Both the position numbers and the translations under genes were made by a program. Below are positions 1-64,000 of a stretch of DNA of 64,000 nucleotides, piece after piece. The notes under the pieces are model-generated. The model searched no databases. It was not told the origin of the DNA and was given only the letters and a program-made list of their open reading frames with translations. Source of the stretch: Plantactinospora soyae (lineage in GTDB: Bacteria > Actinomycetota > Actinomycetes > Mycobacteriales > Micromonosporaceae); the NCBI RefSeq assembly GCF_014874095.1, contig NZ_JADBEB010000001.1, positions 2,108,001 through 2,172,000 on the forward strand. The letters run 5' to 3'. Within the stretch, counting starts at the first letter, position 1; every line of letters starts with the position of its first letter.

Positions 1-127
1 GGTGACCGCCGACGACGTCCCAGGTGTTGGGAAAGAGCTTCCGGTGGGGGGACCGTCGCTGGAAAAAGATCCGGCCCTCGTCGTCGACGACGAGGGCTCC
101 GGCGCAGCGTAGGGGCTCTGTGGACAC
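1..127 (-). CDS. Nudix hydrolase, N-terminal fragment (runs off the window)
   Basis: Reading the minus strand from a GTG at 125-127 gives about 42 residues that run off the left edge. They include the segments CAGALVVDDEGRIFFQRRS and LFPNTWDVVGGH. This is the first beta strand and the approach to the Nudix box seen in MutT/NTP-pyrophosphohydrolase-like enzymes, which hydrolyse nucleoside diphosphate-linked substrates. The Nudix box itself lies outside the window, so substrate and activity cannot be judged. The start is the first usable codon in frame; no strong ribosome binding site precedes it. Confidence 0.6.
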   Translation of the reverse strand, partial: MSTEPLRCAGALVVDDEGRIFFQRRSPHRKLFPNTWDVVGGH

Positions 128-245
128 CTGTCGAGCGTAGTCACCCGGAGCCGACGCCTCCCACCGCCGGCTTGTACTTCCCCGGCCGAGCGTCCAGTCT
201 GTCCCTACCGGTACCGCCCGTCCCGTCCCGAAGGTGTGATGTGTG

Positions 246-638
246 ATGCGGGTACGCGAAGCGATGTCCAGCAACGTCCTCGTGGTGGGTCCGGAGCACA
301 CGCTTCGGCAGGCCGCCCAGATGATGTCCCAGCGCGGTGTCGGGTCCGCGGTCGTGGTCGACCCCGATTCCGAGGGCGTCGGCATCATGACCGAACGCGA
401 TGTCCTGAAGGCGATCGGCGCCGGCCTCGACTGCGATGTCGAACGGACCGCCGCCCACCTGACCTGGGACGTCGTCTACGCCGGCCCGGACTGGACCGTG
501 CACGAGGCGGCCGAGGCGATGTCCAGGGGCGGCTTCCGCCACCTGGTGGTGCTGGAGGACGACGAAGTGCTCGGGATGATCTCGGTCCGGGACATCGTCC
601 GGGTCTGGGTCGACGCCCCGGCGACCGCCTCGATCTGA
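246..638 (+). CDS. Tandem CBS-domain protein
   Basis: A 130-residue protein made almost entirely of two CBS motifs, residues about 5-60 and 75-125. The repeated pattern is M-S-x-x-x-x-V-x-x-x-x-T-L-x-x-A and the second half ends in LGMISVRDIVRVW. Such stand-alone CBS pairs bind adenine nucleotides and usually act as energy-sensing modules; the partner is not evident here. ATG at 246 is preferred over GTG at 243 because AAGGTG lies about eight bases upstream. It is monocistronic, with about 140 bases before the next gene. Confidence 0.85.
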   Translation: MRVREAMSSNVLVVGPEHTLRQAAQMMSQRGVGSAVVVDPDSEGVGIMTERDVLKAIGAGLDCDVERTAAHLTWDVVYAGPDWTVHEAAEAMSRGGFRHLVVLEDDEVLGMISVRDIVRVWVDAPATASI

Positions 639-780
639 CCGTTCCGCCGGCCCATCCCGGAGCGAATTCCCAGCTCGGTAGCGGTGGGCGGAGGCGTACC
701 CCTCCGGTTCCACTGCTCAAGATACGGACATTGTCGTGCCTCCGCCCCGGACGCCGGGAGCGCCCGTAGGCTGGGGAGTC

Positions 781-1875
781 ATGACTGCCGAGCAGCTGAT
801 CTCCTTCGCCCGTGGGGCGCCATCGCTGGACATCGTCGATATCGACGGGCTCAAGGCCGCGGCCGGACGCGCCTTCGACGCCGATCCGGCCGGCATCACC
901 GGGTACGGGACATCGGTCGGATACCCGCCCCTGCGGAAGTGGATCGCCGACAAGCACGGCGTCGGAGTCGACCAGGTGCTGGTCACCAACGGATCCCTCC
1001 AGGCCGACGCATTTCTGTTCGCGCACCTGATCCGGCCGGGCGACGCGGTCGTGGTGGAGCGGCCGACGTACGACCGGACGCTGCTGAACCTGCAACAGCA
1101 GGGCAGCGAGGTCCACCCGGTGACCATCCAGCCGGACGGGATCGACACCGACGAACTGGGCAAACTGCTGGAATCCGGGGTACGCCCGAAGCTGGCGCAC
1201 ATCATTCCGAACTTCCAGAACCCGGCCGGGGTGACTCTCTCCCTGGAGAAGCGACGGGCCCTCCTCGACCTGGCCACCGAGTACGACTTCACGATCTTCG
1301 AGGACGACCCGTACGCGGACATCCGGTTCCGGGGCGAGCCGCTGCCCTCGATGCTCTCGCTCGACGAGCGGGGCAGCGTGGTGCACGCCTCCAGCTTCAC
1401 CAAGACGGTCTGCCCAGGTGTCCGGGTCGGCTACCTGGTCGGGCCGGCCCCGCTGATCGCCGACATCGCCAAGGAGGCGACCAACCTCTACATCTCGCCG
1501 GGGATGGTGGCGCAGGCGATCGTGCACCAGTTCTGTGTCTCCGGCGACATCGACCGGTCGATCCGTACGGTCAGCGGCGCACTCGGCGAGCGGGCCGTCG
1601 CGTTGGCGTCGGCGCTGCGGGAGCACATCCCGGACGTCCGGTTCACCGAGCCGAACGGCGGCTACTTCCTCTGGATCGAGTTGCCGCAGAACGTGCACGT
1701 GGACCGGCTGGTGCCGGCGGCGACCGAGCGGGGCGTGACGGTCGTCAAGGGCAGTGACTTCCTCGTCGAGGGCGGCCAGCACGCGTTGCGGCTGGCGTAC
1801 TCGGGGGTGACGGTGGACCAGATCGACGAGGGCGTACGCCGGCTCGCCGACGCCGTGCGGGCGGTCCGCGACTGA
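781..1875 (+). CDS. PLP-dependent aminotransferase (fold type I, MocR/2-aminoadipate type)
   Basis: A 364-residue class I/II aminotransferase. Visible landmarks are YGTSVGYPPLR near residue 42, NFQNPAGVTLS near 144 (substrate and cofactor binding), EDDPYADIRF near 174 (Asp contacting the pyridine nitrogen) and the Schiff-base lysine in SSFTKTVCPG, about K208. Sequence style matches LysN-like 2-aminoadipate or multi-substrate aminotransferases and the catalytic half of MocR regulators, but there is no N-terminal winged helix. ATG 781 follows GGGGAG; a longer GTG start at 736 lacks a ribosome binding site. The amino donor is not determinable. Confidence 0.85.
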   Translation: MTAEQLISFARGAPSLDIVDIDGLKAAAGRAFDADPAGITGYGTSVGYPPLRKWIADKHGVGVDQVLVTNGSLQADAFLFAHLIRPGDAVVVERPTYDRTLLNLQQQGSEVHPVTIQPDGIDTDELGKLLESGVRPKLAHIIPNFQNPAGVTLSLEKRRALLDLATEYDFTIFEDDPYADIRFRGEPLPSMLSLDERGSVVHASSFTKTVCPGVRVGYLVGPAPLIADIAKEATNLYISPGMVAQAIVHQFCVSGDIDRSIRTVSGALGERAVALASALREHIPDVRFTEPNGGYFLWIELPQNVHVDRLVPAATERGVTVVKGSDFLVEGGQHALRLAYSGVTVDQIDEGVRRLADAVRAVRD

Positions 1876-1958
1876 GATCCGAACGACCCGACGCCGGGGT
1901 ACGGACAGGGGCGGACATCGCCCGTTCCGTGCCCCGGCGTTCTGTTGTTCCGGTCCGT

Positions 1959-2040
1959 TTTCCGCGTCTGTTCGGGGGTCCGTTTCCGCGTCTGTTCCGG
2001 GTCCAGCTCCGCGTCTGTTCCGGCTCAGTTTCCGCGTCCG
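1959..2040. repeat. Tandem GC-rich minisatellite, about 23-24 bp unit, four copies
   Basis: The core TCCGCGTCTG recurs at 1961, 1985 and 2008, with a diverged copy at 2031, so the period is 23-24 bp. It lies in the 840-base gap between the aminotransferase and corA (1876-2715). I see no convincing gene in that gap: the open frames there are repeat-driven and lack ribosome binding sites. Confidence 0.7.
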
Positions 2041-2402
2041 CCTGCGGTCGGGGCCGACGTCTCGGGAACGGGCTCGGGTGCGGGGGCTCGGGTTAGCCGG
2101 AGCATCGGACCAATGCCCACTTTTTCCGGCCGTAACTTGTGTCGGATATCCGACAATCGCCAGCAGCGGTCGATCCGGGGTTTCCTACGGGCCGGTAGGC
2201 GGCTCACAATGCTGCGAGCGCCACTCGCGTCAGGGTCGACCATCCGCCGACGGGCGGCGGCCCGGCGGAGTTCCGTACGTGGTTGGCGCGCATGACAGAA
2301 CCCCCCGCCCCCACGGCGCCGGGTGGGCCGTCCGCACCTTACCCCCCCGACGTGGACGGTCCACCCGGCGCCACCCCCCGGTGACCCGACCGGCGGAACC
2401 GC

Positions 2403-2590
2403 CCGAATCCGCCCACCGCGAGCACCCGATTCCGTCCACCGCGAGCGACGGAACGCGGCCCCGGGCGACGGCCTGACCGTCCAGCGCGACCGCCCGGATT
2501 CCGCCAACCGCGACGGCCGGATCCTGCCAACCGCGACGATCGGATTCCGTTCACCGCGACGGCCTGATCCGTCCAGCGCGACCGCCGGAC
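2403..2590. repeat. Degenerate tandem repeat, about 22 bp unit, about seven copies
   Basis: Units resembling GGATTCCGCCAACCGCGACG recur around 2405, 2428, 2475, 2498, 2520, 2541 and 2565, with substitutions at the CC/TT and AA/CA positions. The array lies upstream of corA. It produces spurious long open frames on both strands, which is why an apparent 512-residue version of CorA should not be used. Confidence 0.65.
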
Positions 2591-2715
2591 CGGCCGGTCG
2601 ATCGCCCTCGGTGTCCCGGCTCGGCGCGGGTGGTGATTCGCGACATGCCAGCCGGCGCGCGGGGCGGGCGTACCCTGCAATCCGCACCCAGACTCTGGCC
2701 GAAAGGGGGGCGGCG

Positions 2716-3861
2716 ATGCCGGATCGAGTCGATCACGATCGAGTTGACCTCAACGGGAACGGCAGGCCGAGACCCCGGGCCTGGACCGCGCCGGTACGCG
2801 CGGTGACCCGGATGCTGAACACCGAGGTGGGCCAGCAGCAGACTCCGGAGAGTCGCGCCGAGCACGGCGGTGTCGTCGACTGCGGCCTCTACGTCGACGG
2901 GGTACGTCAGCCCGGCGAGTGGAGCCACGCCGATGCCCTGGAGGCGGCCCGCGCACAGTCCGGCGCCTTCGTCTGGCTCGGCGTGCACGAGCCGAGTTCG
3001 GCGGAGATGGCCGGCATCGCGGAGACGTACGGGCTGCACGAGTTGGCGGTCGAGGACGCGGTCAAGGCGGAACAGCGCCCCAAGCTGGAGCGGTTCGGTG
3101 AGGTCACCTTCCTCGTGCTGCGTACCGTCCGTTACGTCCGGCACGGCGAGCTGACCGAGAACTCCGACGTGATCGAGACCGGCCAGGTGATGCTCTTCAT
3201 CGGCCCCGACTTCGTGGTCAGCGTGCGGCACGGCGACGCGTGCCGGCTCGCTCCGGTCCGGTCGGATCTGGAGAGCCGGCGGGAGATCCTGGGCCAGGGG
3301 CCCTGGGCGGTGGCGTACGCCGTGATGGACCGGGTGGTCGACATCTACCTGGAGGTGACCGACCGGGTCGGCGACGATCTGGACGTCCTCGAGGGCGAGG
3401 TGTTCGCCCGCCAGGCGCACGGCCGGATCCAGCGGATCTACCAGATGAAGCGGGAACTGGTCGAGTTCAAGCGGGCCGTGGTCCCGTTGCAGCGGCCGCT
3501 GATGACCCTGACCGCCCAGGTGAACCGGAACGTGCCGAAGGAGATCCGGCGGTACTTCCGCGACGTGCAGGACCACGTGACCCGGACGGTCGAGCAGGTC
3601 AGCGCCTACGACGACCTGCTGAACTCCATCCTGCAGGCCCGACTCGCCCAGGTGACGGTCGAACAGAACAACGACATGCGCAAGATCGCCGCATGGGCCG
3701 CCATCGCGGCGGTCTGGACCGCGATCGCCGGGATCTACGGGATGAACTTCACCTTCATGCCGGAGACCACCTGGAAGTACGGCTATCCCGTCGTCCTGGC
3801 CCTGATGCTGGCGATCTCGTTGGGTCTCTACCGCTGGTTCCGGCGCAACCGCTGGCTCTGA
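2716..3861 (+). CDS. corA: CorA-family magnesium/cobalt transporter
   Basis: A 381-residue CorA-type channel of the cytoplasmic membrane. The N-terminal two thirds are the soluble alpha/beta plus long-helix domain (EPSSAEMAGIAETYGLHELA, later EQVSAYDDLLNSILQARLAQ). The C terminus holds two membrane helices separated by the family signature YGMNF, followed by a basic RWFRRNRWL tail. ATG 2716 follows AAAGGGG; the reading frame extends much further upstream only through tandem repeats. It is terminated by the hairpin at 3921-3953. CorA channels import Mg2+ and are gated by cytoplasmic Mg2+. Confidence 0.93.
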   Translation: MPDRVDHDRVDLNGNGRPRPRAWTAPVRAVTRMLNTEVGQQQTPESRAEHGGVVDCGLYVDGVRQPGEWSHADALEAARAQSGAFVWLGVHEPSSAEMAGIAETYGLHELAVEDAVKAEQRPKLERFGEVTFLVLRTVRYVRHGELTENSDVIETGQVMLFIGPDFVVSVRHGDACRLAPVRSDLESRREILGQGPWAVAYAVMDRVVDIYLEVTDRVGDDLDVLEGEVFARQAHGRIQRIYQMKRELVEFKRAVVPLQRPLMTLTAQVNRNVPKEIRRYFRDVQDHVTRTVEQVSAYDDLLNSILQARLAQVTVEQNNDMRKIAAWAAIAAVWTAIAGIYGMNFTFMPETTWKYGYPVVLALMLAISLGLYRWFRRNRWL

Positions 3862-3920
3862 CCGTCAACCGCCGTCGGCGCGATCGGCGCGATCCGCTGG
3901 TCGTCCGGGTCGACAGGAGA

Positions 3921-3953
3921 CGCGGCGTGGGGCGAGCCTCGCCCCACGCCGCG
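3921..3953. terminator. Bidirectional hairpin between corA and the convergent membrane-protein gene
   Basis: A perfect 15-bp inverted repeat, 3921-3935 and 3939-3953, with a three-base loop and no T tract. It sits between two convergent genes, as expected for an actinobacterial factor-independent terminator serving both. Confidence 0.75.
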
Positions 3954-4029
3954 ATCGTCTCGACCTCCTGTGATCCGTACCGCCCCCCGACGGTCGTACC
4001 GGCGGAGCGCCATCCACCCCGTCCGACCC

Positions 4030-4743
4030 TCAGCTGCCGCTGTTCCTCGACGGCGTGGCGGCGGCGCCGAGCAGGCCGTCCGACTTGTCGCCGCTCTTGG
4101 TCGCGACCTTCTTGACGTTCTCGCTGATCGGCGCGGTGGTCGTGGCGAGCTTCTCACCGGCCGCCGCGGTGCGGTCCTTGGCCCTGTCCGTCGGCGACGA
4201 CTTCGGCGCCGCCGGTTCACGCCCGGAACCACCCGCGGAACTGCCCATGATCGAGGCGGCGTCGTCACGTACCGCGTCCAGGGTCGCCGCCGGGTCGTAC
4301 TCGTCCCAGGGTTGTCGTCCCCGCCGCCGCATGGCGGCGGCGCCCACCGCGCCGGCCACCGCCCCGGCGACCAGCAGCCCGGTCAGCATCGGCCAACGTC
4401 GACGCATCATCGAGTTCTTCTTCCGCATGGCTTTCATCTTCTTCTTCGACCTCGCCTTAAGGGCGACCGAGCCTGCCTGGCGGGCGCCGTCCGCAGCGGC
4501 CGCGGCGGCCACGGCCAGCGGTGCGAACCGGGTCATCGTCGACTCCCAGCCGTCCGACGCCGTCCGCCGCACCATGGTCGCCGTCGGCGAGAGGTACGCA
4601 CGAGCGGCGTCCGCCCGTGGCCCCACCGCCGCCCCGACCCCCGACGCGGCGTGGGTGGCCGCCCGCATCAGGTGATCGAGACTCTCGCCCAGTTCGGCCT
4701 TGGCGAGTTTCCTACGGGATCTGCGCCCCCCGAATCCAAACAC
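4030..4743 (-). CDS. Single-pass membrane protein, function unknown (DUF5324-like context)
   Basis: A 237-residue protein. The N terminus is basic (RRSRRKLAKAELGES), then an Ala-rich helical region, then a lysine/arginine-rich stretch (KARSKKKMKAMRKK) leading into one membrane helix (MLTGLLVAGAVAGAVGAAAM), and a Ser/Thr/Lys-rich disordered tail. GTG at 4741-4743 is chosen because AAGGAGGT sits eight bases upstream. A longer start at MTEEQHPRRW reads through that ribosome binding site. It is divergent from the cyclophilin gene, the position occupied by DUF5324 proteins in Streptomyces. Function is unknown. Confidence 0.75.
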   Translation of the reverse strand: MFGFGGRRSRRKLAKAELGESLDHLMRAATHAASGVGAAVGPRADAARAYLSPTATMVRRTASDGWESTMTRFAPLAVAAAAAADGARQAGSVALKARSKKKMKAMRKKNSMMRRRWPMLTGLLVAGAVAGAVGAAAMRRRGRQPWDEYDPAATLDAVRDDAASIMGSSAGGSGREPAAPKSSPTDRAKDRTAAAGEKLATTTAPISENVKKVATKSGDKSDGLLGAAATPSRNSGS

Positions 4744-4934
4744 CGGTCCCCACCTCCTTGGGTGTTGTTCCTCCGTCATCCTGCACCCTCGGATGCGCCC
4801 GCACTGCCAGAACGGGCACATGGGAGGATCCGCATAGAACCACCTACCCAGCGCCGGCCTGGGCCTCCTGGCCGGCGGAGGAGTCCCGCCGGCCGGTACC
4901 TCCAGGCCGGCGGCATGTCGATCGAGGAGTACTC

Positions 4935-5465
4935 GTGGCCGAGGCCGTCTACGCAACTCTGCACACCAACGCCGGGCCGATCCGGCTGGAGCTCTTTCCC
5001 AACCACGCACCCAAGACCGTCACCAACTTCGTGGAGCTCGCCGAGGGCACCAAGCAGTACACCGACCCGCGTACCGGTCAGCCGGGCAGTGGGCCGTACT
5101 ACGACGGCACGATCTCGCACCGGGTGATCAGCGGCTTCATGGTCCAGATGGGTGACCCGACCGGCACCGGCCGGGGTGGCCCGGGTTACAACTTCGCCGA
5201 CGAGTTCCACCCGGACCTGCGGTTCGACCGGCCGTACCTGCTGGCGATGGCGAACGCCGGGCCCGGCACCAACGGCTCGCAGTTCTTCATCACCGTCGGA
5301 GCGACGCCGCACCTGAACAACCGGCACACCATCTTCGGGCAGGTCGCGGACGAGGACTCGGCCAAGGTCGTCGATTCGATCGCGAACGCGCCGACCGGAG
5401 CCATGGACCGGCCGATCCAGGATGTCGTCATCGAGCGCGTCCAGATCGAGCGTAAAGACGGCTGA
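4935..5465 (+). CDS. Cyclophilin-type peptidyl-prolyl cis-trans isomerase
   Basis: A 176-residue cytosolic cyclophilin. It covers the whole domain: LFPNHAPKTVTNFVELAEG near the start, the catalytic FHRVI-like HRVISGFMVQMGDPTGTGRGG, GPGTNGSQFFIT and the terminal HTIFGQV. The catalytic Arg in HRV and the FxM and GSQFFIT surfaces are present. GTG 4935 follows GAGGAG; the longer upstream reading frame has no start signal. It sits just ahead of the rhomboid gene, an order shared with Streptomyces near the chromosome origin. It catalyses proline isomerisation during folding. Confidence 0.92.
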   Translation: MAEAVYATLHTNAGPIRLELFPNHAPKTVTNFVELAEGTKQYTDPRTGQPGSGPYYDGTISHRVISGFMVQMGDPTGTGRGGPGYNFADEFHPDLRFDRPYLLAMANAGPGTNGSQFFITVGATPHLNNRHTIFGQVADEDSAKVVDSIANAPTGAMDRPIQDVVIERVQIERKDG

Positions 5466-5502
5466 CGTCGATCCCGGGTACCTTTGCCGGCATGAGTGAG
5501 CG

Positions 5503-5600
5503 CGGCGGAGGGCGGGCATGAGCGAGCGTAGCGGGCGAACCGGTCAGCTCGGTCCGGCTTCTGCCGGACCGGTGTGCGGCGGAGGGCGGGCATGAGCGAG
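5503..5600. repeat. 24-bp direct repeat duplicating a start-codon region
   Basis: The same 24 bases, CGGCGGAGGGCGGGCATG followed by AGCGAG, occur at 5503-5526 and 5577-5600. Both carry a purine-rich ribosome-binding-like sequence and ATG-AGC-GAG. An 8-bp perfect hairpin (5551-5558 with 5563-5570) lies between. The second copy provides the rhomboid start; the first opens a short frame that is soon lost. Confidence 0.75.
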
Positions 5601-6503
5601 TCTCCTCCGACCACCCCGGTCTGTTATCGCCACCCGTCCCGGGAGACCTACGTCCGGTGTACGCGGTGCGAGCGGCCGATCTGCCCGGACTGCATGCGGG
5701 AGGCCTCGGTCGGGCACCAGTGCCCGGAGTGTGTGGCCGAGGGGCGGAAAACGTCCCGGCCGGCGCGCACCGTCTTCGGTGGCGGTGCCGCCGGCCACGC
5801 GGGCTACGTGACCAAGGCGTTGATCGCGGTCAACGTCCTGCTGATCCTGCTCTCCGTCTACTCCGCCCGGGGCGGTAACTCGCTCGCCGGGGCCGGATTC
5901 GGCGGGCTGCTCGGCGGGTCGACCCCGCTGACCAACTGGGGAGCGGTGCTCGGCCTGGACATCGTCTTTCCGTTCGGCCCGGAGGAGGGCGTCGCGGCGG
6001 GCGAGTACTACCGGCTGTTCACCGCGATGTTCCTGCACTACGGGCCGCTGCACCTGCTGATGAACATGTGGGCGCTCTGGGTGCTGGGCCGCTCTCTGGA
6101 GGCCACCCTCGGGCCACTGCGGTTCCTGGCGCTGTACCTGGTCGCCGGGGTGGGCGGCAACGTCGCGGCGTACCTGTTCAGCGATCCGACGGCGCGTACC
6201 GTCGGCGCCTCGACCGCGATCTTCGGACTCTTCGCCGCGCTGTTCGTGATCATGCGGCGGATGGGTCGGGACACCTCGTCGGTGATTCCGATCCTCGTGA
6301 TCAACCTGGTCTTCACCTTCGCCGTACCCGGCATCTCCATCGCCGGTCACCTGGGTGGTCTGACGGCTGGCGCCGCCATGGCCCTGGTGCTGGCCTACGC
6401 CCCACGGTCCCGGCGCACGCTGTTCCAGGTCGGTGGCGGTGCGGTGATCGGGCTGGTGCTGACCGGGCTGACCCTGATGCAGACGGCCGCCCTGCTGAGC
6501 TGA
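5592..6503 (+). CDS. Rhomboid-family intramembrane serine protease with N-terminal zinc-binding B-box
   Basis: A 303-residue protein. Residues about 11-48 form a Cys/His zinc module (CYRH, CTRCERPICPDC, CPEC) of B-box type. A six-helix rhomboid domain follows. Catalytic residues are visible as Ser207 in VGASTAIFG and His253 in AGHLGG; the NMWALWVLG loop-1 region is also present. Rhomboids cleave membrane-anchored substrates within or next to the membrane. ATG 5592 has the purine-rich GGAGGGCGGG directly ahead. The gene follows the cyclophilin and is convergent with the PH-domain gene, with 17 bases between them. Confidence 0.92.
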   Translation: MSESPPTTPVCYRHPSRETYVRCTRCERPICPDCMREASVGHQCPECVAEGRKTSRPARTVFGGGAAGHAGYVTKALIAVNVLLILLSVYSARGGNSLAGAGFGGLLGGSTPLTNWGAVLGLDIVFPFGPEEGVAAGEYYRLFTAMFLHYGPLHLLMNMWALWVLGRSLEATLGPLRFLALYLVAGVGGNVAAYLFSDPTARTVGASTAIFGLFAALFVIMRRMGRDTSSVIPILVINLVFTFAVPGISIAGHLGGLTAGAAMALVLAYAPRSRRTLFQVGGGAVIGLVLTGLTLMQTAALLS

Positions 6504-6520
6504 CCGGTCGTCCGTCCGGA

Positions 6521-6985
6521 TCAGTGCGACGGGTCGCTGGACTGGCCCGTCGCCGAGGTCGGGCGTGCGCTCTCCAGTACGGCGGCGACGTCCGTCGGGG
6601 GTGCGCCGAGGTCGTACTGGCTGAACAGGTGGATCGAGGCACCGGTGTCGATCTCCAGTGTCTCGCTGCGCAGCCCGAGCCGGGGTCGGCTGTCGACGCT
6701 GATCTGCTCGACCTCCGCCCAGGGGATGTACCGTCGGCCGGCGAATCCTCTGGGCACGGTGACGCCGCCGGCATCGGCCGCGAGTCTCACCGGGGCGACG
6801 AGATCCCGTACGCCCCAGCCGAGCAGGCCGAGCGCGACGAGGGCGGCGATGCCGAGCCGTACCGGGTCGCCGTCGGCGAAGGCCGCGCCCAGCGCGACGA
6901 AGAGCGCCGCGCCGGTCAGCTTGAGTACGGGCAGCGCCCGGTTGACGCGCCAGCGAAGCGGCGGGATGTCCGGGTCGGAGTGCAC
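6521..6985 (-). CDS. PH-domain-containing membrane protein
   Basis: A 154-residue protein with two membrane helices near the N terminus (VLKLTGAALFVALGAAF and IAALVALGLLGWGV). A bacterial PH-like beta domain follows (VTVPRGFAGRRYIPWAEVEQI, then DTGASIHLFSQYDLG). This is the usual architecture of small actinobacterial PH-domain proteins of unknown role. GTG at 6983-6985 is chosen because the longer frame upstream translates the repeated CCGGTCCACGCC spacer. It is convergent with the rhomboid gene. Confidence 0.7.
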   Translation of the reverse strand: MHSDPDIPPLRWRVNRALPVLKLTGAALFVALGAAFADGDPVRLGIAALVALGLLGWGVRDLVAPVRLAADAGGVTVPRGFAGRRYIPWAEVEQISVDSRPRLGLRSETLEIDTGASIHLFSQYDLGAPPTDVAAVLESARPTSATGQSSDPSH

Positions 6986-7024
6986 GGGTCCAGGATGCCA
7001 CCGTCCGTACCCGCCCTTCCGGGC

Positions 7025-7099
7025 CCGGTCCACGCCTGCGCCGTAGCCGGCTCTCGTGCCCGGTCCACGCCACCGCCGTACCCGTATCCGGTCCACGCC
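7025..7099. repeat. Three copies of CCGGTCCACGCC in the spacer before the thiolase
   Basis: The 12-base word occurs exactly at 7025-7036, 7060-7071 and 7088-7099 between the PH-domain gene and the thiolase, with diverged sequence between. The spacing of 35 then 28 bases suggests a decayed minisatellite rather than a binding-site array. Confidence 0.6.
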
Positions 7100-7161
7100 A
7101 GCGCCCGCGAGCCGTTGGTGACGACGTAGGATCGGGGCAGACAAGTTACTGGGGAGTAGAC

Positions 7162-8361
7162 ATGGCGGACGCGGTCATCGTCGGTGCGGTACGGACCCCG
7201 GTCGGACGGCGCCGAGGCGGACTCGCCCCGGTGCATCCGGTCGACCTGTCGGCGCGGGTGCTGGCCGCGCTGGCCGAGCGCGCCGGGCTGGACCCGGCCG
7301 AAGTGGACGACGTGATCTGGGGATGCGTGTCCCAGGTCGGCGAGCAGGCGTGGAACGTCGGCCGGAACGCCGTACTCGCCGCCGGTTGGCCGGAGTCGGT
7401 GCCGGGTACCACGCTGGACCGGCAGTGCGGATCGAGCCAGCAGGCGTTGCACTTCGCCGCCGCCGCCGTCCTTTCCGGGCAGGCGGACCTGGTGGTCGCC
7501 GGTGGCGTGGAGTCGATGACCCGGGTACCGATGGGCAGCAGCATCCAGCCTCCGGCCGACGGCACACCGGCCGGCACCGGGCTGCCGTACGGCGGCCAGC
7601 TCCGGGACCGCTACCGGGGCCGGCCGGGCTTCGCCGCAGACGATCCGGTGCCGTTCAGCCAGGGCGTCGGCGCGGAGATGATCGCGCAGCGGTGGCGGCT
7701 GTCCCGGACCCAGCTCGACGAGTACGCACTGGCCAGCCACCAGAAGGCGGCCGCCGCCCAGGACGCCGGCGCGTTCGAGCCCGAGATCGTTCCGGTCGCC
7801 GTACCCGACGGGGCGAAGGTCGCCCTCGACGAGGGGATCCGCCGCGACACCACCCTGGCCCGGCTGGCCGAACTGCCGACCCCGTTCCGGGCCGACGGAA
7901 TGGTCACCGCCGGATCCGCCTCGCAGATCTCCGACGGCGCCGCGGCGCTCGCCGTGACCAGTTCGGACTGGGCCCGGGAACGGGGTCTGCGACCGTTGGC
8001 CCGGATCCACACCGCCGTGGTCGCCGCCGACGATCCGGTACTGATGCTCACCGCGCCGATCCCGGCCACCGCGAAGGCGCTGCGCCGGGCCGGGCTGGGA
8101 ATCGAGGAGATCGGGGTGTACGAGGTCAACGAGGCGTTCGCTCCGGTTCCGCTGGCCTGGCTGGCCGAGACCGAGGCCGATCCGACCCGACTCAACCCCC
8201 GGGGCGGGGCGATCGCCCTGGGACATCCGCTCGGCGGCTCGGGCGCCCGGATCATGACCACGATGCTCCAGCACATGCGCGACAACGGCATCCGCTACGG
8301 CCTGCAGACCATGTGCGAGGGCGGCGGGATGGCCAACGCAACCATCGTGGAACTTCTATAA
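7162..8361 (+). CDS. Acetyl-CoA C-acyltransferase (thiolase)
   Basis: A 399-residue full-length thiolase. The acylated nucleophile is Cys89 in LDRQCGSSQQA. NEAFAPVPLAW, the histidine motif GHPLGGSGARI and the second catalytic cysteine in MCEGGGMANATIVELL are all present. It joins or cleaves acyl-CoA and acetyl-CoA in fatty-acid or polyketide-like metabolism, in the cytosol. ATG 7162 follows GGGGAG. No beta-oxidation partner is adjacent, so the direction of the reaction in vivo is not inferable. Confidence 0.93.
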   Translation: MADAVIVGAVRTPVGRRRGGLAPVHPVDLSARVLAALAERAGLDPAEVDDVIWGCVSQVGEQAWNVGRNAVLAAGWPESVPGTTLDRQCGSSQQALHFAAAAVLSGQADLVVAGGVESMTRVPMGSSIQPPADGTPAGTGLPYGGQLRDRYRGRPGFAADDPVPFSQGVGAEMIAQRWRLSRTQLDEYALASHQKAAAAQDAGAFEPEIVPVAVPDGAKVALDEGIRRDTTLARLAELPTPFRADGMVTAGSASQISDGAAALAVTSSDWARERGLRPLARIHTAVVAADDPVLMLTAPIPATAKALRRAGLGIEEIGVYEVNEAFAPVPLAWLAETEADPTRLNPRGGAIALGHPLGGSGARIMTTMLQHMRDNGIRYGLQTMCEGGGMANATIVELL

Positions 8362-8420
8362 TTTCATTTTCATCCATGTCCCTGCCGCGTCATCCTCGGC
8401 AGAATCTCGTTGAATCGGAC

Positions 8421-9020
8421 ATGGATGTGTTCTGTCGAACGTTCCTGCCGGCCGCCGCGGCGACCGGGGTGGCCAGCCCGACCGTGAGTCGGCACCTGCC
8501 GATTCTGCGCAACTGCGTGCAGGCGGGGGACGCCACGATCCTGGTGACCCGGTGCACCCGGCCGGAACAGTCGGCACACCACAGCTACCTGCTGCTGATG
8601 ACCACCCGGCGGCTGGTGGTCACCCAGCAGAGCCGGGTACTGCACCGGCTGCGGTTGCACCTCAACACCGACCTGCGGCACCTCGGCAACGTCAGCTGGA
8701 CCCCGGATCCCCGGGAGCTGCTGGTCGAGCTGGCCGCGACCGCCGTCGACGGGGTCCGTGAGCGTTTCCTGATCCGGGCCGACCGGCCCAGCCAGATGTG
8801 GGAACTCGACGCCCTGTTCAGCCACGTCTTCCGGCCGAAGATGACGGCGCGGGCCGTCCCCCTTCCGCAGGCCGTCGCGCTGCCGACCGTCGGCACGCCG
8901 ACCGACTCCACCGCCGCCCAGGGCAGCCGGGCCGGCGGAGCGCCGGTGCTCCGGCCGGTCGGTGCGGGCGCCACCGGAGGCGGTCGCGCGTCGAGGCTGC
9001 GCCCCGCGATCGCCATCTGA
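8421..9020 (+). CDS. Conserved hypothetical protein with PH-like region
   Basis: A 199-residue soluble protein. Residues about 45-130 (LLMTTRRLVVTQQSRVLHRL, then NTDLRHLGNVSW, then RERFLIR) have the strand pattern of bacterial PH/bPH-type domains. The last 45 residues are Ala/Gly/Pro-rich and probably disordered. ATG 8421 is chosen by content; no clear ribosome binding site precedes it, and an in-frame ATG about 45 bases upstream is an alternative. It lies between the thiolase and a two-component pair without an obvious link to either. Confidence 0.6.
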   Translation: MDVFCRTFLPAAAATGVASPTVSRHLPILRNCVQAGDATILVTRCTRPEQSAHHSYLLLMTTRRLVVTQQSRVLHRLRLHLNTDLRHLGNVSWTPDPRELLVELAATAVDGVRERFLIRADRPSQMWELDALFSHVFRPKMTARAVPLPQAVALPTVGTPTDSTAAQGSRAGGAPVLRPVGAGATGGGRASRLRPAIAI

Positions 9021-9079
9021 CACCTCGCGGGCGACCGTGACGACCTCGCGGCGGAGCCTGACGACCTCGCGGCGGAGAC
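9018..9079. repeat. About 21-bp tandem repeat starting at a stop codon, three copies
   Basis: Units TGACACCTCGCGGGCGACCG (9018), TGACGACCTCGCGGCGGAGC (9038) and a near copy at 9059 follow each other. The first begins with the stop codon of the preceding gene. Period is 20-21 bp. Confidence 0.7.
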
Positions 9080-9146
9080 CGACTCCGTACCCGATCCGAA
9101 CGTTCCCACCCGGGTGGCCGGGCCGCCCGTCGGACATCATTGTCGG

Positions 9147-9842
9147 GTGGCCGTCGATGCGTACCCGCGAGGTCTCGTCCTCGTCGTCGAGGACGAGCGG
9201 TCCATCGCCGACCTGGTCCGCCTCTATCTGACCCGGGACGGGTTCGGGGTGCACGTCGAGCACGACGGCATCGCCGGGCTCGACGCCGCCCGCCGGATGC
9301 GTCCGGTCGCCTGCGTGCTTGACATCGCCTTGCCCGGGATGGCCGGTACCGAGGTCTGTCGCCAGATGCGTGCTGTCGGCGACTGGACGCCGGTAATCTT
9401 CCTCACCGCCCGCGACGACGAGGTGGACCGGGTCGTCGGCCTGGAACTCGGTGCCGACGACTATGTGACCAAGCCGTTCAGTCCTCGGGAGTTGGTGGCC
9501 CGGATCCGGGCGGTGCTGCGCCGGACCGGCGGTACCCCGGACGGTGCGGAGCGGCCCCGGGTGGTCGGCCCGGTCACGCTCGACCCGGTACGGCGACTGG
9601 TCACCGTGGGCGGAATCCCGGTACAGCTCACCTCCACCGAGTTCGACCTGCTGGCGCACCTGATGGGCCGGCCGGGACGGGTGTTCACCCGGGAGGAACT
9701 GCTCGCCAGCGTCTGGGGCTACGCGGCGCACACCGGAACCCGCACCGTCGACGTGCACGTGGCGCAGGTACGGGGAAAGCTCGGCGGCGCCGCCGAGGTG
9801 ATCCGGACCCATCGCGGCGTCGGGTACGCCTGTGCCGACTGA
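9147..9842 (+). CDS. OmpR-family response regulator
   Basis: A 231-residue regulator with a receiver domain (residues about 9-125) and a winged-helix DNA-binding domain (about 137-230). The acidic pair is in VVEDERS, the phosphorylated Asp is D59 in CVLDIALPGMAG, and the conserved Lys is in YVTKPFSPREL. The DNA-binding half carries LTSTEFDLLAHLM and RTVDVHVAQVRGKL. GTG 9147 is the first plausible start. The gene overlaps the kinase gene by 11 bases, so the two form one signalling unit. Confidence 0.92.
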   Translation: MAVDAYPRGLVLVVEDERSIADLVRLYLTRDGFGVHVEHDGIAGLDAARRMRPVACVLDIALPGMAGTEVCRQMRAVGDWTPVIFLTARDDEVDRVVGLELGADDYVTKPFSPRELVARIRAVLRRTGGTPDGAERPRVVGPVTLDPVRRLVTVGGIPVQLTSTEFDLLAHLMGRPGRVFTREELLASVWGYAAHTGTRTVDVHVAQVRGKLGGAAEVIRTHRGVGYACAD

Positions 9843-11385
9843 CCTCGTCGGGCCGCCGGACGGCCCCGAACCCTCGACCCGGTTCGAACCCTCGACCCGG
9901 TTCGAACCCTCGACCCGGTTCGAGTCGTCGGGGCGGTTCGAGTCGCCGGGCCGCCAGCTCGACTCGTCGGGCGGCCGGTTCGAGTCGTCGGGCCGGAGGC
10001 GGCGCCGGTTCGGTCGTACCCTGACGGCCCGCGCGGTCGCGGTCAGTTGCGCGGTGGCCCTGGTGTCGGTCTTCGTGACCGCCGTGATCGCCCTCCCGCT
10101 CGCCGCCCGCTCGGCGGAGCGGCAGGCCAGCGACGCGTTGACCGCACAGGCCCGGCTGGCAGCCGAGGCGCTGCGCCCCCGGATCGACCGGGGACGGACG
10201 GTCGACGAGGAGCGGATCGTCCGACAACTGCGCAACCAGGGGATCGACGCGTACCTGATCCGGGCCGGCCGCGCCGACCGGCCCGGACTGCCGGACCAGG
10301 TGGTGGATCGGGTGGCCGGGGGCCGGAACTTCTCCGGGCTCCGGCAGCTCGCCGGCCAGCCGACCATGATCGAGGGCCGCTGGTTGCCGGGCGGCAACGG
10401 CGTCGTGCTGGCCCGTCCGGCGACCACCGGCCTCTGGCAGGAGATCGTCGGGTGGCTCTGGCTGCCGCTGCTCGCCGGGCTCGCGGCCGGAGTCGTCGCC
10501 GGGGCGTTGCTCGCCCGCCGGTTGGCTCGGCCGATCAGCAACGCGGCCACGGCGGCGGCCCGGCTACGCGCCGGCGACCGGGCGGTCCGGGTACCGGTGG
10601 AACCGCCGGAGGAGGCCGCCGACCTGGCGTACGCGCTCAACGACCTGGCCGCCGCGCTCGCCCAGAGTGAGGGACGGCAGCGGGAGTTCCTGCTCTCCGT
10701 CTCGCACGAGTTGCGTACGCCGTTGACCGCGATCCGTGGCTACGCCGAGGCCCTGGCCGACGGGGTGGTCGGCCCGGACGGGGGCCAGCGGGCCGGTCAG
10801 ATCATGCTGACCGAGGCGGAACACCTCGATCGGCTGGTCACCGATCTGCTGTCGCTGGCCCGGCTGGAGGCGGCCGACTTCGCGCTGGAGCCGGTGCCGG
10901 TCGACCTCGACCAGTTGGGTCGCGATGCCACGCAGACCTGGGCGGCCCGGTGCGCGGCCCTCGGCGTCGTGCTGCGGACCGAGACTCCGGCCGTACCGAC
11001 CTGGGTCCATACCGATCCCGGACGGATCCGGCAGGTCGTCGACGGGCTGTTGGAGAACGCGCTCCGGGTGGTGCCGCCGGGGGCGACGATCGTGCTCGCG
11101 GTACGGCCGCCGGCTCCGGACGAGCCGGCGGGTGCCGTGCTGGAGGTCCGGGACGGTGGGCCGGGGCTCGCCGACGACGACCTCGCGGTCGCCTTCGAAC
11201 GCGGCGCGTTGCGGCAGCGGTACCAGGGGGTCCGTAAGGTCGGCAGCGGCCTGGGCCTGGCGCTCGCCGCCGGGCTGGTTCGCCGGCTCGGCGGCCGGAT
11301 CAGCGCGGGGCACGCCCCGGAGGGCGGCGCCCGGTTCACCGTCTGGCTGCCGGCCGTCGGTGCGGTCCCGCACCGGACGTGCTGA
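9832..11385 (+). CDS. Sensor histidine kinase with repetitive N terminus
   Basis: A 517-residue membrane kinase paired with the preceding OmpR regulator. It has an unusual cytoplasmic N terminus (residues about 14-55) of near-repeats EPSTRF and ESSGRF. A first membrane helix (about 68-92), an extracytoplasmic sensor of about 110 residues, a second helix (about 208-228) and a HAMP linker follow. HisKA has phosphoacceptor His292 in SVSHELRTPLTAIRGY, and the HATPase domain has DGGPGLADDDL and GSGLGLALAAGL. GTG 9832 overlaps the regulator, implying translational coupling. The stimulus is unknown. Confidence 0.92.
   Translation: MPTDLVGPPDGPEPSTRFEPSTRFEPSTRFESSGRFESPGRQLDSSGGRFESSGRRRRRFGRTLTARAVAVSCAVALVSVFVTAVIALPLAARSAERQASDALTAQARLAAEALRPRIDRGRTVDEERIVRQLRNQGIDAYLIRAGRADRPGLPDQVVDRVAGGRNFSGLRQLAGQPTMIEGRWLPGGNGVVLARPATTGLWQEIVGWLWLPLLAGLAAGVVAGALLARRLARPISNAATAAARLRAGDRAVRVPVEPPEEAADLAYALNDLAAALAQSEGRQREFLLSVSHELRTPLTAIRGYAEALADGVVGPDGGQRAGQIMLTEAEHLDRLVTDLLSLARLEAADFALEPVPVDLDQLGRDATQTWAARCAALGVVLRTETPAVPTWVHTDPGRIRQVVDGLLENALRVVPPGATIVLAVRPPAPDEPAGAVLEVRDGGPGLADDDLAVAFERGALRQRYQGVRKVGSGLGLALAAGLVRRLGGRISAGHAPEGGARFTVWLPAVGAVPHRTC
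9868..9993. repeat. 18-bp coding tandem repeat in the kinase N terminus
   Basis: Three exact 18-bp copies of GAACCCTCGACCCGGTTC occupy 9868-9921. Diverged copies encoding ESSGRF-like hexapeptides follow to about 9993. All copies keep the reading frame, so copy number can change without disrupting the kinase. Confidence 0.75.
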
Positions 11386-11652
11386 CCGTCGCCGCGGCCG
11401 GCGGCCGAGGCCCGGAAGAGCCTGCTGGTACGCCGCCGACAGTCCCTGGCCACGCGACCGCCAGAGCCGCACAACGGCTGCCGGACAGCGGCCGGACGGG
11501 CCCCGACCAGCACTCGGATGCGCCGGGAACAGCCTGGACGTGAAACCGGGTCGCGAAGATCTGACCAGGGGTCGTGCCGATGCCAGGGACGGCGAAGAGC
11601 GCCGATCAGGCTAGGCTAGGGCCGATTCGTCGTCGGCACCGTGGAGATCCCC

Positions 11653-12357
11653 GTGAAGCTCTCGATCCTCATGCCGGTCTACAACGAGGAAGAACGTGTC
11701 GCGGACGCCCTCAAGCAGGCGCTCGCGGTCGACTACCCGTGCGAGATCGAGCTTGTTGTGGTCGATGACGGTAGCCGTGATGGTACCGGAGAGATCCTCG
11801 GACGGGTCGACGACACCCGGCTCCGGGTGATCACCCATCCGCGCAACGCGGGGAAGGGCGCCGCGATCAAGAGCGCGGTCGACAACGCCGACGGCGAGTA
11901 CATGGTGATCCTGGACGCCGACCTGGAGTACGACCCGCAGGACATCCCCAAGCTCCTCGCCCCGGTGCTGGACGGCCGGGCGACCGTGGTCTACGGAAAT
12001 CGAACATTCGGCAGCCACAGCGCCTACAGCTTCTGGTACGTGATGGGCAACAAGGCCGTCACCACGGCCGCCAACGTGCTGTTCAACTCCTACATCGGCG
12101 ACCTGGAGACCTGCTTCAAGCTGATGCCGGTCGCGCTGTACCGCTCCCTGGACGTGCGTTCCCGTGGGTTCGGAATGGAGGCGGAGGTGACCGGCAAGCT
12201 GCTGCGTCGCCGGATCCGCCCGTACGAGGTGCCGATCAGTTACCGGGCCCGGGGTCGGGAAGAGGGCAAGAAGATCACCTGGAAGGACGGCGTCGAGGCG
12301 CTGTTCATCCTCGGCCGGGAGCGGACCCGTCGCCGGGCCCTCCCCGGCCGCCGCTGA
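11653..12357 (+). CDS. Family 2 glycosyltransferase (dolichyl/polyprenyl-phosphate mannosyltransferase-like)
   Basis: A 234-residue GT-A enzyme. It carries the nucleotide-sugar motif VVDDGSRDGTGEIL, the metal-binding DADLEYDPQD and the acceptor region with TCFKLM and RSRGFGMEAEV. It resembles enzymes that transfer a sugar from an NDP-sugar to polyprenyl phosphate at the inner face of the membrane; there is no C-terminal membrane region. GTG 11653 follows GGAGA six bases upstream, better than GTG 11641. The last codons are part of a tandem repeat that continues past the stop. Confidence 0.85.
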   Translation: MKLSILMPVYNEEERVADALKQALAVDYPCEIELVVVDDGSRDGTGEILGRVDDTRLRVITHPRNAGKGAAIKSAVDNADGEYMVILDADLEYDPQDIPKLLAPVLDGRATVVYGNRTFGSHSAYSFWYVMGNKAVTTAANVLFNSYIGDLETCFKLMPVALYRSLDVRSRGFGMEAEVTGKLLRRRIRPYEVPISYRARGREEGKKITWKDGVEALFILGRERTRRRALPGRR

Positions 12358-12423
12358 CCGACCGGGCCCTCCCCGCCCGTCGCGCTGACCGACCGGGCCC
12401 TCCCCGGCCGGTGCGCTGATCGA
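12333..12423. repeat. About 30-bp tandem repeat of the glycosyltransferase 3' end
   Basis: CCGGGCCCTCCCCGGCC-like units followed by GCGCTGACCGA start at 12333, 12362 and 12393. The first copy contains the glycosyltransferase stop codon; the other two are noncoding duplicates of the gene end. Confidence 0.7.
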
Positions 12424-12428
12424 CCGGG

Positions 12429-13333
12429 TCAGCCGAGGAAGGCGCTGATCGACCGGCGCAGTCCCGCCGCGTCCAGGCCGTGCCAACGGGCGTGGTCGGC
12501 CGGACTGCCGTAGCGGCGCAGGTCGGCGCGGCCCACGCCGAGCGCCAGCAGCCGATGGGGTACGCCGGCCAGCGCCCCGCTCAGCACCGCGCTCGACGTA
12601 CCGGCGAGGTACGGCTCCACCAGCACCACCGCCGGGGCGGCCGGTGCCGGCGTACCGACCAGTTCACGCAGGCCGACAGCGTCGAACGGTCGGGGCGTGT
12701 GCGTGTACGCGACCGTGACGTCCAGCCCGGTGACGGCGTGCAGTACCGGGTTGAGCATCGGGCCGACCGCCAGCACCAGGGGTGCGCCGGCTGATCCCCG
12801 GTGCACCACCATCAGCCGTCCGGCGGCGGGTCGGGGCAGGTCGTTGGCCGCGGTGGAGAGCCGTAGGTAGACCCGTTCGTCGTGGTTCGCCGCTGCCCGC
12901 AGCAGCGCCGGCACCTCGTCCGGATGCCCGGGTACGTGCACCGTCCAGTCGGTGAGGGTGTCCAGCAGCGCCACGTCACCGGGCGACATGTGCGTACGGC
13001 CCATGCTCGACCCGTCGTACGACGCGCCGACGCTGACCACGACGGCGCCCACCCCCTGGTGGTCCAGGTCAAGTTTGAGCTGCTCGTAGACCCGGTCGAC
13101 GGCGAACGTGGCGTACGAGTGCACGATCGGGCGCAGGCCGGTCAGGGCGAGTCCACCGGCGACGCCGACCATCAGTTGTTCACGGATCCCGACGTTGAGT
13201 ACCGGTCGGGGTGCCGTCGGGCGGCGGGGGCGAAGGCCGAGGCGGAGATGTCGGCGAGGACGATCGCGGTGCGCGGATCGTCGTCCAGCAGGGCGGTGGC
13301 GGTGTTTGTGAAGGTGTCCCGCATCTCGGTCAT
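12429..13333 (-). pseudogene. Transketolase C-terminal subunit, interrupted by one frameshift
   Basis: The gene should start at ATG 13331-13333, overlapping the stop of the N-terminal subunit as ATGA. It begins MTEMRDTFTNTATALLDDDP and continues to AARRHPDR. There the frame breaks: one base appears missing near 13201-13204, because the expected family sequence RVLNVGIREQL resumes only in the next frame. From 13172 down the protein is intact to the stop (GRTHMSPGDVALLD, FDAVGLRELVG). It would supply the pyrimidine-binding half of a split thiamine-diphosphate transketolase. A sequencing error or a real null allele are both possible; the rest of the gene shows no decay. Confidence 0.75.
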
Positions 13334-14067
13334 CCCTTGGCTTCGACGACGGCGACGAGCACGTGCGGCCGGTCCGGTTGGCCGATGGTGAGGGCGGTCT
13401 CGATCGCGTCGTGGTCTCGGCCGTCGACGGTGCGGGCGGTCCAGCCGTGCACTGTGAACCGGCTCGCGATCCCGCCGGGCCAGCCGTGACTGGCGGACTG
13501 GTTGTCGATCACGATCGCGGTGAGCGTGGCCAGTCCGGTCGCACCGGCGTACGCGATCGCCTCGTGGTTCGAGCCCTCGTCCAGTTCGGCGTCGCCGAGC
13601 AGCACGTACACCCGGGGTAGGTCCAGGCCCTGGGCCCGCAGCCCGAGTGCGGTGCCGACGCCCAGCCCGAGGCCGTGGCCGAGTGAGCCGGTGCCGATCT
13701 CGACCCCGGGTACCAGGGTCCGGTCGGGGTGGTGCCCGAGCCGGCTATCCGGACCGGCGAGGTCGTCGAGCCAGTCCTCCGGGATGAATCCCCTGGCGGC
13801 GAGTACGGCGTAGTAGGCGGCCGGTCCGTGGCCCTTGGAGAGCAGGAAGCGGTCCCGGTCCGGCGAGTCGGCGGTCTCCGGCGAGACCCGCAGGATCCGG
13901 TCGTAGAGCACCCAGAGCACGTCGAGGGTCGAATGGGCGCTGGGCGCGTGTTTCTCGTCGCCGGTCAACCGGCGGAGCAGCGGCCCGAGTCGGGCCGGCC
14001 GTCCGGGGCGCCGGTTCCGGGTCGCGGTGCCGACCGGCGGGTCGGGCGCGGTGGAGGTCGTGGTCAT
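13330..14067 (-). CDS. Transketolase N-terminal subunit (TPP-binding half)
   Basis: A 245-residue protein matching the N-terminal half of split transketolases. It has SKGHGPAAYYAVLAARG, PGVEIGTGSLGHGLGLGVG and the diphosphate/Mg2+ motif LLGDAELDEGSNHEA followed by IVIDNQSA. It needs the downstream subunit for activity; that subunit carries a frameshift here. ATG 14065-14067 follows AGGGG and is preferred over the longer frame to 14094, which overlaps the operator palindrome. It is divergent from soxR with about 60 bases between, so redox control of this locus is plausible. Confidence 0.85.
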   Translation of the reverse strand: MTTTSTAPDPPVGTATRNRRPGRPARLGPLLRRLTGDEKHAPSAHSTLDVLWVLYDRILRVSPETADSPDRDRFLLSKGHGPAAYYAVLAARGFIPEDWLDDLAGPDSRLGHHPDRTLVPGVEIGTGSLGHGLGLGVGTALGLRAQGLDLPRVYVLLGDAELDEGSNHEAIAYAGATGLATLTAIVIDNQSASHGWPGGIASRFTVHGWTARTVDGRDHDAIETALTIGQPDRPHVLVAVVEAKG

Positions 14068-14081
14068 GCCCCTAGCCTGCA

Positions 14082-14101
14082 AGTTAAAGTGCACTTGAAC
14101 T
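14082..14101. promoter_or_regulatory. 20-bp palindrome, probable MerR-family (SoxR) operator
   Basis: AGTTAAAGTGCACTTGAACT is symmetric except for one base pair and lies midway between the divergent transketolase and soxR genes. MerR-family regulators bind such dyads within overlong promoter spacers. The centre AAGTGCACTT differs from the enteric SoxR box, so assignment to SoxR rests mainly on position. Confidence 0.55.
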
Positions 14102-14129
14102 CAAGGGTCCTCGGGCAGCGGAGATTGAT

Positions 14130-14567
14130 GTGCGGCAGGAGAGTCTGACCATCGGCGAGCTGGCGGTCCGGTCCGGCGTGGCGCCGTCGGCGCTGCGCTA
14201 CTACGAGCGGCTCGGGCTGATCCGGGCCGGTCGTACCGGCGGCAACCAGCGGCGCTTCGAGCGGGCCGAGCTGCGCCGGGTGTCCTTCATCCGGATCGCC
14301 CAGCAGCTCGGAGTGTCCCTGGAGGACATCCGGTCCGCGCTCGACGCGCTGCCAAACTCGCGTACCCCGAACAAGGCCGACTGGGCGCAGCTCTCCGCGA
14401 CCTGGCGGAGCCGGCTGGACGACAAGATCGATCTGTTGACCCGGCTCCGGGACAGCCTGACCAACTGCATCGGTTGTGGATGCCTTTCGTTGCGCAGTTG
14501 CAGCCTCTACAACCCGGACGACGAGCTGGCCCAACAGGGACCGGGCCCGCGCCGGATGCTCCCGTGA
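14130..14567 (+). CDS. soxR: Redox-sensitive MerR-family activator SoxR
   Basis: A 145-residue regulator. It has the MerR winged helix (LTIGELAVRSGVAPSALRYY, then ERLGLI), a dimerisation helix, and the [2Fe-2S] cysteine cluster with spacing C-x2-C-x-C-x5-C in NCIGCGCLSLRSCSL. This spacing is diagnostic for SoxR, which in actinobacteria responds to redox-active compounds. GTG 14130 is preceded by GGAG. It is divergent from the split transketolase across a palindromic operator and is followed by a strong hairpin. Confidence 0.92.
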   Translation: MRQESLTIGELAVRSGVAPSALRYYERLGLIRAGRTGGNQRRFERAELRRVSFIRIAQQLGVSLEDIRSALDALPNSRTPNKADWAQLSATWRSRLDDKIDLLTRLRDSLTNCIGCGCLSLRSCSLYNPDDELAQQGPGPRRMLP

Positions 14568-14574
14568 ACCGGCA

Positions 14575-14602
14575 TCGCCCCGCCGACGGATCGGCGGGGC
14601 GA
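14575..14602. terminator. Hairpin between soxR and the quinone oxidoreductase
   Basis: Perfect 12-bp arms (TCGCCCCGCCGA and its complement) with a four-base loop, nested inside a weaker outer pair (ACCGGCAT with ATGCCGGT, 14568-14629). It closes two convergent genes. Confidence 0.75.
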
Positions 14603-14637
14603 CGGGAGGACGGATCGATGGAATGCCGGTGACCTGA

Positions 14638-15615
14638 TCAGTCGACGGTGAGCAGGACCTTGCCGAAGTGCGAGCCCGAGTCGACCACCCGGTGGGCCTC
14701 AGCGGCCTGGGTCATCGGCAGCCGACGGTCGACGACGGGCCGGATCGCACCCGACTCGACCAGCGGCCAGACGTTTTCAAGTACGCCCTGGACGATCGCG
14801 GCCTTGTCCGCCGCCGGTCGGGAGCGCAGCGCGGTCGCGGTCACCGAGGCCCGCTTGGCGAGCAGCGCGCCCAGGTCCAGTTCCCCCCGACGCCCGCCCT
14901 GCATCCCGATCACCACGAGCCGGCCGCCGGTGGCCAGTGCGGCGACGTTGCGGCCCAGGTACGACCCGCCGATGATGTCCAGGATGACGTCGGCGCCCCG
15001 GCCGTCCGTGGCCTCCTTCGTCGCCTCGACGAAATCCTCGGTGGTGTAGTCGATGACCGAGGTGGCGCCGAGTTCGCGTAGCCGGTCGTGCTTGCCGGCC
15101 CGGGCGGTGGCCAGGACGGTGGCGCCGAGCACGGCTCCGAACTGGACCGCGAAGGTGCCGATGCCGCTGCCCCCACCGTGTACGAGCAGCGTCTCGCCGG
15201 CACCCAGCCGGGCCAGCCGGGCCACGTTCGACCAGACCGTGCAGGCCACCTCGGGCAGCGCGGCCGCGTCGGTCAGTTCGATGCCCTTCGGTACCGGCAG
15301 GAGCTGCCCGGCCGGCACGGCCACCCGTTCGGCGTATCCGCCGCCGGTGAGCAGGGCGCAGACCGGTTGACCCACGGTCCAGCCGGTCACCTCGGCTCCG
15401 ACCGCGCTGATCACGCCCGCGCACTCCAGCCCCGGGTACGGCGGGGCGCCGGCCGGCGGTGGGTAGAGGCCCTGGCGTTGCAGCAGGTCGGCCCGGTTCA
15501 CCGCGCTGGCGCGGATGTCGACCACCACTTCGTCGGGTCCGGGGGTCGGGTCGGGCACATCGGCCCAGAGCAGCGCGTCGGGGCCGCCCGGTGAGGGGAC
15601 AGTGATCGCCTTCAT
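14638..15615 (-). CDS. NAD(P)H-quinone oxidoreductase (zinc-independent MDR family)
   Basis: A 325-residue medium-chain reductase. It has a GroES-like N-terminal domain (SAVNRADLLQRQGLYPPP, PYPGLECAGVI) and a Rossmann NADPH site (LLVHGGGSGIGTFAVQ, then DYTTEDFVE, then VILDIIGG). Zinc-ligand residues of alcohol dehydrogenases are absent, as usual for QOR/PIG3-type enzymes. These reduce quinones in the cytosol. ATG 15613-15615 starts MKAITVPSPGG, a standard family start; the longer frame upstream has no support. It is convergent with soxR. Confidence 0.9.
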   Translation of the reverse strand: MKAITVPSPGGPDALLWADVPDPTPGPDEVVVDIRASAVNRADLLQRQGLYPPPAGAPPYPGLECAGVISAVGAEVTGWTVGQPVCALLTGGGYAERVAVPAGQLLPVPKGIELTDAAALPEVACTVWSNVARLARLGAGETLLVHGGGSGIGTFAVQFGAVLGATVLATARAGKHDRLRELGATSVIDYTTEDFVEATKEATDGRGADVILDIIGGSYLGRNVAALATGGRLVVIGMQGGRRGELDLGALLAKRASVTATALRSRPAADKAAIVQGVLENVWPLVESGAIRPVVDRRLPMTQAAEAHRVVDSGSHFGKVLLTVD

Positions 15616-15950
15616 GGACACAGTCTTACCGCCGTGCCGCCAGTCCGCAGCACCAGCCGGCCCACCATCGCTCCTACCAACGTCGCGTACGGCCCCACGC
15701 CAAGTCCCCACATATCGGGACGCGTACTGCTCGCACCATTCAGCGAGTTTCGTGGCGACCTTTCCGGACGAATGGTCGCTGAATGCCGAGAAATGGTTGT
15801 CCGGCCGGCTGCCATTGGCCATCCGCCCCGAACGGCCGGGCGATTCAACATTGGTTTCCGGCGGGGATGAACGGTAAAGCGCCTTACTGACACCTGCGTC
15901 CCCGTGTGCTATACAGGTTGCCCAATCCGACACATTCAAACGGGGTGGGT

Positions 15951-17645
15951 ATGGATAAGCAAGGTCCAGAAAGAGACGCTTTCCGGTCCGGCCGGTGGTC
16001 CCGGCGGACGCTACTCGGCGCCGGACTCGCGATCGGTGGACTCGGGCTCCTCGCCGACCCGGCGGCAGCCCGGCCGGGTGGTGGTACTCCGGGAGGGGAT
16101 CCCTTCGGGCTGGACTCCGGCCTGGACCTCGGTCTGGAGAAGACCCTTCCGGGGCCGGCCGGCCCGGTCATCGACCCGGCGTTCGAGATTTCCCCGCCGC
16201 TGCCCCCCGAGGCACTCTCCGACGTGCCCACCCTCTCCCGCGCCGATGCGCGGCGGCTCGCCCCGGTCAGGCCGTCCACGCCGGGGATCACGTCCCGGGC
16301 CGTCCCGAACGCCGTACCCGGGGTGCCGTTCGACTTCGAGTACCACGACTTCGAGATCCGCGAGCTGCCGGACGGTATCCGGCCGTACCACATGAGTTAC
16401 GCGGTGCCGCTGGTCGACCCGGGCGTGCACGACTCCTCGGGCGTGCGGATGGCGTCGCTCGGCGGGAAGCTCTACGACCATCCGGTCGCGCAGGCGCAGT
16501 ACGGCCTGCACCTCATCGAGGCGTACCGGATCACCTCGAACGTCGAGTACCTGAACCGGGCCAAGAAGCAGGCGCAGCGGCTGATCGACCGGCGGGTCCT
16601 ACAGGGCGGCGGCTGGTTCTACCCGTACCCGTTCCGCTACCAGCTGCACCGGTCCAACGACGTCTACGAGGCGCCGTGGTACTCGATGATGGCGCAGGGG
16701 CAGGCGCTGAGCGTGTTCTGCCGGCTGTTCACCCTCACCGGCGAGGCCGAGTGGAAGGCCGCGGCCGACGCGACCTTCGCGTCCTACCTGGTGACCCCGG
16801 TCGCCGGCAAGCCCTGGGGGGTGTACGTCGTCGGCGGGAAGCTCTGGCTGGAGGAGTACCCGAACCCGGAGGAGGTCAAGGGGGACCGGACCTACAACGG
16901 GCACACCTTCTCCGCGTACGGCCTCTGGGACTACTGGGTGGTGACCAAGGACGAGCGGGCGAAGGTGCTGCTCCAGGGCGCCCTGACCACCACCCGTGAC
17001 GTCCACGGCGACGTCCGCAACCGGCACTGGCGGAGCAAGTACTGCCTGCGGCACGCAAATGACGCCGGCAACTACCACACCACCCACACCACCCAGCACA
17101 TCCAGTGCTACGCGATCACCGGTGACACCATCTTCGCGCAGATCGCGGAACTGTATTACACCGATTTCCCGCCGCACGGCATAACCGGGACAATTATGTT
17201 CCAGGCGGGAAGTCACACCGGATACCAGTTCGACAGCGCCGGTACGATCACCGCCAGCCGGAAACTAACCCTGGAGCGCCGGAGTAACGCGCCGTCGACC
17301 GCCCGGCTGAAGATTATGCGGAACGACGGAATCTGGTACCAGATCAGTGCCGGCAGTCTGGCCGGCTACTACCTCAAGGAAGTGCCGCAGCACTCGTACC
17401 AGATCGGTGAGGCCGCCTCGATCGGGTACCGGATCCTGCGTCCGGCGACGATCGCGACGTCGCCGCTGAAGGCGTACACGATCGACGAGGCCGGCAACAT
17501 GGCCTCGGAGGTCACCACCTACCAGGTGGGCGATCCGGTCAACCTCAACCGCCGTGCGGTGCTGAACGGTGTGGAGCATCTCCGGTTCGGCGACGGTGAC
17601 TACGCCGGGAAGTGGGTGGGCTACCCGACCATCACCCGGAGCTGA
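15951..17645 (+). CDS. Tat-exported D-glucuronyl C5-epimerase-domain protein
   Basis: A 564-residue protein. The N terminus is a Tat signal (SRRTLLGAGLAIGGLGLLA, then AAA). After a Pro/Gly-rich linker the central region (about residues 110-400) matches the glucuronyl C5-epimerase C-terminal family: PYHMSYAVPLVDPG, GGWFYPYPFRYQLHRSNDVY, PWYSMMAQGQALSVFCRL and NGHTFSAYGLWDYW. The last 150 residues are beta-rich (TYQVGDPVNLNRRAVLNGVE). Epimerases of this family convert D-glucuronate to L-iduronate within polysaccharides; the bacterial substrate is unknown. ATG 15951 follows GGGGTGG. The 335 bases upstream hold no gene I can see. Confidence 0.85.
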   Translation: MDKQGPERDAFRSGRWSRRTLLGAGLAIGGLGLLADPAAARPGGGTPGGDPFGLDSGLDLGLEKTLPGPAGPVIDPAFEISPPLPPEALSDVPTLSRADARRLAPVRPSTPGITSRAVPNAVPGVPFDFEYHDFEIRELPDGIRPYHMSYAVPLVDPGVHDSSGVRMASLGGKLYDHPVAQAQYGLHLIEAYRITSNVEYLNRAKKQAQRLIDRRVLQGGGWFYPYPFRYQLHRSNDVYEAPWYSMMAQGQALSVFCRLFTLTGEAEWKAAADATFASYLVTPVAGKPWGVYVVGGKLWLEEYPNPEEVKGDRTYNGHTFSAYGLWDYWVVTKDERAKVLLQGALTTTRDVHGDVRNRHWRSKYCLRHANDAGNYHTTHTTQHIQCYAITGDTIFAQIAELYYTDFPPHGITGTIMFQAGSHTGYQFDSAGTITASRKLTLERRSNAPSTARLKIMRNDGIWYQISAGSLAGYYLKEVPQHSYQIGEAASIGYRILRPATIATSPLKAYTIDEAGNMASEVTTYQVGDPVNLNRRAVLNGVEHLRFGDGDYAGKWVGYPTITRS

Positions 17646-17652
17646 CCCGGTG

Positions 17653-17680
17653 GGCCCCGGGAGCGTCCGCTTCCGGGGCC
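17653..17680 (+). terminator. Hairpin after the epimerase gene
   Basis: Arms GGCCCCGG (17653-17660) and CCGGGGCC (17673-17680) pair perfectly, with inner pairing around GCG/GC. It starts seven bases after the epimerase stop codon. Confidence 0.6.
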
Positions 17681-17765
17681 GTGCCGGCGGGTGCGGCCCG
17701 ACCCGGCGATCTGGCACACTACGTGCGGGCAGCGGCCCGTCCCGGCGGGGCGGTACGTCGCTCCG

Positions 17766-17852
17766 GGAGGGTTCGCCTAGTGGCCGATGGCGCTGGTCTT
17801 GAAAACCGGTAAGGGGGCAACCTCTTCGTGGGTTCGAATCCCACACCCTCCG
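17766..17852 (+). tRNA. tRNA-Ser (anticodon TGA)
   Basis: An 87-base type II tRNA. The acceptor GGAGGGT pairs with ACCCTCC. The anticodon loop CTTGAAA gives TGA, a long variable arm (TAAGGGGGCAACCTCTTC) marks serine, and the T arm is GTGGGTTCGAATCCCAC. CCA is not encoded. It reads UCA-type codons. Confidence 0.95.
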
Positions 17853-18101
17853 CTTCCCCGCACGACAGCCCGTACCGCCCGCGACGACATGTGGTGCGGG
17901 CCCCCACACCGAGGTCCGGCACCTGGGATATCGCCCACAGCCTGTTGACGGGCACGTGGTGCGATCCTCTACCCTACGCATAGTAATCAATCAGTGATTC
18001 TACGTAGATATCGCATGACCGGGACCACCGCGAACCGGCTGGGCTGGCCGCCCGCCGACCGGTGAACACCCGGGCAGCGTACGGAGTGAAGCGAGGGCGC
18101 C

Positions 18102-18470
18102 ATGGATCTGCGGCTGTCCCCGGTGCAGGTTCGCAACCGACTGATCCTGGCGGCTCGGCGGATCGTCACCGATCACACTCCCGATGCCGAGGGCATCTGC
18201 CCGGTCTGCGGCGTACTGCACTGCGAGGCGCTCGCCGTGGCCTTCGGCTACCTGGCCCGGGTGGACCGGCCGGAGCCACCGGCGGCCGTCGAGATCCACC
18301 GTCGCGCCGCCGTACCGCCGCCGGGGATCACGGCCGCCGAGCTGCGGATCGCCGCCGACTTGGCGCCGCACGGAATGGGACGGTGGGACGTCGGGATCCG
18401 TAACCGCGACGGGTGGCGGGCGGACGACGACGAGTGCGCGGACTCCGATCACCAGAGCCGGCAACCCTGA
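18102..18470 (+). CDS. Small hypothetical protein with CPVCGVLHC motif
   Basis: A 122-residue hydrophilic protein. Near residue 32 it carries CPVCGVLHCEALAVAF, a possible zinc-binding pair, and it ends in an acidic tail (DDDECADSDH). ATG 18102 follows GAGGG. The AT-rich region 17985-18020 upstream contains an imperfect dyad (AATCA-N5-TGATT) and may be its promoter. No family is recognised. Confidence 0.6.
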   Translation: MDLRLSPVQVRNRLILAARRIVTDHTPDAEGICPVCGVLHCEALAVAFGYLARVDRPEPPAAVEIHRRAAVPPPGITAAELRIAADLAPHGMGRWDVGIRNRDGWRADDDECADSDHQSRQP

Positions 18471-18613
18471 CCCGACGGGGGAGTCCGGCGGCCGGGGCGG
18501 GGTACTCCGGGTGGGGTGAGGTCCCGGGGGTGGCGACGCGCGGAGCGGGTAGAAAGGGCACGGCGGCTTCCACTGCGACGCCAGCCCACCTGTTGCGCTG
18601 AAAGGATCTCTTG

Positions 18614-19156
18614 ATGGCTCTTGACCGACCGATCCCACCCGACCCGTACGAGGTGCTGCCGGCCGTACCGTCGTTCACGCTGACCAGCAACGACGTCCAG
18701 AACGGCGAGCCGCTGGCCACCGAGTTCGCGCACCCGAGCGTGGGTGGCGGGAACCAGTCGCCGCACCTCGCCTGGACGGGCTTCCCCGCGGAGACCCGGA
18801 GCTTCACGGTGACCTGCTACGACCCGGACGCGCCCACCGGCAGCGGATTCTGGCACTGGGTACTGGTCAACGTTCCGGCCGAGGTGACCGAGCTGCCCCG
18901 GGGCGCCGGCGGTACACCGTCGGCCGGGGCCTCGGGCGCGTTCAGCGTCCGCAACGACTACGGCGAGCAGTCGTACGGGGGTGCCGCGCCGCCGGCCGGT
19001 GACCGTCCACACCGGTACGTCTTCGCCGTACACGCCCTCGACGTGGAGCAGTTGGAGCTGACCCCGGAGGCCAGTCCGGCGTACGTCGGCTTCAACCTGA
19101 CGTTCCACACCCTGGCCCGGGCGGTGGTCCGGCCGACGTACCAGGTCAAGGACTGA
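18614..19156 (+). CDS. YbhB/YbcL-family (PEBP, Raf-kinase-inhibitor-like) protein
   Basis: A 180-residue PEBP-fold protein. Family motifs are QSPHLAWTGFPAETRSFTVT, YDPDAPTGSGFWHWVLVNVP, then HRYVFAVHALDVEQL. The conserved DPDAP and HR ligand-pocket residues are present. Bacterial members are cytosolic and of uncertain role. ATG 18614 follows AAAGGA. It is convergent with the methyltransferase gene, with a hairpin between. Confidence 0.9.
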   Translation: MALDRPIPPDPYEVLPAVPSFTLTSNDVQNGEPLATEFAHPSVGGGNQSPHLAWTGFPAETRSFTVTCYDPDAPTGSGFWHWVLVNVPAEVTELPRGAGGTPSAGASGAFSVRNDYGEQSYGGAAPPAGDRPHRYVFAVHALDVEQLELTPEASPAYVGFNLTFHTLARAVVRPTYQVKD

Positions 19157-19166
19157 CGACGGAGTC

Positions 19167-19211
19167 CGGGCCGGCATCGGGGTACGCCCGTCGGGCGCCG
19201 GTGCCGGCCCG
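19167..19211. terminator. Hairpin between convergent PEBP and methyltransferase genes
   Basis: Arms CGGGCCGGCA (19167-19176) and TGCCGGCCCG (19202-19211) are perfectly complementary, with a loop of about 25 bases. Its position between two convergent stop codons supports a terminator role. Confidence 0.55.
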
Positions 19212-19225
19212 TGGCCCGGAAAGCG

Positions 19226-19936
19226 TCAGGCGGGCACCCGGGCCACGGCGAAGACGGACTGGCCGAACGGCGGCCGTACGACCCGCTCGGCGGCCTTGGT
19301 CACCGGCAGTACGAGGGTGTCGTACACCTTGACCATCGGCCCTTCCTTCGGCATCAGCCGGAACACGTTGGTGGCCATGTAGTAGCCGATCAGGCCCAGC
19401 GCGTTCGCGTAGTGCAGGGTCTCCACCTGCAGACCGGCCTCGTCCAGCGCGGCCCGCATGGTCTTCTTGGTGTAGCGGCGTACGTGGCCGGTGGCGATGT
19501 CCGCCGGGCCCATCGCGAACTCGAACGCCGGCACGATGAGCACGATCGCCCCGCCCGGGCGTACCAGCCCGCGCATGCTGCGCAGCGCGCCGACGTGGTC
19601 CTCGATGTGCTCCAGCACGTTGTACGAGACGGCGGCGCTGTAGTCGCCCTGCTCGTTGGTCGGCAGCAACATCTGCCGTACCTCGATCGAGGGCTCGTCC
19701 GAGAGCCGTTCCTTGAGGGCGATCAGCCGGTCCGGGTCCGCCTCGGTGGCGGTGAACCGATCCAGGAACGGCGCCCACTCGATGGCGTAGTCGCCCAGGC
19801 CGCTGCCGATCTCGATCGGGTTGTCGCCGAGGTACGGCAGGGCCAGCTCGACGAACCAGCGCCGGTGGTTGACGGCGGTGGCGAGGCCCTCGAGCACCTC
19901 TTCCTGAACCCGCTGATCTCCAGTTATTTCTGCCAT
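19226..19936 (-). CDS. Class I SAM-dependent methyltransferase
   Basis: A 236-residue Rossmann methyltransferase. Motif I is PIEIGSGLGDYAIE, followed by FTATEADPDRL (acidic end of strand 2), AAVSYNVLEHIEDH and VRPGGAIVLIVPAF. The C-terminal region GHVRRYTKKTMRAALDEAGL is like methyltransferases located with polyprenyl glycosyltransferases; the substrate is unknown. ATG 19934-19936 follows GAGGAA. The long frame further upstream reads into AT-rich intergenic sequence. Confidence 0.85.
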   Translation of the reverse strand: MAEITGDQRVQEEVLEGLATAVNHRRWFVELALPYLGDNPIEIGSGLGDYAIEWAPFLDRFTATEADPDRLIALKERLSDEPSIEVRQMLLPTNEQGDYSAAVSYNVLEHIEDHVGALRSMRGLVRPGGAIVLIVPAFEFAMGPADIATGHVRRYTKKTMRAALDEAGLQVETLHYANALGLIGYYMATNVFRLMPKEGPMVKVYDTLVLPVTKAAERVVRPPFGQSVFAVARVPA

Positions 19937-20211
19937 GCGTCGATTCCTCACGCTCTGACTCGACCTGCACTGGACCGACAGAGTGAACCATCTACGACGA
20001 CCGTAGGGAAATTGGGGCACTCATGCGAGCCGAACTCATGCATCGCACATCGGTTGTGACCAGTTCGGGGGTGTTTTGTTACATAGCACCCGAAGATTAT
20101 CTTGATCACATTCGCCAGGCGTGTCGACTCGATAACAGTCGGGTGTCAACCCGGTGGAGGCCCCCGCCGACCGTCCCGCCGGGGCTGCCGTGGAACGCCT
20201 CAGGGCCACGC

Positions 20212-21000
20212 TCAGGGGGTGCGGATGCAGCAGCCCGCGCAGACCTTGGGCTGCGGCAGGGTGAAGGCCAGGCAGCACGTCTTGCGCTGCACGGTCAGCT
20301 CGCCCGACGGGCCGGGCACCAGGTCGACCAGGTCCGCCACGCCGAGGGCGTCGAGCAACGCGCCGATCGTCTCGGCGGACCCACCGGGCAGCGAGTCGGC
20401 GGCGCGCAGTACGCCGTGCGCGACCCCCGAGGCGACCGAGCCGAGCAGTGTACGGGCGCCGACCCGGACCTGTGCGTGCAGCGAGTCCAGCATCGGGGTC
20501 AGGTGTGCGTCGAGCAGGGACGCGCGCAACACGTCGAGGAGTTCGGCCTCGCCCAGCACGATCCGGACCTCGGGCAGCCCGGACAGGGCCAGTGGGTCCG
20601 ACGGGAGCACCGCGATCGTGGTGGAGCGGCGGAGGCCGAGCTTGACCAGCGGCCGGTGCTCCTCCAGTTGCACCAGTACGTCCGAGGGGTGCAGCAGCGG
20701 CACCCGCCGGGCGGAGGCCCAGCCCAGCACCACCGGCAGCGCCAGCCAGTAGGTGTAGGCCTTCCAGGCAAGTGCGGCGGCGGCGTGCGGCTGGGCGCCC
20801 CAACGCTGCCGGGTGGCGTCGAGGAGCTCGGGCAGTCGGGTGCCGTCCACCAGTTCGGTGGCGGGGATCCAGCCCGTCTCGTCGGTGACCAGTAGGCCGG
20901 TGGCGAGGCCGGGCAGCTCGTCGGTGCCGAAGGTGGCCCGCAGCGTCGCGGTCACCGGGGCGAGAGGTGCGGCGGCCCGGTCACCGATCAGGACGGTCAC
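20212..21000 (-). CDS. fhuF: FhuF-like ferric-siderophore reductase, [2Fe-2S] protein
   Basis: A 262-residue protein ending in the FhuF cysteine cluster CC-x10-C-x2-C (KTCCLAFTLPQPKVCAGCC), which binds an unusual [2Fe-2S] centre. The upstream HAAAALAWKAYTYWLALPV region also fits FhuF-family proteins, which reduce ferric siderophores in the cytosol to release iron. GTG 20998-21000 is the first start in frame. No siderophore transport genes adjoin it, but an IdeR/DmdR-type box lies 144 bases upstream, supporting iron-repressed expression. Confidence 0.88.
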   Translation of the reverse strand: MTVLIGDRAAAPLAPVTATLRATFGTDELPGLATGLLVTDETGWIPATELVDGTRLPELLDATRQRWGAQPHAAAALAWKAYTYWLALPVVLGWASARRVPLLHPSDVLVQLEEHRPLVKLGLRRSTTIAVLPSDPLALSGLPEVRIVLGEAELLDVLRASLLDAHLTPMLDSLHAQVRVGARTLLGSVASGVAHGVLRAADSLPGGSAETIGALLDALGVADLVDLVPGPSGELTVQRKTCCLAFTLPQPKVCAGCCIRTP

Positions 21001-21143
21001 GCTCGGTCGCCGATCCGCGGCGTTCCGGCGCGCCGGCAGTCGCCCGGTACGGTCGTCGTAACCGTACTGGTCTGCTTCGATGCCAGCAGTGCCACCAGGA
21101 TCTACCCCCCACTTTGCGCCAACCGAACGTCACCCTAGCCTAC

Positions 21144-21162
21144 TAAGGCAAGGCTAACCAGA
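21144..21162 (-). promoter_or_regulatory. Iron box (IdeR/DmdR1-type operator) upstream of fhuF
   Basis: TAAGGCAAGGCTAACCAGA matches most positions of the known 19-bp IdeR consensus (TTAGGTTAGGCTAACCTAA), including the contiguous AGGCTAACC. A second, overlapping half-site (CCTAGCCTACTAAGG) lies just 5'. It sits in the 351-base gap between fhuF and the divergent XRE-deformylase gene. The fhuF link is the more likely target. Confidence 0.65.
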
Positions 21163-21351
21163 GTCGGCGATCACGGGGTCCCTTCGACAATGTTTCCCCC
21201 GACACGTCGTCCAATTGACATGACCGGGGAGATCCGGCCGGGAAGGATCGACCAGGGTGGCCGGAATGTCAAGCCATTGTCGTTAACGCGCCAGTTCTGT
21301 CAGACTGGCCGGCTCGGCCAGCAAACTGAGATTCCCGGCCAGAGGAACCTG

Positions 21352-22878
21352 ATGACCACCTCGCCTATCGAGCGGGCTGCCGACTCGTTCGCGGCCGAGC
21401 TTTCCCGTCGGCGGGTCGAGCGGGGAATGACGAAGAAGCAGCTCGCGGCCCGGATGGGGTTCGACCCCTCCTACGTCAGTCACGTGGAGGGTCGACGACA
21501 CCGTCCGACGGAGGACTTCGCGCGCCGCGCCGAGGCCGTACTGGGCGCGGCCGGAGCGATCTGGCAGCGTTTCCAGGAGTACGACGAACTCCGGCAGGCC
21601 CGCTCCGCCATCGTCGCGCACCGCGATCCGCCCGTACCGGAGCAGTGGATGCCGCCCGGCACCGGGCTGATCGTGGAGCAGGAGACGGCCACCCTCGCCT
21701 ACCACGACGACGCCTACCGCTGTGTGATCCGCCGGGCCCTCTACAACGCCGGCACCGAGCCGGTGACCCGTTACCTGGTCCGGGTGGCGGTCGACCGCTA
21801 CCCCAACGATCCGGGGCGGTCCAACCGGCACCACCGGGAGAACCCGCTGACCTTCGCGGAACTGGACCTCCAGGCGTTCTGTGACGACCAGGGCACCCGC
21901 GAGCCGATGGAGTGGCGCAAGAAGCACGACCGGGACGCCTTCAAGGAGGTGTGGCTGCTCTTCGAGAACTCCGACGGACGATTCCCGCTCTATCCCGGGG
22001 AACGGGTCACCACCGAGTACTCGTACCGGGTGAACCAGGACAAGTGGGGCCAGTGGTTCCAGCGCGCGGTACGGCTGCCCACCCGCCGGCTCGCGCTCCG
22101 GCTCGACCTGCCGCTCGACCTGGACCCACAGGTCTGGGGGGTGGAGACGTCGCTGTCGGCGGAGGAGGGGCCGCTGCGTACCCCGCTGGTCCGGCACGAC
22201 GAGGACGGCCGGGCCTTCTTCGAGTGGTCGACCGACGATCCGCCGCTGAACGCCCGGTACCGCCTGGAGTGGCGCTACCGCGCCGCGCCCATCGCGCCGG
22301 CCGCCCCACCGCCCGAGTCGGAGACCCGGGCCAGCGACCGGATGCGCGCCGCCGGCATCGTCCAACTCGGCGCGGACCTGCTCCGGCAGCCGGCCCGGCA
22401 GTTCGACCTGCCCCGGGACGAGGCCAACGCCCGCGACGTGGTGACCCGGCTACGGGCCGCGCTGGAACGACTCGACGAGCTGCACCCGTTCAGCAAGGGG
22501 GTCGGCCTCGCCGCGCCGCAGATCGGGCTGCCCTGGGCCGCCGCCGTGGTCCGGCCACCGGACCGGGACGCCGAGCCGGTCGTGCTGCTCAACCCCAGGG
22601 TCGTCGACGCGGCCCTGGAGACCGACGAACAGTACGAGGGCTGCCTCTCCCTGTTCGACCTGCGGGGACTGGTGGCCCGGCCGCTCCGGCTCGACATCGA
22701 ACACGCCCGCTGGGACGGCGGACGCGTGATCACCTCGTTCGAACTCGCCATGGCCCGGCTGGTGGCCCACGAGGTCGATCACCTGGAGGGCCGGCTGTAC
22801 GTCGACCGAATGGACCCGGACGTGCCGCTGGTCCCGATCGAGGAGTACCGGGACACCGGCAACCCCTGGCGCTACTGA
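21352..22878 (+). CDS. XRE helix-turn-helix / peptide deformylase fusion
   Basis: A 508-residue protein with three parts. Residues about 10-75 form an XRE helix-turn-helix (RGMTKKQLAARMGFDPSYVS). Residues about 100-315 form a beta-rich region I do not recognise (ATLAYHDDAYRCVIRRALYN). Residues about 330-508 are a complete peptide deformylase: motif 1 GVGLAAPQ (383-390), motif 2 EGCLS (429-433), motif 3 HEVDH (473-477). All metal ligands and the catalytic Glu are present, so the enzyme should be active. ATG 21352 follows AGAGGAAC. It lies across the iron box from fhuF. The role of joining a DNA-binding domain to a deformylase is unknown. Confidence 0.88.
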   Translation: MTTSPIERAADSFAAELSRRRVERGMTKKQLAARMGFDPSYVSHVEGRRHRPTEDFARRAEAVLGAAGAIWQRFQEYDELRQARSAIVAHRDPPVPEQWMPPGTGLIVEQETATLAYHDDAYRCVIRRALYNAGTEPVTRYLVRVAVDRYPNDPGRSNRHHRENPLTFAELDLQAFCDDQGTREPMEWRKKHDRDAFKEVWLLFENSDGRFPLYPGERVTTEYSYRVNQDKWGQWFQRAVRLPTRRLALRLDLPLDLDPQVWGVETSLSAEEGPLRTPLVRHDEDGRAFFEWSTDDPPLNARYRLEWRYRAAPIAPAAPPPESETRASDRMRAAGIVQLGADLLRQPARQFDLPRDEANARDVVTRLRAALERLDELHPFSKGVGLAAPQIGLPWAAAVVRPPDRDAEPVVLLNPRVVDAALETDEQYEGCLSLFDLRGLVARPLRLDIEHARWDGGRVITSFELAMARLVAHEVDHLEGRLYVDRMDPDVPLVPIEEYRDTGNPWRY

Positions 22879-22950
22879 GCGCGACCGCGGCCGATCCAGG
22901 GGTACGACCCTCGCCCTGCCGAGCGCGCCGTCCTCGCCCACCCGAACGGG

Positions 22951-22993
22951 AGCCGGGTCTCGTGCCCTGCGGGACAGGACACGAGACCCGGCT
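22951..22993. terminator. Strong hairpin between convergent deformylase-fusion and flavohemoglobin genes
   Basis: Fourteen-base perfect arms, 22951-22964 (AGCCGGGTCTCGTG) and 22980-22993, enclose a 15-base loop that can pair further (CCCTG with CAGG). It is located between two convergent stop codons. Confidence 0.75.
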
Positions 22994-23009
22994 TGGGGGG
23001 AGTGGGGGT

Positions 23010-24125
23010 CTAGATTTCGCCGAACGCGTCGTACCGGATGTTCTCCGGCGGTACGTCGTCGGCGGCGAGCGTCCGCAGCGCGGAGCGGACCAGGGAGGCT
23101 GATCCGGAGACGTAACAGTCGTGCGTGGTCCACGGGCCGTACCTGGCGAAGACGTCGGCGATCTCGCCCCGTTCACCGGTGAAGCCGGGATCGGCGCTGC
23201 ACGCCGGGATGATCGACAACCAGGGGTGCCCGGCGGCGAGTTGGTACAGCTCGGTCAGCCCGTACAGGTCGTCGCGGGACGTCGCGCCCACGAAGACGTG
23301 CATCCACCGGGTGCGGTTGTGGACCGCCAGTTCCTCGGCAAGTGCCTTGATCGGGGCGAGCCCGACGCCGCCGGCCACGCAGAGGACGTCCCGGGTGGAT
23401 CCCGGGTTCAACGTCATGGAACCCATCGGCGCGGCCACCCGCAGCAGGTCGCCGACCCTGACCCGGCGGACCAGGGCACTGGAGACCCAGCCGGCGCCGA
23501 CCGCCCGGACGTGGAACTCCAGGACGTTGTCCTCCCTCGGGGCGTTGGCGATCGAGTACGTCCGCCAGAGCCGGGGCTGGTAGCGCGGCGCCTCGACGCT
23601 GACGTACTGACCCGCCCGGTACGGCAGCGGATGCTGGAGGGGCCGGCAGGTCAGTACGGCGACGTCGGGACCCCGGCGCTCGTGGCTGAGCACCTCGGCG
23701 TGCCAGAACGGCGGGTTCGGATCGCCGGCCGCTCCGGCCTGCATCCGCTCCCCGATCGCCTGGTACGCGTCCCGCCACGCCTGGTCGTACTCGACGGTCC
23801 ACTGCTCGCCGGCGGTCCGCCGCAACGCCTCCGTCAGCGCGTCGCCCATAGTGTCGTAGTGCTCGGCCCGTACGTGGTACTTGCGGTGGTCGCGACCGAG
23901 CGAGCGGAGATAGTCGTCGAAGTTCTCCGGATCGTCCATGGTCTGGACGGAGGTGACGATCGCCTCCAGCAGCCGGTCCCGCTGCCCGTCCATCTGGACC
24001 GGGAACAGCGTGCGCAGCGCGGGGTCGGTCAGGAACATCCGGGCGTAGAAGTATCCCGCGACCTTGTCCCGCTGCTCTTCGACCAGGGTCCAACTCTCCT
24101 TCAAGAGCTGCGCCAGGTTGTCCAT
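23010..24125 (-). CDS. Flavohemoglobin-type globin/FAD-NAD(P) reductase
   Basis: A 371-residue fusion of a globin domain (about 1-135; proximal His probably H84 in RDHRKYHVRAEHY) to an FNR-type reductase. The reductase has YRAGQYVSVEAPRYQPRLWR and TYSIANAP for FAD, then CVAGGVGLAPIKALAEEL for NAD(P)H. It ends in the typical IRYDAFGEI. Flavohemoglobins detoxify nitric oxide to nitrate; the slightly short length suggests the actinobacterial subgroup. ATG 24123-24125 follows GAGAAGGG with good spacing and is preferred to GTG 24131. Confidence 0.9.
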   Translation of the reverse strand: MDNLAQLLKESWTLVEEQRDKVAGYFYARMFLTDPALRTLFPVQMDGQRDRLLEAIVTSVQTMDDPENFDDYLRSLGRDHRKYHVRAEHYDTMGDALTEALRRTAGEQWTVEYDQAWRDAYQAIGERMQAGAAGDPNPPFWHAEVLSHERRGPDVAVLTCRPLQHPLPYRAGQYVSVEAPRYQPRLWRTYSIANAPREDNVLEFHVRAVGAGWVSSALVRRVRVGDLLRVAAPMGSMTLNPGSTRDVLCVAGGVGLAPIKALAEELAVHNRTRWMHVFVGATSRDDLYGLTELYQLAAGHPWLSIIPACSADPGFTGERGEIADVFARYGPWTTHDCYVSGSASLVRSALRTLAADDVPPENIRYDAFGEI

Positions 24126-24297
24126 TGACACCCTTCTCGGTCGGGGCTACTGCGTGAGTAAGAATGAATACCGAGAGTCGATGTTGGTCGCACAGATTGT
24201 GCGATTGGGCCCGAACATCGCCTGCCAGGGGTACTGCACCGGCGGCGACCCGGTGCGGGAGACCACGGCGGCCCGTCGGATCGGGCACAGTTGTCGG

Positions 24298-25122
24298 GTG
24301 ACGGTTGATCTCGCCCGACCACTTGCCCGCCGGGTGCTGGGCATCGAGGTGCTGTTGGTCCTCGGGCTGTCCCTCGGCCAGTCCGCGGTCTACTCGGCGG
24401 TGACGATCATCGCCCGGTTGACCGCCGACCAGCCGCTGTCCCAGCAGACCGCCACGCTGAACGCCTCCCAGTCGACACGTCACTGGCTCGACCTCACCTA
24501 CCAGCTCCTGGGCATCTTCTTCGCCCTCGTGCCGGTGCTGCTCGCCGTACACCTGCTCAACCGGGACCGGTCGCTCGACCGGGACGGGCTGCTGCGCCGG
24601 GACGGAGTGCTCGACCAGGGCCGGGGCGGTGCGCGGTGGGTACTCGGGCTGGACGGGCGGCGGCCCGGCCGGGATCTCGCCTGGGGGGCGGCCCTCGCCG
24701 CCTCGATCGGGCTACCCGGCCTCGGCCTGTTCTGGATCGCCGCACACCTGGGCGTCAACGCCACCGTGGTCCCGGCGAACCTGCCCGATCTCTGGTGGGC
24801 GGTGCCGGTGCTCGTCCTCTCCGCCGCGCAGAACGCCATCCTCGAAGAGGTCGTGGTGGTCGGCTACCTGATGACACGGCTGCGGGAGCTGAACTGGCGG
24901 ATCGGCGCCGTGATCGCGACCAGTGCCCTGCTGCGCGGCTCGTACCACCTCTACCAGGGCTTCGGCGCGTTCCTCGGCAACGCGGTGATGGGGGTCGTCT
25001 TCGCGCTGTTCTTCCTGCGTACCAAGCGGGTGCTTCCGTTGGTGGTGGCGCACACCCTGCTGGACGTGGTCGCCTTCGTCGGTTACGCGCTGCTGCCGCC
25101 CAGCTGGTTCGACTGGTTGTAG
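24298..25122 (+). CDS. CPBP-family intramembrane metalloprotease (Abi/CAAX type)
   Basis: A 274-residue multi-pass membrane protein. The CPBP motifs are present: the double Glu in NAILEEVVVVGYL, the histidine in RGSYHLYQGFGA and the last helix VVAHTLLDVVAF. These proteases act within the membrane; substrates in actinobacteria are unknown. GTG 24298 (VTVDLARPLARR) is the first start giving a clean N-terminal membrane helix; the longer frame runs through the divergent flavohemoglobin promoter. Its 3' end overlaps the convergent H1-like gene by 40 bases. Confidence 0.83.
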   Translation: MTVDLARPLARRVLGIEVLLVLGLSLGQSAVYSAVTIIARLTADQPLSQQTATLNASQSTRHWLDLTYQLLGIFFALVPVLLAVHLLNRDRSLDRDGLLRRDGVLDQGRGGARWVLGLDGRRPGRDLAWGAALAASIGLPGLGLFWIAAHLGVNATVVPANLPDLWWAVPVLVLSAAQNAILEEVVVVGYLMTRLRELNWRIGAVIATSALLRGSYHLYQGFGAFLGNAVMGVVFALFFLRTKRVLPLVVAHTLLDVVAFVGYALLPPSWFDWL

Positions 25123-26765
25123 GGCAGCGCTGGCGGACCGGCCGTACCCGCACCAGCGGCGGGCGGATCGGCGGAGCGCGGACCGGTGGCGGTGGTTCGG
25201 TAGTGCGCCGTGGCCCGGGCGGCGACCCGCTCGGTGGCGGCCGAACTCGCCAGCGCGGTGACCAGCGTCGTCGCCCCCGGCAGTCGCCGTACGGCCAGCC
25301 GTAGCGCCAGCCAGTTCACGCTCCGGGCGACGATCGGCGCACCGAGCCGCCAGCCGGCCTCCGCCAACCGCGGCGACGACCCGTCCGGCCCGCCGCGCAG
25401 TGCCGCAGCGGCCGCGTCCAGGGCAGCTCGGGCGCTTTCCCCGTCCGGATGGACCCGAGTCAGCACCAGCAGCTCGGCGGCCCGGTCCGGAGCGGTCGGA
25501 TCATGACCGTGCGCGGCGGCCAGGTGCAGCACCAGGCCGGCCTGTGCCCAGGTGACGACCGCCAGCTCCGCGAACGGGGCGAGCAGCCCGGTCGCCATCG
25601 ACAGGGCGCCGCCGGCGGCGGCGAGTCGGACGTACCGCTGGGTGGCCAGCCGGGCGAGACCGTCGGGGGTGGCGCTCGGATAGGCCGTCCGGACCCGCGC
25701 CGCCCAGGACAGGGCCGCCGGCCCCAACTCGCGTACGGCGGCCAGGGCGAGCAACTCCGGCGCGTACCCGGGGTGGTCGAGAACGTGCCGCACCGTCGAG
25801 CGCGGCGACCCTGACGAAGGGGTACGGCCGCCAGCCGCTCGATCCGGCAGCTCGGCGTCCACCCGAAGGACGTCAACCTCGTCGGGTACACGGGTGCCGT
25901 CGACCGCACCGGTCGGCTCGTCGACGACCTCGGTCTCGACCGCCTCGCGGGCGGTGGTGTGGACGGGGGGCGTGGAGTCGGCTGCCGGCGTACCCGATGA
26001 TTCGCTTGTCGGGAAGTCGGCGTTGGCGGGTCCGGGCGAGGTTTCGGCCGGAGGGGTGGCAGGGCCGCCGACCGACTCTGCCGGCCCCGGCGTCGGATCG
26101 TCCGGTGAAGTCGTCGGCGCCGCCGACGGTGCCGGTGGCGGCGCCGCGACCCTGGTCGTTGCGGAGGTGGTCGTGGCCTTCCTCACAGCGGGCGCCTTGG
26201 CGGCGGTCTTCTTCGCGGCGGTGGTCTTCTCGGCGGTGGTGGCCTTCTTCGCGACCGCGGTCCTGGCTGCGGTGGCCTTCTTGGCGGTGGTCTTCTTCTC
26301 GGCGCCGGCCCTCTGGGCGGGCTTGGCCGCCTTCTTGGCGGCGGTCGTCTTCCGGGGAGCCGGTGCCGTTGCCTGGCTGGAAGGGGTCGGCTCGTCCTGG
26401 CCACTCGGAGTGGAGTCCTCAGCCTGCGAAGATTCCGGCGCTGGCGTGGTCGGCTGATCGCCCCGTTCGGCACCGGGCTCCGGCGAGTTCTCCCCGGTGA
26501 AGCCCGACCCGAGCGGGGGGAACACGGGCGGCCGAACGGTGGAACCGGTGGACGGCGGCGGCAGTTCGGGCTCGGTCGGCGGCTGGAAGAGCACCGCCGG
26601 CGGTGTCTGCCGGGTACGCGGCCGGGGCGGCTTGGGCGGCTCGCCCGTTGACTCCGGGTCCGGCTCCGGCGGGGACGTGAAGGCGGCCCTGGTCCGGCCG
26701 GAGCCACGCGTCGACTTCGGTTCCGGGCGGCGGCGTGGGGGTTCGGTGGACGGCTGCTCCTCCAT
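25083..26765 (-). CDS. Histone-H1-like Ala/Lys/Pro-rich protein with helical C-terminal domain
   Basis: A 560-residue protein. The first 330 residues are low-complexity. A Pro/Ser/Glu-rich stretch precedes a block of AKK-type repeats (KKTTAKKATAARTAVAKKAT, KKTAAKAPAVRKA) like eukaryotic histone H1 tails and actinobacterial nucleoid proteins, and a Ser/Pro/Thr linker follows. From about residue 335 a folded Ala/Leu-rich helical region continues to the end (HPGYAPELLALAAVREL). ATG 26763-26765 is the only sensible start. A DNA-binding role for the basic block is inference. Confidence 0.75.
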   Translation of the reverse strand: MEEQPSTEPPRRRPEPKSTRGSGRTRAAFTSPPEPDPESTGEPPKPPRPRTRQTPPAVLFQPPTEPELPPPSTGSTVRPPVFPPLGSGFTGENSPEPGAERGDQPTTPAPESSQAEDSTPSGQDEPTPSSQATAPAPRKTTAAKKAAKPAQRAGAEKKTTAKKATAARTAVAKKATTAEKTTAAKKTAAKAPAVRKATTTSATTRVAAPPPAPSAAPTTSPDDPTPGPAESVGGPATPPAETSPGPANADFPTSESSGTPAADSTPPVHTTAREAVETEVVDEPTGAVDGTRVPDEVDVLRVDAELPDRAAGGRTPSSGSPRSTVRHVLDHPGYAPELLALAAVRELGPAALSWAARVRTAYPSATPDGLARLATQRYVRLAAAGGALSMATGLLAPFAELAVVTWAQAGLVLHLAAAHGHDPTAPDRAAELLVLTRVHPDGESARAALDAAAAALRGGPDGSSPRLAEAGWRLGAPIVARSVNWLALRLAVRRLPGATTLVTALASSAATERVAARATAHYRTTATGPRSADPPAAGAGTAGPPALPYNQSNQLGGSSA

Positions 26766-26936
26766 ATCACGCGAGCCTAGTCGTGTCCGTGGATCGGCAC
26801 CGAACAGAAATCGGCCGAGGTTGCGGCCGGGATGATCAGGGCGGCGGGTGCCGTCGCGGGCCCGACGGGGAAGTCGTTTTGCCCCTCCGGGTGGCTGCCC
26901 TGTATCCTCGACCGACGTGGTCTGCTGACCACGCAG

Positions 26937-27027
26937 GGAGACTTCGCCTAGTCTGGTCTATGGCGCCGCACTGCTAATGCGGTTGGGGTCTTAAAGCCCC
27001 TCCCGGGTTCGAATCCCGGAGTCTCCG
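26937..27027 (+). tRNA. tRNA-Ser (anticodon GCT)
   Basis: A 91-base type II tRNA. The acceptor GGAGACT pairs with AGTCTCC. The anticodon loop CTGCTAA gives GCT, with stem CCGCA/TGCGG, a long variable arm, and T arm CCGGGTTCGAATCCCGG. Confidence 0.95.
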
Positions 27028-27061
27028 CGCTATGGCCGGTGTGTAGACTGGCCCGGCACCT

Positions 27062-27134
27062 GCGCCCGTAGCTCAACGGATAGAGCATCTGACTACGGAT
27101 CAGAAGGTTAGGGGTTCGAATCCCTTCGGGCGCG
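27062..27134 (+). tRNA. tRNA-Arg (anticodon ACG)
   Basis: A 73-base tRNA. The acceptor GCGCCCG pairs with CGGGCGC. The anticodon stem-loop TCTGA-CTACGGA-TCAGA gives ACG. The T arm AGGGGTTCGAATCCCTT is present. Its 3' end borders the accessory region with the integrase remnant, suggesting past use as an attachment site. Confidence 0.96.
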
Positions 27135-27144
27135 CCTTCTTGAA

Positions 27145-27176
27145 CAGGGAAGATAGCCGACCAGCTATCTTCCCTG
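27145..27176 (+). terminator. Hairpin after tRNA-Arg
   Basis: Perfect 13-bp arms (CAGGGAAGATAGC and complement, 27145-27157 and 27164-27176) with loop CGACCA begin ten bases after the tRNA. There is no following T tract. Confidence 0.8.
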
Positions 27177-27428
27177 AGGCCATGTGAGTCACGTCTGCGA
27201 CCCACGCGCAAGGCTCCGTTTGGCCCCGCTGAGCTGGTCGATCGCGCCAGCGCGCAGCGGTTCGAAGAGGGTGCGTGCGAAGAGCCCGATTCCCTAGCTT
27301 TTGGTCGTAGTTAGATGCATGTCTATCTTGTTGGGGATAGATTTTGCAGCTTGACTATGGAATCAGGAACTATGAGCGCAATGTTCGATTCTGGGACCGG
27401 GTTGTAGAAGACCGATCAACCCGAGGGG

Positions 27429-27757
27429 CCGGGGACGCCTCTTTTCGTGCACGCGAATGGCCGCCCGGTTAGCCCGGACTGGCTGACCCGCCGGTTCGCG
27501 AAGCTGGTCAAGCAACTGGGCTGCCACCGGTGCGGTTGCATGACCTGCGGCACGCCGCTGCGGGACTGGCCTCGGCGGCTGGGGTGGACCTGAAGATGAT
27601 CCAGCACGACATGGGGCACGCCAGCCCGGCGACCACAGCGGAAACCTACATCTACATATTCAAGAAGATGGCTAAGGAGGCGGTGCGCGCCAGCGCCGCG
27701 TTGCTGCTGTCCCACGCGAGGGTCCGTATGTCGCTGGAGGGCACCTCTCAGGCGTGA
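27429..27757 (+). pseudogene. Tyrosine recombinase (integrase) C-terminal remnant
   Basis: Only the last 110 residues of a roughly 400-residue integrase remain. The first part reads LFVHANGRPVSPDWLTRRF and AKLVKQLG. A missing base near 27519-27522 then shifts the frame to LPPVRLHDLRHAAAGLASAA, VDLKMIQHDMGH and TAETYIYIFKKM. The Arg of HDLRH, the HxxR-like GHAS region and the Tyr in ETYIYIF mark the catalytic core. It lies 295 bases downstream of tRNA-Arg, the usual site for such an element. The frameshift and N-terminal loss make it inactive. Confidence 0.85.
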
Positions 27758-27801
27758 CTCGGCTGGCTAGCAGCCTTCAGCGTCCCCCAATGGGCGCTCT
27801 G

Positions 27802-28527
27802 TCAGCTGAGGTTGAGAAGGGCGCTCTGGTCGACGACGATGGCGTGCGCGACGTCGGTGAGCTTTTTGTTGTTGCCTCGGGCGTAGGTGCGGATGCGGGT
27901 GAACGCCTCATCGACGCTGATTTGGTGGGCTTGGGCGACGGCACCTTTGGCTTGTTCGATCACGATCCGGCTGTTCAGGGCGCCCTGTAGTTGCTCGGTC
28001 AGGACTTCGCTGCGGTGGATGGCGCGTTCCTGCAGCAACGCGATCGCGGCGATGTCCGCGAGGGACTGCACGATTGGCACGTCCGCACCGTCGAAGTCAC
28101 CGCCTTCAGTGTCGCCAAACACGTTCAACGCCCCGATGGTCTGGCTGCGTAGCCGCATCGGGAAGGCGTGTACGGATTGGAATCCGGTGGCGGTGGCGCG
28201 GGGGGCGAAGCGGGGCCACCGGGGGGCGGCTTCGCCGAGGTTCACGTTGATGACAGGCTGCCCGGTGCGGAACGCTTCCAGGCAGGGCCCCTCGCGGGTT
28301 TGCAGTTGGAACAGTTCGAGGAGTTTGACGTTCTCGTTGGAGCCTGCCATGAACTCGAGGCGGCCGTCCTTGTCGGCCAGGACCAGTCCGACGGCGGCGG
28401 CGCCGACCAGGTCGGCGGTCCGGTCGGTGAGCATGTGCAGGAACTCCAGCAGGTCGAACTCGTCGACCAGGGTGTCGGCGACCTCGACGAAGATCGTCGC
28501 GAGCCGTTCGGCGGAAACGGTGGTCAT
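27802..28527 (-). CDS. GAF and ANTAR domain antiterminator-type regulator
   Basis: A 241-residue protein. A GAF sensor (about 15-165; TREGPCLEAFRTGQPVINVN, FPMRLRSQTIGALNVFGD) precedes an ANTAR RNA-binding helix bundle (about 175-235; LNSRIVIEQAKGAVAQ, VDEAFTRIRTYARGNNKKL). ANTAR proteins bind nascent RNA to prevent termination. ATG 28525-28527 follows GGAGG. It is directly downstream of a second gene with the same architecture, 37 bases away, so they are probably co-transcribed. Confidence 0.9.
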   Translation of the reverse strand: MTTVSAERLATIFVEVADTLVDEFDLLEFLHMLTDRTADLVGAAAVGLVLADKDGRLEFMAGSNENVKLLELFQLQTREGPCLEAFRTGQPVINVNLGEAAPRWPRFAPRATATGFQSVHAFPMRLRSQTIGALNVFGDTEGGDFDGADVPIVQSLADIAAIALLQERAIHRSEVLTEQLQGALNSRIVIEQAKGAVAQAHQISVDEAFTRIRTYARGNNKKLTDVAHAIVVDQSALLNLS

Positions 28528-28564
28528 GCCTGCCTCCCGGCATCGATGCGTGGATACCACACGG

Positions 28565-29290
28565 TCATCGGTGGTCTCGGTCGAACTGCAACCTGCGGGC
28601 TACCACGTCATGGGCGACATCACCCAGGCCACGACTCTCGGCGTACGCGTAGGCCCGCATCCTTGCCATGGCCTCACTGAGTGTCCCTCCGATCTGCACC
28701 ATGACCATGCCTTGGGCCTGGAACAGTTCCGCCCGGTAGCCGACCGCGTCGGCCACACCATCGTCGGTGTCGACGTCGCTGGTGGCTTCGTGCTGGTCGA
28801 GCAGGGCCTCCAGAGTGAGGTCGGCGAAGGTCATCGCGTCGCTGAGCTGGGCACCCGACAGTGCCCCGGGGTGTTCGCGGAAGACGTCCAGGACACCCAG
28901 ACGGGCGGCGCCCATCTGGAGCGGGAACGCGAACACGGCTCGGACGCCGCTGTCGTGAGCGGCGGGACCGTACATCGGCCAGCGGGCGGCCGCGTCGTGG
29001 GCGAGGTCTGGGATCAGGACCGGGCGGCGGGAGTCGAAAGCATCGATGCAGGGACCTTCACCGAGGACGAACTGAAGTTCCTCGATCCGCTCGCTGTGTG
29101 GGTCGGAGGCCGCACATACCCCGCGTACACCGTTGTCGGTCAACACGCTGATCCCGGTCCCGGACGCCGACAACGTTCGGGCGGCGGTCTGACACACCCG
29201 CTGGAGGTAGTCGTTGGTGCTGTGGGACTGGCCCGGCTGCGCCGCGATGAGGTTCCTGATCGCGGTGACCCGGTCAGCCACCACGTACAC
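28565..29290 (-). CDS. Second GAF and ANTAR domain regulator
   Basis: A 241-residue protein with a GAF domain (LGEGPCIDAFDSRRPVLIPD, FPLQMGAARLGVLDVF) and C-terminal ANTAR (ELFQAQGMVMVQIGGTLSEA, MARMRAYAYAESRGL). It is related to but clearly diverged from the following GAF-ANTAR gene. GTG 29288-29290 is the first of three clustered GTGs and no strong ribosome binding site is seen, so the start is uncertain by a few codons. Promoter sequences were not identifiable upstream. Confidence 0.85.
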   Translation of the reverse strand: MYVVADRVTAIRNLIAAQPGQSHSTNDYLQRVCQTAARTLSASGTGISVLTDNGVRGVCAASDPHSERIEELQFVLGEGPCIDAFDSRRPVLIPDLAHDAAARWPMYGPAAHDSGVRAVFAFPLQMGAARLGVLDVFREHPGALSGAQLSDAMTFADLTLEALLDQHEATSDVDTDDGVADAVGYRAELFQAQGMVMVQIGGTLSEAMARMRAYAYAESRGLGDVAHDVVARRLQFDRDHR

Positions 29291-29589
29291 CGGAGCAGAA
29301 CAGCGGCTCGGTTCGGCGGCACAGCGTCGCCGTGGGAATACCGGAAATGGGAGCTGGCACGGCTACACCTCTGCGGCGGATGAAGTGACCGCCGGGGCTC
29401 GGGCAGTAGGACCGGATGGTCCGATCCTGCTGAAATCATACTCGCCCTGACGAATCTTGCAGATGCGTGCACCAGAAGCGTCGGCCGGCTTGCCGGTAAT
29501 CACACCCCGGGGCATGATGCTTGATGCGGCTCCAGGTGGTGGGCCGTTGCCCCGGACCCGGCATGTCACACGCCACGCAAGGCGGGACC

Positions 29590-29955
29590 ATGCCTCAGAA
29601 CTCCGACGGCTTCTACCAGGAATCCGATCACGGTCTGACCGTCACCGCTCGCACTCTGCCCGGCGGCGATCGCCGTACCTACCTGTGCCTGGCCGGCGAG
29701 ATCGACATTGCGTCATCTGCGGTCCTGTCCAAGACCGTCGACTGGCTGACCGCGTTGGCGCCGGTCAGCGTGCTGGTGGACCTCGCCGAGCTCACCTTCG
29801 CCTGCTCGACGCTACCCAACTTCGTCGTACGAGTCCGCCAAGCGGTGCCGGACGACGCCGAGCTCATTCTGTGGCGGGCCAGGCCGGCGACCGAATGGAT
29901 GTTACGGGTCACCGACATGGCAACCATCGCCACTATCCGCGACGAGCCCCACTGA
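29590..29955 (+). CDS. STAS-domain protein (anti-sigma-factor antagonist-like)
   Basis: A 121-residue single STAS domain: GDRRTYLCLAGEIDIASSAV, then VSVLVDLAELTFACSTLPNF. In classical antagonists the serine that is phosphorylated sits in a DSSGL-like loop; here the loop reads ACSTLPN, so switching by phosphorylation is uncertain. ATG 29590 follows AAGGCGGG. It is divergent from the GAF-ANTAR pair, in a stress-signalling setting. Confidence 0.8.
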   Translation: MPQNSDGFYQESDHGLTVTARTLPGGDRRTYLCLAGEIDIASSAVLSKTVDWLTALAPVSVLVDLAELTFACSTLPNFVVRVRQAVPDDAELILWRARPATEWMLRVTDMATIATIRDEPH

Positions 29956-30319
29956 TGCCCCACCACGCTCGTCTTGAGTCCATGCCTGCCAAGTACGGAA
30001 TGAACCCATCCTTTGATATGCGTCGGTGCTCACCGAGCATGCGCGAGCGTCGGTCCGCGGAAGTGATGCCCGCAGTTGATCTTTACCTGACTCTTGGCGG
30101 ACATCATTAGCTTGATCAGCCCTTTGCTCGCTGTCAGCAGCTCGGCCACGTCGTCGTTCGGCTCGGCGTCGTCGAGCACGCATCTGGCCTACGGCGACGA
30201 GAGCGCCTACTGGCAGGTGTTGCGACGGGAGTGGTAGGTGCGTCGTTCTGATATGGACAACAACTGGTGACGCTACTGCCCACTGTTGCGCCACGAGTGA
30301 ATGACCGGGAGGAAGAATC
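29956..30319 (+). other. Intergenic stretch upstream of the desaturase
   Basis: I see no gene here. It is less GC-rich than the flanks, contains several short broken frames, and ends with the GGAGGAAG ribosome binding site of the desaturase. It probably contains that gene's promoter. Confidence 0.4.
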
Positions 30320-31387
30320 ATGACAACCGTCGGTTCGGTCATCGACCGGCCTGCCAGCGCGGCGCGCGGTAGCGACTACGGGCAGCTTCTGAAACGCGTC
30401 AAGGACGCTGGCCTATTGGACAGGAGGGCGGGCTACTACACGTTCAAGATCATGACGACCGTGCTGGCGTTCGCCGGCGCGTGGGTGGCGTTCGTGGTGA
30501 TCGGTCCGTCCTGGTGGCAACTGGGTACGGCCGCGTTGTTGGCGGTGCTGTACACCCAGGTCGCCTTCATCGGCCACGACGCTGGCCACAAGCAGATCTT
30601 CCGGACCCGGCGCGCGAACTACCTGCTCGGCGTGGCAGTGGGCAACCTGGGCGTCGGGCTGAGCTACGGGTGGTGGATCGACAAGCACAACCGACACCAT
30701 GCCCACCCCAACGAAGTCGGCAGCGATCCCGACATCGAACCAGGTGTGCTGGTCTTCACCGGGTGGCACGCCCCACTCCGCAGCAGGGCGCTCCGGCTCT
30801 GGCGGCGGCTACAGGCGTACATGTTCTTCCCGCTGCTGTTGCTCGAAGGACTGAACCTGCACGTCGCCAGCGTGCGGGCACTCGCTGGACCGACGGTCAG
30901 ATCCCGCGCCTACCGGGCGTTGGAGATCACCCTGTTCGCCGTGCACACCGTGGGCTACCTGACCATGGTGTTCCTGGTGCTCCCACCCTGGCAGGCGATC
31001 GCGTTCATCGCAGTCCACCAGGCCCTGTTCGGCCTCTACATGGGCTGCTCGTTCGCACCCAACCACAAGGGCATGCCCGTGCTGACCGCCGACGACGACC
31101 TGGACTACCTACGTCGACAGGTGCTCACCTCCCGCAACATCCGAGGCGGCCGGCTGGTGGACTTCCTCCTCGGCGGGCTGAACTACCAGATCGAACACCA
31201 CCTGTTCCCGAACATGCCGCGGCCCAACCTGCGCCGCTCGCAGCAACTGATCCGACGGTTCTGCGCCGAGCACGACGTCAGCTACACCGAGACCGGCCCG
31301 TTCGCCTCGTACCGGCAGGTCCTGCGCCACCTACACCAGGTCGGACGCCCAGACGCCGACCCCACACCCCTCACACAGGACGGCTGA
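30320..31387 (+). CDS. Membrane fatty-acid desaturase
   Basis: A 355-residue di-iron desaturase of the acyl-lipid/acyl-CoA type. The three histidine boxes are HDAGH (86-90), HNRHH (123-127) and QIEHHLFP near residue 293. Four hydrophobic spans place the active site at the cytoplasmic face. The QIEHH third box is typical of front-end-like and actinobacterial desaturases. ATG 30320 follows GGAGGAAG. It introduces a double bond into fatty acyl chains; regiospecificity cannot be told. The gene sits among GAF-ANTAR and STAS regulators in accessory DNA. Confidence 0.92.
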   Translation: MTTVGSVIDRPASAARGSDYGQLLKRVKDAGLLDRRAGYYTFKIMTTVLAFAGAWVAFVVIGPSWWQLGTAALLAVLYTQVAFIGHDAGHKQIFRTRRANYLLGVAVGNLGVGLSYGWWIDKHNRHHAHPNEVGSDPDIEPGVLVFTGWHAPLRSRALRLWRRLQAYMFFPLLLLEGLNLHVASVRALAGPTVRSRAYRALEITLFAVHTVGYLTMVFLVLPPWQAIAFIAVHQALFGLYMGCSFAPNHKGMPVLTADDDLDYLRRQVLTSRNIRGGRLVDFLLGGLNYQIEHHLFPNMPRPNLRRSQQLIRRFCAEHDVSYTETGPFASYRQVLRHLHQVGRPDADPTPLTQDG

Positions 31388-31389
31388 CC

Positions 31390-31680
31390 ATGCTTACCGC
31401 CACGCCACAGGCCACCATGATCCCGTCGTCACCGCCTCGCAACCTCGACTGGTACTCGCCCCTGTCCGAGCCAGCCGGGCCGTCCTGGACGGTGGATGAT
31501 GGCCCCGCTCCTGGGACCCGGTGGCCGAACTCCCCGGACTCCTCCTAATCCGGTCCAGCCGCTACGGACGGATCCGGAACGTGATACTCAACAACAGCGC
31601 CTGGGACAGCGCTTCCGCCGACTCGCAGTCGGCACGCACGTGGTCCGGGTGGCTGGTTCGACTTGCCCGCGACGGGGTGT
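31390..31680 (+). pseudogene. DUF5994-like gene, multiply frameshifted
   Basis: Three successive frames give pieces of one small protein. The first starts at ATG 31390 (MLTATPQATM, then LDWYSPLSEPAGPSWTVD). The second reads WPRSWDPVAELPGLLLIRSS and YGRIRNVILNNSAWD. The third reads RRLAVGTHVVRV. The order and content match DUF5994 proteins, which run VDGAWWPRS, then AELP, then WD, then RRL. At least two indels separate the pieces. It begins three bases after the desaturase stop, so it was once co-transcribed with it. Confidence 0.6.
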
Positions 31681-31716
31681 CGCGCGGCGAGCGGCGCCGG
31701 CCGTGTCTTCTGGCGC

Positions 31717-33078
31717 TCATCTGTCAGCCGCACCGCCGCCGACCGGTGCCCCCGGATCGGGCTTGACGGAGGTCGCGACCGGTGGTGGGTCATCCTGGTC
31801 AACGGGGGTCTCGCCTTGTGCGGTCTGCTCGGCCTCGGCCTGCTCGTCGTCGGCGGGTCGGGTGCCGGGCGGTTCGCGGTCGGGGGTGGGCTCGCCCTGC
31901 GGATGTGCGCTCAGGTAGCGCACGGCGGTGTTGGCCACAGCCAACACCGGTACGGCCACGAGCGCGCCGACGATGCCGGCGACGACGAGGCCGGTGGCGA
32001 TCGCGAGGATGACGGCGAGTGGATGCAGGGCCACGGCGCGGCCCATGATGAGCGGCTGCAGCACGTGGCCTTCCAGTTGTTGCACGCCGATGACGACGGC
32101 AAGGACGATGAGCGCGGTGACCGGGCCCTGGGTAACCAGCGCGACCAGGATGGCGACCGTGCCGGACAGGGTGGCGCCAATGACCGGGATGAAGGCGCCC
32201 AGGAACACCAGCGCGGCCAGCGGCAGCGCGAGGGGGACACGCAGCACGGCAAGCCCGATGCCAATGCCAACGGCGTCGACGATCGCCACCAGCACCGTGG
32301 CGCGGACGTACGAGCCCAGGGTGTGCCAGGAGTAGTGACCGGCGCGGGCCACCGGGACGCGGGCCGGGCGCGGCAGCAGGCGGCAGAGGAACCGCCAGAT
32401 CTGTGCCCCGTCGCGCAGAAAGAAGAACAGGGTGAACAGCACGAGGAAGAACCCGGCGACGACCTCGCCGACCGTCGTGGCCGTGCTCAACGCGCCGGAC
32501 GTGATCTCGCCCTGGTTCTCGGATACCTGCTGCTGCAGCCGTTCGAACCCCTGGGTGAGTTGCGCCTGCGACAGGTGCAAAGGACCGCGTGTGAGCCATG
32601 TCTGTACTTCGTTCACGCCGTCGCGGACCTGGGCCGACAGGTCGTCGAACTGCGAGATGACCGTCCCGACGATCAGCCCGAGGCCGCCGAACACGGCCGC
32701 CAGCCCACTGATGAGCACCGCGCCGGCCGCCAGGGAGCGGTTGACTCCCCGGTTGCGCAGCCCTCGGACGGCCGGCTCGAACAGGGCGGCGAGCAGCAGC
32801 GCCACCACCACCGGGATGACCACGATGCGCAGGATCGCAATCACTCTGATCAGCAGATAGGCGGCGGCAATAAACAAGATCAGCCGCCACGCCCACGCCC
32901 CGGCAATCCGCACGCCACGGGGGATACCATCGTCCACGGTCGGTGCCGGCTCGGCGACCGCCCGCCCGGTGGTAGCGCCTAACGTGCTGTCGATCTGGAA
33001 GGGCGGCAGCGAGCCGCCTTGCCGGGCAGTCGTCAACCGGGTACGCGCCCGCTCACGAACCGAACCGAACCACCTCAT
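31717..33078 (-). CDS. AI-2E-family transporter / permease (PerM-like)
   Basis: A 453-residue membrane protein with about eight helices. Family landmarks are VVIPVVVALLLAALFEPAVR, the long periplasmic loop with amphipathic helices (residues about 130-200), LFTLFFFLRDG, and the C-terminal GAFIPVIGATLSG and GVQQLEGHVLQPLIMG. The last 65 residues are a disordered acidic/Pro-rich tail. Members include AI-2 exporters and Na+/H+ antiporters; the substrate here is unknown. ATG 33076-33078 follows AAGGGGG. Confidence 0.88.
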   Translation of the reverse strand: MRWFGSVRERARTRLTTARQGGSLPPFQIDSTLGATTGRAVAEPAPTVDDGIPRGVRIAGAWAWRLILFIAAAYLLIRVIAILRIVVIPVVVALLLAALFEPAVRGLRNRGVNRSLAAGAVLISGLAAVFGGLGLIVGTVISQFDDLSAQVRDGVNEVQTWLTRGPLHLSQAQLTQGFERLQQQVSENQGEITSGALSTATTVGEVVAGFFLVLFTLFFFLRDGAQIWRFLCRLLPRPARVPVARAGHYSWHTLGSYVRATVLVAIVDAVGIGIGLAVLRVPLALPLAALVFLGAFIPVIGATLSGTVAILVALVTQGPVTALIVLAVVIGVQQLEGHVLQPLIMGRAVALHPLAVILAIATGLVVAGIVGALVAVPVLAVANTAVRYLSAHPQGEPTPDREPPGTRPADDEQAEAEQTAQGETPVDQDDPPPVATSVKPDPGAPVGGGAADR

Positions 33079-33392
33079 GGCAGCCCCCTTCCGACCCTCC
33101 CGTGAGCAGTACCCAAAACATGGCTGATCGTCACGTCACGGCTCGACCGTCTCAGGCGAGCGCAGCACTTCCCGAAGCGGACGGACGGGTGGCGACCGCA
33201 ACCACGTGCGACATGGGCGACCGGTGTCACGAAAGGCGGCGAGGTCGCAGAGATGGCCCGGGATCGGCCGCGACTGCTTGGCTGCGGTGTCGGTCAACGG
33301 CGGGTGGGCCTGGCTCGCCACCGGCGCCCGCATCGACGTGCCGAGGCCCGCCGCTGCCCGCCCCTCGCCCCAGGCGCTGAAAGACATTCCGA

Positions 33393-33600
33393 TCACAGCT
33401 CCAGCGCAGGCTCATCGGCCACACCGTGTGCCATCGCGAAGTAGGTCCAGCTCGGAGAGGCCGAGCCGGCGGAACCGGTCGAGGATCACGCTGACGGCGA
33501 CGGCGGTGTCGAGCATGTGGTCGTAGTAGGAAAACGTGTTGGACGGCGATGGCGTCCAGCCGGGCGTTACGCGGCGTCTGCCACACCTCGGCCCGCAGAC
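33393..33600 (-). pseudogene. metE-like (cobalamin-independent methionine synthase) N-terminal remnant
   Basis: On the minus strand, pieces in different frames reconstruct a short MetE segment: GLRAEVWQTPRNARLDAI, then SNTFSYYDHMLDTAV and VILDRFRRLGLSELDL, then YFAMAHGVADEPALEL. The NTFSYYDHMLDTA block and YFAMA(R/H)G are typical of MetE near residues 60-100. Frames break at least twice and the remaining 650 residues are absent. The rest of the gap (33,079-34,015) shows no gene I can support. Confidence 0.6.
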
Positions 33601-34015
33601 CCGCCGCCGTCTGTCGTTCCCTCGAAGCGTCTGGCGGGCAGTGGCGGGGGGAAGGTTGGGCACGGTGAGGCGCCGGCTTGCGCCCTGACCCTCCGGAGGT
33701 GCGGCCGAAGGCGCACACCGGCGGTGTGCGCGGTGTGGGCAGGTCTTCGGACTCGGAGGCGTGTCCATGTACTTGGCGGCGATCGTCGGGCTGAGCGCTA
33801 TGGTCCGTTGGCGCTGGTTCATCCGGGTTACTTAGGCTCTGTCGAGCTAGGTGGGTTTGCGTCCCTAGGTGCAGGGTATCCATATGCATCGACGTAGCCG
33901 TCTACGTGAGCTACATGTGGCTGTTCGCCGCCCAGACTCCTGCGGCGCGCCTGGTACATCGCCACGCCGCAGATCATGCGGTGTGGTCCATGCACGACGC
34001 CTATAGGAGTTGCAC

Positions 34016-34318
34016 ATGTCCAGTGTCACCGCCGATACCGACCGCCGTGACGCCGTACTCGACGGGCAGCCTCGCCGCCGCTCCGCCGAGACCAAGGCCG
34101 CGTTCAAGACGACGGAGTTTGTCGCCTACCTCGTCGCCTTCGTTGGCGTGCTCATCGCCTCCATCATGGTTGATGGCAACGGCAACGGGGACAACGGCGC
34201 TGCCGGTGACTACTTCCGTGCCGACCGTGCTTGGTTGTACATCGTGCTGCTGACCATCGGATACATGGTCAGCAGAGGGCTCGCGAAGGCCGGCAGCCGC
34301 GATTCTTCTAACGTCTGA
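34016..34318 (+). CDS. Small two-helix membrane protein
   Basis: A 100-residue protein with a charged N terminus and two predicted membrane helices, FVAYLVAFVGVLIASIMV and AWLYIVLLTIGYMVSRGLA. They are joined by a Gly/Asn-rich loop (DGNGNGDNGAAGDYFRAD). ATG 34016 follows AGGAG and a strong terminator follows the stop codon, so it is a well-delimited transcription unit. No function is recognised. Confidence 0.75.
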   Translation: MSSVTADTDRRDAVLDGQPRRRSAETKAAFKTTEFVAYLVAFVGVLIASIMVDGNGNGDNGAAGDYFRADRAWLYIVLLTIGYMVSRGLAKAGSRDSSNV

Positions 34319-34374
34319 CCTCTACTCGCCAGATCTCGGCGTGATGTGTTTGTCGGGAGACACCGGGGCACCCA

Positions 34375-34410
34375 CCCGAGCGGCGACGCGTCCATGCGTC
34401 GCCGCTCGGG
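34375..34410 (+). terminator. Strong hairpin after the small membrane protein
   Basis: Perfect 15-bp arms (34375-34389 CCCGAGCGGCGACGC, 34396-34410 complement) with loop GTCCAT, 56 bases after the stop codon. Confidence 0.8.
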
Positions 34411-34951
34411 CGTTTCCCTGAACGTATCCGCTGCGCCAGCCGAGCGACCGGCCTTGGCGGGTCGGCCGGTCGACATGACGGCTTCCGCCAGGACCAGTCG
34501 CCGAAGCTCTGCGGGACTCACGACCTGCGCTGGCCGACCAGTGCGACTCGTCGCCAGACGCAACGACGGCTCCATCGGCGTTGTGCACTGGATAGCCCTG
34601 ACGACCGGCGAGCACATCGGGACGGACCTCGAGGCAAACCATCCTGATGCGCTCGGCACGTGCGGACGCTTTTGCCCGTTGTGTCCTACCCTTGCAGGGC
34701 ACCCTGTGCACCACTCCGGCCCAGATGCGGGCGAGGAGAGTTCGCCCCCCGTCAACAGGGGTGAAAGAGGAACCGGCTTGCCGCGCGGAATTGGCTGCCA
34801 GCTCCTGCCCGGCGCGGGAGCGGTCTGGGCATCGGGCCGGGCAACTGAACCGGATTCACTACCAGAACACGCACCGGCCAAGCCTGAACCCGCATGACCG
34901 CCGACGCCCGTCAACGCCGAGCCAGCAGTCCGCACTGGACACCATGTCCCA
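34411..34951 (+). other. Gene-poor stretch with one doubtful open frame
   Basis: A plus-strand frame open from ATG 34475 to 34897 contains a protein-like patch (RLVARRNDGSIGVVHWIA, then GTDLEANHPDALGTCGRF and CPLCP). It lacks a ribosome binding site and degenerates into Pro/Gly-rich sequence. It may be a decayed gene. I do not call a CDS. Confidence 0.3.
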
Positions 34952-35842
34952 ATGAACTCTCTTCGTACACGGAGGCCCCCCATCACCCCTGTCAGCGCTG
35001 AGCGCCTTCGCCACAGCCCGCCCGGACGACTGACCGCGGCGGAACGCCGGGCGGCACTCGCGGCACCTGCGCCAGTCGGAGGATTCCTCAGCCGCTGGGT
35101 ACAGGTAGCCGGCCGGCGGATGCATGTCCGGCAACGGATCACTGCGGACGCCGCCACGCCATGTGTGCTCCTACACGGTCTCGCGGTCTCGCATCGTTAC
35201 CTGATGCCCACCGCGCTGCGCCTCGGTGGCCGCGCTGTCTACGTTCCCGACCTTCCCGGCTTCGGACTGTCCGACAAACCGCCCGCCGTCCTCGACGTCG
35301 GCCAACACGCCGAGGCGATCGCCGCACTCACGGACACCCTCGGCATCGCATCCGCCGCGATACTCGGCAACTCGTTCGGCTGTCAGGTGGCCGTCGAACT
35401 CGTGGCGCGCCGCCCGGACCTCGTCGCGGCACTCATCCTCGTCAGTCCTACCACCGATCCGGCAGCAGCCACGATGACCGGACAACTACGCCGGCTGCTG
35501 CGCGACCTTCCGCGCGAGGACTGGCGGCAGATGCCGATTCTCGCCAGGGATCTGCGCGACGCGGGACCACGCCGCATCATCGCCACCCTGCGACACGCTG
35601 TCGAAGACCACATCGACGCCAAACTCCCCGCGATCAGCGTGCCGACCCTGCTGGTACGTGGCGACCGCGACCCGATCGCACCAGCGCGCTGGGTGGACCA
35701 CGCCGTCGCTCTCACACCGAATGGCCACACCCTTACCATCGCCGCCGCCCACAACGTCGTCACCACAGCGGGGCCGCAACTTGCCGCAGCCGTCGACACC
35801 TTCCTGCACTCCACCGCAGATCTCGGCGGACATCGGGAGTAA
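34952..35842 (+). CDS. Alpha/beta-fold hydrolase
   Basis: A 296-residue hydrolase. The oxyanion region is CVLLHGLAVSHRYL, with VYVPDLPGFGLSDKPP following. The nucleophile elbow is ILGNSFGCQVAVELVA, the acid is probably Asp in VRGDRDPIAP, and the catalytic His is in AAAHNVVTTAGPQL. The N-terminal 45 residues are not part of the fold, and the start (ATG 34952) lacks a clear ribosome binding site, so the true start may be further in. The substrate is unknown. Confidence 0.8.
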   Translation: MNSLRTRRPPITPVSAERLRHSPPGRLTAAERRAALAAPAPVGGFLSRWVQVAGRRMHVRQRITADAATPCVLLHGLAVSHRYLMPTALRLGGRAVYVPDLPGFGLSDKPPAVLDVGQHAEAIAALTDTLGIASAAILGNSFGCQVAVELVARRPDLVAALILVSPTTDPAAATMTGQLRRLLRDLPREDWRQMPILARDLRDAGPRRIIATLRHAVEDHIDAKLPAISVPTLLVRGDRDPIAPARWVDHAVALTPNGHTLTIAAAHNVVTTAGPQLAAAVDTFLHSTADLGGHRE

Positions 35843-36475
35843 CGGGCGTCGGCGGAGAGGTCGAGCACCGGCGACTCGCCGACTACGACCGGTTGTTCGG
35901 CTTGGATGAGGTGGCGCTGTGATGGCGACCAAGACCAACCGCAACATCGGCTCGAAGGTCGCCTCCCACCCGCGCTCGCGCCTGCCGGGCCACGGCTTAC
36001 CAGATCACTGAGATCACCAGGATGAAAATCGCGGTGAGCACTAGTGATACCAGTAGGGAGCCAATGCACCCCAGGCGGTTGAAAAGAACACGAACACAGC
36101 TGCTCCTACCTCCGACTCGATCTGCGCTTCGGAACGCGATACCCGCCGTCCGCGGCCTGACGGGGGTCGCGAGCGGGCGCGCAGGGGCGGATTCGCCACC
36201 CTGGCTGAGGCAGAGCGGGCCTGCTGGGAGCTGGCTCAGTTGCCGGGGCCGGAGGCTTTGGCGCGGACGTGGACGGTGCGGCGCTGGCAGCGCTACTGGT
36301 TGTCCGGGCTGGAGGGTCAATCCCACCCGTCCTGGTGGCCGCTGGCCGGTCTGGCTCCACCGCCCGAGGAGTGCAGCCTGCTGCACCTGGACTGACTCGT
36401 TGGCTGGATCGTGCACCGGGGCAGCGACTCATAGGTTTGAGGCATCCAAGCAGCCCGACCCACAAGGAGCACGCC
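35843..36475. other. Fragmented stretch with coding-like debris on both strands
   Basis: No complete gene. On the plus strand a frame ending at 36395 reads LAEAERACWELAQLPGPEAL, RRWQRYWLSGLEGQSHPSWW and PPPEECSLLHLD. It has protein-like composition but no start codon after the upstream TAG. On the minus strand, 35999-36085 encodes LFNRLGCIGSLLVSLVLTAI followed by FILVISVIW, like small one-helix actinobacterial proteins, again without a start in frame. Both look like decayed small genes. Confidence 0.35.
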
Positions 36476-36706
36476 GTGAATGACATGTACCGAATCTCCG
36501 AGGCGCCGCAGACCGCGAGTACGGCGACGGACCGGGTCGGCGCCGTACGCCCGCTGCTGTGGCTGTTCGCGGTGCTGGGCGCCGCCGCCAACGTGGTGTC
36601 CTCCGCCGCCGGCGTCAACATGTTCATCGGCGCCGGGTTCGGGCTGGTCACCCTGGCCTGCGCCGCCGCGCTGATCGTGGACCACTACCGGCATCGGAGT
36701 CGATGA
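36476..36706 (+). CDS. Small membrane protein
   Basis: A 76-residue protein with two close hydrophobic helices (PLLWLFAVLGAAANVVSSAA and FIGAGFGLVTLACAAALIVD) and a basic end, YRHRSR. GTG 36476 follows AAGGAG at good spacing. A rho-independent hairpin follows 60 bases after the stop. No family is recognised. Confidence 0.7.
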   Translation: MNDMYRISEAPQTASTATDRVGAVRPLLWLFAVLGAAANVVSSAAGVNMFIGAGFGLVTLACAAALIVDHYRHRSR

Positions 36707-36766
36707 GACCTGCCGACCGAGCAGCACCACTCCCGCGCACGCGTTCACCCAGGACTAAACCGGCGG

Positions 36767-36805
36767 TACGGCGCCGATACAGCGGATTCAGCGCTGTATC
36801 GGCGC
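36767..36805 (+). terminator. Rho-independent terminator with T tract
   Basis: Perfect 16-bp arms (36767-36782 CGGCGCCGATACAGCG, 36790-36805 complement), a seven-base loop and TTTT immediately after. This is the best intrinsic terminator in the window. Confidence 0.88.
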
Positions 36806-36987
36806 CGTTTTGCTGTCCAACACCGCGCGATTCTCGTACTCCGAAAATGGCGCCGCCCTGGATGTGCTGGCGGTGGTCCAGCGGTACCCCTGGCTATACC
36901 CCCGTTCGGGTGTCCACGGTAGAGACCCGACGGGCGGCGACTGATGAACTTTCTCCACGAAAGCAAACGCGCTTCCTGGAGGACATC

Positions 36988-38019
36988 ATGGTTGTAATCG
37001 ATAATCGGGCGGTTACCGACAGCGGGTCCTGTGATACCGGGATTCCTGGTTTTATCCGCCGCCGTCCCCTGCTCAGCTTCTTCGCGATGGCCAATTTGTT
37101 GAGCTGGATCGCCTGGCTTCCGTACATCCTTTCCAGCACCGGCCTCGGCCTCCTCGATTTCCGGTTCCCGTCGGTTCTCGGCACCACCCAGTTCGCCGGC
37201 GTCCTGCCCGGCGCCTACCTGGGCCCGATCACGGCGGCGTTCGTGGTGACCGCGGTCACCGACGGCCGGGCCGGGCTTCGTCGCTGGGTCGGCCGGATGT
37301 TGAGGTGGCGGATCGGCTGGCGCTGGTACCTGCTGGTCCTCACCGGCGTTCCCGGTGCGCTCATCCTCGTCTCCATCGCGTGGTCCGGCGGAGCCATCGA
37401 GATGCCTCCCGTCACGGCGCTCGTGGCCTACCTGCCGCTCCTGCTCATCCAGATGGTCACCACCGGCATCGCGGAAGAGCCCGGCTGGCGTGACTTCGCC
37501 ACCCCGCGCCTGCAACGGCGGTACGGCGCGCTCGTCGGCTCGATGATCCTCGGACCGCTGTGGGGAGCCTGGCACCTGCCGCTGTTCCTCAGCGAGTGGG
37601 GCGGCTGGCCGGACGTGACCTGGCTGATGGTCGCCGAGTTCGTCGCCGGGGCCTGCGCCCTCAGCGTCGTCCTGACCTGGGCGTTCAACCGGAGCGGCGA
37701 GAGCCTGCCGCTGGTCATGCTGCTGCACGTCAGCGTCAACACCTTCCTCTCGGTCGGCTGGTCGGCGATGTTCCCGTCGATCGCCACCGCTCAGAACGCG
37801 TCGCACGTTATCTTGCTCACCTCCTCGGCGGCGGCGCTGGTAGTCCTCGTCGCGACTCGTGGCCGGCTCGGCTACCAACCGGTCATCGAGCCCAAGACGC
37901 CGGTCACCGGGCCCCGTCCGCCGGCCACCGGGCCCCGTCCGCCGGCCGCCGGGCCCGAGACGGTGGAAGCCGAGCCTGAGACGTTGTTCTTCAGCAGGAA
38001 TGGGCTGGGTGAGGTGTAG
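36988..38019 (+). CDS. CPBP-family intramembrane metalloprotease
   Basis: A 343-residue multi-pass membrane protein. The CPBP active-site motifs are clear: GIAEEPGWRDFATPRLQ (EExxxR), GPLWGAWHLPLFL (HxxxxF) and VMLLHVSVNTFL. The C terminus ends in a repeated TGPRPPA tail encoded by a tandem repeat. ATG 36988 follows GGAGG. It precedes, by 85 bases, a NarL-type kinase/regulator pair, so it may be a target or partner of that system. Distinct from the other CPBP gene at 24298. Confidence 0.88.
   Translation: MVVIDNRAVTDSGSCDTGIPGFIRRRPLLSFFAMANLLSWIAWLPYILSSTGLGLLDFRFPSVLGTTQFAGVLPGAYLGPITAAFVVTAVTDGRAGLRRWVGRMLRWRIGWRWYLLVLTGVPGALILVSIAWSGGAIEMPPVTALVAYLPLLLIQMVTTGIAEEPGWRDFATPRLQRRYGALVGSMILGPLWGAWHLPLFLSEWGGWPDVTWLMVAEFVAGACALSVVLTWAFNRSGESLPLVMLLHVSVNTFLSVGWSAMFPSIATAQNASHVILLTSSAAALVVLVATRGRLGYQPVIEPKTPVTGPRPPATGPRPPAAGPETVEAEPETLFFSRNGLGEV
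37901..37959. repeat. 21-bp coding tandem repeat at the CPBP 3' end
   Basis: CGGTCACCGGGCCCCGTCCG-type units at 37901 and 37922, with a diverged third at 37943, encode PVTGPRPPATGPRPPAAGP. The unit is in frame. Confidence 0.75.
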
Positions 38020-38104
38020 GCGAAGGCGTACCAGATGTCCTATGGTCTCCGGGCCATAGGGCATCTCCGATTCACCCGAGGATTTCCGAAGACTGGAGAT
38101 ACGG

Positions 38105-39394
38105 ATGCCGAGTCCCGGCGCGTACGACATTCACGACGTCCCGCCCTCCGCTAAGCCTCCGGGTTGGCAACGGGCGGCTACTGCCCGCGCCCGCGCCACT
38201 CTGGACGCGCTCGAACACCTCGTTGGCGGACTGGGCACCGGAATTCTGGCCGCGACGGCGCTGCTCTTCCTGGTCTTTGCCGCACTTACCTGTCTCATCG
38301 GTGTCGGCCTACTCCTCATGCCGATCGCACTGCGAGTGCTGCGCGTCGTCGCCGATCGAGAACGCGCCCGGCTCTCCCGTTGGGGCCCGGAAATCGTCGG
38401 CGCGGAGCCGGTACCGGCCCGGCTGGGCGACGCCCTGCGGGATCCCGCGGTCCGCAGGGAGGTGCTGTGGCTGGCGTGCCATGGGACGCTCGGCTTCTTC
38501 CTCGGCGCGGCCGGGGTGACCCTGCCCCTCTACGTGGTGACCAACGGCAGCAACCCGTTGTGGTGGTACCTCCTGCCACCGGGCGAAGCCTCCGATACGT
38601 TGCAGCTCATCTCGGTGAACGACCTACAGACCGCGCTCCTGGTAAGCCTGACGGGCCTGGGCTGGCTCATCGTTCTGGTGACCGTCACTCCACACATGGC
38701 CTGGTTGCAGGCGTGGCCCGGTCGCCGCCTGCTGTCGCCGGACGCCGGCACCGACCTCAACATGCGGGTCGCGCAACTGACCGCGACCCGGGCCGCCGCG
38801 CTGGACGCGCACGCCGCCGAACTGCGGCGAATCGAGCGGTCGCTGCACGACGGCACCCAGAACCGGCTGGTCGCCGTGAACGTCCTGCTCGGCGCGGCAC
38901 GTCGGGCACTGGGGCGTAACCCGGCCGACGCCGAGGCGATCATCGACCGCGCCCAGGACGCCGCCGAACAGGCGCTCGCCGAACTGCGCGCCGTCGTACG
39001 CAGCATCCTGCCGCCGGTGCTGATCGATCGCAGCCTCGCCGACGCGCTCAGCGCCCTCGTCGCGGACTGCCCGGTGAACTGCAATATCGACGCGGACGCG
39101 TCGGAACGGTGCGCCGCGTCCGTCGAGGCGACGGCCTACTTCGTGGTGGCCGAGGCGCTCACCAACGTGGCCCGGCACAGCGGGGCTGGGCGCGCCACCG
39201 TTAAGCTTCGCCGACGTGAGGATCGATTGACCATCGAGATCACCGATGACGGCCACGGTGGGGCGGACGTGGACGGCGGCTCGGGACTCGTCGGTATCCG
39301 TCGCCGCGTCGAAGCACACGACGGAACATTCGCGCTGGTCAGCCCGGTCGGCGGACCTACTACCCTTACGGTGAGCCTGCCATGCGGATCGTGA
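38105..39394 (+). CDS. NarL-type sensor histidine kinase
   Basis: A 429-residue kinase. Four membrane spans lie in the first 200 residues, without a large periplasmic domain. A HisKA_3 dimerisation domain follows with phosphoacceptor His248 in RRIERSLHDGTQNRLVAV. The HATPase domain has VVAEALTNVARHSGA, DDGHGGAD and GSGLVGIRRRVEAHDG. ATG 38105 follows GGAG. It overlaps the response regulator gene by 13 bases. The N terminus MPSPGAYDIHDVP and the C terminus are recognisable in the deleted kinase remnant at 44109-44276. Confidence 0.93.
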   Translation: MPSPGAYDIHDVPPSAKPPGWQRAATARARATLDALEHLVGGLGTGILAATALLFLVFAALTCLIGVGLLLMPIALRVLRVVADRERARLSRWGPEIVGAEPVPARLGDALRDPAVRREVLWLACHGTLGFFLGAAGVTLPLYVVTNGSNPLWWYLLPPGEASDTLQLISVNDLQTALLVSLTGLGWLIVLVTVTPHMAWLQAWPGRRLLSPDAGTDLNMRVAQLTATRAAALDAHAAELRRIERSLHDGTQNRLVAVNVLLGAARRALGRNPADAEAIIDRAQDAAEQALAELRAVVRSILPPVLIDRSLADALSALVADCPVNCNIDADASERCAASVEATAYFVVAEALTNVARHSGAGRATVKLRRREDRLTIEITDDGHGGADVDGGSGLVGIRRRVEAHDGTFALVSPVGGPTTLTVSLPCGS

Positions 39395-40041
39395 TCGCCG
39401 AGGACGACCCGCTGCTGCGCGAGGGTCTGGCGCTGCTGCTGCGGGCCGAGTCCCTCGACGTGGTGGCCACCACCGGCAACCCGGACGAGTTCCTGGTCGC
39501 CATTGACGTACACAAACCCGATGTGGCCATCGTTGACGTCCGGATGCCACCGACGCACACCGACGAGGGGATCGTCGCGGCCGTCGAGGCGCGACGCCGG
39601 CAGCCCGGGCTGGCCGTACTGGTGCTATCGGCCTACGTCGAGCAGGCGTTCGCCACCGAACTGCTCGCCCAGGGCAGCTCTCGGCTCGGCTACATGCTCA
39701 AGGAGCGGGTCGGGCGGGTGCAGGAGTTCCTGGACGCGCTGCACCGGGTGGTGGGCGGGGGCACCGCGATCGACCCCGACATCGTCGCCCAGCTGCTGGC
39801 CCGGACCCTGCCAGCCACGCCGTTGGAGCGCCTGACTCCACGGGAACGCGACGTACTGGCGCTGATGGCCGAAGGGCTCGGGAACGGCGCCATCGCCGAG
39901 CGGCTCGTCGTCACCGACGGCGCCGTACACAAGAACATCCGGAGCATCTTCGCCAAGCTCGACCTGGCGCCCACCGACCGCGCCGACCGCCGGGTCACCG
40001 CCGTGCTGCGCTACCTCGAAGACGCGCACCGTCGCCACTGA
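39382..40041 (+). CDS. NarL/LuxR-family response regulator
   Basis: A 219-residue regulator. The receiver has IAEDDP and the phosphorylated Asp D52 in VAIVDVRMPP, and the conserved Lys is in GYMLKERVG. A LuxR-type helix-turn-helix (about 150-205; LTPRERDVLALMAEGLGNGA) follows. It is translated from an ATG inside the kinase gene end, so the two are coupled. It is closely similar over its whole length to the regulator at 43462-44121. Confidence 0.94.
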   Translation: MRIVIAEDDPLLREGLALLLRAESLDVVATTGNPDEFLVAIDVHKPDVAIVDVRMPPTHTDEGIVAAVEARRRQPGLAVLVLSAYVEQAFATELLAQGSSRLGYMLKERVGRVQEFLDALHRVVGGGTAIDPDIVAQLLARTLPATPLERLTPRERDVLALMAEGLGNGAIAERLVVTDGAVHKNIRSIFAKLDLAPTDRADRRVTAVLRYLEDAHRRH

Positions 40042-40086
40042 CGGTTGGCTGGTCGCGTCCGCGACCATCATCGCCGTCACCAGCTG

Positions 40087-40121
40087 GATCATTGGCCTGG
40101 GGCGGGGCCAGGCGAATGATC
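40087..40121 (+). terminator. Hairpin after the two-component operon
   Basis: Fourteen-base arms with one mismatch (40087-40100 GATCATTGGCCTGG, 40108-40121) enclose a seven-base loop, 46 bases after the response regulator stop. The rest of the gap to 40342 shows no gene. Confidence 0.65.
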
Positions 40122-40342
40122 ATCCATGATGCCTCAGGGGGAGATGCCGCTGACTGCCCTGATCACCGCCCGATGATGCTGAGCCCAACCGCCGTGCATT
40201 CCGGCGGCAGGGCGGACGATGAGCAGGTTCTCCCGAACGCTGCTCCTGCGTCGCCGCCGGTCGACTCCTGTCCAACCCGTCTACCAGGGGCTGGTCTCGT
40301 CAATGCGCGCCCGTCGGGGCGGAGTTCACCGAAGTGCGGCTT

Positions 40343-40366
40343 GACCTTGACCTTAGGGTCAGGGTC
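40343..40366 (+). promoter_or_regulatory. MerR-type operator dyad within a promoter
   Basis: GACCTTGACC-TTAG-GGTCAGGGTC is a 24-bp dyad with one mismatch. It starts inside a -35-like TTGACC (40341-40346) and ends just before a -10-like GATGCT (40367-40372), giving a spacer near 20 bases, as MerR activators require. The predicted start of transcription falls on the GTG of the hydrolase gene. The MerR gene at 41188 is the likely regulator. Confidence 0.65.
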
Positions 40367-40378
40367 GATGCTGGTGGC

Positions 40379-41182
40379 GTGACGAACTCGAACGCGATTT
40401 CCTCGGTCTGGACTGGCATGTTGCCGGTGGAAGACACCGCGCTGGCCGTGACAGACACTGGCGGGACAGGTATCCCCGTGGTGTACCTGAACGGTTCCTA
40501 CGCCAGCCAGCGGCACTGGCGGCCCGTCATCAAGGACCTGGGGTCGGGGTGGCGACACATCACCTACGACGAGCGGGCTCGCGGCAGGTCGAAGAAGTCG
40601 GCGGACTACTCCTTCGAGGCGTGCGTCCGCGACCTCGACGCCGTCCTGAAAGCCAGGGAGGTGGAGAAGCCGCTCTTGGTGGGCTGGTCCTACGGCGCGT
40701 TGCTCGGGGTGGTGTGGGCCGCTCGGAATCCGGGTCGTGTCGCGGGCGTGGTCGGAGTCGACGGCCCTTTCCCGTTCGGCTGGACCGACGATGCCGGCCA
40801 TGAATACATTCGTCGGGGATTCCGTAAGGCCCGGTGGTTGTTGCCGATGGTGCGCCTCGTCGGCAACGCCGCGCGGATGAGTGCCGAACAGCATGCCGAC
40901 ATCAACATCGAGGCCCACATAATCCACGCCGCCCTCGAACCGGTCCTGGACAGCCTGACCGTCCCGGTCCGGTACGTGGTCGCCTCCGGGGAGGCACTGG
41001 GGAGCAAGGAGGATTGGCAGGAAAAGATGCGTACTACCCTTGACCCGGTGCTCGCCCGCAACCCGAACCTCGCGATAAGTGCGAAGGTCGCCAGCAACCA
41101 CGGCACGATCGTGCGCAAGGACTTCCGCGCCATCGCCGGGGCCACCCGCGAGCTCGCCGCCCTCACCCGCGAAAGTCGCTGA
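40379..41182 (+). CDS. Alpha/beta hydrolase under MerR control
   Basis: A 267-residue hydrolase: GIPVVYLNGSYASQRHWRPV (oxyanion region), ITYDERARGRSKKSADYSF, nucleophile elbow LVGWSYGALLGVVWAAR and His near the end in VASNHGTIVRKDFRA. GTG 40379 coincides with the predicted transcript start, implying a leaderless message; ATG 40420 is the alternative. It is six bases upstream of the MerR gene and probably co-transcribed with it. This pairing is common in actinobacteria; the inducer and substrate are unknown. Confidence 0.82.
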   Translation: MTNSNAISSVWTGMLPVEDTALAVTDTGGTGIPVVYLNGSYASQRHWRPVIKDLGSGWRHITYDERARGRSKKSADYSFEACVRDLDAVLKAREVEKPLLVGWSYGALLGVVWAARNPGRVAGVVGVDGPFPFGWTDDAGHEYIRRGFRKARWLLPMVRLVGNAARMSAEQHADINIEAHIIHAALEPVLDSLTVPVRYVVASGEALGSKEDWQEKMRTTLDPVLARNPNLAISAKVASNHGTIVRKDFRAIAGATRELAALTRESR

Positions 41183-41187
41183 CGAGC

Positions 41188-41961
41188 ATGGCCAGCGGCG
41201 TCACGATCGGCCAGGCGGCGGGCTTCGTCGGCGTCACGATCAAGACCATTCGCCACTACCACCGGCTCGGTCTGGTCGACGAACCGCGCCGCGACGGTTC
41301 TGGTTACCGCCGCTACTCCTCGTCCGACCTGCTGCGGCTCGTCCAGGTCCGGACGCTGTCCGAGTCCGGCGTACCGCTGTCCGAGATCGGCGCCCTGCTC
41401 AGCGCCGATCCGCAGCGGTTCGCCGCCAACCTGGCCGAGGTCAAACGGCGGCTGACCGAGCGGATCGAGGGACTGGCCGCGCGCCGCGACTCGCTGGACC
41501 GGCTGGCCAACAGTGACCAGGCCCTGTTGCCCGACCGGGCCTGCGCGTTGTTGGACCGGGCCGCCGAACTCGGCTTCACCCCGGACGAGGTGGCCGCCAA
41601 CCGCGAGGGCATGGTGCTGGCCAGGGCCCTGGTTCCCGACGGCTTCGACGACTTTCTCACCGGGGGCGAGCACGCCCTCGACGACACCCGGTTCGTCGCC
41701 TTGAACAAGCAATGCTGGGCCGCCAAGGACTGGGAACCCGACGATCCCCGTATCGAGGAACTCGCGACCGCCGTGGCCGACCGCTTCCTCGCCAACCCCG
41801 CGTTGCTCGCGATCCCGAATGGCCTCCAGGCCCGCACTGACGCCGTTCGATACGGTTTGCTCAACCACCATGGTGAAGACCATGCACCCGCCATGGCCCG
41901 ACTGACCACGCTGGTCGAGACGAAACTGCGCTGCGCCGGCGTAGACATCCCACACCAATAA
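41188..41961 (+). CDS. MerR-family transcriptional regulator
   Basis: A 257-residue regulator with an N-terminal MerR winged helix (VTIGQAAGFVGVTIKTIRHY, then GSGYRRYSSSDLLRLVQV). A dimerisation helix and a C-terminal helical domain of about 130 residues follow, with no metal-binding cysteines, suggesting an organic ligand. ATG 41188 lies six bases after the hydrolase stop. It probably controls its own operon through the dyad at 40343. Confidence 0.9.
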   Translation: MASGVTIGQAAGFVGVTIKTIRHYHRLGLVDEPRRDGSGYRRYSSSDLLRLVQVRTLSESGVPLSEIGALLSADPQRFAANLAEVKRRLTERIEGLAARRDSLDRLANSDQALLPDRACALLDRAAELGFTPDEVAANREGMVLARALVPDGFDDFLTGGEHALDDTRFVALNKQCWAAKDWEPDDPRIEELATAVADRFLANPALLAIPNGLQARTDAVRYGLLNHHGEDHAPAMARLTTLVETKLRCAGVDIPHQ

Positions 41962-42025
41962 CCGCAGCCCCGGAGTCTCCGCAGCCGAATCCGAACGGCG
42001 GCTCACGGCCGTAGGCTCCGAACTG

Positions 42026-42069
42026 ACGAGGGCCGAGGACGGCTCCGGCAGCCTGTCCTCGACCCTCGT
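42026..42069. terminator. Hairpin between convergent MerR and beta-lactamase-fold genes
   Basis: Fifteen-base arms with one mismatch (42026-42040 ACGAGGGCCGAGGAC, 42055-42069) and a 14-base loop lie between two convergent stop codons. Confidence 0.65.
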
Positions 42070-42129
42070 GGGTAACGCGCCTGATCTTGCTGCCCTGTGC
42101 CTGACGTCAGCGGCGGGCGTCGTCGTGGC

Positions 42130-43284
42130 CTACTTGCAGAGGGCGGTATCCAGGGCGGCCTCGATGTGCTGAGCGGCGGCAAGTGACGTGGGGAGCCCGG
42201 TGACGGCGATGGCGGCGGCCCGCCCGTCGCTGGTCGCGGCGTTGCTGGTGATGTAGCCAGGCGAGCTGCCGCCGTGCGTCCAGGCGAAGCCTCCGCAGCT
42301 CAGCTTGAAGGTGGCGAGGCCGAGTCCGTAGCGGGACTCTCCGGTGAGGTCGAATTCGGGCGCCTCGACGGTCGTCTGCATCTGCTGGAGCTGCTCCGGC
42401 TCGAGCAGCTCGCCGTCGAGCAGTGCGGCGAGGAAGCGGTTGAGGTCGCTGGGAGTGCCGACAAGCTGTCCGGCCGCCCACGCCATGGACGGGTCGTTCT
42501 CGGTGACGTTGACCCAGGAACCGTCGGCGGCCGGCCAGTAGCCCTGGGGGTGGCGTTCCTGGATCGTCTGGTCGCCCAGCGCCGGCCAGTACGTGTGGCG
42601 CAGGCCGATCCGGTCGATGATCCGCTTGGTGATCTCCTCGCCGATCGGGCGGCCAGTGACCTTCTGCACGATGAGGCCGGCCAGTATGTAGTTGGTGTTG
42701 CTGTAGCTCCAGCTGGTGCCGGGGGCGAAGAGGGCCTTCTTCGCCAGTCCGACGTCGAGCAGCTGCCGCGGCTCGAAATAGGTGTGCTGCACCTTGAAGT
42801 AGTCCTGTGCCAGCACGTCGTCGTAGTCGGCCAGGCCGCTGGTGTGTTGCAGGATCTGCCGGACGGTGATGTCTCGGCCGTCGATGCCGTCGCCGCGGAC
42901 CAGATTCGGCAGATAGGTCTCGACCGGCGCATCGAGGTCGATCTTGCCTTCGCCGACCAGTTGCAGCACCACTGTGGCGGTGTACATCTTGGTGTTGCTG
43001 GCGATTCGCACCTGTCCGTCAACGGGCACCTTCGCCCCCGTTTTCAGGTTGCCCACCCCGGCCGTGTAGTTGCGCATCCGCCCGTCGGGGCCGCGGACCG
43101 ACGCCAACGCGCCGGGGAAGTTGTCGTCCCGGACCAGTCCGTCCAGGCTCTGTTGGACCACGTTGTCCCGGCGCGGGGTGCTGGCCTCGGAGGCGCTGGC
43201 TTGAACCGCGGTCAGCCCGGTGGCCAGGGCAAGGGCGGTCAGCGTGGCGGCGGCCCGACGACGGTTGAACAGCAGATGGGACAT
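42130..43284 (-). CDS. Secreted serine hydrolase, beta-lactamase/DD-carboxypeptidase (class C-like) family
   Basis: A 384-residue protein. It has a signal peptide (RRRAAATLTALALATGLTAV, then ASA). The SxxK motif is SNTK (S96-K99), the YxN motif is in SYSNTNYILAGL, and the third motif is HGG in WTHGGSSPGY. This arrangement fits Streptomyces R61-type DD-peptidases and related esterases rather than resistance beta-lactamases. ATG 43282-43284 follows GAAGGTG. Its promoter must lie in the 177-base gap after the response regulator. Confidence 0.9.
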   Translation of the reverse strand: MSHLLFNRRRAAATLTALALATGLTAVQASASEASTPRRDNVVQQSLDGLVRDDNFPGALASVRGPDGRMRNYTAGVGNLKTGAKVPVDGQVRIASNTKMYTATVVLQLVGEGKIDLDAPVETYLPNLVRGDGIDGRDITVRQILQHTSGLADYDDVLAQDYFKVQHTYFEPRQLLDVGLAKKALFAPGTSWSYSNTNYILAGLIVQKVTGRPIGEEITKRIIDRIGLRHTYWPALGDQTIQERHPQGYWPAADGSWVNVTENDPSMAWAAGQLVGTPSDLNRFLAALLDGELLEPEQLQQMQTTVEAPEFDLTGESRYGLGLATFKLSCGGFAWTHGGSSPGYITSNAATSDGRAAAIAVTGLPTSLAAAQHIEAALDTALCK

Positions 43285-43461
43285 GGCGACACCTTCGATT
43301 TGTTGGGATCGTTTTCGACGTGTTCAGCATGTCGGGGCGGCGACGGCCTATCGATCCACTGCACTGGAAACCGTTGGTATAGCCAGCACTACGAACGCTC
43401 ACGAACCGCAGTCGAATGCGGACAGCCGCGATCAACGAGTGATCAAGGCCGGATCCGAGGG

Positions 43462-44121
43462 TCAGGCTCGGCGTTGGGCGTCTTCGAGGTGGCGCAGGAC
43501 GGCGGTGACCCGCCGGTCCGCCCGGTCGGTGGGCGGGAGGTCGAGCTTGGCGAAGATGCTCCGGATGTGCTTGTGTACGGCGCCGTCGGTGACGAAGAGC
43601 CGTTCGGCGATCGCCGCGTTGCCCAGCCCTTCGGCCATCAGTGCCAGCACGTCGCGTTCCCGGGGACTCAGGCGTTCCAGCGCTGTGTTCGGCCGCGTCC
43701 GGGCGAACAGTTGGGCGACGACGTCGGGATCGATTGCCGTACCCCCGTTGGCCACCCGGTGCAGGGCCTCCAGGAACTCCTGGACCCGTCCGACCCGTTC
43801 CTTGAGCAGATAGCCCAGGTGGGAGCTGCCCTGGGCGAGCAGTTCGGTGGCGAACGCCTGCTCGACGTACGCCGAAAGCACGAGTACGGCCAGCCCAGGC
43901 TGGCGCCGCCTGGCCTCGACGGCCGCCACGATGCCCTCGTCGGTGTTCGTCGGCGGCATCCGCACGTCCACGATGGCGACATCGGGCTCGTGTGCGTCGA
44001 TGGCGGCCAGGAACTCGTCAGCGTCGCCGGCGGTGGCCACCACGTCGAGGGCCTCCGCGCGTAGCAGCAGCGCGAGGCCCTCGCGCAGGATGAAGTCGTC
44101 CTCGGCGATCACAATCCGCAT
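43462..44121 (-). CDS. NarL/LuxR-family response regulator, orphaned paralogue
   Basis: A 219-residue regulator, nearly the same residue for residue as the one at 39382 (Asp in VAIVDVRMPP, Lys in GYLLKERVG, LSPRERDVLALMAEGLGNAA). It keeps the same overlap with the kinase gene end, but that kinase now lacks its sensor and catalytic core, so phosphorylation must come from elsewhere, perhaps the intact kinase at 38105. It is divergent from the ABC exporter genes, a plausible target. Confidence 0.93.
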   Translation of the reverse strand: MRIVIAEDDFILREGLALLLRAEALDVVATAGDADEFLAAIDAHEPDVAIVDVRMPPTNTDEGIVAAVEARRRQPGLAVLVLSAYVEQAFATELLAQGSSHLGYLLKERVGRVQEFLEALHRVANGGTAIDPDVVAQLFARTRPNTALERLSPRERDVLALMAEGLGNAAIAERLFVTDGAVHKHIRSIFAKLDLPPTDRADRRVTAVLRHLEDAQRRA

Positions 44122-44276
44122 GGCAGGCTCACGGTGACAGTGGTGGACCCGCCCGCAGGACTGGCCAACTCGAATGTTCCGTCGTGCGCGTCGACCCGAC
44201 GGCGGATCCCTGCGAGGCCCGACCCGCTAGCGGGTGATGAGACGTCGTGGCTGTCGTAGTCAGCGGGACTCAGCAT
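44109..44276 (-). pseudogene. Internally deleted NarL-type kinase (N and C ends only)
   Basis: A 55-codon frame starts at ATG 44274-44276 with a perfect GAAGGAGGT upstream. Its first 15 residues, MLSPADYDSHDVSSP, match the start of the intact kinase at 38105 (MPSPGAYDIHDVPPS). Its last 38 match that kinase's end (GSGLAGIRRRVDAHDG, then TTVTVSLPCGL). About 370 codons are missing. The junction is a 14-bp perfect palindrome ACCCGCTAGCGGGT at 44222-44235. It may still be translated as a short peptide that couples translation of the regulator. Confidence 0.8.
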
Positions 44277-44488
44277 CCGCACCTCCTTCGACCGAAGGTC
44301 GCAGTTCCAACGCATCGGAAAGCTCCTATGGTTTGGAGACGATAGGACACCAGCCGGGCCCGGTGGATGCCGGGGGTGTGGTGGTGCCTGCGCTACCCCC
44401 GACCGGCAGCGGCCTTCATTGAGGCGGATCTCTGATCTTCCTACCGTCAGGGAGTCCCGAATGAGACTCTCTCCGGAAGGCACCCACC

Positions 44489-45253
44489 ATGTCAGTGACC
44501 TCGGCCGACGACGCCGTCAGTGTCGAACGTGTCAGCAAGACGTACGGCGGTGAGCAGCCTGTCGTGGCGCTGGCCGACGTCGACGCCCGGTTTCTCCGGG
44601 GGACGATGACGGCGGTGATGGGACCGTCCGGCTCCGGCAAGAGCACGCTGCTGCACTGCGCGGCGGGCCTGGACCGGCCCACGTCGGGCGTGATCCGGAT
44701 CGGCGGTACCGACCTGTCGTCCATGTCCGAGAAGCAGTTGACCAAGCTGCGTCGCAGCCGGATCGGCTTCGTGTTCCAGGCGTTCAACCTGGTGGGCGCG
44801 CTGACCGTGGAGCAGAACATCCTGCTGCCGTCGCGACTCTCGCGCAGCCGCCCGGATCGGGCCTGGCTCACCGAGGTGGTCGAACGGGTGGACCTGGGCA
44901 ACCGGCTGCGGCACCGGCCGTCGGAGCTCTCCGGTGGCCAGCAGCAGCGGGTGGCCATCGCCCGCGCGCTCGTCACCCGGCCCGAGGTGATCTTCTGTGA
45001 CGAACCGACCGGCGCGCTCGACACGCAGACTGCGGCGGAGGTCCTGGGGTTGCTGCGATCGGTGGTCGACGAGGCCGGGCAGACCGTCATCATGGTGACC
45101 CACGACCCGGTCGCCGCGTCCTACGCCGACCGGGTCATGGTGCTCGCCGACGGCCGGATCGTGCAGGACATGCCGCAGCCCGGAGCCGAGCGGATCGCCG
45201 AACAGTTGGCGCTGCTCGGCCGCCGGCAGCCCGTCGCGAGCCGGGAGGGCTGA
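44489..45253 (+). CDS. ABC transporter ATP-binding protein (MacB/LolD type)
   Basis: A 254-residue ATPase: Walker A MGPSGSGKSTLLHCAAGL, Q loop FVFQAFNLVGALT, signature LSGGQQQRVAIARAL, Walker B VIFCDEPTGALD and H loop VTHDP. It belongs to the family that drives lipoprotein release or mechanotransmission exporters. ATG 44489 follows GGAAGG. The permease follows three bases later. It is divergent from the orphan NarL regulator. Confidence 0.95.
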   Translation: MSVTSADDAVSVERVSKTYGGEQPVVALADVDARFLRGTMTAVMGPSGSGKSTLLHCAAGLDRPTSGVIRIGGTDLSSMSEKQLTKLRRSRIGFVFQAFNLVGALTVEQNILLPSRLSRSRPDRAWLTEVVERVDLGNRLRHRPSELSGGQQQRVAIARALVTRPEVIFCDEPTGALDTQTAAEVLGLLRSVVDEAGQTVIMVTHDPVAASYADRVMVLADGRIVQDMPQPGAERIAEQLALLGRRQPVASREG

Positions 45254-45256
45254 GCC

Positions 45257-47791
45257 ATGCTCGGACTGGCCGCGCAGATGCTGCGCTTCCGCAAGCGCAG
45301 TTTCGTGGCGACGTTCGTCGCGCTCGCCGCCGGCGTCATGATCCTGATGGCGTGCGGGCTTCTGGTGGAATCGGGGCTGCGCTACCACGGCCTGCCGCAG
45401 CGGTACGCCGAGACGGTCGCCGTCGTCGCCAACCGCGACCTCACGGTGGTCGGACCGAAGACGTTCGGCGAGGAGGAACCCACCTCCACCACGGTGGCGC
45501 TGCCCGAACGCGGCAGCGTCCCGGACTCGCTGGTCGCGGCGATCGCCGAGGTGCCCGGCGTGGCCAGCGCCGTAGGTGATCATTCGATCGTGGCGACGGT
45601 GGCAGCGTCGCCGGGGTTGCCGACCACGGGCCACGGCTGGGGCAGCGCCGCCCTCGCACCGTACCGGGTGGCCTCCGGCACGCCACCGCGGTCCGACGGT
45701 GAGATCGCCGTCGACGCCCGGCTCGCCGCGGGCGGGCGGCTGAGTCCCGGCGACATTACAGCGATCATCACCGGGGGGACCGCCCACGAGTACCGGGTGA
45801 GCGGTGTCGTCGAGGCGGCTGGCGCGGACGGCCCGACAGCGGCACTGTTCTTCACCGATGCGCGGGCGGCTCGGCTGAACGCGCACCAGGGCAACGTCGA
45901 CGCGATTGGCGTGCTCGCCGAGCCGGGTGCCGACCGGTCGGCTGTAGTGGCGGCGGTGCGCCGGGTGGCGGCCGAGGCGGGAGCCAAGACGTACACGGAC
46001 GCCGAGCGGGGACTGGTCGAGCAGCCCGAGGCGGCGGGCGCGCGGGGGTTGATCGTCGGGGCCGGCACCGCGTTCGGCGGCTACGCCGCGATGATCATCA
46101 TCTTCGTGGTCGCCGGGACGGTCGGCCTGTCGGTCCGGCACCGCCGCCGCGACCTCGCCCTGCTGCGGGCGATCGCGGCGACCCCGGGCCAGGTGCGGCT
46201 GATGATCCTCGGCGAGGTGGGCCTGCTCAGCCTGCTCGCCGCCGTGGTGGGCATCCCGGCCAGCCTGGCCGCCACCGCCTGGACCCGGGACGAACTGGTA
46301 ACCCGAGGGTTCGTCCCCGAGACCTTCACCCTGGGCGGCGGCATCCTGTCGGCGCTGGCGGTGACCGTGGCGGTGGCCGCCATCGCGCTGGCCTCCGCCT
46401 GGATCGCCGCGCTGCGTACCACCCGGATCCGCCCCACCGAGGCGCTGGGCGAGGCGGCCGTCGAGCCGACACTCGGCGGCAGGACCCGGGTCGTGTTCGG
46501 CCTGGTGTTCCTGGCCAGCGCGGTGTCCCTGATCGGCCTTACCGGCTTCGCCACCGGCCAGACCGCGATGGGCGCCGCGGTGGGCATGCTGTACACGTTC
46601 GTGCTGGCGATCGCACTCCTCGCCCCGTGGATCAACCAGGCCGCCGCCCGGCTGCTCGGGCCGGTCCTGCGGATCGTCTGGGGGAACAGCGGATACCTGG
46701 CCGCCGCGAACATGCGGGCGAACGCCCGCGGCATGGTCGCCGTGCTGACCGCGCTGGTGCTCTCCGTCGGTTTCGGCGGCTCGGTCTGGTTCCTACAGGA
46801 CAACCTGGCACGCCAGACGGTGGTCCAGAGCCAGGACGGCTCGCTCGCCCAACAGGCGCTGATCGGCGGCGCCGGCCTGCCCGCGTCGGCCACCGCCAAA
46901 GCCCGCCAGATCCCGGGGGTCCTCGCCGCAACCGGAGTGCGCCGCACGTCGGTGATCGTGCCCAACATGTTCGAAGCCCAGGCGGTGGTCGCGCAGGGCA
47001 TCGACCCGCAGGGTGCGGACCAGACGATGGATCTCCGGGTACGGTCGGGAAGTCTCGGCGATCTGCGTGGCGACACCGTGGCGGTGTCCAGTTCGCAGGC
47101 GGAGTCGTCGGACTGGCGGCTCGGCGGCGACGCGCGACTGTGGCTCGGCGACGGCACGCCGGTCACCCTGCGGGTCGTCGCGATCTACGACCGGGGCTGG
47201 GGATTCGGTGACATCACCCTGAACAGCGAGACGCTCACCGGCCACACCGTGACCGGCCTCGACGACCGCGTCCTGATCCGTACCGCGCCCGGTGCCGACG
47301 TCGGCGCGGCCCTGGCGAAACTCGCGGCCGAGTATCCGGCGAGCACCGTGGTCGGCACGGACCAGCTCACCGGCGAGCTCGCCCAGGACCTGGCGATCAG
47401 CGCCTGGCTGAACAAGCTGCTGATCACCGTGCTGGTCGGGTACGCGGTGCTCGCGGCGGCCAACACGCTGAGCATGGCGGCCCTGGCCCGGACCCGGGAA
47501 CTGTCCCTGCTGCGCCTGATCGGGGTGACCCGCGGCCAGGTGAAGCGGATGGTCTACGCCGAACAGGCCGGCCTGCTGGGTGTGGCAATCTCGATCGGTG
47601 CGACGATCGCGGCGGTCACCCTCTCCTCGATCGTCAACGCCGTGGCCGGACAGCGCATCCCGTACGTTCCAACCGCCGGCTGGATCACCATTGTCGGCGG
47701 TACCGTCGCGCTCGCGCTGGTCGCTACGATGCTGCCGATCGGCCGGCTGCTGCGCACCCCGCCGGTCGAGGGCGTCGGCATCCGCGAGTAG
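45257..47791 (+). CDS. ABC transporter permease with two FtsX domains (MacB/FtsX type)
   Basis: An 844-residue permease with the double-FtsX layout: a first membrane helix (FVALAAGVMILMACGLLV), a large extracytoplasmic region, three helices of the first FtsX domain (about 275-395; RDLALLRAIAATPGQVRLMI), a pair of helices, a second extracytoplasmic region, and the last FtsX domain (about 725-835; RTRELSLLRLIGVTRGQVKR). ATG 45257 follows GGGAGGGC. Such transporters export peptides or antimicrobials, or move lipids; the substrate is unknown. The terminator at 47816 follows. Confidence 0.93.
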   Translation: MLGLAAQMLRFRKRSFVATFVALAAGVMILMACGLLVESGLRYHGLPQRYAETVAVVANRDLTVVGPKTFGEEEPTSTTVALPERGSVPDSLVAAIAEVPGVASAVGDHSIVATVAASPGLPTTGHGWGSAALAPYRVASGTPPRSDGEIAVDARLAAGGRLSPGDITAIITGGTAHEYRVSGVVEAAGADGPTAALFFTDARAARLNAHQGNVDAIGVLAEPGADRSAVVAAVRRVAAEAGAKTYTDAERGLVEQPEAAGARGLIVGAGTAFGGYAAMIIIFVVAGTVGLSVRHRRRDLALLRAIAATPGQVRLMILGEVGLLSLLAAVVGIPASLAATAWTRDELVTRGFVPETFTLGGGILSALAVTVAVAAIALASAWIAALRTTRIRPTEALGEAAVEPTLGGRTRVVFGLVFLASAVSLIGLTGFATGQTAMGAAVGMLYTFVLAIALLAPWINQAAARLLGPVLRIVWGNSGYLAAANMRANARGMVAVLTALVLSVGFGGSVWFLQDNLARQTVVQSQDGSLAQQALIGGAGLPASATAKARQIPGVLAATGVRRTSVIVPNMFEAQAVVAQGIDPQGADQTMDLRVRSGSLGDLRGDTVAVSSSQAESSDWRLGGDARLWLGDGTPVTLRVVAIYDRGWGFGDITLNSETLTGHTVTGLDDRVLIRTAPGADVGAALAKLAAEYPASTVVGTDQLTGELAQDLAISAWLNKLLITVLVGYAVLAAANTLSMAALARTRELSLLRLIGVTRGQVKRMVYAEQAGLLGVAISIGATIAAVTLSSIVNAVAGQRIPYVPTAGWITIVGGTVALALVATMLPIGRLLRTPPVEGVGIRE

Positions 47792-47815
47792 GCCCGCTCC
47801 GCTGCCTCAACCGGA

Positions 47816-47848
47816 AGCCCTGGTCGGACCTGGCGTCTGACCAGGGCT
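47816..47848 (+). terminator. Hairpin after the ABC permease
   Basis: Perfect 10-bp arms AGCCCTGGTC (47816-47825) and GACCAGGGCT (47839-47848), 24 bases after the permease stop, loop 13 bases. Confidence 0.75.
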
Positions 47849-48560
47849 GTTCCACATCAGAGCCCGGCGCCTCGTCAGGCGGGGCGGCTTCACCCGACGG
47901 TCTCGCCCCCGAGGTCGACGCGGAATGAGCGCAGCAACGGCACCGAGTCGTGGGCCGCCCCGGCGGTATGGATCTCTAGCAGCGGCGGCCCAGCGCGATG
48001 CGGTTTTGGTTGGCGCGGCGGGCGGCCGGATGAGGACCAGGTGCATCTCGACGGCGTCGACTGGACGCTCCGCGAGGCGGCACCGGCAGCGCCACCATGA
48101 GCGCACCGAGCTGACCCCGCGGGGCCAGGCTGTCGTGCGCCGGTCTACAAGAAATGCGTGTACCGCGTCGCGATTTCCTCCGTTGGATTTATGAACGGTC
48201 GCCGAACTTGATCGACATACGTCCAGTAGCCGCCGGACGTTTCGGCGCCCCGGTCTTAGTAGCAGCGGGCTAACCCTGTGACGTGGGCGACCGTCCACTC
48301 ACGGTAGTCGAGGATGTCGCCGCACCTCGCCAGGACGCGGCGTTTGGCCCACTGAGGAGCAGACACCCGGCGATCAACGGGATCTTGCGGATCGGGGTGC
48401 TAGGCGGCGGGTACCCCGGCTCATCACCGCAATCGCGGACGCGGCACGGGCTGAGCTGACGAGATCGCCGGGCCCGAGCTGCGCAGCATCCGCACCGCCG
48501 ACGCGGTGGACTACCGGAACCAGCGCAGCGCCTGCGGCAAGGTGGCCGGCGAGTTGCTCG
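47849..48560. other. Gene-free, degenerate stretch upstream of the transposase fragment
   Basis: No gene is supported. One minus-strand frame ending at 48256 reads APQWAKRRVLARCGDILDYR and EWTVAHVTGLARCY, which is protein-like but lacks a start and a recognised family. The region is likely mutational debris between the exporter operon and the acquired cluster. Confidence 0.35.
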
Positions 48561-48685
48561 GTCCGCCAGAGAAGCCCATTGATCACGTGACGTTGATCGC
48601 GCCATCGGCTCCCCCGCTGGGGTGTCATGGAAGGCGGCAACGGTTCCAGTCGAGCGCACTCGTCATCACTAAGATCCCGGTCACG
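48561..48685 (-). mobile_element. IS5-family transposase, N-terminal fragment
   Basis: The minus strand encodes RDLSDDECARLEPLPP, MTPQRGSRWRDQRHVINGL and LWRT. This matches the start of IS5-group transposases, which run LTDEQWARLEPLLP, then GRWRDHRQVINGILWR. After LLWRT the sequence departs from the family, so all but about 40 residues are lost. No terminal inverted repeats are evident. Confidence 0.7.
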
Positions 48686-48721
48686 CCATACGCGACGACC
48701 GAGAAGATCCGTCAGATATCT

Positions 48722-49117
48722 CTAGAGTTCGCCACGTTTGCGCAGCCAGTCAAAGATCAGCTTGTCTACCGTGGACGACATCTCCCTACCGGAATAGTCG
48801 AGCCAGGACATCTCTTCGATCTCCGCGCCGGGCGTGAGTTCACCCTTGTATTCTGCCCGGTAGCAGGTCATCCGGACGATGACGCCCTCAGCCTTTCCGT
48901 GCGCCTGGGCCTCGAAGACCTCCATCGGCTCAATCGATCCGTCGATCAGTTCGACGCAGAGTTCTTCCCGGATCTCCCGCTTGAGGGCCTCGTGATCCGT
49001 CTCGCCCTCGTCCCGCTTGCCCCCCGGTATGTACCACGCGTCCTTGCCGTATGACCTGGTGCTCAGGACCTTGCCGTCCGTCACGTGCACCCACGCGAGC
49101 TTGTCAATGACCTTCAT
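48722..49117 (-). CDS. Nudix hydrolase, last gene of the acquired operon
   Basis: A 131-residue Nudix enzyme with an intact box: GGKRDEGETDHEALKREIRE followed by EL, fitting GX5EX7REUXEEXGU except for the final Gly. It should hydrolyse a nucleoside diphosphate-linked compound in the cytosol. ATG 49115-49117 is preferred because GAGGG lies five bases upstream; GTG 49123 would be too close. It is 16 bases downstream of the phosphoribosyltransferase-like gene and ends the nine-gene operon. Confidence 0.88.
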   Translation of the reverse strand: MKVIDKLAWVHVTDGKVLSTRSYGKDAWYIPGGKRDEGETDHEALKREIREELCVELIDGSIEPMEVFEAQAHGKAEGVIVRMTCYRAEYKGELTPGAEIEEMSWLDYSGREMSSTVDKLIFDWLRKRGEL

Positions 49118-49133
49118 TATCACCCTCGGTTAT

Positions 49134-50153
49134 TCAATCGATTATTGATTTGATACGGTCGCGGTGGGCACAGCATTGTGCAAGCAGAGTTGTCGAGTCA
49201 AGTGGGCGCGCGGTGGGCTGGGGCCCGCCCCGGCCGCCGCCATGATCGACTTCCACAATCGCGGGAAAGTCGTTCTTGACTCCGAGATGGTGCCGGATCA
49301 GTTTCGGCTCGGCGGCAAATTCATCGCATAGCTCGGTCCAGTAATCGAGCAGGCTGCGGAGGTGTTCGGCCGGGGAGAACCCGCGCAGGCCACCGTCGTA
49401 GACGACGCACCGTTCCAGCAGGGCGATCGGGTCGCGGGCGGACTCAGCCCGGAACTCCGGTGCGATCACACCGCCGCGCCGGACAAAGTCCGTCTGGTCG
49501 AGGTGGAAGGGCAGCCCGTATGCGCTGCGGTAAACGCCGAAGAGCCCTTCGAGCGCGACGACGGTCAGCATCGTCGCCGGGTTAGTCAGGGCCAGTCGGG
49601 CGGCCAGCTCATCGAGCCGCCGCACCGCGTCGGCGGTGCCGATGGTGACTACGACGATCCGGGGCGGCAGCAGCGCCGGATTGGCGGCGGCGAGGAGCGA
49701 GAGTGCGTTGGCGAGGGTACGGCCCGTGGCGGCGATGTCGCCGACGCAGAGCACGGCCGACCCGGCCAGGTTGAAGCGGCGGTAGTCGTCGCCCGTGACG
49801 ACCGGTCGCCCCCGTGCGACGCTGCGCTGGCTGCTCAGGAAGCTCACCCGGCACGCGCGCCCGGACAGCTCCTCCAGCACGCCGTGCAGTCCGAAGTTCA
49901 GCCCGCCGCGTAGGATGTAGAGCACGTCCGCCGGTGTTGCGGCGAGGGTCCGGGCCAGGTCGGCATCGTGTCGCAGCAGCGCGCCGAGCGCCTCGGCGCA
50001 GCAGCGCCGCAGGAGGTCCTGGAAGGCCGAGCCGACCAGGGTCGAATCGCGCAGCAGCCGACGACCGGGCGGGCACGAAAAGACGTACGCCCCGAGCCGA
50101 CCCGCCCACTCGAGCCGGTGTAGACCCGTCACCCCGGCCGGTGCGAGTCGCAT
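49134..50153 (-). CDS. Phosphoribosyltransferase-like protein
   Basis: A 339-residue protein with a type I phosphoribosyltransferase core. ADVLYILRGGLNFGLHGVLE (about 75-94) is the substrate/PPi loop region, and AVLCVGDIAATGRTLANAL (about 133-151) is the PRPP-binding motif, with Asp-Ile-Ala in place of the usual acidic pair. The C-terminal 130 residues (EHLRSLLDYWTELCDEF) are specific to this protein. ATG 50151-50153 follows GAGGTG. It could transfer or remove phosphoribose from a base made by the upstream enzymes. The weakened acidic pair makes the activity uncertain. Confidence 0.75.
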   Translation of the reverse strand: MRLAPAGVTGLHRLEWAGRLGAYVFSCPPGRRLLRDSTLVGSAFQDLLRRCCAEALGALLRHDADLARTLAATPADVLYILRGGLNFGLHGVLEELSGRACRVSFLSSQRSVARGRPVVTGDDYRRFNLAGSAVLCVGDIAATGRTLANALSLLAAANPALLPPRIVVVTIGTADAVRRLDELAARLALTNPATMLTVVALEGLFGVYRSAYGLPFHLDQTDFVRRGGVIAPEFRAESARDPIALLERCVVYDGGLRGFSPAEHLRSLLDYWTELCDEFAAEPKLIRHHLGVKNDFPAIVEVDHGGGRGGPQPTARPLDSTTLLAQCCAHRDRIKSIID

Positions 50154-50165
50154 CAGCGCGTCACC

Positions 50166-50759
50166 TCAGAACTTCCGGGCCGGCACACTCGGACGTACCC
50201 CGTACCGGAGGTCCAGCATCCGGCGGTACGCGTGTACCGCCTCGCGGCCGTTGTTAGTCCCGATCGGGGCCGGCAGCGGGGTCTCGTCGCGGACAACGAG
50301 CCGCACCACGCCGACCGGTGCGGAGGCCGCGAGCGCCGCTGCGACCTCGACGGGTCGGTACGCCTGCCCGAAGGGCAGACTGAACGCGCCGACCAGGGCT
50401 GGCCAGTCCAGCGGGAAGTGACGGGAGGGGAGGTTGCCGCCCGACTCGTACCGCTCGTTGTCGAGGACCACGGCGGTGAACCCGCCGAGCCGCCCGCGCA
50501 GGCTGGCCAGGGTGGCCAATCCGGCCAGCCCGAACAGTAGGGAACCGTCCCCCTCGACCGAGAGGACCCGGCCGGCCGGTCCGAGCCCGAGGGCGAGTCC
50601 CGACGCGACCGGGAGCACATCGCCGAGCGCGTCCAGGTGCAACGTCCGCTCCGGCCAGTACTGGCCAGCGGTCCAGCCGGCCCGGCCGACCCCGGCGACC
50701 ACCGCCACGTCCCCGCCCACGGCCTCGCGCACCGCGCCAACGGCCTCAGCCGAGTTCAC
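50166..50759 (-). CDS. Thiamine-diphosphate decarboxylase, beta (TPP-binding) subunit
   Basis: A 197-residue protein with the TPP-binding signature: VEGDGSLLFGLAGLATLASL (GDGS at 70-73) through VVLDNERYESGGN (Asn101). It resembles the beta subunits of split sulfopyruvate or phosphonopyruvate decarboxylases (ComE-like). GTG 50757-50759 overlaps the alpha-subunit gene by 14 bases, so the two subunits are translated together. The likely reaction is decarboxylation of a 2-oxo acid to an aldehyde; the acid is unknown. Confidence 0.82.
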   Translation of the reverse strand: MNSAEAVGAVREAVGGDVAVVAGVGRAGWTAGQYWPERTLHLDALGDVLPVASGLALGLGPAGRVLSVEGDGSLLFGLAGLATLASLRGRLGGFTAVVLDNERYESGGNLPSRHFPLDWPALVGAFSLPFGQAYRPVEVAAALAASAPVGVVRLVVRDETPLPAPIGTNNGREAVHAYRRMLDLRYGVRPSVPARKF

Positions 50760-51255
50760 GCCGCAGCCCCTTCAGCAGCTCGGGGGCGGCCACCACGACG
50801 GCGGAGCGCATCCGGGTCGCGACCACGTCGAGCCCGCCGCGCAGTGCCCGGGTCAACTCGGTCGGAGTCGCGGCCACCGTGCCGACGAGGGCGAAGAGCG
50901 AGATCAGCCCGCGCATATGATCGGAATGGTACTGGGCCCACCAGTTCGGGTCGCCGTACCCGCCGCGGTCGGAGACGAGCGTCAGCAGCGGCAGTTGGTG
51001 CAGCACCACGAGCCGCGCGATGGTCTCACCGGCCGCCCGCAGACCCGAGTTCTCCATGCAGACCAGGGGACGGCGCCCGGCGAGGGCCAGTCCGACCGCC
51101 ATGGCGACCGCCTGGGACTCGTGCACGGTCTGGAGGTAGTCCAGATCGGTCGTCTCGACCACCCGGCGGACGACCGGCGTCAACATCGAATCCGGAACGG
51201 TGACGACACAGTCGATCTCCGCAGGAAAGAGGCTCTCCCACTCGAAGCGCCTCAC
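50746..51255 (-). CDS. Thiamine-diphosphate decarboxylase, alpha subunit
   Basis: A 169-residue pyrimidine-binding half. VVTVPDSMLTPVVRRVVE matches the PDSxL segment of phosphonopyruvate/sulfopyruvate decarboxylases. HESQAVAMAVGLALAGRRPL carries the cofactor-activating Glu, followed by VCMENSGLR and TLVSDRGGYGDPN. GTG 51253-51255 overlaps the stop of folE (GTGA), so the genes are coupled. It works with the beta subunit encoded next. Confidence 0.82.
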   Translation of the reverse strand: MRRFEWESLFPAEIDCVVTVPDSMLTPVVRRVVETTDLDYLQTVHESQAVAMAVGLALAGRRPLVCMENSGLRAAGETIARLVVLHQLPLLTLVSDRGGYGDPNWWAQYHSDHMRGLISLFALVGTVAATPTELTRALRGGLDVVATRMRSAVVVAAPELLKGLRRELG

Positions 51256-51821
51256 CGCGGCGCGCTTCCGACGGGAAGGTCACGCCACTGGCCGAGGCTG
51301 CCGCGGGCGTACGTCGTGGTGTTCCAGACCTCCTGCTTGTTCGGGCCGCGCCCGCAGACGCAGAGGTGCTGCGCAGTGGTGCGGACGAAGGCTCCTCTGG
51401 CGTGCACCGCGTCCATCAGGTCCTCGCAGAGATCGCGGGCTAGGAATTCCTGGATCTGAAACCGCCGCGCCCGCATCTCCACTAGGCGTGGCAGCTTGCC
51501 GATACCAAGGATCACGGCGCCGGGTTGGTAGGCCATCGCTACGTGGCCGAAGAACGGGAGCAGGTGGTGCGCGCAAAGCGACACGAAGGGAATGTCGTGG
51601 GCCGTCACGACGCCGTCGTACTCGACCGTGGGATCGAGTACGACGGTGACCTTGATGAGGTCGGCCCGGTTGATCCGGTAACCGGAGAGCAATTCCCGGT
51701 AGGCGTTGGAGATTCGTTCCGGCGCCTCCGCCTGGGAATCGACGATGGCGGCGGCGACCTCGGGGAGATCGGGGTGCAGCGACGCGATCCAGTCGTTGAG
51801 AGCCTGTTGCGGATCACCCAT
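51252..51821 (-). CDS. folE: GTP cyclohydrolase I
   Basis: A 189-residue enzyme with the full FolE core. Zinc and catalytic residues are in VSLCAHHLLPFFGHVAMAYQ and TTAQHLCVCGRGPNKQ. The GTP-binding helix is GKLPRLVEMRARRFQIQEFL. It opens the GTP imidazole ring to give dihydroneopterin triphosphate, or the precursor of 7-deazapurines. No other folate genes are nearby, so this looks like a second, pathway-specific copy. ATG 51819-51821 overlaps the cupin stop by eight bases and is preferred to TTG 51830. Confidence 0.92.
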   Translation of the reverse strand: MGDPQQALNDWIASLHPDLPEVAAAIVDSQAEAPERISNAYRELLSGYRINRADLIKVTVVLDPTVEYDGVVTAHDIPFVSLCAHHLLPFFGHVAMAYQPGAVILGIGKLPRLVEMRARRFQIQEFLARDLCEDLMDAVHARGAFVRTTAQHLCVCGRGPNKQEVWNTTTYARGSLGQWRDLPVGSAPR

Positions 51822-52119
51822 GAGGGTCAAGGAACTCTACGATGACGTTCTGATACACGGAGTCGCCGAGATTGACGAGCCGATGCGGTTCATTGTCAGA
51901 TCGACGACAGGAGTCGCCGACCTTGTCGTCCTGGTATTCCAGCCGGCCATCCTGGTACTCCGTCGCCACCGGCCCGGCACGGGTCACGACGTAACGGTAG
52001 GGGGCGCGATGAGTGTGCCACGGAGAAGACGCCTGCGGCGGCAGGTCGAGTATCCACACCCGTAGGTTTTCGTCCTCGAAAACAACCTCGGTACCGACCT
52101 GGTCATTTGCAGGATCCAC
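51814..52119 (-). CDS. Small cupin-domain protein
   Basis: A 101-residue single cupin: PWHTHRAPYRYVVTRAGPVA (motif 1 with two His), then EPHRLVNLGDSVYQNVIVEF (motif 2). It may be a small metal-dependent isomerase or a binding protein. GTG 52117-52119 follows GGTGA. It overlaps folE by eight bases, indicating a joint role with that enzyme. Function is not deducible from sequence. Confidence 0.78.
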   Translation of the reverse strand: MDPANDQVGTEVVFEDENLRVWILDLPPQASSPWHTHRAPYRYVVTRAGPVATEYQDGRLEYQDDKVGDSCRRSDNEPHRLVNLGDSVYQNVIVEFLDPHG

Positions 52120-52197
52120 CGGTTCACCGCGCTTTCGTGATCCTCCGCCGCGAAACTTCGGCGGGTTCAGTTATTGCAACGCTAGATGAGCCTGAAA

Positions 52198-52626
52198 CTA
52201 CGTTTCTACATCGACGCCCGCCGCTCGGTCAAGTGCCCGCCGAAGCTCCTGGAATTCCCGGTACGGCAGATCTGGCGCAAGCCGGCTTAGCTGCCACACG
52301 AGGGCGTTGGCGGCATTTCGCTCACGAGCCGGACCGATCTGGTCGTCGAGGCTACCCAGAATCCAGAGATAGAGAATCGCCAGCGGATACGCGGTGTCGG
52401 CGATGTCGAACCGGAGGCCGAACACGTCCTGTACCGATTCCGGCAGGTCGAAGTTGCGGCCATCGGAGTGGCAGGAGTGCAGCTCGCGGGAGAGTGTGGC
52501 CAGGGAGCGCCGTTCGGCGCCGTCCGTGACCCGCCAGCCGATGTGCTGCCCGACTGACAGATCGACCCCGGCGCGGATGATGGTTCGGCACATCTCCTGG
52601 CCGATCCCCCCGATCACCAACGGCAT
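52198..52626 (-). CDS. Unrecognised protein of the acquired operon (142 aa)
   Basis: A 142-residue soluble, mostly helical protein starting MPLVIGGIGQEMCRTIIRAG. ATG 52624-52626 follows GGGAGGAGAG, a strong ribosome binding site that excludes the longer frame. Features are SRELHSCHSDGRNFDLPESV, a polar His/Cys-containing stretch, and YLWILGSLDDQIGPARERNA. No family is recognised. It lies between another unknown gene (132 bases upstream) and the cupin (78 bases downstream), the loosest spacing in the operon. Confidence 0.7.
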   Translation of the reverse strand: MPLVIGGIGQEMCRTIIRAGVDLSVGQHIGWRVTDGAERRSLATLSRELHSCHSDGRNFDLPESVQDVFGLRFDIADTAYPLAILYLWILGSLDDQIGPARERNAANALVWQLSRLAPDLPYREFQELRRALDRAAGVDVET

Positions 52627-52758
52627 CGAACTCTCCTCCCTGGCTGATCTCGGCTGCTGTGCCGGCCTTAACTGGCAACGAGAGCGATTGGGCCACTGTC
52701 TCAAACCACCGTCATGTCGACAATCTAGACGCACCATCCCAACCGCCGGATCAAGTCT

Positions 52759-53715
52759 TCATGCGCGGATCCCCCTCTGATAGAGCGAACGTTCCAGGTG
52801 CATCAGCAGCAGGTACGGCCGCAGTTCCTGGGCGATGCGCCGCCAACGAAACGCCTTGGTGCCATACTTCAGCACGATGCTGGCGGGGACGGTGGCGCCG
52901 AGTACGTCCCAGATGATCTCGCCGCTGATCTCGGGGCCCAGCTGGGGCAGCGCGTACTCCGCCGAGATGGCCCGGTACCGGTTCGTGATCTCTCGGGCGG
53001 TGGCTTCGGGGGTCAGCACCGGGTCCACACCCCGGGCGACCGCAAGCAGCGACTCGTCGAGCAATAGACGGAAGTCGCGGCTGAACCGGCGGCACTCCTC
53101 GACCTGGTCGGCCGTGAGTCGCGTCAGCGAGCCGAGCTGCATCTGGGCGATGACGTCCCGCACCACCGCAGTCTGGAAACTTCCCCCAGAGCTGCCGCGG
53201 AAACTCCTGGTCAGCGCGGTACGCACCGCCGGGTTGGTCAACATGCCGTCCTGGTTGAGCTCGCTCGAGATCACGAGCGACGCGAGGTGGTTCCGCAGAC
53301 CCACTATCTCGGCCGTTCCTTGCCGCAGCTTCATCGGTGCACCCGACTCACCGCCATAAGCCAGTTCCCGCACCGAACGCATCACCTCGTCCATCTCGCC
53401 CAGTCCGGCGCCGAGGGTCGCGGTGGGCAGGACCAGATCGCTGGGGCGCCGCGTTCCGTCGGCGGCGGTCGGCGTATGGACCTCCCCCGAGTCGTCCACC
53501 TCGTACTCGTGCGCCCAGAGCTTCACGAAACCCTGGTCCCGCAGCTCCAGGACGCGGTGTTCGATCAGCGCGGCGTCGGCCCGGTCCGTCGGGGCCACCT
53601 CGTACGACGACCGGATCGCGATCGAGTCGGCGAAGAAAACGACCGCCTGCAGGACCCGGTCCAGCGTGTCGTACCCGACGAGCCCGCTGTCCAGCATCGT
53701 GAGCGATCGTTCCAT
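52759..53715 (-). CDS. Unrecognised protein of the acquired operon (318 aa)
   Basis: A 318-residue soluble protein. The N-terminal half has LDRVLQAVVFFADSIAIRSS and KLWAHEYEVDDSGEVHTPTA; the C-terminal half is helical (DQVEECRRFSRDFRLLLDES, SGEIIWDVLGATVPASIVLK). The ending KYGTKAFRWRRIAQELRPYL is basic. No family or catalytic motif is recognised. ATG 53713-53715 overlaps the stop of the thymidylate-synthase-like gene by one base (TGATG), so the two are translationally coupled and may act together. Confidence 0.75.
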   Translation of the reverse strand: MERSLTMLDSGLVGYDTLDRVLQAVVFFADSIAIRSSYEVAPTDRADAALIEHRVLELRDQGFVKLWAHEYEVDDSGEVHTPTAADGTRRPSDLVLPTATLGAGLGEMDEVMRSVRELAYGGESGAPMKLRQGTAEIVGLRNHLASLVISSELNQDGMLTNPAVRTALTRSFRGSSGGSFQTAVVRDVIAQMQLGSLTRLTADQVEECRRFSRDFRLLLDESLLAVARGVDPVLTPEATAREITNRYRAISAEYALPQLGPEISGEIIWDVLGATVPASIVLKYGTKAFRWRRIAQELRPYLLLMHLERSLYQRGIRA

Positions 53716-54332
53716 CACTGCCTCGTGAGATAGGTCAGGAAGTCAACCTCGTAAAGATGGGCGCTCCAGCACTGGTACGACACCGTGCTGCGCCGCACGC
53801 CGAGGTCAAGCGCGAATTCGGTGGCGAGTTGCGCGAAGGCGAGTAGTTCCGGCACGAAGCCGACCCAGACGTCGACGCTCCGCGCGGTCACGAAGAGGTG
53901 GAGCGTGTCGGAGACCACCCGCACCGCACCACCGACCGGCGAGACGGGAAAGGCCGCCTCCAGGTCGGCCGGGGGCAGCCAGGTGGAGAAGACCGCGGAG
54001 CGGCTGCTGGGTTCCCGGCGCAACAGGTCGGTGATGTGTTCGAGCTGGTCGAACGCGTCGAGGTCGTCCTCGCGCCACCGGCGCATGCGCTGGAACAACA
54101 GCGATTTGTCGCGCTGCGTACCGAAGAGCCGGTCCCGGTAGTCCTTGATGAGTTCCGGGTACCGATAGTCGGCCGGAGCGGTGAGATCGTTCGGATTGTC
54201 TAGCCACACCGTAAGACCGGGCAGGTCGAACGAGATTCCGTGCCGGGTGGCGACCCGGGTCGGTCCACCGCTCCGGAACAGATCCAATACCTGTGGCCAG
54301 CCGGTTTCTACGGTCTCAATCGTGACTTCCAC
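53715..54332 (-). CDS. Thymidylate-synthase-superfamily protein lacking the catalytic Cys
   Basis: A 205-residue protein, shorter than typical ThyA. TS landmarks are TARSVDVWVGFVPELLAFAQ (the RSxDvxLGxPfN region, about 150-169) and QCWSAHLYEVDF (the DAHIYxNH motif, about 187-198). At the position of the catalytic loop (LPPC in TS) the sequence reads PVSPVGGAVRVVS with no Cys. It could be a TS-fold modifying enzyme using other chemistry, or a binding protein. GTG 54330-54332 is preceded by GGGGGC. It is the first gene of the nine-gene minus-strand operon. Confidence 0.72.
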   Translation of the reverse strand: MEVTIETVETGWPQVLDLFRSGGPTRVATRHGISFDLPGLTVWLDNPNDLTAPADYRYPELIKDYRDRLFGTQRDKSLLFQRMRRWREDDLDAFDQLEHITDLLRREPSSRSAVFSTWLPPADLEAAFPVSPVGGAVRVVSDTLHLFVTARSVDVWVGFVPELLAFAQLATEFALDLGVRRSTVSYQCWSAHLYEVDFLTYLTRQ

Positions 54333-54400
54333 GCATAAGCCCCCAGCCGCTACGATCTTTCGTCACCGGCACACCAGGTCCGGTACGTCCGGTGTGGGCG

Positions 54401-54428
54401 ACGTTACCGGATGATGCCGATCGATCAA
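54401..54428 (-). promoter_or_regulatory. Possible promoter of the acquired operon
   Basis: On the minus strand TTGATC (54423-54428) and TAACGT (54401-54406) are separated by 16 bases, a reasonable housekeeping-type -35/-10 pair about 70 bases ahead of the first gene. The remainder of 54,333-54,605 has no gene. Confidence 0.35.
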
Positions 54429-54605
54429 AGGATCCGACCGGACGATGCGCGGTACCTCCCCTCGGTCTTTCCATCGCGCCGACCGGTTTCCACAGGTCGG
54501 AAAGCGGTGCCACCAGCGGGCGGGCTCTACCGTCCCAAACTCGTTTGATGGCCGTGACCCGGGCTTTCGAAGATCACGTCGGTCTGCCTCGGTGCTACTC
54601 GTTGA

Positions 54606-54790
54606 TCAAGCGTGCTTGAAATGGTCTACGTAATGACCGACCACGGCCAGCGCGTGCCGCTTGCTTCAGATCAGAACGTGATCGGTGCACTTGCCGTGGG
54701 CGCTGCGCCCCAGCGTTCGATGAAGCAGTTCGCCCGCAGGGTGCGGGGCGGGCCTTGGTCACCATGATGCCCTCGGTAGCGGGAATCTCG
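54606..54790 (-). mobile_element. Integrase-core (rve) transposase C-terminal remnant
   Basis: Minus-strand pieces in shifting frames read PPRTLRANCFIERW, SAHGKCTDHVLI and RHALAVVGHYVDHFKHA. This reconstructs the end of an rve-type transposase, where the family runs TPRANCFIERFVRS, ECTDHVLIYNERH and VDHFNAHRPHQ. At least two indels are present. It lies upstream of the nine-gene operon, opposite the IS5 fragment at its other end. The stretch 54,791-55,095 shows no supportable gene. Confidence 0.65.
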
Positions 54791-55095
54791 CCTAGAAGGC
54801 GAAGAGGATTGCGCACAGCACCTTGCGGTCGGCCAAAGGCTTCCGGCCGGGAACCGGTCGCGATCCACGTATGGCGCACCTTCGAGCAGCTCAGGGGGTT
54901 CTTTCCCGGCAGTCGCACCCCTCTCGGTGATGCGACGACGGTGTTCCACGCCGAACTCCAGATCTGACGGGGAGGCCGTGCCGGGGGCACACTCGCGAGG
55001 ATCGCGGGACGCCAGCCGTCGGGCGCGAAGGGGAGCACGGTCATCGGGCGTAGAGGGGTGTCGGACACATGACGCTCCCTGGAGGACAACTATCC

Positions 55096-55854
55096 ATGAC
55101 CGGACCCCCTCTCGTGACCGCGCCACCCGTGTGTGCGGTCGACCCCGGCTCCCTGGCCGGCACCGACCCGCCCGACGACGTCGCAGCGGTGGCCGACGCC
55201 GTCCTGATCAGGCAGTCGCGCACCGAGCCGGAAAGGTTTGCGCTGCTCTTCGATCGGTACTACCCGGAGATCCACCGGTTCGCCGCGAACCGGCTCGGCC
55301 CGACCGCCGCCGACGACCTGGCGGCGGAGACCTTTCTGATCGCCTTCGTCAAACGGGCCCGCTTCGATACCGGTGATCCCGCCGACGACGACGGTGCCCC
55401 GGCCGACCGTGCCGGTGACGCCGGCACCGGTCGCGAAGCCAGGGAATCAACCGGGGAGTGCGTACCGGGCGGGCACGTCCGGGCGTGGCTGTACGGCATC
55501 GCCACGAACCTCGTCCGCCGCCAGCGGCGTAGCGAGCAGCGACGCTACCGGGCACTGGCCCGGGCGCCGCGGGACTCCTCCGTCGTCGGTCACGACGAGC
55601 GGATAGCCGCGATGGTCAGCGCGCAGAGCGTGCAGCGTGATCTGGCCGGGGCACTGGCCTCACTCTCGGCCCGGGACCGGGACGTACTCCTGCTCGTCGC
55701 GCTCGGCGAACTCACCTACCACGAGGTCGCGGCAGCCCTGGAAATTCCGTACGGCACGGTCTGTTCCCGGCTCAGTCGGGCGCGTCGCAAGGTGCGCAAG
55801 GCGCTCGGCGACACCGATCCGACCGGCCACGATCGAGACCTGGGGGACCTGTGA
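55096..55854 (+). CDS. ECF-type RNA polymerase sigma factor
   Basis: A 252-residue sigma-70 family member. Region 2 is FALLFDRYYPEIHRFAANRL, then DDLAAETFLIAFVKRARF. A loop insert rich in Asp/Gly/Ala (about 100-130) is followed by HVRAWLYGIATNLVRRQRR. Region 4 is LSARDRDVLLLVALGELTYH, then VAAALEIPYGTVCSRLSRAR. ATG 55096 has GGAGG upstream; the earlier ATG 55069 has none. Stop and start of the next gene overlap (TGATG). It probably directs the following membrane protein and protease genes. Confidence 0.9.
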   Translation: MTGPPLVTAPPVCAVDPGSLAGTDPPDDVAAVADAVLIRQSRTEPERFALLFDRYYPEIHRFAANRLGPTAADDLAAETFLIAFVKRARFDTGDPADDDGAPADRAGDAGTGREARESTGECVPGGHVRAWLYGIATNLVRRQRRSEQRRYRALARAPRDSSVVGHDERIAAMVSAQSVQRDLAGALASLSARDRDVLLLVALGELTYHEVAAALEIPYGTVCSRLSRARRKVRKALGDTDPTGHDRDLGDL

Positions 55855-57071
55855 TGGACGAAGTGCGGATGATTCGCGACGTACTGGGGAAGGCTCCGGC
55901 ACCGTCCGCCGAGGCGGTGGCCCGGGCCCGGGCGGCCCTGTTGGTGCAGGCTCGGACCGACTCCGCAGCGACCCGGACGGGCGACGTGGCGACCCGGACG
56001 GGCGACGTGGTGGCGCAGGGGCGCCGCCGTGCCGCAGCGGTGCGTACCCGGCCGGCGGGCCGGAGTCACCGGCTCGGCGCCCGGTGGTGGCACTGGTCGC
56101 TCGGCGGGCTCGGCATCTCGGCTGCGGTTGCTGCGGCGCTGGTCGTACCGGCGATCCTCGGTCCGTCGACGGGTCCCGGCGACCCGGACCGGGGTGGGGT
56201 GGCCAGTCTCCCGATCGGCGACGGCGACGACGCCGGGACGGTGCTGCGGCTGGCCGCCGCGAACGCCCGGCTCGACCCGGCCGTCGAGGTCCGGCCGGGG
56301 CAGTTCATCTACCGGGTGATCGCCGAGGGGTCCCTGTCGGTGATCGGCGACGTCAAGGCTGACGGGCCGGTGGCCAGGATCTGGGTGGTCCGCCGGCACG
56401 AGATGTGGTACACCGTCGAGGGCCTGCGGTCTGCACAGCTCCGGATCACCGAGGGGGCCAGCCGCACCCCGCTGACCCCGGCGGACGCCGAGGCGGCCCG
56501 CAAACTCGGGTACGACCTGACCGCCCCACCGAGGGTCGAGGAGCACGGTCCGGCGCCCGACTACCAACCGCCCGCCGACTGCGAGAGCTGTCCGGCGGTC
56601 CGAGACCCGGGCGAGCTGTACCGGCCGACGCCGGCATACCTGGCGAGCCTGCCGACCGATCCGGCCCGGCTACTCGACACCCTGCGGCAGGCGGTCGGCG
56701 ACCAGAACAAGCACTCTGCCGACCAGCAGGTCTTCACCGCGGTCCTGGACCTGCTCCAGGAGGCCGCTCCGATCATGCCTCCGAAGGTTCGGGCGGCCCT
56801 CTACCAGGCGGTCGCACTGATTCCCGGAGTCGAGCGGGTCGATGGCCGGGTCGATCTGGCTGGTCGGCAGGGTGTCGCGATCGGCCGGGACGGTGAGTCG
56901 ACCGGGGACGAGACCAAGCGGGAGGAACTGGTCTTCGACACCGCCGGACGTGAACTCCTCGGCTTCCGTACGGTGCAGATCCGGACGGCACGCGGCATAC
57001 CGGCCGGGACCGTGGCGGCAGAGGCCGTGCCCACGTTCACCATCGTCGACCGGGTCGGTGAGGTCCGATGA
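55854..57071 (+). CDS. CU044_5270-family membrane protein (probable sigma-factor partner)
   Basis: A 405-residue protein. A cytoplasmic N-terminal domain of about 75 residues starts MDEVRMIRDVLGKAPAPSAE. One membrane helix follows (SLGGLGISAAVAAALVVPAI), then a large extracytoplasmic domain (YLASLPTDPARLLDTLRQAV, VFTAVLDLLQEAAPIMPPKV, GVERVDGRVDLAGRQGVAI). This is the layout of actinobacterial CU044_5270 proteins, which regularly follow ECF sigma genes and probably act as membrane anti-sigma or sensor proteins. ATG 55854 overlaps the sigma stop. Confidence 0.85.
   Translation: MDEVRMIRDVLGKAPAPSAEAVARARAALLVQARTDSAATRTGDVATRTGDVVAQGRRRAAAVRTRPAGRSHRLGARWWHWSLGGLGISAAVAAALVVPAILGPSTGPGDPDRGGVASLPIGDGDDAGTVLRLAAANARLDPAVEVRPGQFIYRVIAEGSLSVIGDVKADGPVARIWVVRRHEMWYTVEGLRSAQLRITEGASRTPLTPADAEAARKLGYDLTAPPRVEEHGPAPDYQPPADCESCPAVRDPGELYRPTPAYLASLPTDPARLLDTLRQAVGDQNKHSADQQVFTAVLDLLQEAAPIMPPKVRAALYQAVALIPGVERVDGRVDLAGRQGVAIGRDGESTGDETKREELVFDTAGRELLGFRTVQIRTARGIPAGTVAAEAVPTFTIVDRVGEVR
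55968..56009. repeat. 21-bp in-frame tandem duplication
   Basis: GCGACCCGGACGGGCGACGT plus one base occurs twice in tandem (55968-55988, 55989-56009), encoding the duplicated heptapeptide region ATRTGDVATRTGDV. Confidence 0.75.
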
Positions 57072-60000
57072 CCGCCGGAAAGAAGCGTTTTCGGGTCGGC
57101 GGACGGAGACTACTGGCCGTCGGACTGTCCGTGGCGGCGCTGCTCACGGTCGTGCCGTCGTACGGGGCGGCCAAAGCCCCTTCCGTCGGATCGACGGGGA
57201 ACTCCGGCGACGGCGGGACGTCTGGTGCCGGGCGGGGCGTGCCGAGGACCGCCGGCACGGTGACGCTGATCACCGGGGACGTGGTCCGGCTCGATGGGGA
57301 CGGCGAACCCTCGGTTACGCCGGGTACCGGGCGGGACGTGTCCGGCCCGGTCCGGCCCCGGACCGTCTCGTACGCCCGCTACCAGCGCGACGGCGCCTGG
57401 TACGTGGTCCCCACCGACGCCGTACCCCTGCTCCGGGCGGACCTGCTCGACGAGCGGCTGTTCGACGTCACGGGCCTGCTGGCGCAGGGGTACGACGACA
57501 GTGCCAGCCGGGTACTGCCGCTGCTGGTCCAGTACGTCGACACCGGCCAGGCCCGGCGGGCGGTCCCGTTGGCGGGAACCAGGGCTCGCCGGGTGCTGCC
57601 GGGGCTGAACCTGACCGCGAACGACCAGCCGAAGGCGACGGCAGCCCGGTTCTGGGCGGACCTGGTCCGGCAGGCGAATCCGGGGGCACGGAGCATCCCC
57701 GGCGGCGTCCGGAAGGTGTGGCTGAACGCCCGTTACCGGGCGACCCTGCAACGGAGCGTGCCGCAGATCGGCGCACCCGCGGCCTGGCAGGCGGGCTACA
57801 CCGGTGCCGGCGTCACGGTCGCGGTCCTCGACTCCGGGTACGACACCGACCATCCGGATCTGGCCGGTCGGGTGTCGGCGGCGGAGGACTTCACCGGGAC
57901 GGGGAGCGTCGAGGACCAGTTCGGCCACGGCACGCACGTGGCGGCGACCGTCGCGGGCTCGGGGGCGGGCGGTCGGCATCGCGGCGTCGCCCCGGACGCG
58001 AAGCTGGCGGTGGGCAAGGTCCTCGACGACTCCGGTCATGGACCCGAGGAGTGGATTCTCGCCGGCATGGAATGGGCGGTCACCAAGGCCGGTGCGAAGG
58101 TGGTGAACCTGAGTCTCGGCGGCGCCCCGAGCGATGGCACCGACCCGGTCAGCCAGGCGGTCGACCGGCTCAGCGCCGAACACGGCACGCTTTTCGTGGC
58201 CGCCGCCGGCAACAGAGGAGCGTACGCGCCGGTGTCGGCTCCGGCCAGCGCCGACGCGGCGCTCGCCGTCTCCAGTGTGGACTCGGCCGACCGGATCAGC
58301 GAGTTCTCCAGCCGGGGACCCCGGGTCGGGGACGGGGCAGTGAAACCGGAGCTGGCCGCGCCGGGGGAGGCGATCCTGGCCGCCCGGGCGACCGGGGCGT
58401 ACCCGGGGATCGCCGGTGATCCGGACCACGTGCCGCTCTCCGGCACCTCGATGGCCGCGCCGCATGTCGCCGGAGCGGCGGCGATCCTCGCACAGCGGCA
58501 CCCCGACTGGTCCGGTACGCAGCTCAAGGCGGCCCTGGTCGGCACCGCGACGCCGGCCCGGGAGTCCCGGGTCTTCGACGTCGGCGCCGGCCGGCTCGAC
58601 GTGGCCCGGGCCGTCATCCAGCCGGTACGGGCCGAGGTGGCCAGCCTCAACATGGATCTGGCCTGGGGGGCGCCGGGCGGCACCCGGGAACTGACCTACC
58701 GCAACGACGGGTCGATGCCGGTCACGCTGCGGCTGACGCTGAGCCTGGCCGATGCCGCCGGTCGGCCGGCCCCGCCGGGACTGGCCACGCTCGGCGCGAC
58801 GACCCTCACCGTGCCGGCCCGGGGCAGTGCCTCCGTTCCGGTGCGGATCGCAAGTCAGCGAAGGGTCGGGACGTACGGCGGGGTCGTGGTCGCCACCGCC
58901 GCCGACACCAGCGTCCGCACCCCGGTCGGGGTGCGGCAGGCCCCCGAGACGCACGAGGTCACCGTCCGGCCGCTGGACCAGCATGGCAAGCCCACCGAGG
59001 CCACCACCACGATGGTGGTCGGCACCGACGCCCAGAACACCGGGTTCCGGGAGATCACGTACGGCACGGAGCCGGTGTCGGTGCCCGCCGGGCGGTACGC
59101 CCTGCTGGCCAGCACGGATCTGCCTCCACTGTTGAACGGAGGGACTCGGAACGCCGCGCTCGGCCATCCGGGCCTGACGATCGCCGACGACACCACGGTG
59201 ACCCTGGACGCCCGGTGGGCCCGCGCCGTACCGCTCGGCGTGGCCGACCAGCCGGCGGCAACCGACGGGATGCGGCAGATCGTCATGGCTGCGCGGTTCG
59301 CCGGCAGCCCGCTCGACGCCAGCATGGCAAACCTGACCAATGCAGGCTTCGGTGAGGTGTTGGTGGGCACCGCACCCGGGGTGAGCGCCGAGGAGTTCAG
59401 CCTCAGCGACGCGGCCGTCCTGGAACGGCCGATGCTGGAGCTGTCGGCGACCGCACCGGAGCAGTTTCCGGTTTGGGCTGGCTGGCTCTGGCGACCCGGA
59501 TCGACGCCACCCTTCGAAGGGACCGCGCGACTTCCGGCCGTCCGGGTCGGAGTCGGTCCGGCCGGGAAACTGCCCGACGTGGACGTCAGCGGCGCGCTCG
59601 CCGTGCTCACCTCCACGGACGACGTGGTGGAACCGTTCGCGCTGGCCCCGGTGGTACGGCAGCTCAAGGAGCGGGGCGCCCGGATGGTGCTGACGGCGAC
59701 CAGAGAGTTCGATTGGGACGACGAGCCGCTCGCGCTGCCAACCATCGAGTCGGGACCCGGCGTTCCGGGGCTCGACCGATTCGTCGAGCTCGCCGATGCC
59801 GGGGGGCTCTTCGCGACCGTGACCGGGCAGCCGGTCAGTCCCTATCGTTACCAGCTCGTCAACCATGTTCGGGGCGCGGTCCCGGCTAACCTGGCGTACC
59901 GGCCGACGACCGCGGAACTGGCCGCCGTCCCGACCAGCTACCACGACGCGGGCGAGGGGGTCCGGTACAGCCGTGCGTACCTCCAGCTCGGCGACGGATC

Positions 60001-60844
60001 TCACGGGGTGAACATGACGGTGCCGGTGTTCGCGCCGCTGCGGCGTACCGAGTACTACACCCCGGGCAACTGGGCCATGCTGCTCGACAACAACGTCCTG
60101 TTCGACGGGGCGAGGGCGATGCTGAACCTGCGGCCGGGAGACAACCCTGCGGTCAGTTGGGACAACTCCGTGGTAGGCCCGGCGTTGACCGGACCGACCT
60201 GGGACAACCAGGGCAACCCGTGGGTGAGCCGGCACGGGGACATCGTCGACGTGACGTTGCCGATGTTCACCGACGGCAGCGGCCATCCGAGAGCCGTCGC
60301 GGCAGACGACGACAGCCCCACGGGCAGCACCAGCCTGTACCGGAACGGGCAGCTTCTCGGCACCGTCGCCGAGCCGGGGCGGGGGCAGTTCGCCGTACCG
60401 GCCGGAGCGGCGACGTACCGGCTCACCGCCTCGGCGACGCACAACTCGCCGACCTGGCGGTCGAGCACGATGGTCAGCGGGTCGTGGACCTTCCGGTCCG
60501 GTACGTCATCGGCCCGGCAGCCACTGCCACTGCTGGGAGTGCTCCTCGACGCACCGGTCGACCTGCACAACACCGTGCCGGTCGGTGACCGCCGCCCGGT
60601 GCGGATGTCGGTGCACCGGCAGGACGGGGTGGCAGAGCGACCGGTGGTGACGGTGACCGTCGCCGCCTCGTACGACGACGGCCGGAGCTGGCACGCGGTG
60701 CCGGTCAGCCGGGACGGTGCCGGTTGGCTGGCGTTGGTGCCACACGGCCGGGCCGGTCACGTGTCGCTGCGGGCGAACGTCGCCGACGCGGACGGCAACA
60801 CGGTGGAGCAGACGGTGATCCGGGCGTACCGGGTCGGCGGATAG
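57068..60844 (+). CDS. Large secreted S8 family serine peptidase (subtilase)
   Basis: A 1258-residue protease. It has a signal peptide (RRLLAVGLSVAALLTVVPSY), a propeptide-like domain to about residue 230, and a subtilisin domain with Asp255 (VAVLDSGYDTDHPD), His287 (FGHGTHVAATVAG), oxyanion Asn382 (AAAGN) and Ser461 (LSGTSMAAPHVAG). About 750 residues of beta-rich C-terminal domains follow (VTLRLTLSLADAAGRPAPPG). There is no sortase or membrane anchor. ATG 57068 overlaps the preceding stop (ATGA). It forms an operon with the ECF sigma factor and its membrane partner. Confidence 0.93.
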   Translation: MTAGKKRFRVGGRRLLAVGLSVAALLTVVPSYGAAKAPSVGSTGNSGDGGTSGAGRGVPRTAGTVTLITGDVVRLDGDGEPSVTPGTGRDVSGPVRPRTVSYARYQRDGAWYVVPTDAVPLLRADLLDERLFDVTGLLAQGYDDSASRVLPLLVQYVDTGQARRAVPLAGTRARRVLPGLNLTANDQPKATAARFWADLVRQANPGARSIPGGVRKVWLNARYRATLQRSVPQIGAPAAWQAGYTGAGVTVAVLDSGYDTDHPDLAGRVSAAEDFTGTGSVEDQFGHGTHVAATVAGSGAGGRHRGVAPDAKLAVGKVLDDSGHGPEEWILAGMEWAVTKAGAKVVNLSLGGAPSDGTDPVSQAVDRLSAEHGTLFVAAAGNRGAYAPVSAPASADAALAVSSVDSADRISEFSSRGPRVGDGAVKPELAAPGEAILAARATGAYPGIAGDPDHVPLSGTSMAAPHVAGAAAILAQRHPDWSGTQLKAALVGTATPARESRVFDVGAGRLDVARAVIQPVRAEVASLNMDLAWGAPGGTRELTYRNDGSMPVTLRLTLSLADAAGRPAPPGLATLGATTLTVPARGSASVPVRIASQRRVGTYGGVVVATAADTSVRTPVGVRQAPETHEVTVRPLDQHGKPTEATTTMVVGTDAQNTGFREITYGTEPVSVPAGRYALLASTDLPPLLNGGTRNAALGHPGLTIADDTTVTLDARWARAVPLGVADQPAATDGMRQIVMAARFAGSPLDASMANLTNAGFGEVLVGTAPGVSAEEFSLSDAAVLERPMLELSATAPEQFPVWAGWLWRPGSTPPFEGTARLPAVRVGVGPAGKLPDVDVSGALAVLTSTDDVVEPFALAPVVRQLKERGARMVLTATREFDWDDEPLALPTIESGPGVPGLDRFVELADAGGLFATVTGQPVSPYRYQLVNHVRGAVPANLAYRPTTAELAAVPTSYHDAGEGVRYSRAYLQLGDGSHGVNMTVPVFAPLRRTEYYTPGNWAMLLDNNVLFDGARAMLNLRPGDNPAVSWDNSVVGPALTGPTWDNQGNPWVSRHGDIVDVTLPMFTDGSGHPRAVAADDDSPTGSTSLYRNGQLLGTVAEPGRGQFAVPAGAATYRLTASATHNSPTWRSSTMVSGSWTFRSGTSSARQPLPLLGVLLDAPVDLHNTVPVGDRRPVRMSVHRQDGVAERPVVTVTVAASYDDGRSWHAVPVSRDGAGWLALVPHGRAGHVSLRANVADADGNTVEQTVIRAYRVGG

Positions 60845-60851
60845 CGCGGTG

Positions 60852-60894
60852 GGTGGGGATTCCGTTGGTCGGCGGTGACCGCGGGATCCCCACC
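60852..60894 (+). terminator. Hairpin after the subtilase gene
   Basis: Arms GGTGGGGAT (60852-60860) and ATCCCCACC (60886-60894), with further inner pairing of CCG and CGG, lie eight bases after the stop codon. Confidence 0.6.
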
Positions 60895-60948
60895 GTCTTC
60901 GGCGCGATATCCAGGCGTGGGCATCGGGCCGGTGGCGGCCGGCGGCCC

Positions 60949-61074
60949 TCATCGAACCTCTTCGAGAAGCTTGACCAGGTCGGCCGCGGTGACCGGGCGT
61001 CCCGGGGCGGTGAACATGCCGATCGGGTCGAGATGGGCCAGTTGGGCGGGGGTACCCGGCGCGGCGACTGACAC
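60949..61074 (-). other. Short C-terminal-like fragment, no recognised family
   Basis: The minus strand from GTG 61072-61074 reads SVAAPGTPAQLAHLDPIGMF, then TAPGRPVTAADLVKLLEEVR and stop. The end looks like a genuine protein C terminus, but nothing convincing precedes it and no ribosome binding site is visible. It may be a remnant. The rest of 60,895-61,494 shows no other gene. Confidence 0.3.
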
Positions 61075-61494
61075 GCACGAGGGTGCCAGCCATGATCGAG
61101 TGTGGCGGGGACCGACGTAAGAGGTACGGCGCGCCTGACGGCTACGGCGCGGCGTTGGCAGTCGAGCGGAGAGGCTGGGTCCGTGCAGGAGGGTCGGATC
61201 GATTGCGACGAGCGGTTCGCGGTTGGTACGGATACCAATGGTGAACGGTCCTCGATCGAACGTACGTGGCTTTCGTTGCCGACCGGTCGGATAGTCGCTA
61301 CGGATCCGCTCGGGGCGTGGCGAGATCACCTGCTTCGTCACCGACTTCCTGTCGCAGGACGAATAGGCTGCTCCCCGGGCCGAGCGTCCGCTGGGCGTAC
61401 CACGCGCTGGAAGGTGTCATCGGTTTCCCTGGCACCGGCACCGGGTATCGGGTCAATTGACCAGGACAATTCGCCCACTGTGGAGGTGGATGTC

Positions 61495-62121
61495 GTGCAC
61501 TCGTCCCGAGCGCTCGCCACCGGAGTCGCCCTTGCCGCCGTGACGTTGACGACGCAGGGGTGCACCGCGTCCAGCGACACCACGTCATCCGGCACATCGT
61601 CGCCGGTTGCGGCCGAGACATCCGCCACGGCACCGTCCGGCGGATCGCCGTCGGGCGACACCGACCACTACGACGAGATCCTGGCCGGCGATCGCAAGGT
61701 CCTCATCCACATCGCCGAGGACGACAAGGACTGGAGCGCCACCTACGAGGGCCCGATCGCCATCGGCGACGGCACCGACGACGGCGCGCTGTTCCGCATC
61801 GTCCCGGCCGCCGGCGGCAGGCACCTACTCGAAGCGCTGCGCGCGCGTGAGGAAGGCGGCCGCTGGTGCGTCTACGGCGACACCCGCACCGAGCCAGTCA
61901 GTCTCGGCACCAAGGCATGCGCGGAGGACGAGACCACCCTTTTCAAGGTCACCAAGGCTGACGGGAGGGACGATCAGGGCCGCGTCACGCACCACCTGGC
62001 GAATGAGAAGTTCGGCGCGATCCAGGTGAAGAACGACGGCTCGGCGCTCTACATCCAGGAGGTCGGAGACGGCGGTACCCGCGGCACGTACAGCTTCGTC
62101 GACCGTGGCCCGATTGGATGA
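61495..62121 (+). CDS. Small putative lipoprotein / secreted protein
   Basis: A 208-residue protein with a hydrophobic N terminus ending in Cys (ALATGVALAAVTLTTQGCTA), a weak lipobox. A Ser/Thr/Gly-rich linker follows, then a folded domain (YDEILAGDRKVLIHIAEDDK, then DGALFRIVPAAGGRHLLEAL, WCVYGDTRTEPVSLG) with two cysteines. GTG 61495 is chosen because GGAGG lies eight bases ahead. The family is unrecognised. It is convergent with an ECF sigma factor gene, with 67 bases between them. Confidence 0.72.
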   Translation: MHSSRALATGVALAAVTLTTQGCTASSDTTSSGTSSPVAAETSATAPSGGSPSGDTDHYDEILAGDRKVLIHIAEDDKDWSATYEGPIAIGDGTDDGALFRIVPAAGGRHLLEALRAREEGGRWCVYGDTRTEPVSLGTKACAEDETTLFKVTKADGRDDQGRVTHHLANEKFGAIQVKNDGSALYIQEVGDGGTRGTYSFVDRGPIG

Positions 62122-62188
62122 GCCCCTGATCACATAGGAGTACGTCGCTGTAAGTGACTGACCGCCCGTCCTGTCGTACGTCGAAGGT

Positions 62189-63112
62189 CTATGGCTGGGA
62201 AACGTGCAGCAGTCGGAAGCGCTGTGTGCGACCGGCGTCGAGGAAGTGGAGCCAGACACCCGCAGGCGGGCAGTGCAGGGGCTTGTCGGGCGGATTCAGG
62301 AATTCGGTCTCCCACACGGAGACATCGCTACCGGCCACGACGTTGGTCAGGCGGTACCGTACGCCGTCCTCGTGATTGGCGCTGATCATGCGCGCCAACC
62401 GGCCGTACCCGTGCTCGAGAGTCCCGTCAGGCAGCGCCACCTCGGCCGATGGAGACCAGGTTTCGGCAAGCGTCGCGGCGGCCGAACCGGCACGCATCGC
62501 GGCCAGGCTCTCCTCGGCCTCCCGATGCGACCGCAGCGTGCGTGCGGCGGCATCGGGATGGGCCACCGCGGCGGTCGCCCGCAACTGTTCGGCAAGCTTC
62601 CTGCGTGCCTCGCTGAGCCGGCTACGCACCGTACCCACGGGTACGCCACACAGTTCGGCGATTTGCGGGTACGTGTTGGCCTCGGTGAAGTAGCGCAGCA
62701 TCGACACCACCCGCAGGTTCGGCGTCAGCTGTTCCAAGGCGTGCCACACCCAGTCCCGCAGCGCCTGCCGGTCGAGCAACTCGGCCGGGTCGGCGGCAGC
62801 GGCGGCCACGTCCACCCCGAGGTCTGCGACGAGGATCGGGCTGCGCGCGCGGAGGGAAGCCAGGCAGACCTTGCGGACGATGCCTCGCAGCCAGGGGCCG
62901 ACGGCCTCCGGGTCCCGCAGGGTAGCCAGGCGGGACAGGGCGACGACGAAAGCCTCCTGCACGGCGTCCTGCGCGTTGGGCCCGTAGCCGAGAAGGGCGT
63001 ACGCGGTGGCGAGCATCCGCGCCTCGTGACGGTGCAGCAGCGCGCCGAAGCCGGCCGCGTCGCCGGCCCGGGCGAGACGCACCAGATCCGGGTCCGATAC
63101 AGCGTCGATCAC
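62189..63112 (-). CDS. ECF sigma factor with C-terminal NTF2/SnoaL-like domain
   Basis: A 307-residue protein. Sigma region 2 is LLHRHEARMLATAYALLGYG, then AQDAVQEAFVVALSRLATLR. Region 4 is LTPNLRVVSMLRYFTEANTY, then IAELCGVPVGTVRSRLSEAR. The last 115 residues form an NTF2/SnoaL-like domain (LAETWSPSAEVALPDGTLEH, then VSVWETEFLNPPDKPLH). Similar C-terminal extensions in ECF41-type factors modulate core binding. GTG 63110-63112 is the first start. It is divergent from the carboxylesterase gene, a plausible target. Confidence 0.88.
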   Translation of the reverse strand: MIDAVSDPDLVRLARAGDAAGFGALLHRHEARMLATAYALLGYGPNAQDAVQEAFVVALSRLATLRDPEAVGPWLRGIVRKVCLASLRARSPILVADLGVDVAAAAADPAELLDRQALRDWVWHALEQLTPNLRVVSMLRYFTEANTYPQIAELCGVPVGTVRSRLSEARRKLAEQLRATAAVAHPDAAARTLRSHREAEESLAAMRAGSAAATLAETWSPSAEVALPDGTLEHGYGRLARMISANHEDGVRYRLTNVVAGSDVSVWETEFLNPPDKPLHCPPAGVWLHFLDAGRTQRFRLLHVSQP

Positions 63113-63186
63113 CGTTCAGGATTGTAGCGGCCGATATTCGCCGGCCGATCGGTCGAACTTTCGGCGCCAGGCGCGCACCTGAGGAT

Positions 63187-64000
63187 ATGAACCTCATCGC
63201 AACGACACGGGCCGGCAAGGTGCGCGGTCGGCCGACGGCCTCCGGCATGGCCTTCTTGGGAATCCCGTACGCGGCGGCGCCGTTCGGGCCGAACCGGATG
63301 CGGCCGCCGCAGCCCGTCGCCCCGTGGGAGGGCATCCGGTCTGCCACCGAGTACGGGCCGACTGTCCCCAAGGGACGCTATCCGGCGCCGTATCGCCCGT
63401 TCTTTCCCGAGATCACGGATCCGGGCCCGGAGTGCCTGAATCTGAACGTGTGGACGCCCGACCCTGCTGCCGGCGGGCTGCCGGTGCTGGTCTGGATACA
63501 CGGTGGTTCCTTCACCAACGGCTCCGGATCGGTCGGTGAGTACGACGGCAGCGCCTTCGCCGCAGCCGGGGTCGTCTGCGTGACGATCAACTACCGGTTG
63601 GCCGCCGAGGGTTTCCTGTACCTGCGAGACGGACACCCCAACCTGGGGCTGCTCGACCAGATGGCGGCCCTGCTCTGGGTACAGGACAACATCACCGCCT
63701 TCGGTGGGGATCCCAGCCGGGTCACCGTGGCGGGCGGATCTGCGGGCGCGATCAGCGCCGTCACGCTGATGTCGATGCCTGCGGCCAAGGGCCTGTTCAG
63801 CCGCGTGATCGCGCAGAGCGGCGCGGCCGCCAACACGCTCACCATCGCGCAAGGGCTGCTGGTCGCCGGTCACCTCGCCGATGCGCTCGGCGTGGAACCC
63901 ACCCGTACGGCCATCGAGAACGTTCCCCTGCAAACGCTGGTCGCTGCCGCTTCAGACCTGGTCACCGAGGTCCAGACCGCCCCCGATCCCGCGAAGTGGG
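63187..64000 (+). CDS. Type-B carboxylesterase, N-terminal part (runs off the window)
   Basis: The first 271 residues of a carboxylesterase/para-nitrobenzyl esterase: FLGIPYAAAPFGPNRMRPPQ, CLNLNVWTPDP, the oxyanion WIHGGSFTNGSGS, and the nucleophile Ser185 in VTVAGGSAGAIS. The acid and His lie beyond the window. There is no signal peptide, so it is probably cytosolic. ATG 63187 is preceded by GAGGAT at close spacing. It is divergent from the ECF sigma gene across 74 bases. Confidence 0.9.
   Translation, partial: MNLIATTRAGKVRGRPTASGMAFLGIPYAAAPFGPNRMRPPQPVAPWEGIRSATEYGPTVPKGRYPAPYRPFFPEITDPGPECLNLNVWTPDPAAGGLPVLVWIHGGSFTNGSGSVGEYDGSAFAAAGVVCVTINYRLAAEGFLYLRDGHPNLGLLDQMAALLWVQDNITAFGGDPSRVTVAGGSAGAISAVTLMSMPAAKGLFSRVIAQSGAAANTLTIAQGLLVAGHLADALGVEPTRTAIENVPLQTLVAAASDLVTEVQTAPDPAKW

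What the first reader, a model, noticed from the sequence alone, without database searches (positions are those of the whole stretch)
48722..54332. Nine-gene compact operon combining GTP cyclohydrolase I, a TS-like protein, a split TPP decarboxylase, a PRTase-like and a Nudix enzyme
All genes share the minus strand. The cupin-folE-alpha-beta block overlaps by 4-14 bases, and the TS-like gene and its neighbour overlap by one base. Known families supply GTP ring opening (FolE), 2-oxo acid decarboxylation (ComDE/phosphonopyruvate decarboxylase type), phosphoribose chemistry (PRTase motif) and nucleotide hydrolysis (Nudix). Two further proteins are unrecognised. I do not know a described pathway with this combination. 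Inference: biosynthesis of a modified nucleotide, nucleoside or pterin, or a nucleotide-based defence metabolite.
Basis: partly seen in the sequence, partly recalled or inferred. Interest (0 to 1): 0.88.

Follow-up and report, generated by a model that had tools for sequence, protein, structure and literature searches.

The report
Azacytidine-like nucleotide operon with TS-like module
Nine genes in an actinobacterium look like a pathway that rebuilds a cellular nucleotide into a toxic look-alike resembling the drug azacytidine, joined to a three-gene set whose relatives sit among anti-virus defence genes.

Summary
The nine genes are real and conserved: G743, a genome of another genus in the family, has all nine in the same order and strand (44-81% identity). 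Six of them (cupin, FolE-like, split TPP enzyme alpha/beta, PRTase-like, Nudix) form a core found in 8 genomes, including Micromonospora, Actinomadura and Streptomyces. Close relatives of four core proteins have solved structures; the TPP pair's entry is titled "alpha-imino acid decarboxylase (AzcB and AzcC)". I read the core as an azc-type pathway from GTP to a 1,3,5-triazine (5-azapyrimidine) nucleotide. That Azc means 5-azacytidine is my inference; no paper was found. Each core genome has a separate housekeeping-type folE. The other three genes (TS-like, 318-aa, 142-aa) form a second module, with the 318-aa gene in 9 of 354 family genomes: two join the azc core, seven a radical-SAM/NDT-like/HisG-like set. 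Proteins around those seven match 108 PADLOC families, against 2 in random regions of the same contigs; the window's own neighbours match few. All nine TS-like proteins lack the catalytic cysteine. Function is unproven: antibiotic or immune metabolite.

The parts
53715..54332 (-). TS-like protein, 205 aa: thymidylate-synthase fold without the catalytic cysteine
   Evidence: PF00303 42.7 bits, TIGR03283 63 bits, under that model's cut-off; Ser aligned with the catalytic Cys, Glu where TS has Asn, Arg-Ser-x-Asp and His-x-Tyr kept; 81% identical in G743
52759..53715 (-). 318-aa protein of unknown family (319 aa with the upstream GTG at 53718)
   Evidence: No Pfam or NCBIfam match; found in 9 of 354 family genomes; AlphaFold model too poor to use (pLDDT 37.5; mostly helical)
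52198..52626 (-). 142-aa protein of unknown family
   Evidence: No family match (scanned with the longer 179-aa reading); 44% identical in G743; 27-33% relatives beside the 318-aa gene in 7 of 7 further loci
51814..52119 (-). small cupin, relative of solved cupin 9u8n/9u8o/9u8p
   Evidence: Cupin_2 23 bits, under the cut-off of 27.2; 41% identical to the L032 cupin, which matches 9u8n with 194 bits
51252..51821 (-). FolE-like GTP cyclohydrolase I of the core-cluster clade (TTG start at 51830 also possible)
   Evidence: PF01227 139 bits; best PDB match 9ujf 141 bits, next 96; clade of 8 cluster FolEs, support 100/99, with CAHH and G[LI]GK in 8 of 8
50746..51255 (-). TPP enzyme alpha subunit, AzcB-like
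   Evidence: PF02776 38 bits; profile A1 matches 9u8r with 246 bits; entry title AzcB and AzcC; conserved Glu at the usual TPP-enzyme position
50166..50759 (-). TPP enzyme beta subunit, AzcC-like
   Evidence: PF02775 28 bits; profile A4 matches 9u8q_G with 232 bits; GDGS...DN motif
49134..50153 (-). PRTase-fold protein, 339 aa, UPRTase-like, altered PRPP loop (GDIAATG)
   Evidence: PF00156 27.2 bits, cut-off 26.3; best PDB matches of profile A3 are uracil PRTases, E 1e-4; GDI.[AG][TS]G in 8 of 8 cluster homologues
48722..49117 (-). Nudix hydrolase, 131 aa (GTG start at 49123 also possible)
   Evidence: PF00293 46 bits; Nudix box; 79% identical in G743

Best explanation
The operon joins two modules. 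Module 1 (cupin, FolE-like, AzcB/AzcC-like TPP enzyme, PRTase-like, Nudix) is an azc-type pathway. The FolE-like enzyme opens the imidazole ring of GTP; having lost the Ser of the GLSK motif, it may stop before the pterin closes and leave the ribosylated pyrimidine (inferred). The cupin oxidises and opens the pyrimidine ring to an alpha-imino acid (inferred). The TPP enzyme decarboxylates that acid (by homology), and the fragment closes to a 1,3,5-triazine, i.e. a 5-azacytosine- or 5-azauracil-type base (inferred). The UPRTase-like protein and the Nudix enzyme handle the phosphoribosyl and phosphate groups (inferred). Module 2 (TS-like, 318-aa and 142-aa proteins) acts on the resulting nucleotide. 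The TS-like protein keeps the phosphate- and sugar-binding residues, carries an acid where TS reads the base, and lacks the nucleophilic Cys. A 5-aza ring offers a nitrogen in place of the carbon that TS must activate, so a Cys-free one-carbon transfer, or simple binding, is possible (inferred). The product would be an antimetabolite nucleotide or nucleoside.
For: All nine genes colinear in G743. Six-gene core in 8 genomes. TPP profiles match AzcB/AzcC crystal structures at 246 and 232 bits; the next alpha and beta structures, phosphonopyruvate decarboxylase RhiEF, score 57 and 52. FolE, alpha and cupin of the L032 core match 9ujf, 9u8r and 9u8n at 379, 330 and 194 bits. Cluster FolEs form one clade apart from the 11 other copies in the same 8 genomes, with residue changes in 8 of 8. 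The PRTase profile's nearest solved relatives are uracil PRTases. Three Micromonospora-type loci add class II RNR, methyltransferase, Maf and an F420-type oxidoreductase, apt for a deoxynucleoside. TS-like motif changes in 9 of 9. [quoted passage not shown]
Against: The meaning of 'Azc' is inferred; no paper was found and the PDB titles are cut off in the listing. Identity of the window core to the L032 core is only 34-57%, so the substrate may differ. The PRPP loop lacks its first acid, so PRTase activity is uncertain. No phosphatase stands beside the window operon by eye. Nothing explains the 318-aa and 142-aa proteins.
Confidence: 0.6

Rival explanations
1. It is an anti-phage system: the nucleotide analogue poisons phage replication, and the TS-like, 318-aa and 142-aa proteins sense infection or deliver the analogue. 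The azc core and the radical-SAM/NDT/HisG set are interchangeable suppliers of different analogues.
For: The same three genes sit beside radical-SAM/NDT-like/HisG-like genes in 7 loci and beside the azc core in 2, and no locus of about 20 kb held both. Around the seven, 108 PADLOC families match among 69 proteins at E<=1e-15, against 2 among 120 proteins of random regions of the same contigs; named examples are BrxC/PglY and a GmrSD-type protein at L063 and a type I restriction enzyme at L065. The radical-SAM protein weakly matches prokaryotic viperin models, E 5.5e-8 over 81 residues. Patchy presence: 9 of 354 family genomes.
Against: Neither the window nor the G743 locus is in a recognised defence island: 4 PADLOC families (mad3, subtilase, two IetS models) among 51 proteins. 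Of the nine window proteins only the Nudix has a PADLOC match, to PDC-S07. No relative of the 318-aa protein in plasmids or viral contigs, nor of the TS-like protein in viral contigs. The PADLOC counts are not spread evenly: L068 shows no defence gene by eye.
Confidence: 0.35
2. It is an ordinary nucleoside-antibiotic cluster; module 2 only tailors the triazine nucleotide, and the defence-rich location of its relatives is incidental.
For: In L032, L033 and the Micromonospora-type loci the same core lies near P450, NRPS adenylation/carrier, MFS-type, methyltransferase or RNR genes (some named by eye). G743 has an MFS-type transporter (EmrB model 151 bits, cut-off 230) and, by eye, a MarR-type regulator next to the operon. 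By eye, an ABC transporter gene pair (44489-47791, + strand) ends 0.9 kb from the window operon.
Against: The window's ABC pair is on the opposite strand and of a common type, and no NRPS or other biosynthetic gene was seen beside the operon by eye. The defence-gene enrichment around the seven relatives is large.
Confidence: 0.4
3. It makes a pterin, folate-like cofactor or 7-deazapurine, as FolE normally helps to do.
For: FolE fold with zinc-site Cys/His and the guanine-binding Gln-x-Gln-Glu kept (roles recalled). Tubercidin's cluster combines GCH I, PRTase, Nudix and a sugar kinase (PMC6112128, passages read).
Against: No QueD- or QueE-type family among the nine. Ser of GLSK lost in 8 of 8 cluster FolEs, kept in 11 of 11 others. 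A stronger folE lies elsewhere in each of the 8 genomes. The partner enzyme is an imino-acid decarboxylase homologue.
Confidence: 0.1
4. Two unrelated operons happen to be neighbours: TS-like/318-aa/142-aa and the azc core do not act together.
For: Each module occurs without the other nearby: core without module 2 in 6 loci, module 2 without the core in 7. A 78-base gap separates them.
Against: They adjoin in the same order and strand in two genera, at 44-81% identity and dS of 0.65-1.39, and module 2 stands beside a nucleotide-handling gene set in 9 of 9 loci.
Confidence: 0.12

Closest known systems
AzcB/AzcC TPP-dependent alpha-imino acid decarboxylase (PDB 9u8q, 9u8r, 9u8s), with cupin 9u8n-9u8p and GTP cyclohydrolase 9ujf
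   Same: Same two-subunit architecture and full-length matches; in L032 the three near relatives of these structures are neighbours, with a PRTase gene between.
   Different: Window proteins are only 34-57% identical to the L032 core, no large biosynthetic cluster was seen around them, and they carry module 2.
8-azaguanine (pathocidin) pathway, PtnA / 8-AzgF
   Same: A GCH I-like enzyme acting on GTP is placed at the start of an azapurine antimetabolite pathway (PMC7109123 and PMC7674941, passages).
   Different: That pathway uses nitric oxide; none of the nine genes here is a nitric oxide synthase.
Thymidylate synthase / CMP hydroxymethylase family
   Same: Fold, Arg-Ser-x-Asp and His-x-Tyr.
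   Different: Catalytic Cys replaced by Ser and base-reading Asn by Glu in 9 of 9.
Tubercidin / toyocamycin clusters
   Same: GCH I, PRTase and Nudix in one cluster (PMC6112128, passages).
   Different: No CPH4 synthase, radical-SAM or UbiD gene among the nine.
Prokaryotic viperins (pVip)
   Same: Radical-SAM nucleotide chemistry in defence; weak profile match of the partner radical-SAM in relatives.
   Different: The window has no relative of that radical-SAM gene; the similarity is local (81 residues).

Membership tests
AzcB/AzcC-type alpha-imino acid decarboxylase | Two-subunit TPP enzyme matching AzcB/AzcC over full length | tested here: met
   246 and 232 bits with five-sequence profiles that include the window proteins; window alpha model 40-41% identical to the structures
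AzcB/AzcC-type alpha-imino acid decarboxylase | Glu of TPP enzymes in alpha and DG...N TPP motif in beta | tested here: met
   Glu46 invariant in A1; window beta reads GDGS...DN, most relatives TDG[SG]...DN (the pattern missed L030 alpha, which reads DEATAI)
AzcB/AzcC-type alpha-imino acid decarboxylase | Decarboxylation of an alpha-imino acid | not testable with these tools
   Needs an enzyme assay
Sulfopyruvate / phosphonopyruvate decarboxylase | Score above NCBIfam equivalog cut-off | tested here: not met
   TIGR03845 60 of 148 bits, TIGR03846 37 of 221, TIGR03297 57 and 27 of 312
azc-type gene cluster | Cupin, TPP alpha/beta, PRTase, FolE (and Nudix) together | tested here: met
   6 of 6 core genes in the window and in 7 other genomes; in L032 the Nudix gene is about 3 kb further on. 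That the L032 core equals the published azc cluster is inferred
GTP cyclohydrolase I (FolE) | Zinc-site Cys, His, Cys and guanine-binding Glu | tested here: met
   CAHH, HLC, QIQE present; residue roles recalled
GTP cyclohydrolase I (FolE) | GLSK serine and CEHH glutamate of ordinary FolE | tested here: not met
   GIGK and CAHH in the window; changed in 8 of 8 cluster copies; GLSK in 11 of 11 and CEHH in 10 of 11 other copies
Thymidylate synthase | Catalytic cysteine | tested here: not met
   Ser aligned with Cys in the ungapped alignment to 4dq1; PVSPVGG in 9 of 9 rows (MAFFT puts a gap opposite the Cys of L010)
Phosphoribosyltransferase | Two-acid PRPP loop followed by T/S-G | tested here: inconclusive
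   GDIAATG keeps one acid and the TG; Pfam 27.2 against 26.3 bits; loop consensus recalled
Anti-phage defence system | Location among defence genes | tested here: inconclusive
   Not met for the window and G743; met as a group for the seven other loci holding module 2
Anti-phage defence system | Protection from phage | not testable with these tools
   Needs plaque assays
Nudix hydrolase | Nudix box | tested here: met
   GGKRDEGETDHEALKREIREELCV; the Gly near the end of the box quoted is Cys here

The most novel reading that the evidence does not exclude
The TS-like/318-aa/142-aa genes are the fixed core of an undescribed bacterial immune system that runs on nucleotide analogues, with exchangeable suppliers: an azacytidine-type pathway from GTP in the window and G743, and a radical-SAM/NDT/HisG pathway in Micromonospora-type genomes and a second genus. 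A fossil thymidylate synthase without its catalytic cysteine is the receptor or finishing enzyme of the analogue.
Probability: 0.3. Interest if true: 0.92.

Novelty: new variant of a known kind. Interest (0 to 1): 0.72.

Why it matters
5-azacytidine and its deoxy form are drugs, and I found no account of a natural route to 1,3,5-triazine nucleotides in the library searched. This operon is a compact version of such a route, tied to a cysteine-free thymidylate-synthase relative that may do new one-carbon chemistry or sense an analogue. If the defence reading holds, bacteria would use azacytidine-like nucleotides as immune weapons, as viperins do with chain terminators, and the interchangeable supply modules would give a handle for finding more.

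Tried and rejected
Dead ends. (1) The 319-aa protein and the PRTase found no relatives in plasmids; the 319-aa protein was in 1 of 61 near genomes, its own, and had none in viral contigs, nor had the TS-like protein. The phage collection was not searched. (2) PRTase in 394 class genomes gave five short partial matches besides the window; loci L003-L007 were not followed. (3) Structure models: AzcB-like pLDDT 48, used only to reach PDB entry titles; 318-aa protein pLDDT 37.5, not used for a fold search. (4) Ten paper searches found no account of the azc pathway or of this gene combination; one search gave the 8-azaguanine papers, and (a review of purine nucleoside antibiotics, passages) had nothing on it. 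(5) Six more distant TPP alpha relatives in a 396-genome phylum sample (L035-L040) keep alpha and beta but none of the other core genes within the about 3.4 kb held. (6) L028 (G542) has only weak TPP matches and was dropped from the core count. Rejected: pterin or 7-deazapurine product, sulfopyruvate/phosphonopyruvate decarboxylase, housekeeping folate role, PDC-S07 defence label for the Nudix gene.

Weak points of my own work. Gene calls in relatives come from a simple GC3 script, which misses or mis-starts some genes; many neighbour names were given by eye. For the PADLOC comparison only called proteins of 110 to 1300 aa were used (69 and 120), the module itself was left out, and one BrxC-sized neighbour of L067 fell outside the size limit. 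The tool counts families, not proteins or loci, so 108 against 2 overstates the number of defence genes (many models hit the same kinases) and does not show how many of the seven loci carry them; only nine test proteins were also scanned singly. The control is seven random regions. The patterns missed some motifs (TPP alpha of L030; Nudix of L025-L027 and L030).

Full report
WHAT IS THERE. The nine reading frames lie on the minus strand at 48722-54332, and each has the high third-position GC of real genes. In order of transcription they are: TS-like (205 aa), a 318-aa unknown, a 142-aa unknown, cupin (101), FolE-like (189), TPP alpha (169), TPP beta (197), PRTase-like (339) and Nudix (131). 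Pfam and NCBIfam give the families; the two unknowns match nothing. The 142-aa gene is set off by gaps of 132 and 78 bases; the rest is tightly packed.

CONSERVATION. A search of 354 genomes of the family with the TPP alpha protein gave four strong matches besides the window's: G743 (69%), G675, G717 and G662 (36-41%); the next score is about half as high. G743 holds all nine genes in the same order and on one strand, 44-81% identical. pN/pS between the two is 0.20-0.72 and dS 0.65-1.39. G675, G717 and G662 hold six of the nine: cupin, TPP alpha, TPP beta, PRTase, Nudix, FolE. A scan of the 84,980-species genome collection with the alpha alignment returned five loci. Two (L029, L031) have the contig lengths of the G675 and G662 contigs and so name these as Micromonospora sp. 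RP3T and M. rosaria. The other three, Actinomadura bangladeshensis (L030), Streptomyces sp. CB02056 (L032) and S. avicenniae (L033), also carry the six genes. So 8 genomes hold the core. Gene order is the same in the window and Actinomadura; in the others folE comes after the PRTase gene.

NOT HOUSEKEEPING. Each of the 8 genomes has an ordinary folE of 253 bits or more in addition to the cluster copy of 138-147 bits; three of them have a third copy. A tree of all 19 copies puts the 8 cluster FolEs in one clade (support 100/99; the program warns of long branches). All 8 read CAHH and G[LI]GK. The 11 others all read GLSK, and 10 of them CEHH. The zinc-site residues and QxQE are kept. From memory, the lost serine takes part in a later stage of the normal reaction, so an earlier product is plausible.

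WHAT THE CORE IS. The nearest solved relative of the window FolE is 9ujf (141 bits; next best 96). The alpha and beta profiles match 9u8r and 9u8q at 246 and 232 bits; the next structures score 57 and 52. A Foldseek run, used to read entry titles because the model is poor (pLDDT 48), names these entries [quoted passage not shown], released 2026-04-01. The cupin of L032 matches 9u8n with 194 bits over 99 residues, its FolE matches 9ujf with 379 bits over 176, and its alpha matches 9u8r with 330 bits over 168. Proteins of a Streptomyces cluster of this type are therefore under structural study. I read Azc as 5-azacytidine. That is my inference from the name and the chemistry; none of ten paper searches found an account. 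An imino-acid decarboxylase beside a GTP ring-opening enzyme suits conversion of a purine nucleotide to a triazine. The PRTase profile's nearest solved relatives are uracil PRTases, weakly (E 1e-4), which suits a pyrimidine-like base. Window proteins are 34-57% identical to those of L032, so the exact substrate may differ. A GCH I-like enzyme at the start of an azapurine pathway has precedent in 8-azaguanine (passages read).

VARIANTS OF THE CORE. In M. rosaria (L027) the core is followed by a class II ribonucleotide reductase (TIGR02504, 561 bits, cut-off 400), a methyltransferase, a Maf pyrophosphatase and a PfkB kinase, and preceded by a HAD-type hydrolase and an F420-type oxidoreductase (TIGR03619, 163 bits, just under its cut-off of 167); L025 and L026 carry relatives of all six. 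From memory, this set would suit 5,6-dihydro-5-azathymidine, a known Streptomyces product. S. avicenniae has only the Maf and oxidoreductase genes of this set. L032 and L033 lie near NRPS adenylation/carrier genes and P450 genes (L033 by Pfam; L032 by eye).

THE SECOND MODULE. A profile of the 318-aa protein found it in 9 of 354 family genomes: the window, G743, five of genus g4 (the genus of G662) and two of genus g30. It was in no genome but the window's in a 394-genome class sample. In all seven additional loci it stands beside the TS-like gene (53-65% identical to the window's) and a divergent relative of the 142-aa gene (27-33%). In those seven the azc core is absent from the 20 kb held; a radical-SAM protein, a nucleoside-deoxyribosyltransferase-like protein and a HisG-like protein take its place (Pfam on L063: HisG above its cut-off at 65 bits, the other two just below theirs). 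So a three-gene module pairs with one of two nucleotide-handling sets, and no locus held both.

TS-LIKE ACTIVE SITE. The ungapped alignment to 4dq1 puts Ser on the catalytic Cys and Glu on the base-reading Asn, while Arg-Ser-x-Asp and His-x-Tyr remain. The alignment rows of all nine members read the same motifs (the pattern mis-picked L024, whose row reads PVSPVGG). The other TS relative in this genome has a Cys there. From memory, an acid at the Asn position goes with cytosine-type bases. In a 5-aza ring the reacting carbon is a nitrogen, so losing the nucleophile need not end one-carbon chemistry. This is a hypothesis.

DEFENCE CONTEXT. Around the seven radical-SAM-type loci, 108 PADLOC families match at E<=1e-15 among 69 proteins. 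Seven random regions of 19.9 kb on the same contigs gave 2 families among 120 proteins. The hits include BrxC/PglY (1511 bits), a GmrSD-type protein and PDC-S02 at L063, and a type I restriction enzyme at L065. The tool does not say how the hits spread over the loci; L068 shows no obvious defence genes by eye. The window's and G743's own neighbours gave 4 families among 51 proteins: mad3, subtilase and two IetS models. Beside the window operon, by eye, lie an ABC transporter pair (44489-47791), a sigma-factor gene (55096) and a subtilisin-like gene (57068). The window operon is therefore not in a recognised island, and the immune reading rests on its relatives.

VERDICT. The core is an azc-type route, most likely to a 5-azapyrimidine nucleotide (confidence 0.6 for the whole statement). 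Whether the output is an antibiotic or an immune metabolite is open, at about 0.40 to 0.35. The new element is module 2 with its two interchangeable partners.

Noticed in passing
L063:6774-10878, L064-L069: Six-gene set radical-SAM, NDT-like, HisG-like, TS-like, 318-aa, 142-aa in regions rich in phage-defence matches; apparently a system of its own.
   Followed up: partly
L027:7305-17461 (Micromonospora rosaria), L025, L026: Core plus class II RNR, methyltransferase, Maf, PfkB, HAD and F420-type oxidoreductase: looks like a deoxy-triazine nucleoside cluster, perhaps for 5,6-dihydro-5-azathymidine (name recalled).
   Followed up: partly
L032:959-9244: Streptomyces sp. CB02056: two further proteins that by eye look PRTase-like, a diaminopimelate-type PLP decarboxylase and a HAD-like protein beside the core; the PRTase-like and HAD-like ones match no Pfam family at E 0.001.
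   Followed up: no
L030:1635-3602: The Actinomadura core is preceded by a 478-aa protein without Pfam match and a protein that by eye resembles a nucleoside deoxyribosyltransferase, also without Pfam match.
   Followed up: no
L010 (own genome 3501565-3502200): A second TS-family gene that keeps the Cys but has Asp where TS has Asn, as recalled for CMP/dCMP hydroxymethylases.
   Followed up: no
L049 (G717 contig 1, 5857004): A third FolE in G717 with CAHH but GLSK, on a long branch outside the cluster clade.
   Followed up: no
window 26937-27757: tRNA-Ser and tRNA-Arg followed by a short ORF (27530-27757) that reads like the end of an integrase: possible old integration site (by eye).
   Followed up: no
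L063-L069: The 142-aa gene relative is on the opposite strand to the 318-aa gene in 5 of 7 loci (L063-L067), tail to tail, but on the same strand in L068, L069, the window and G743.
   Followed up: no
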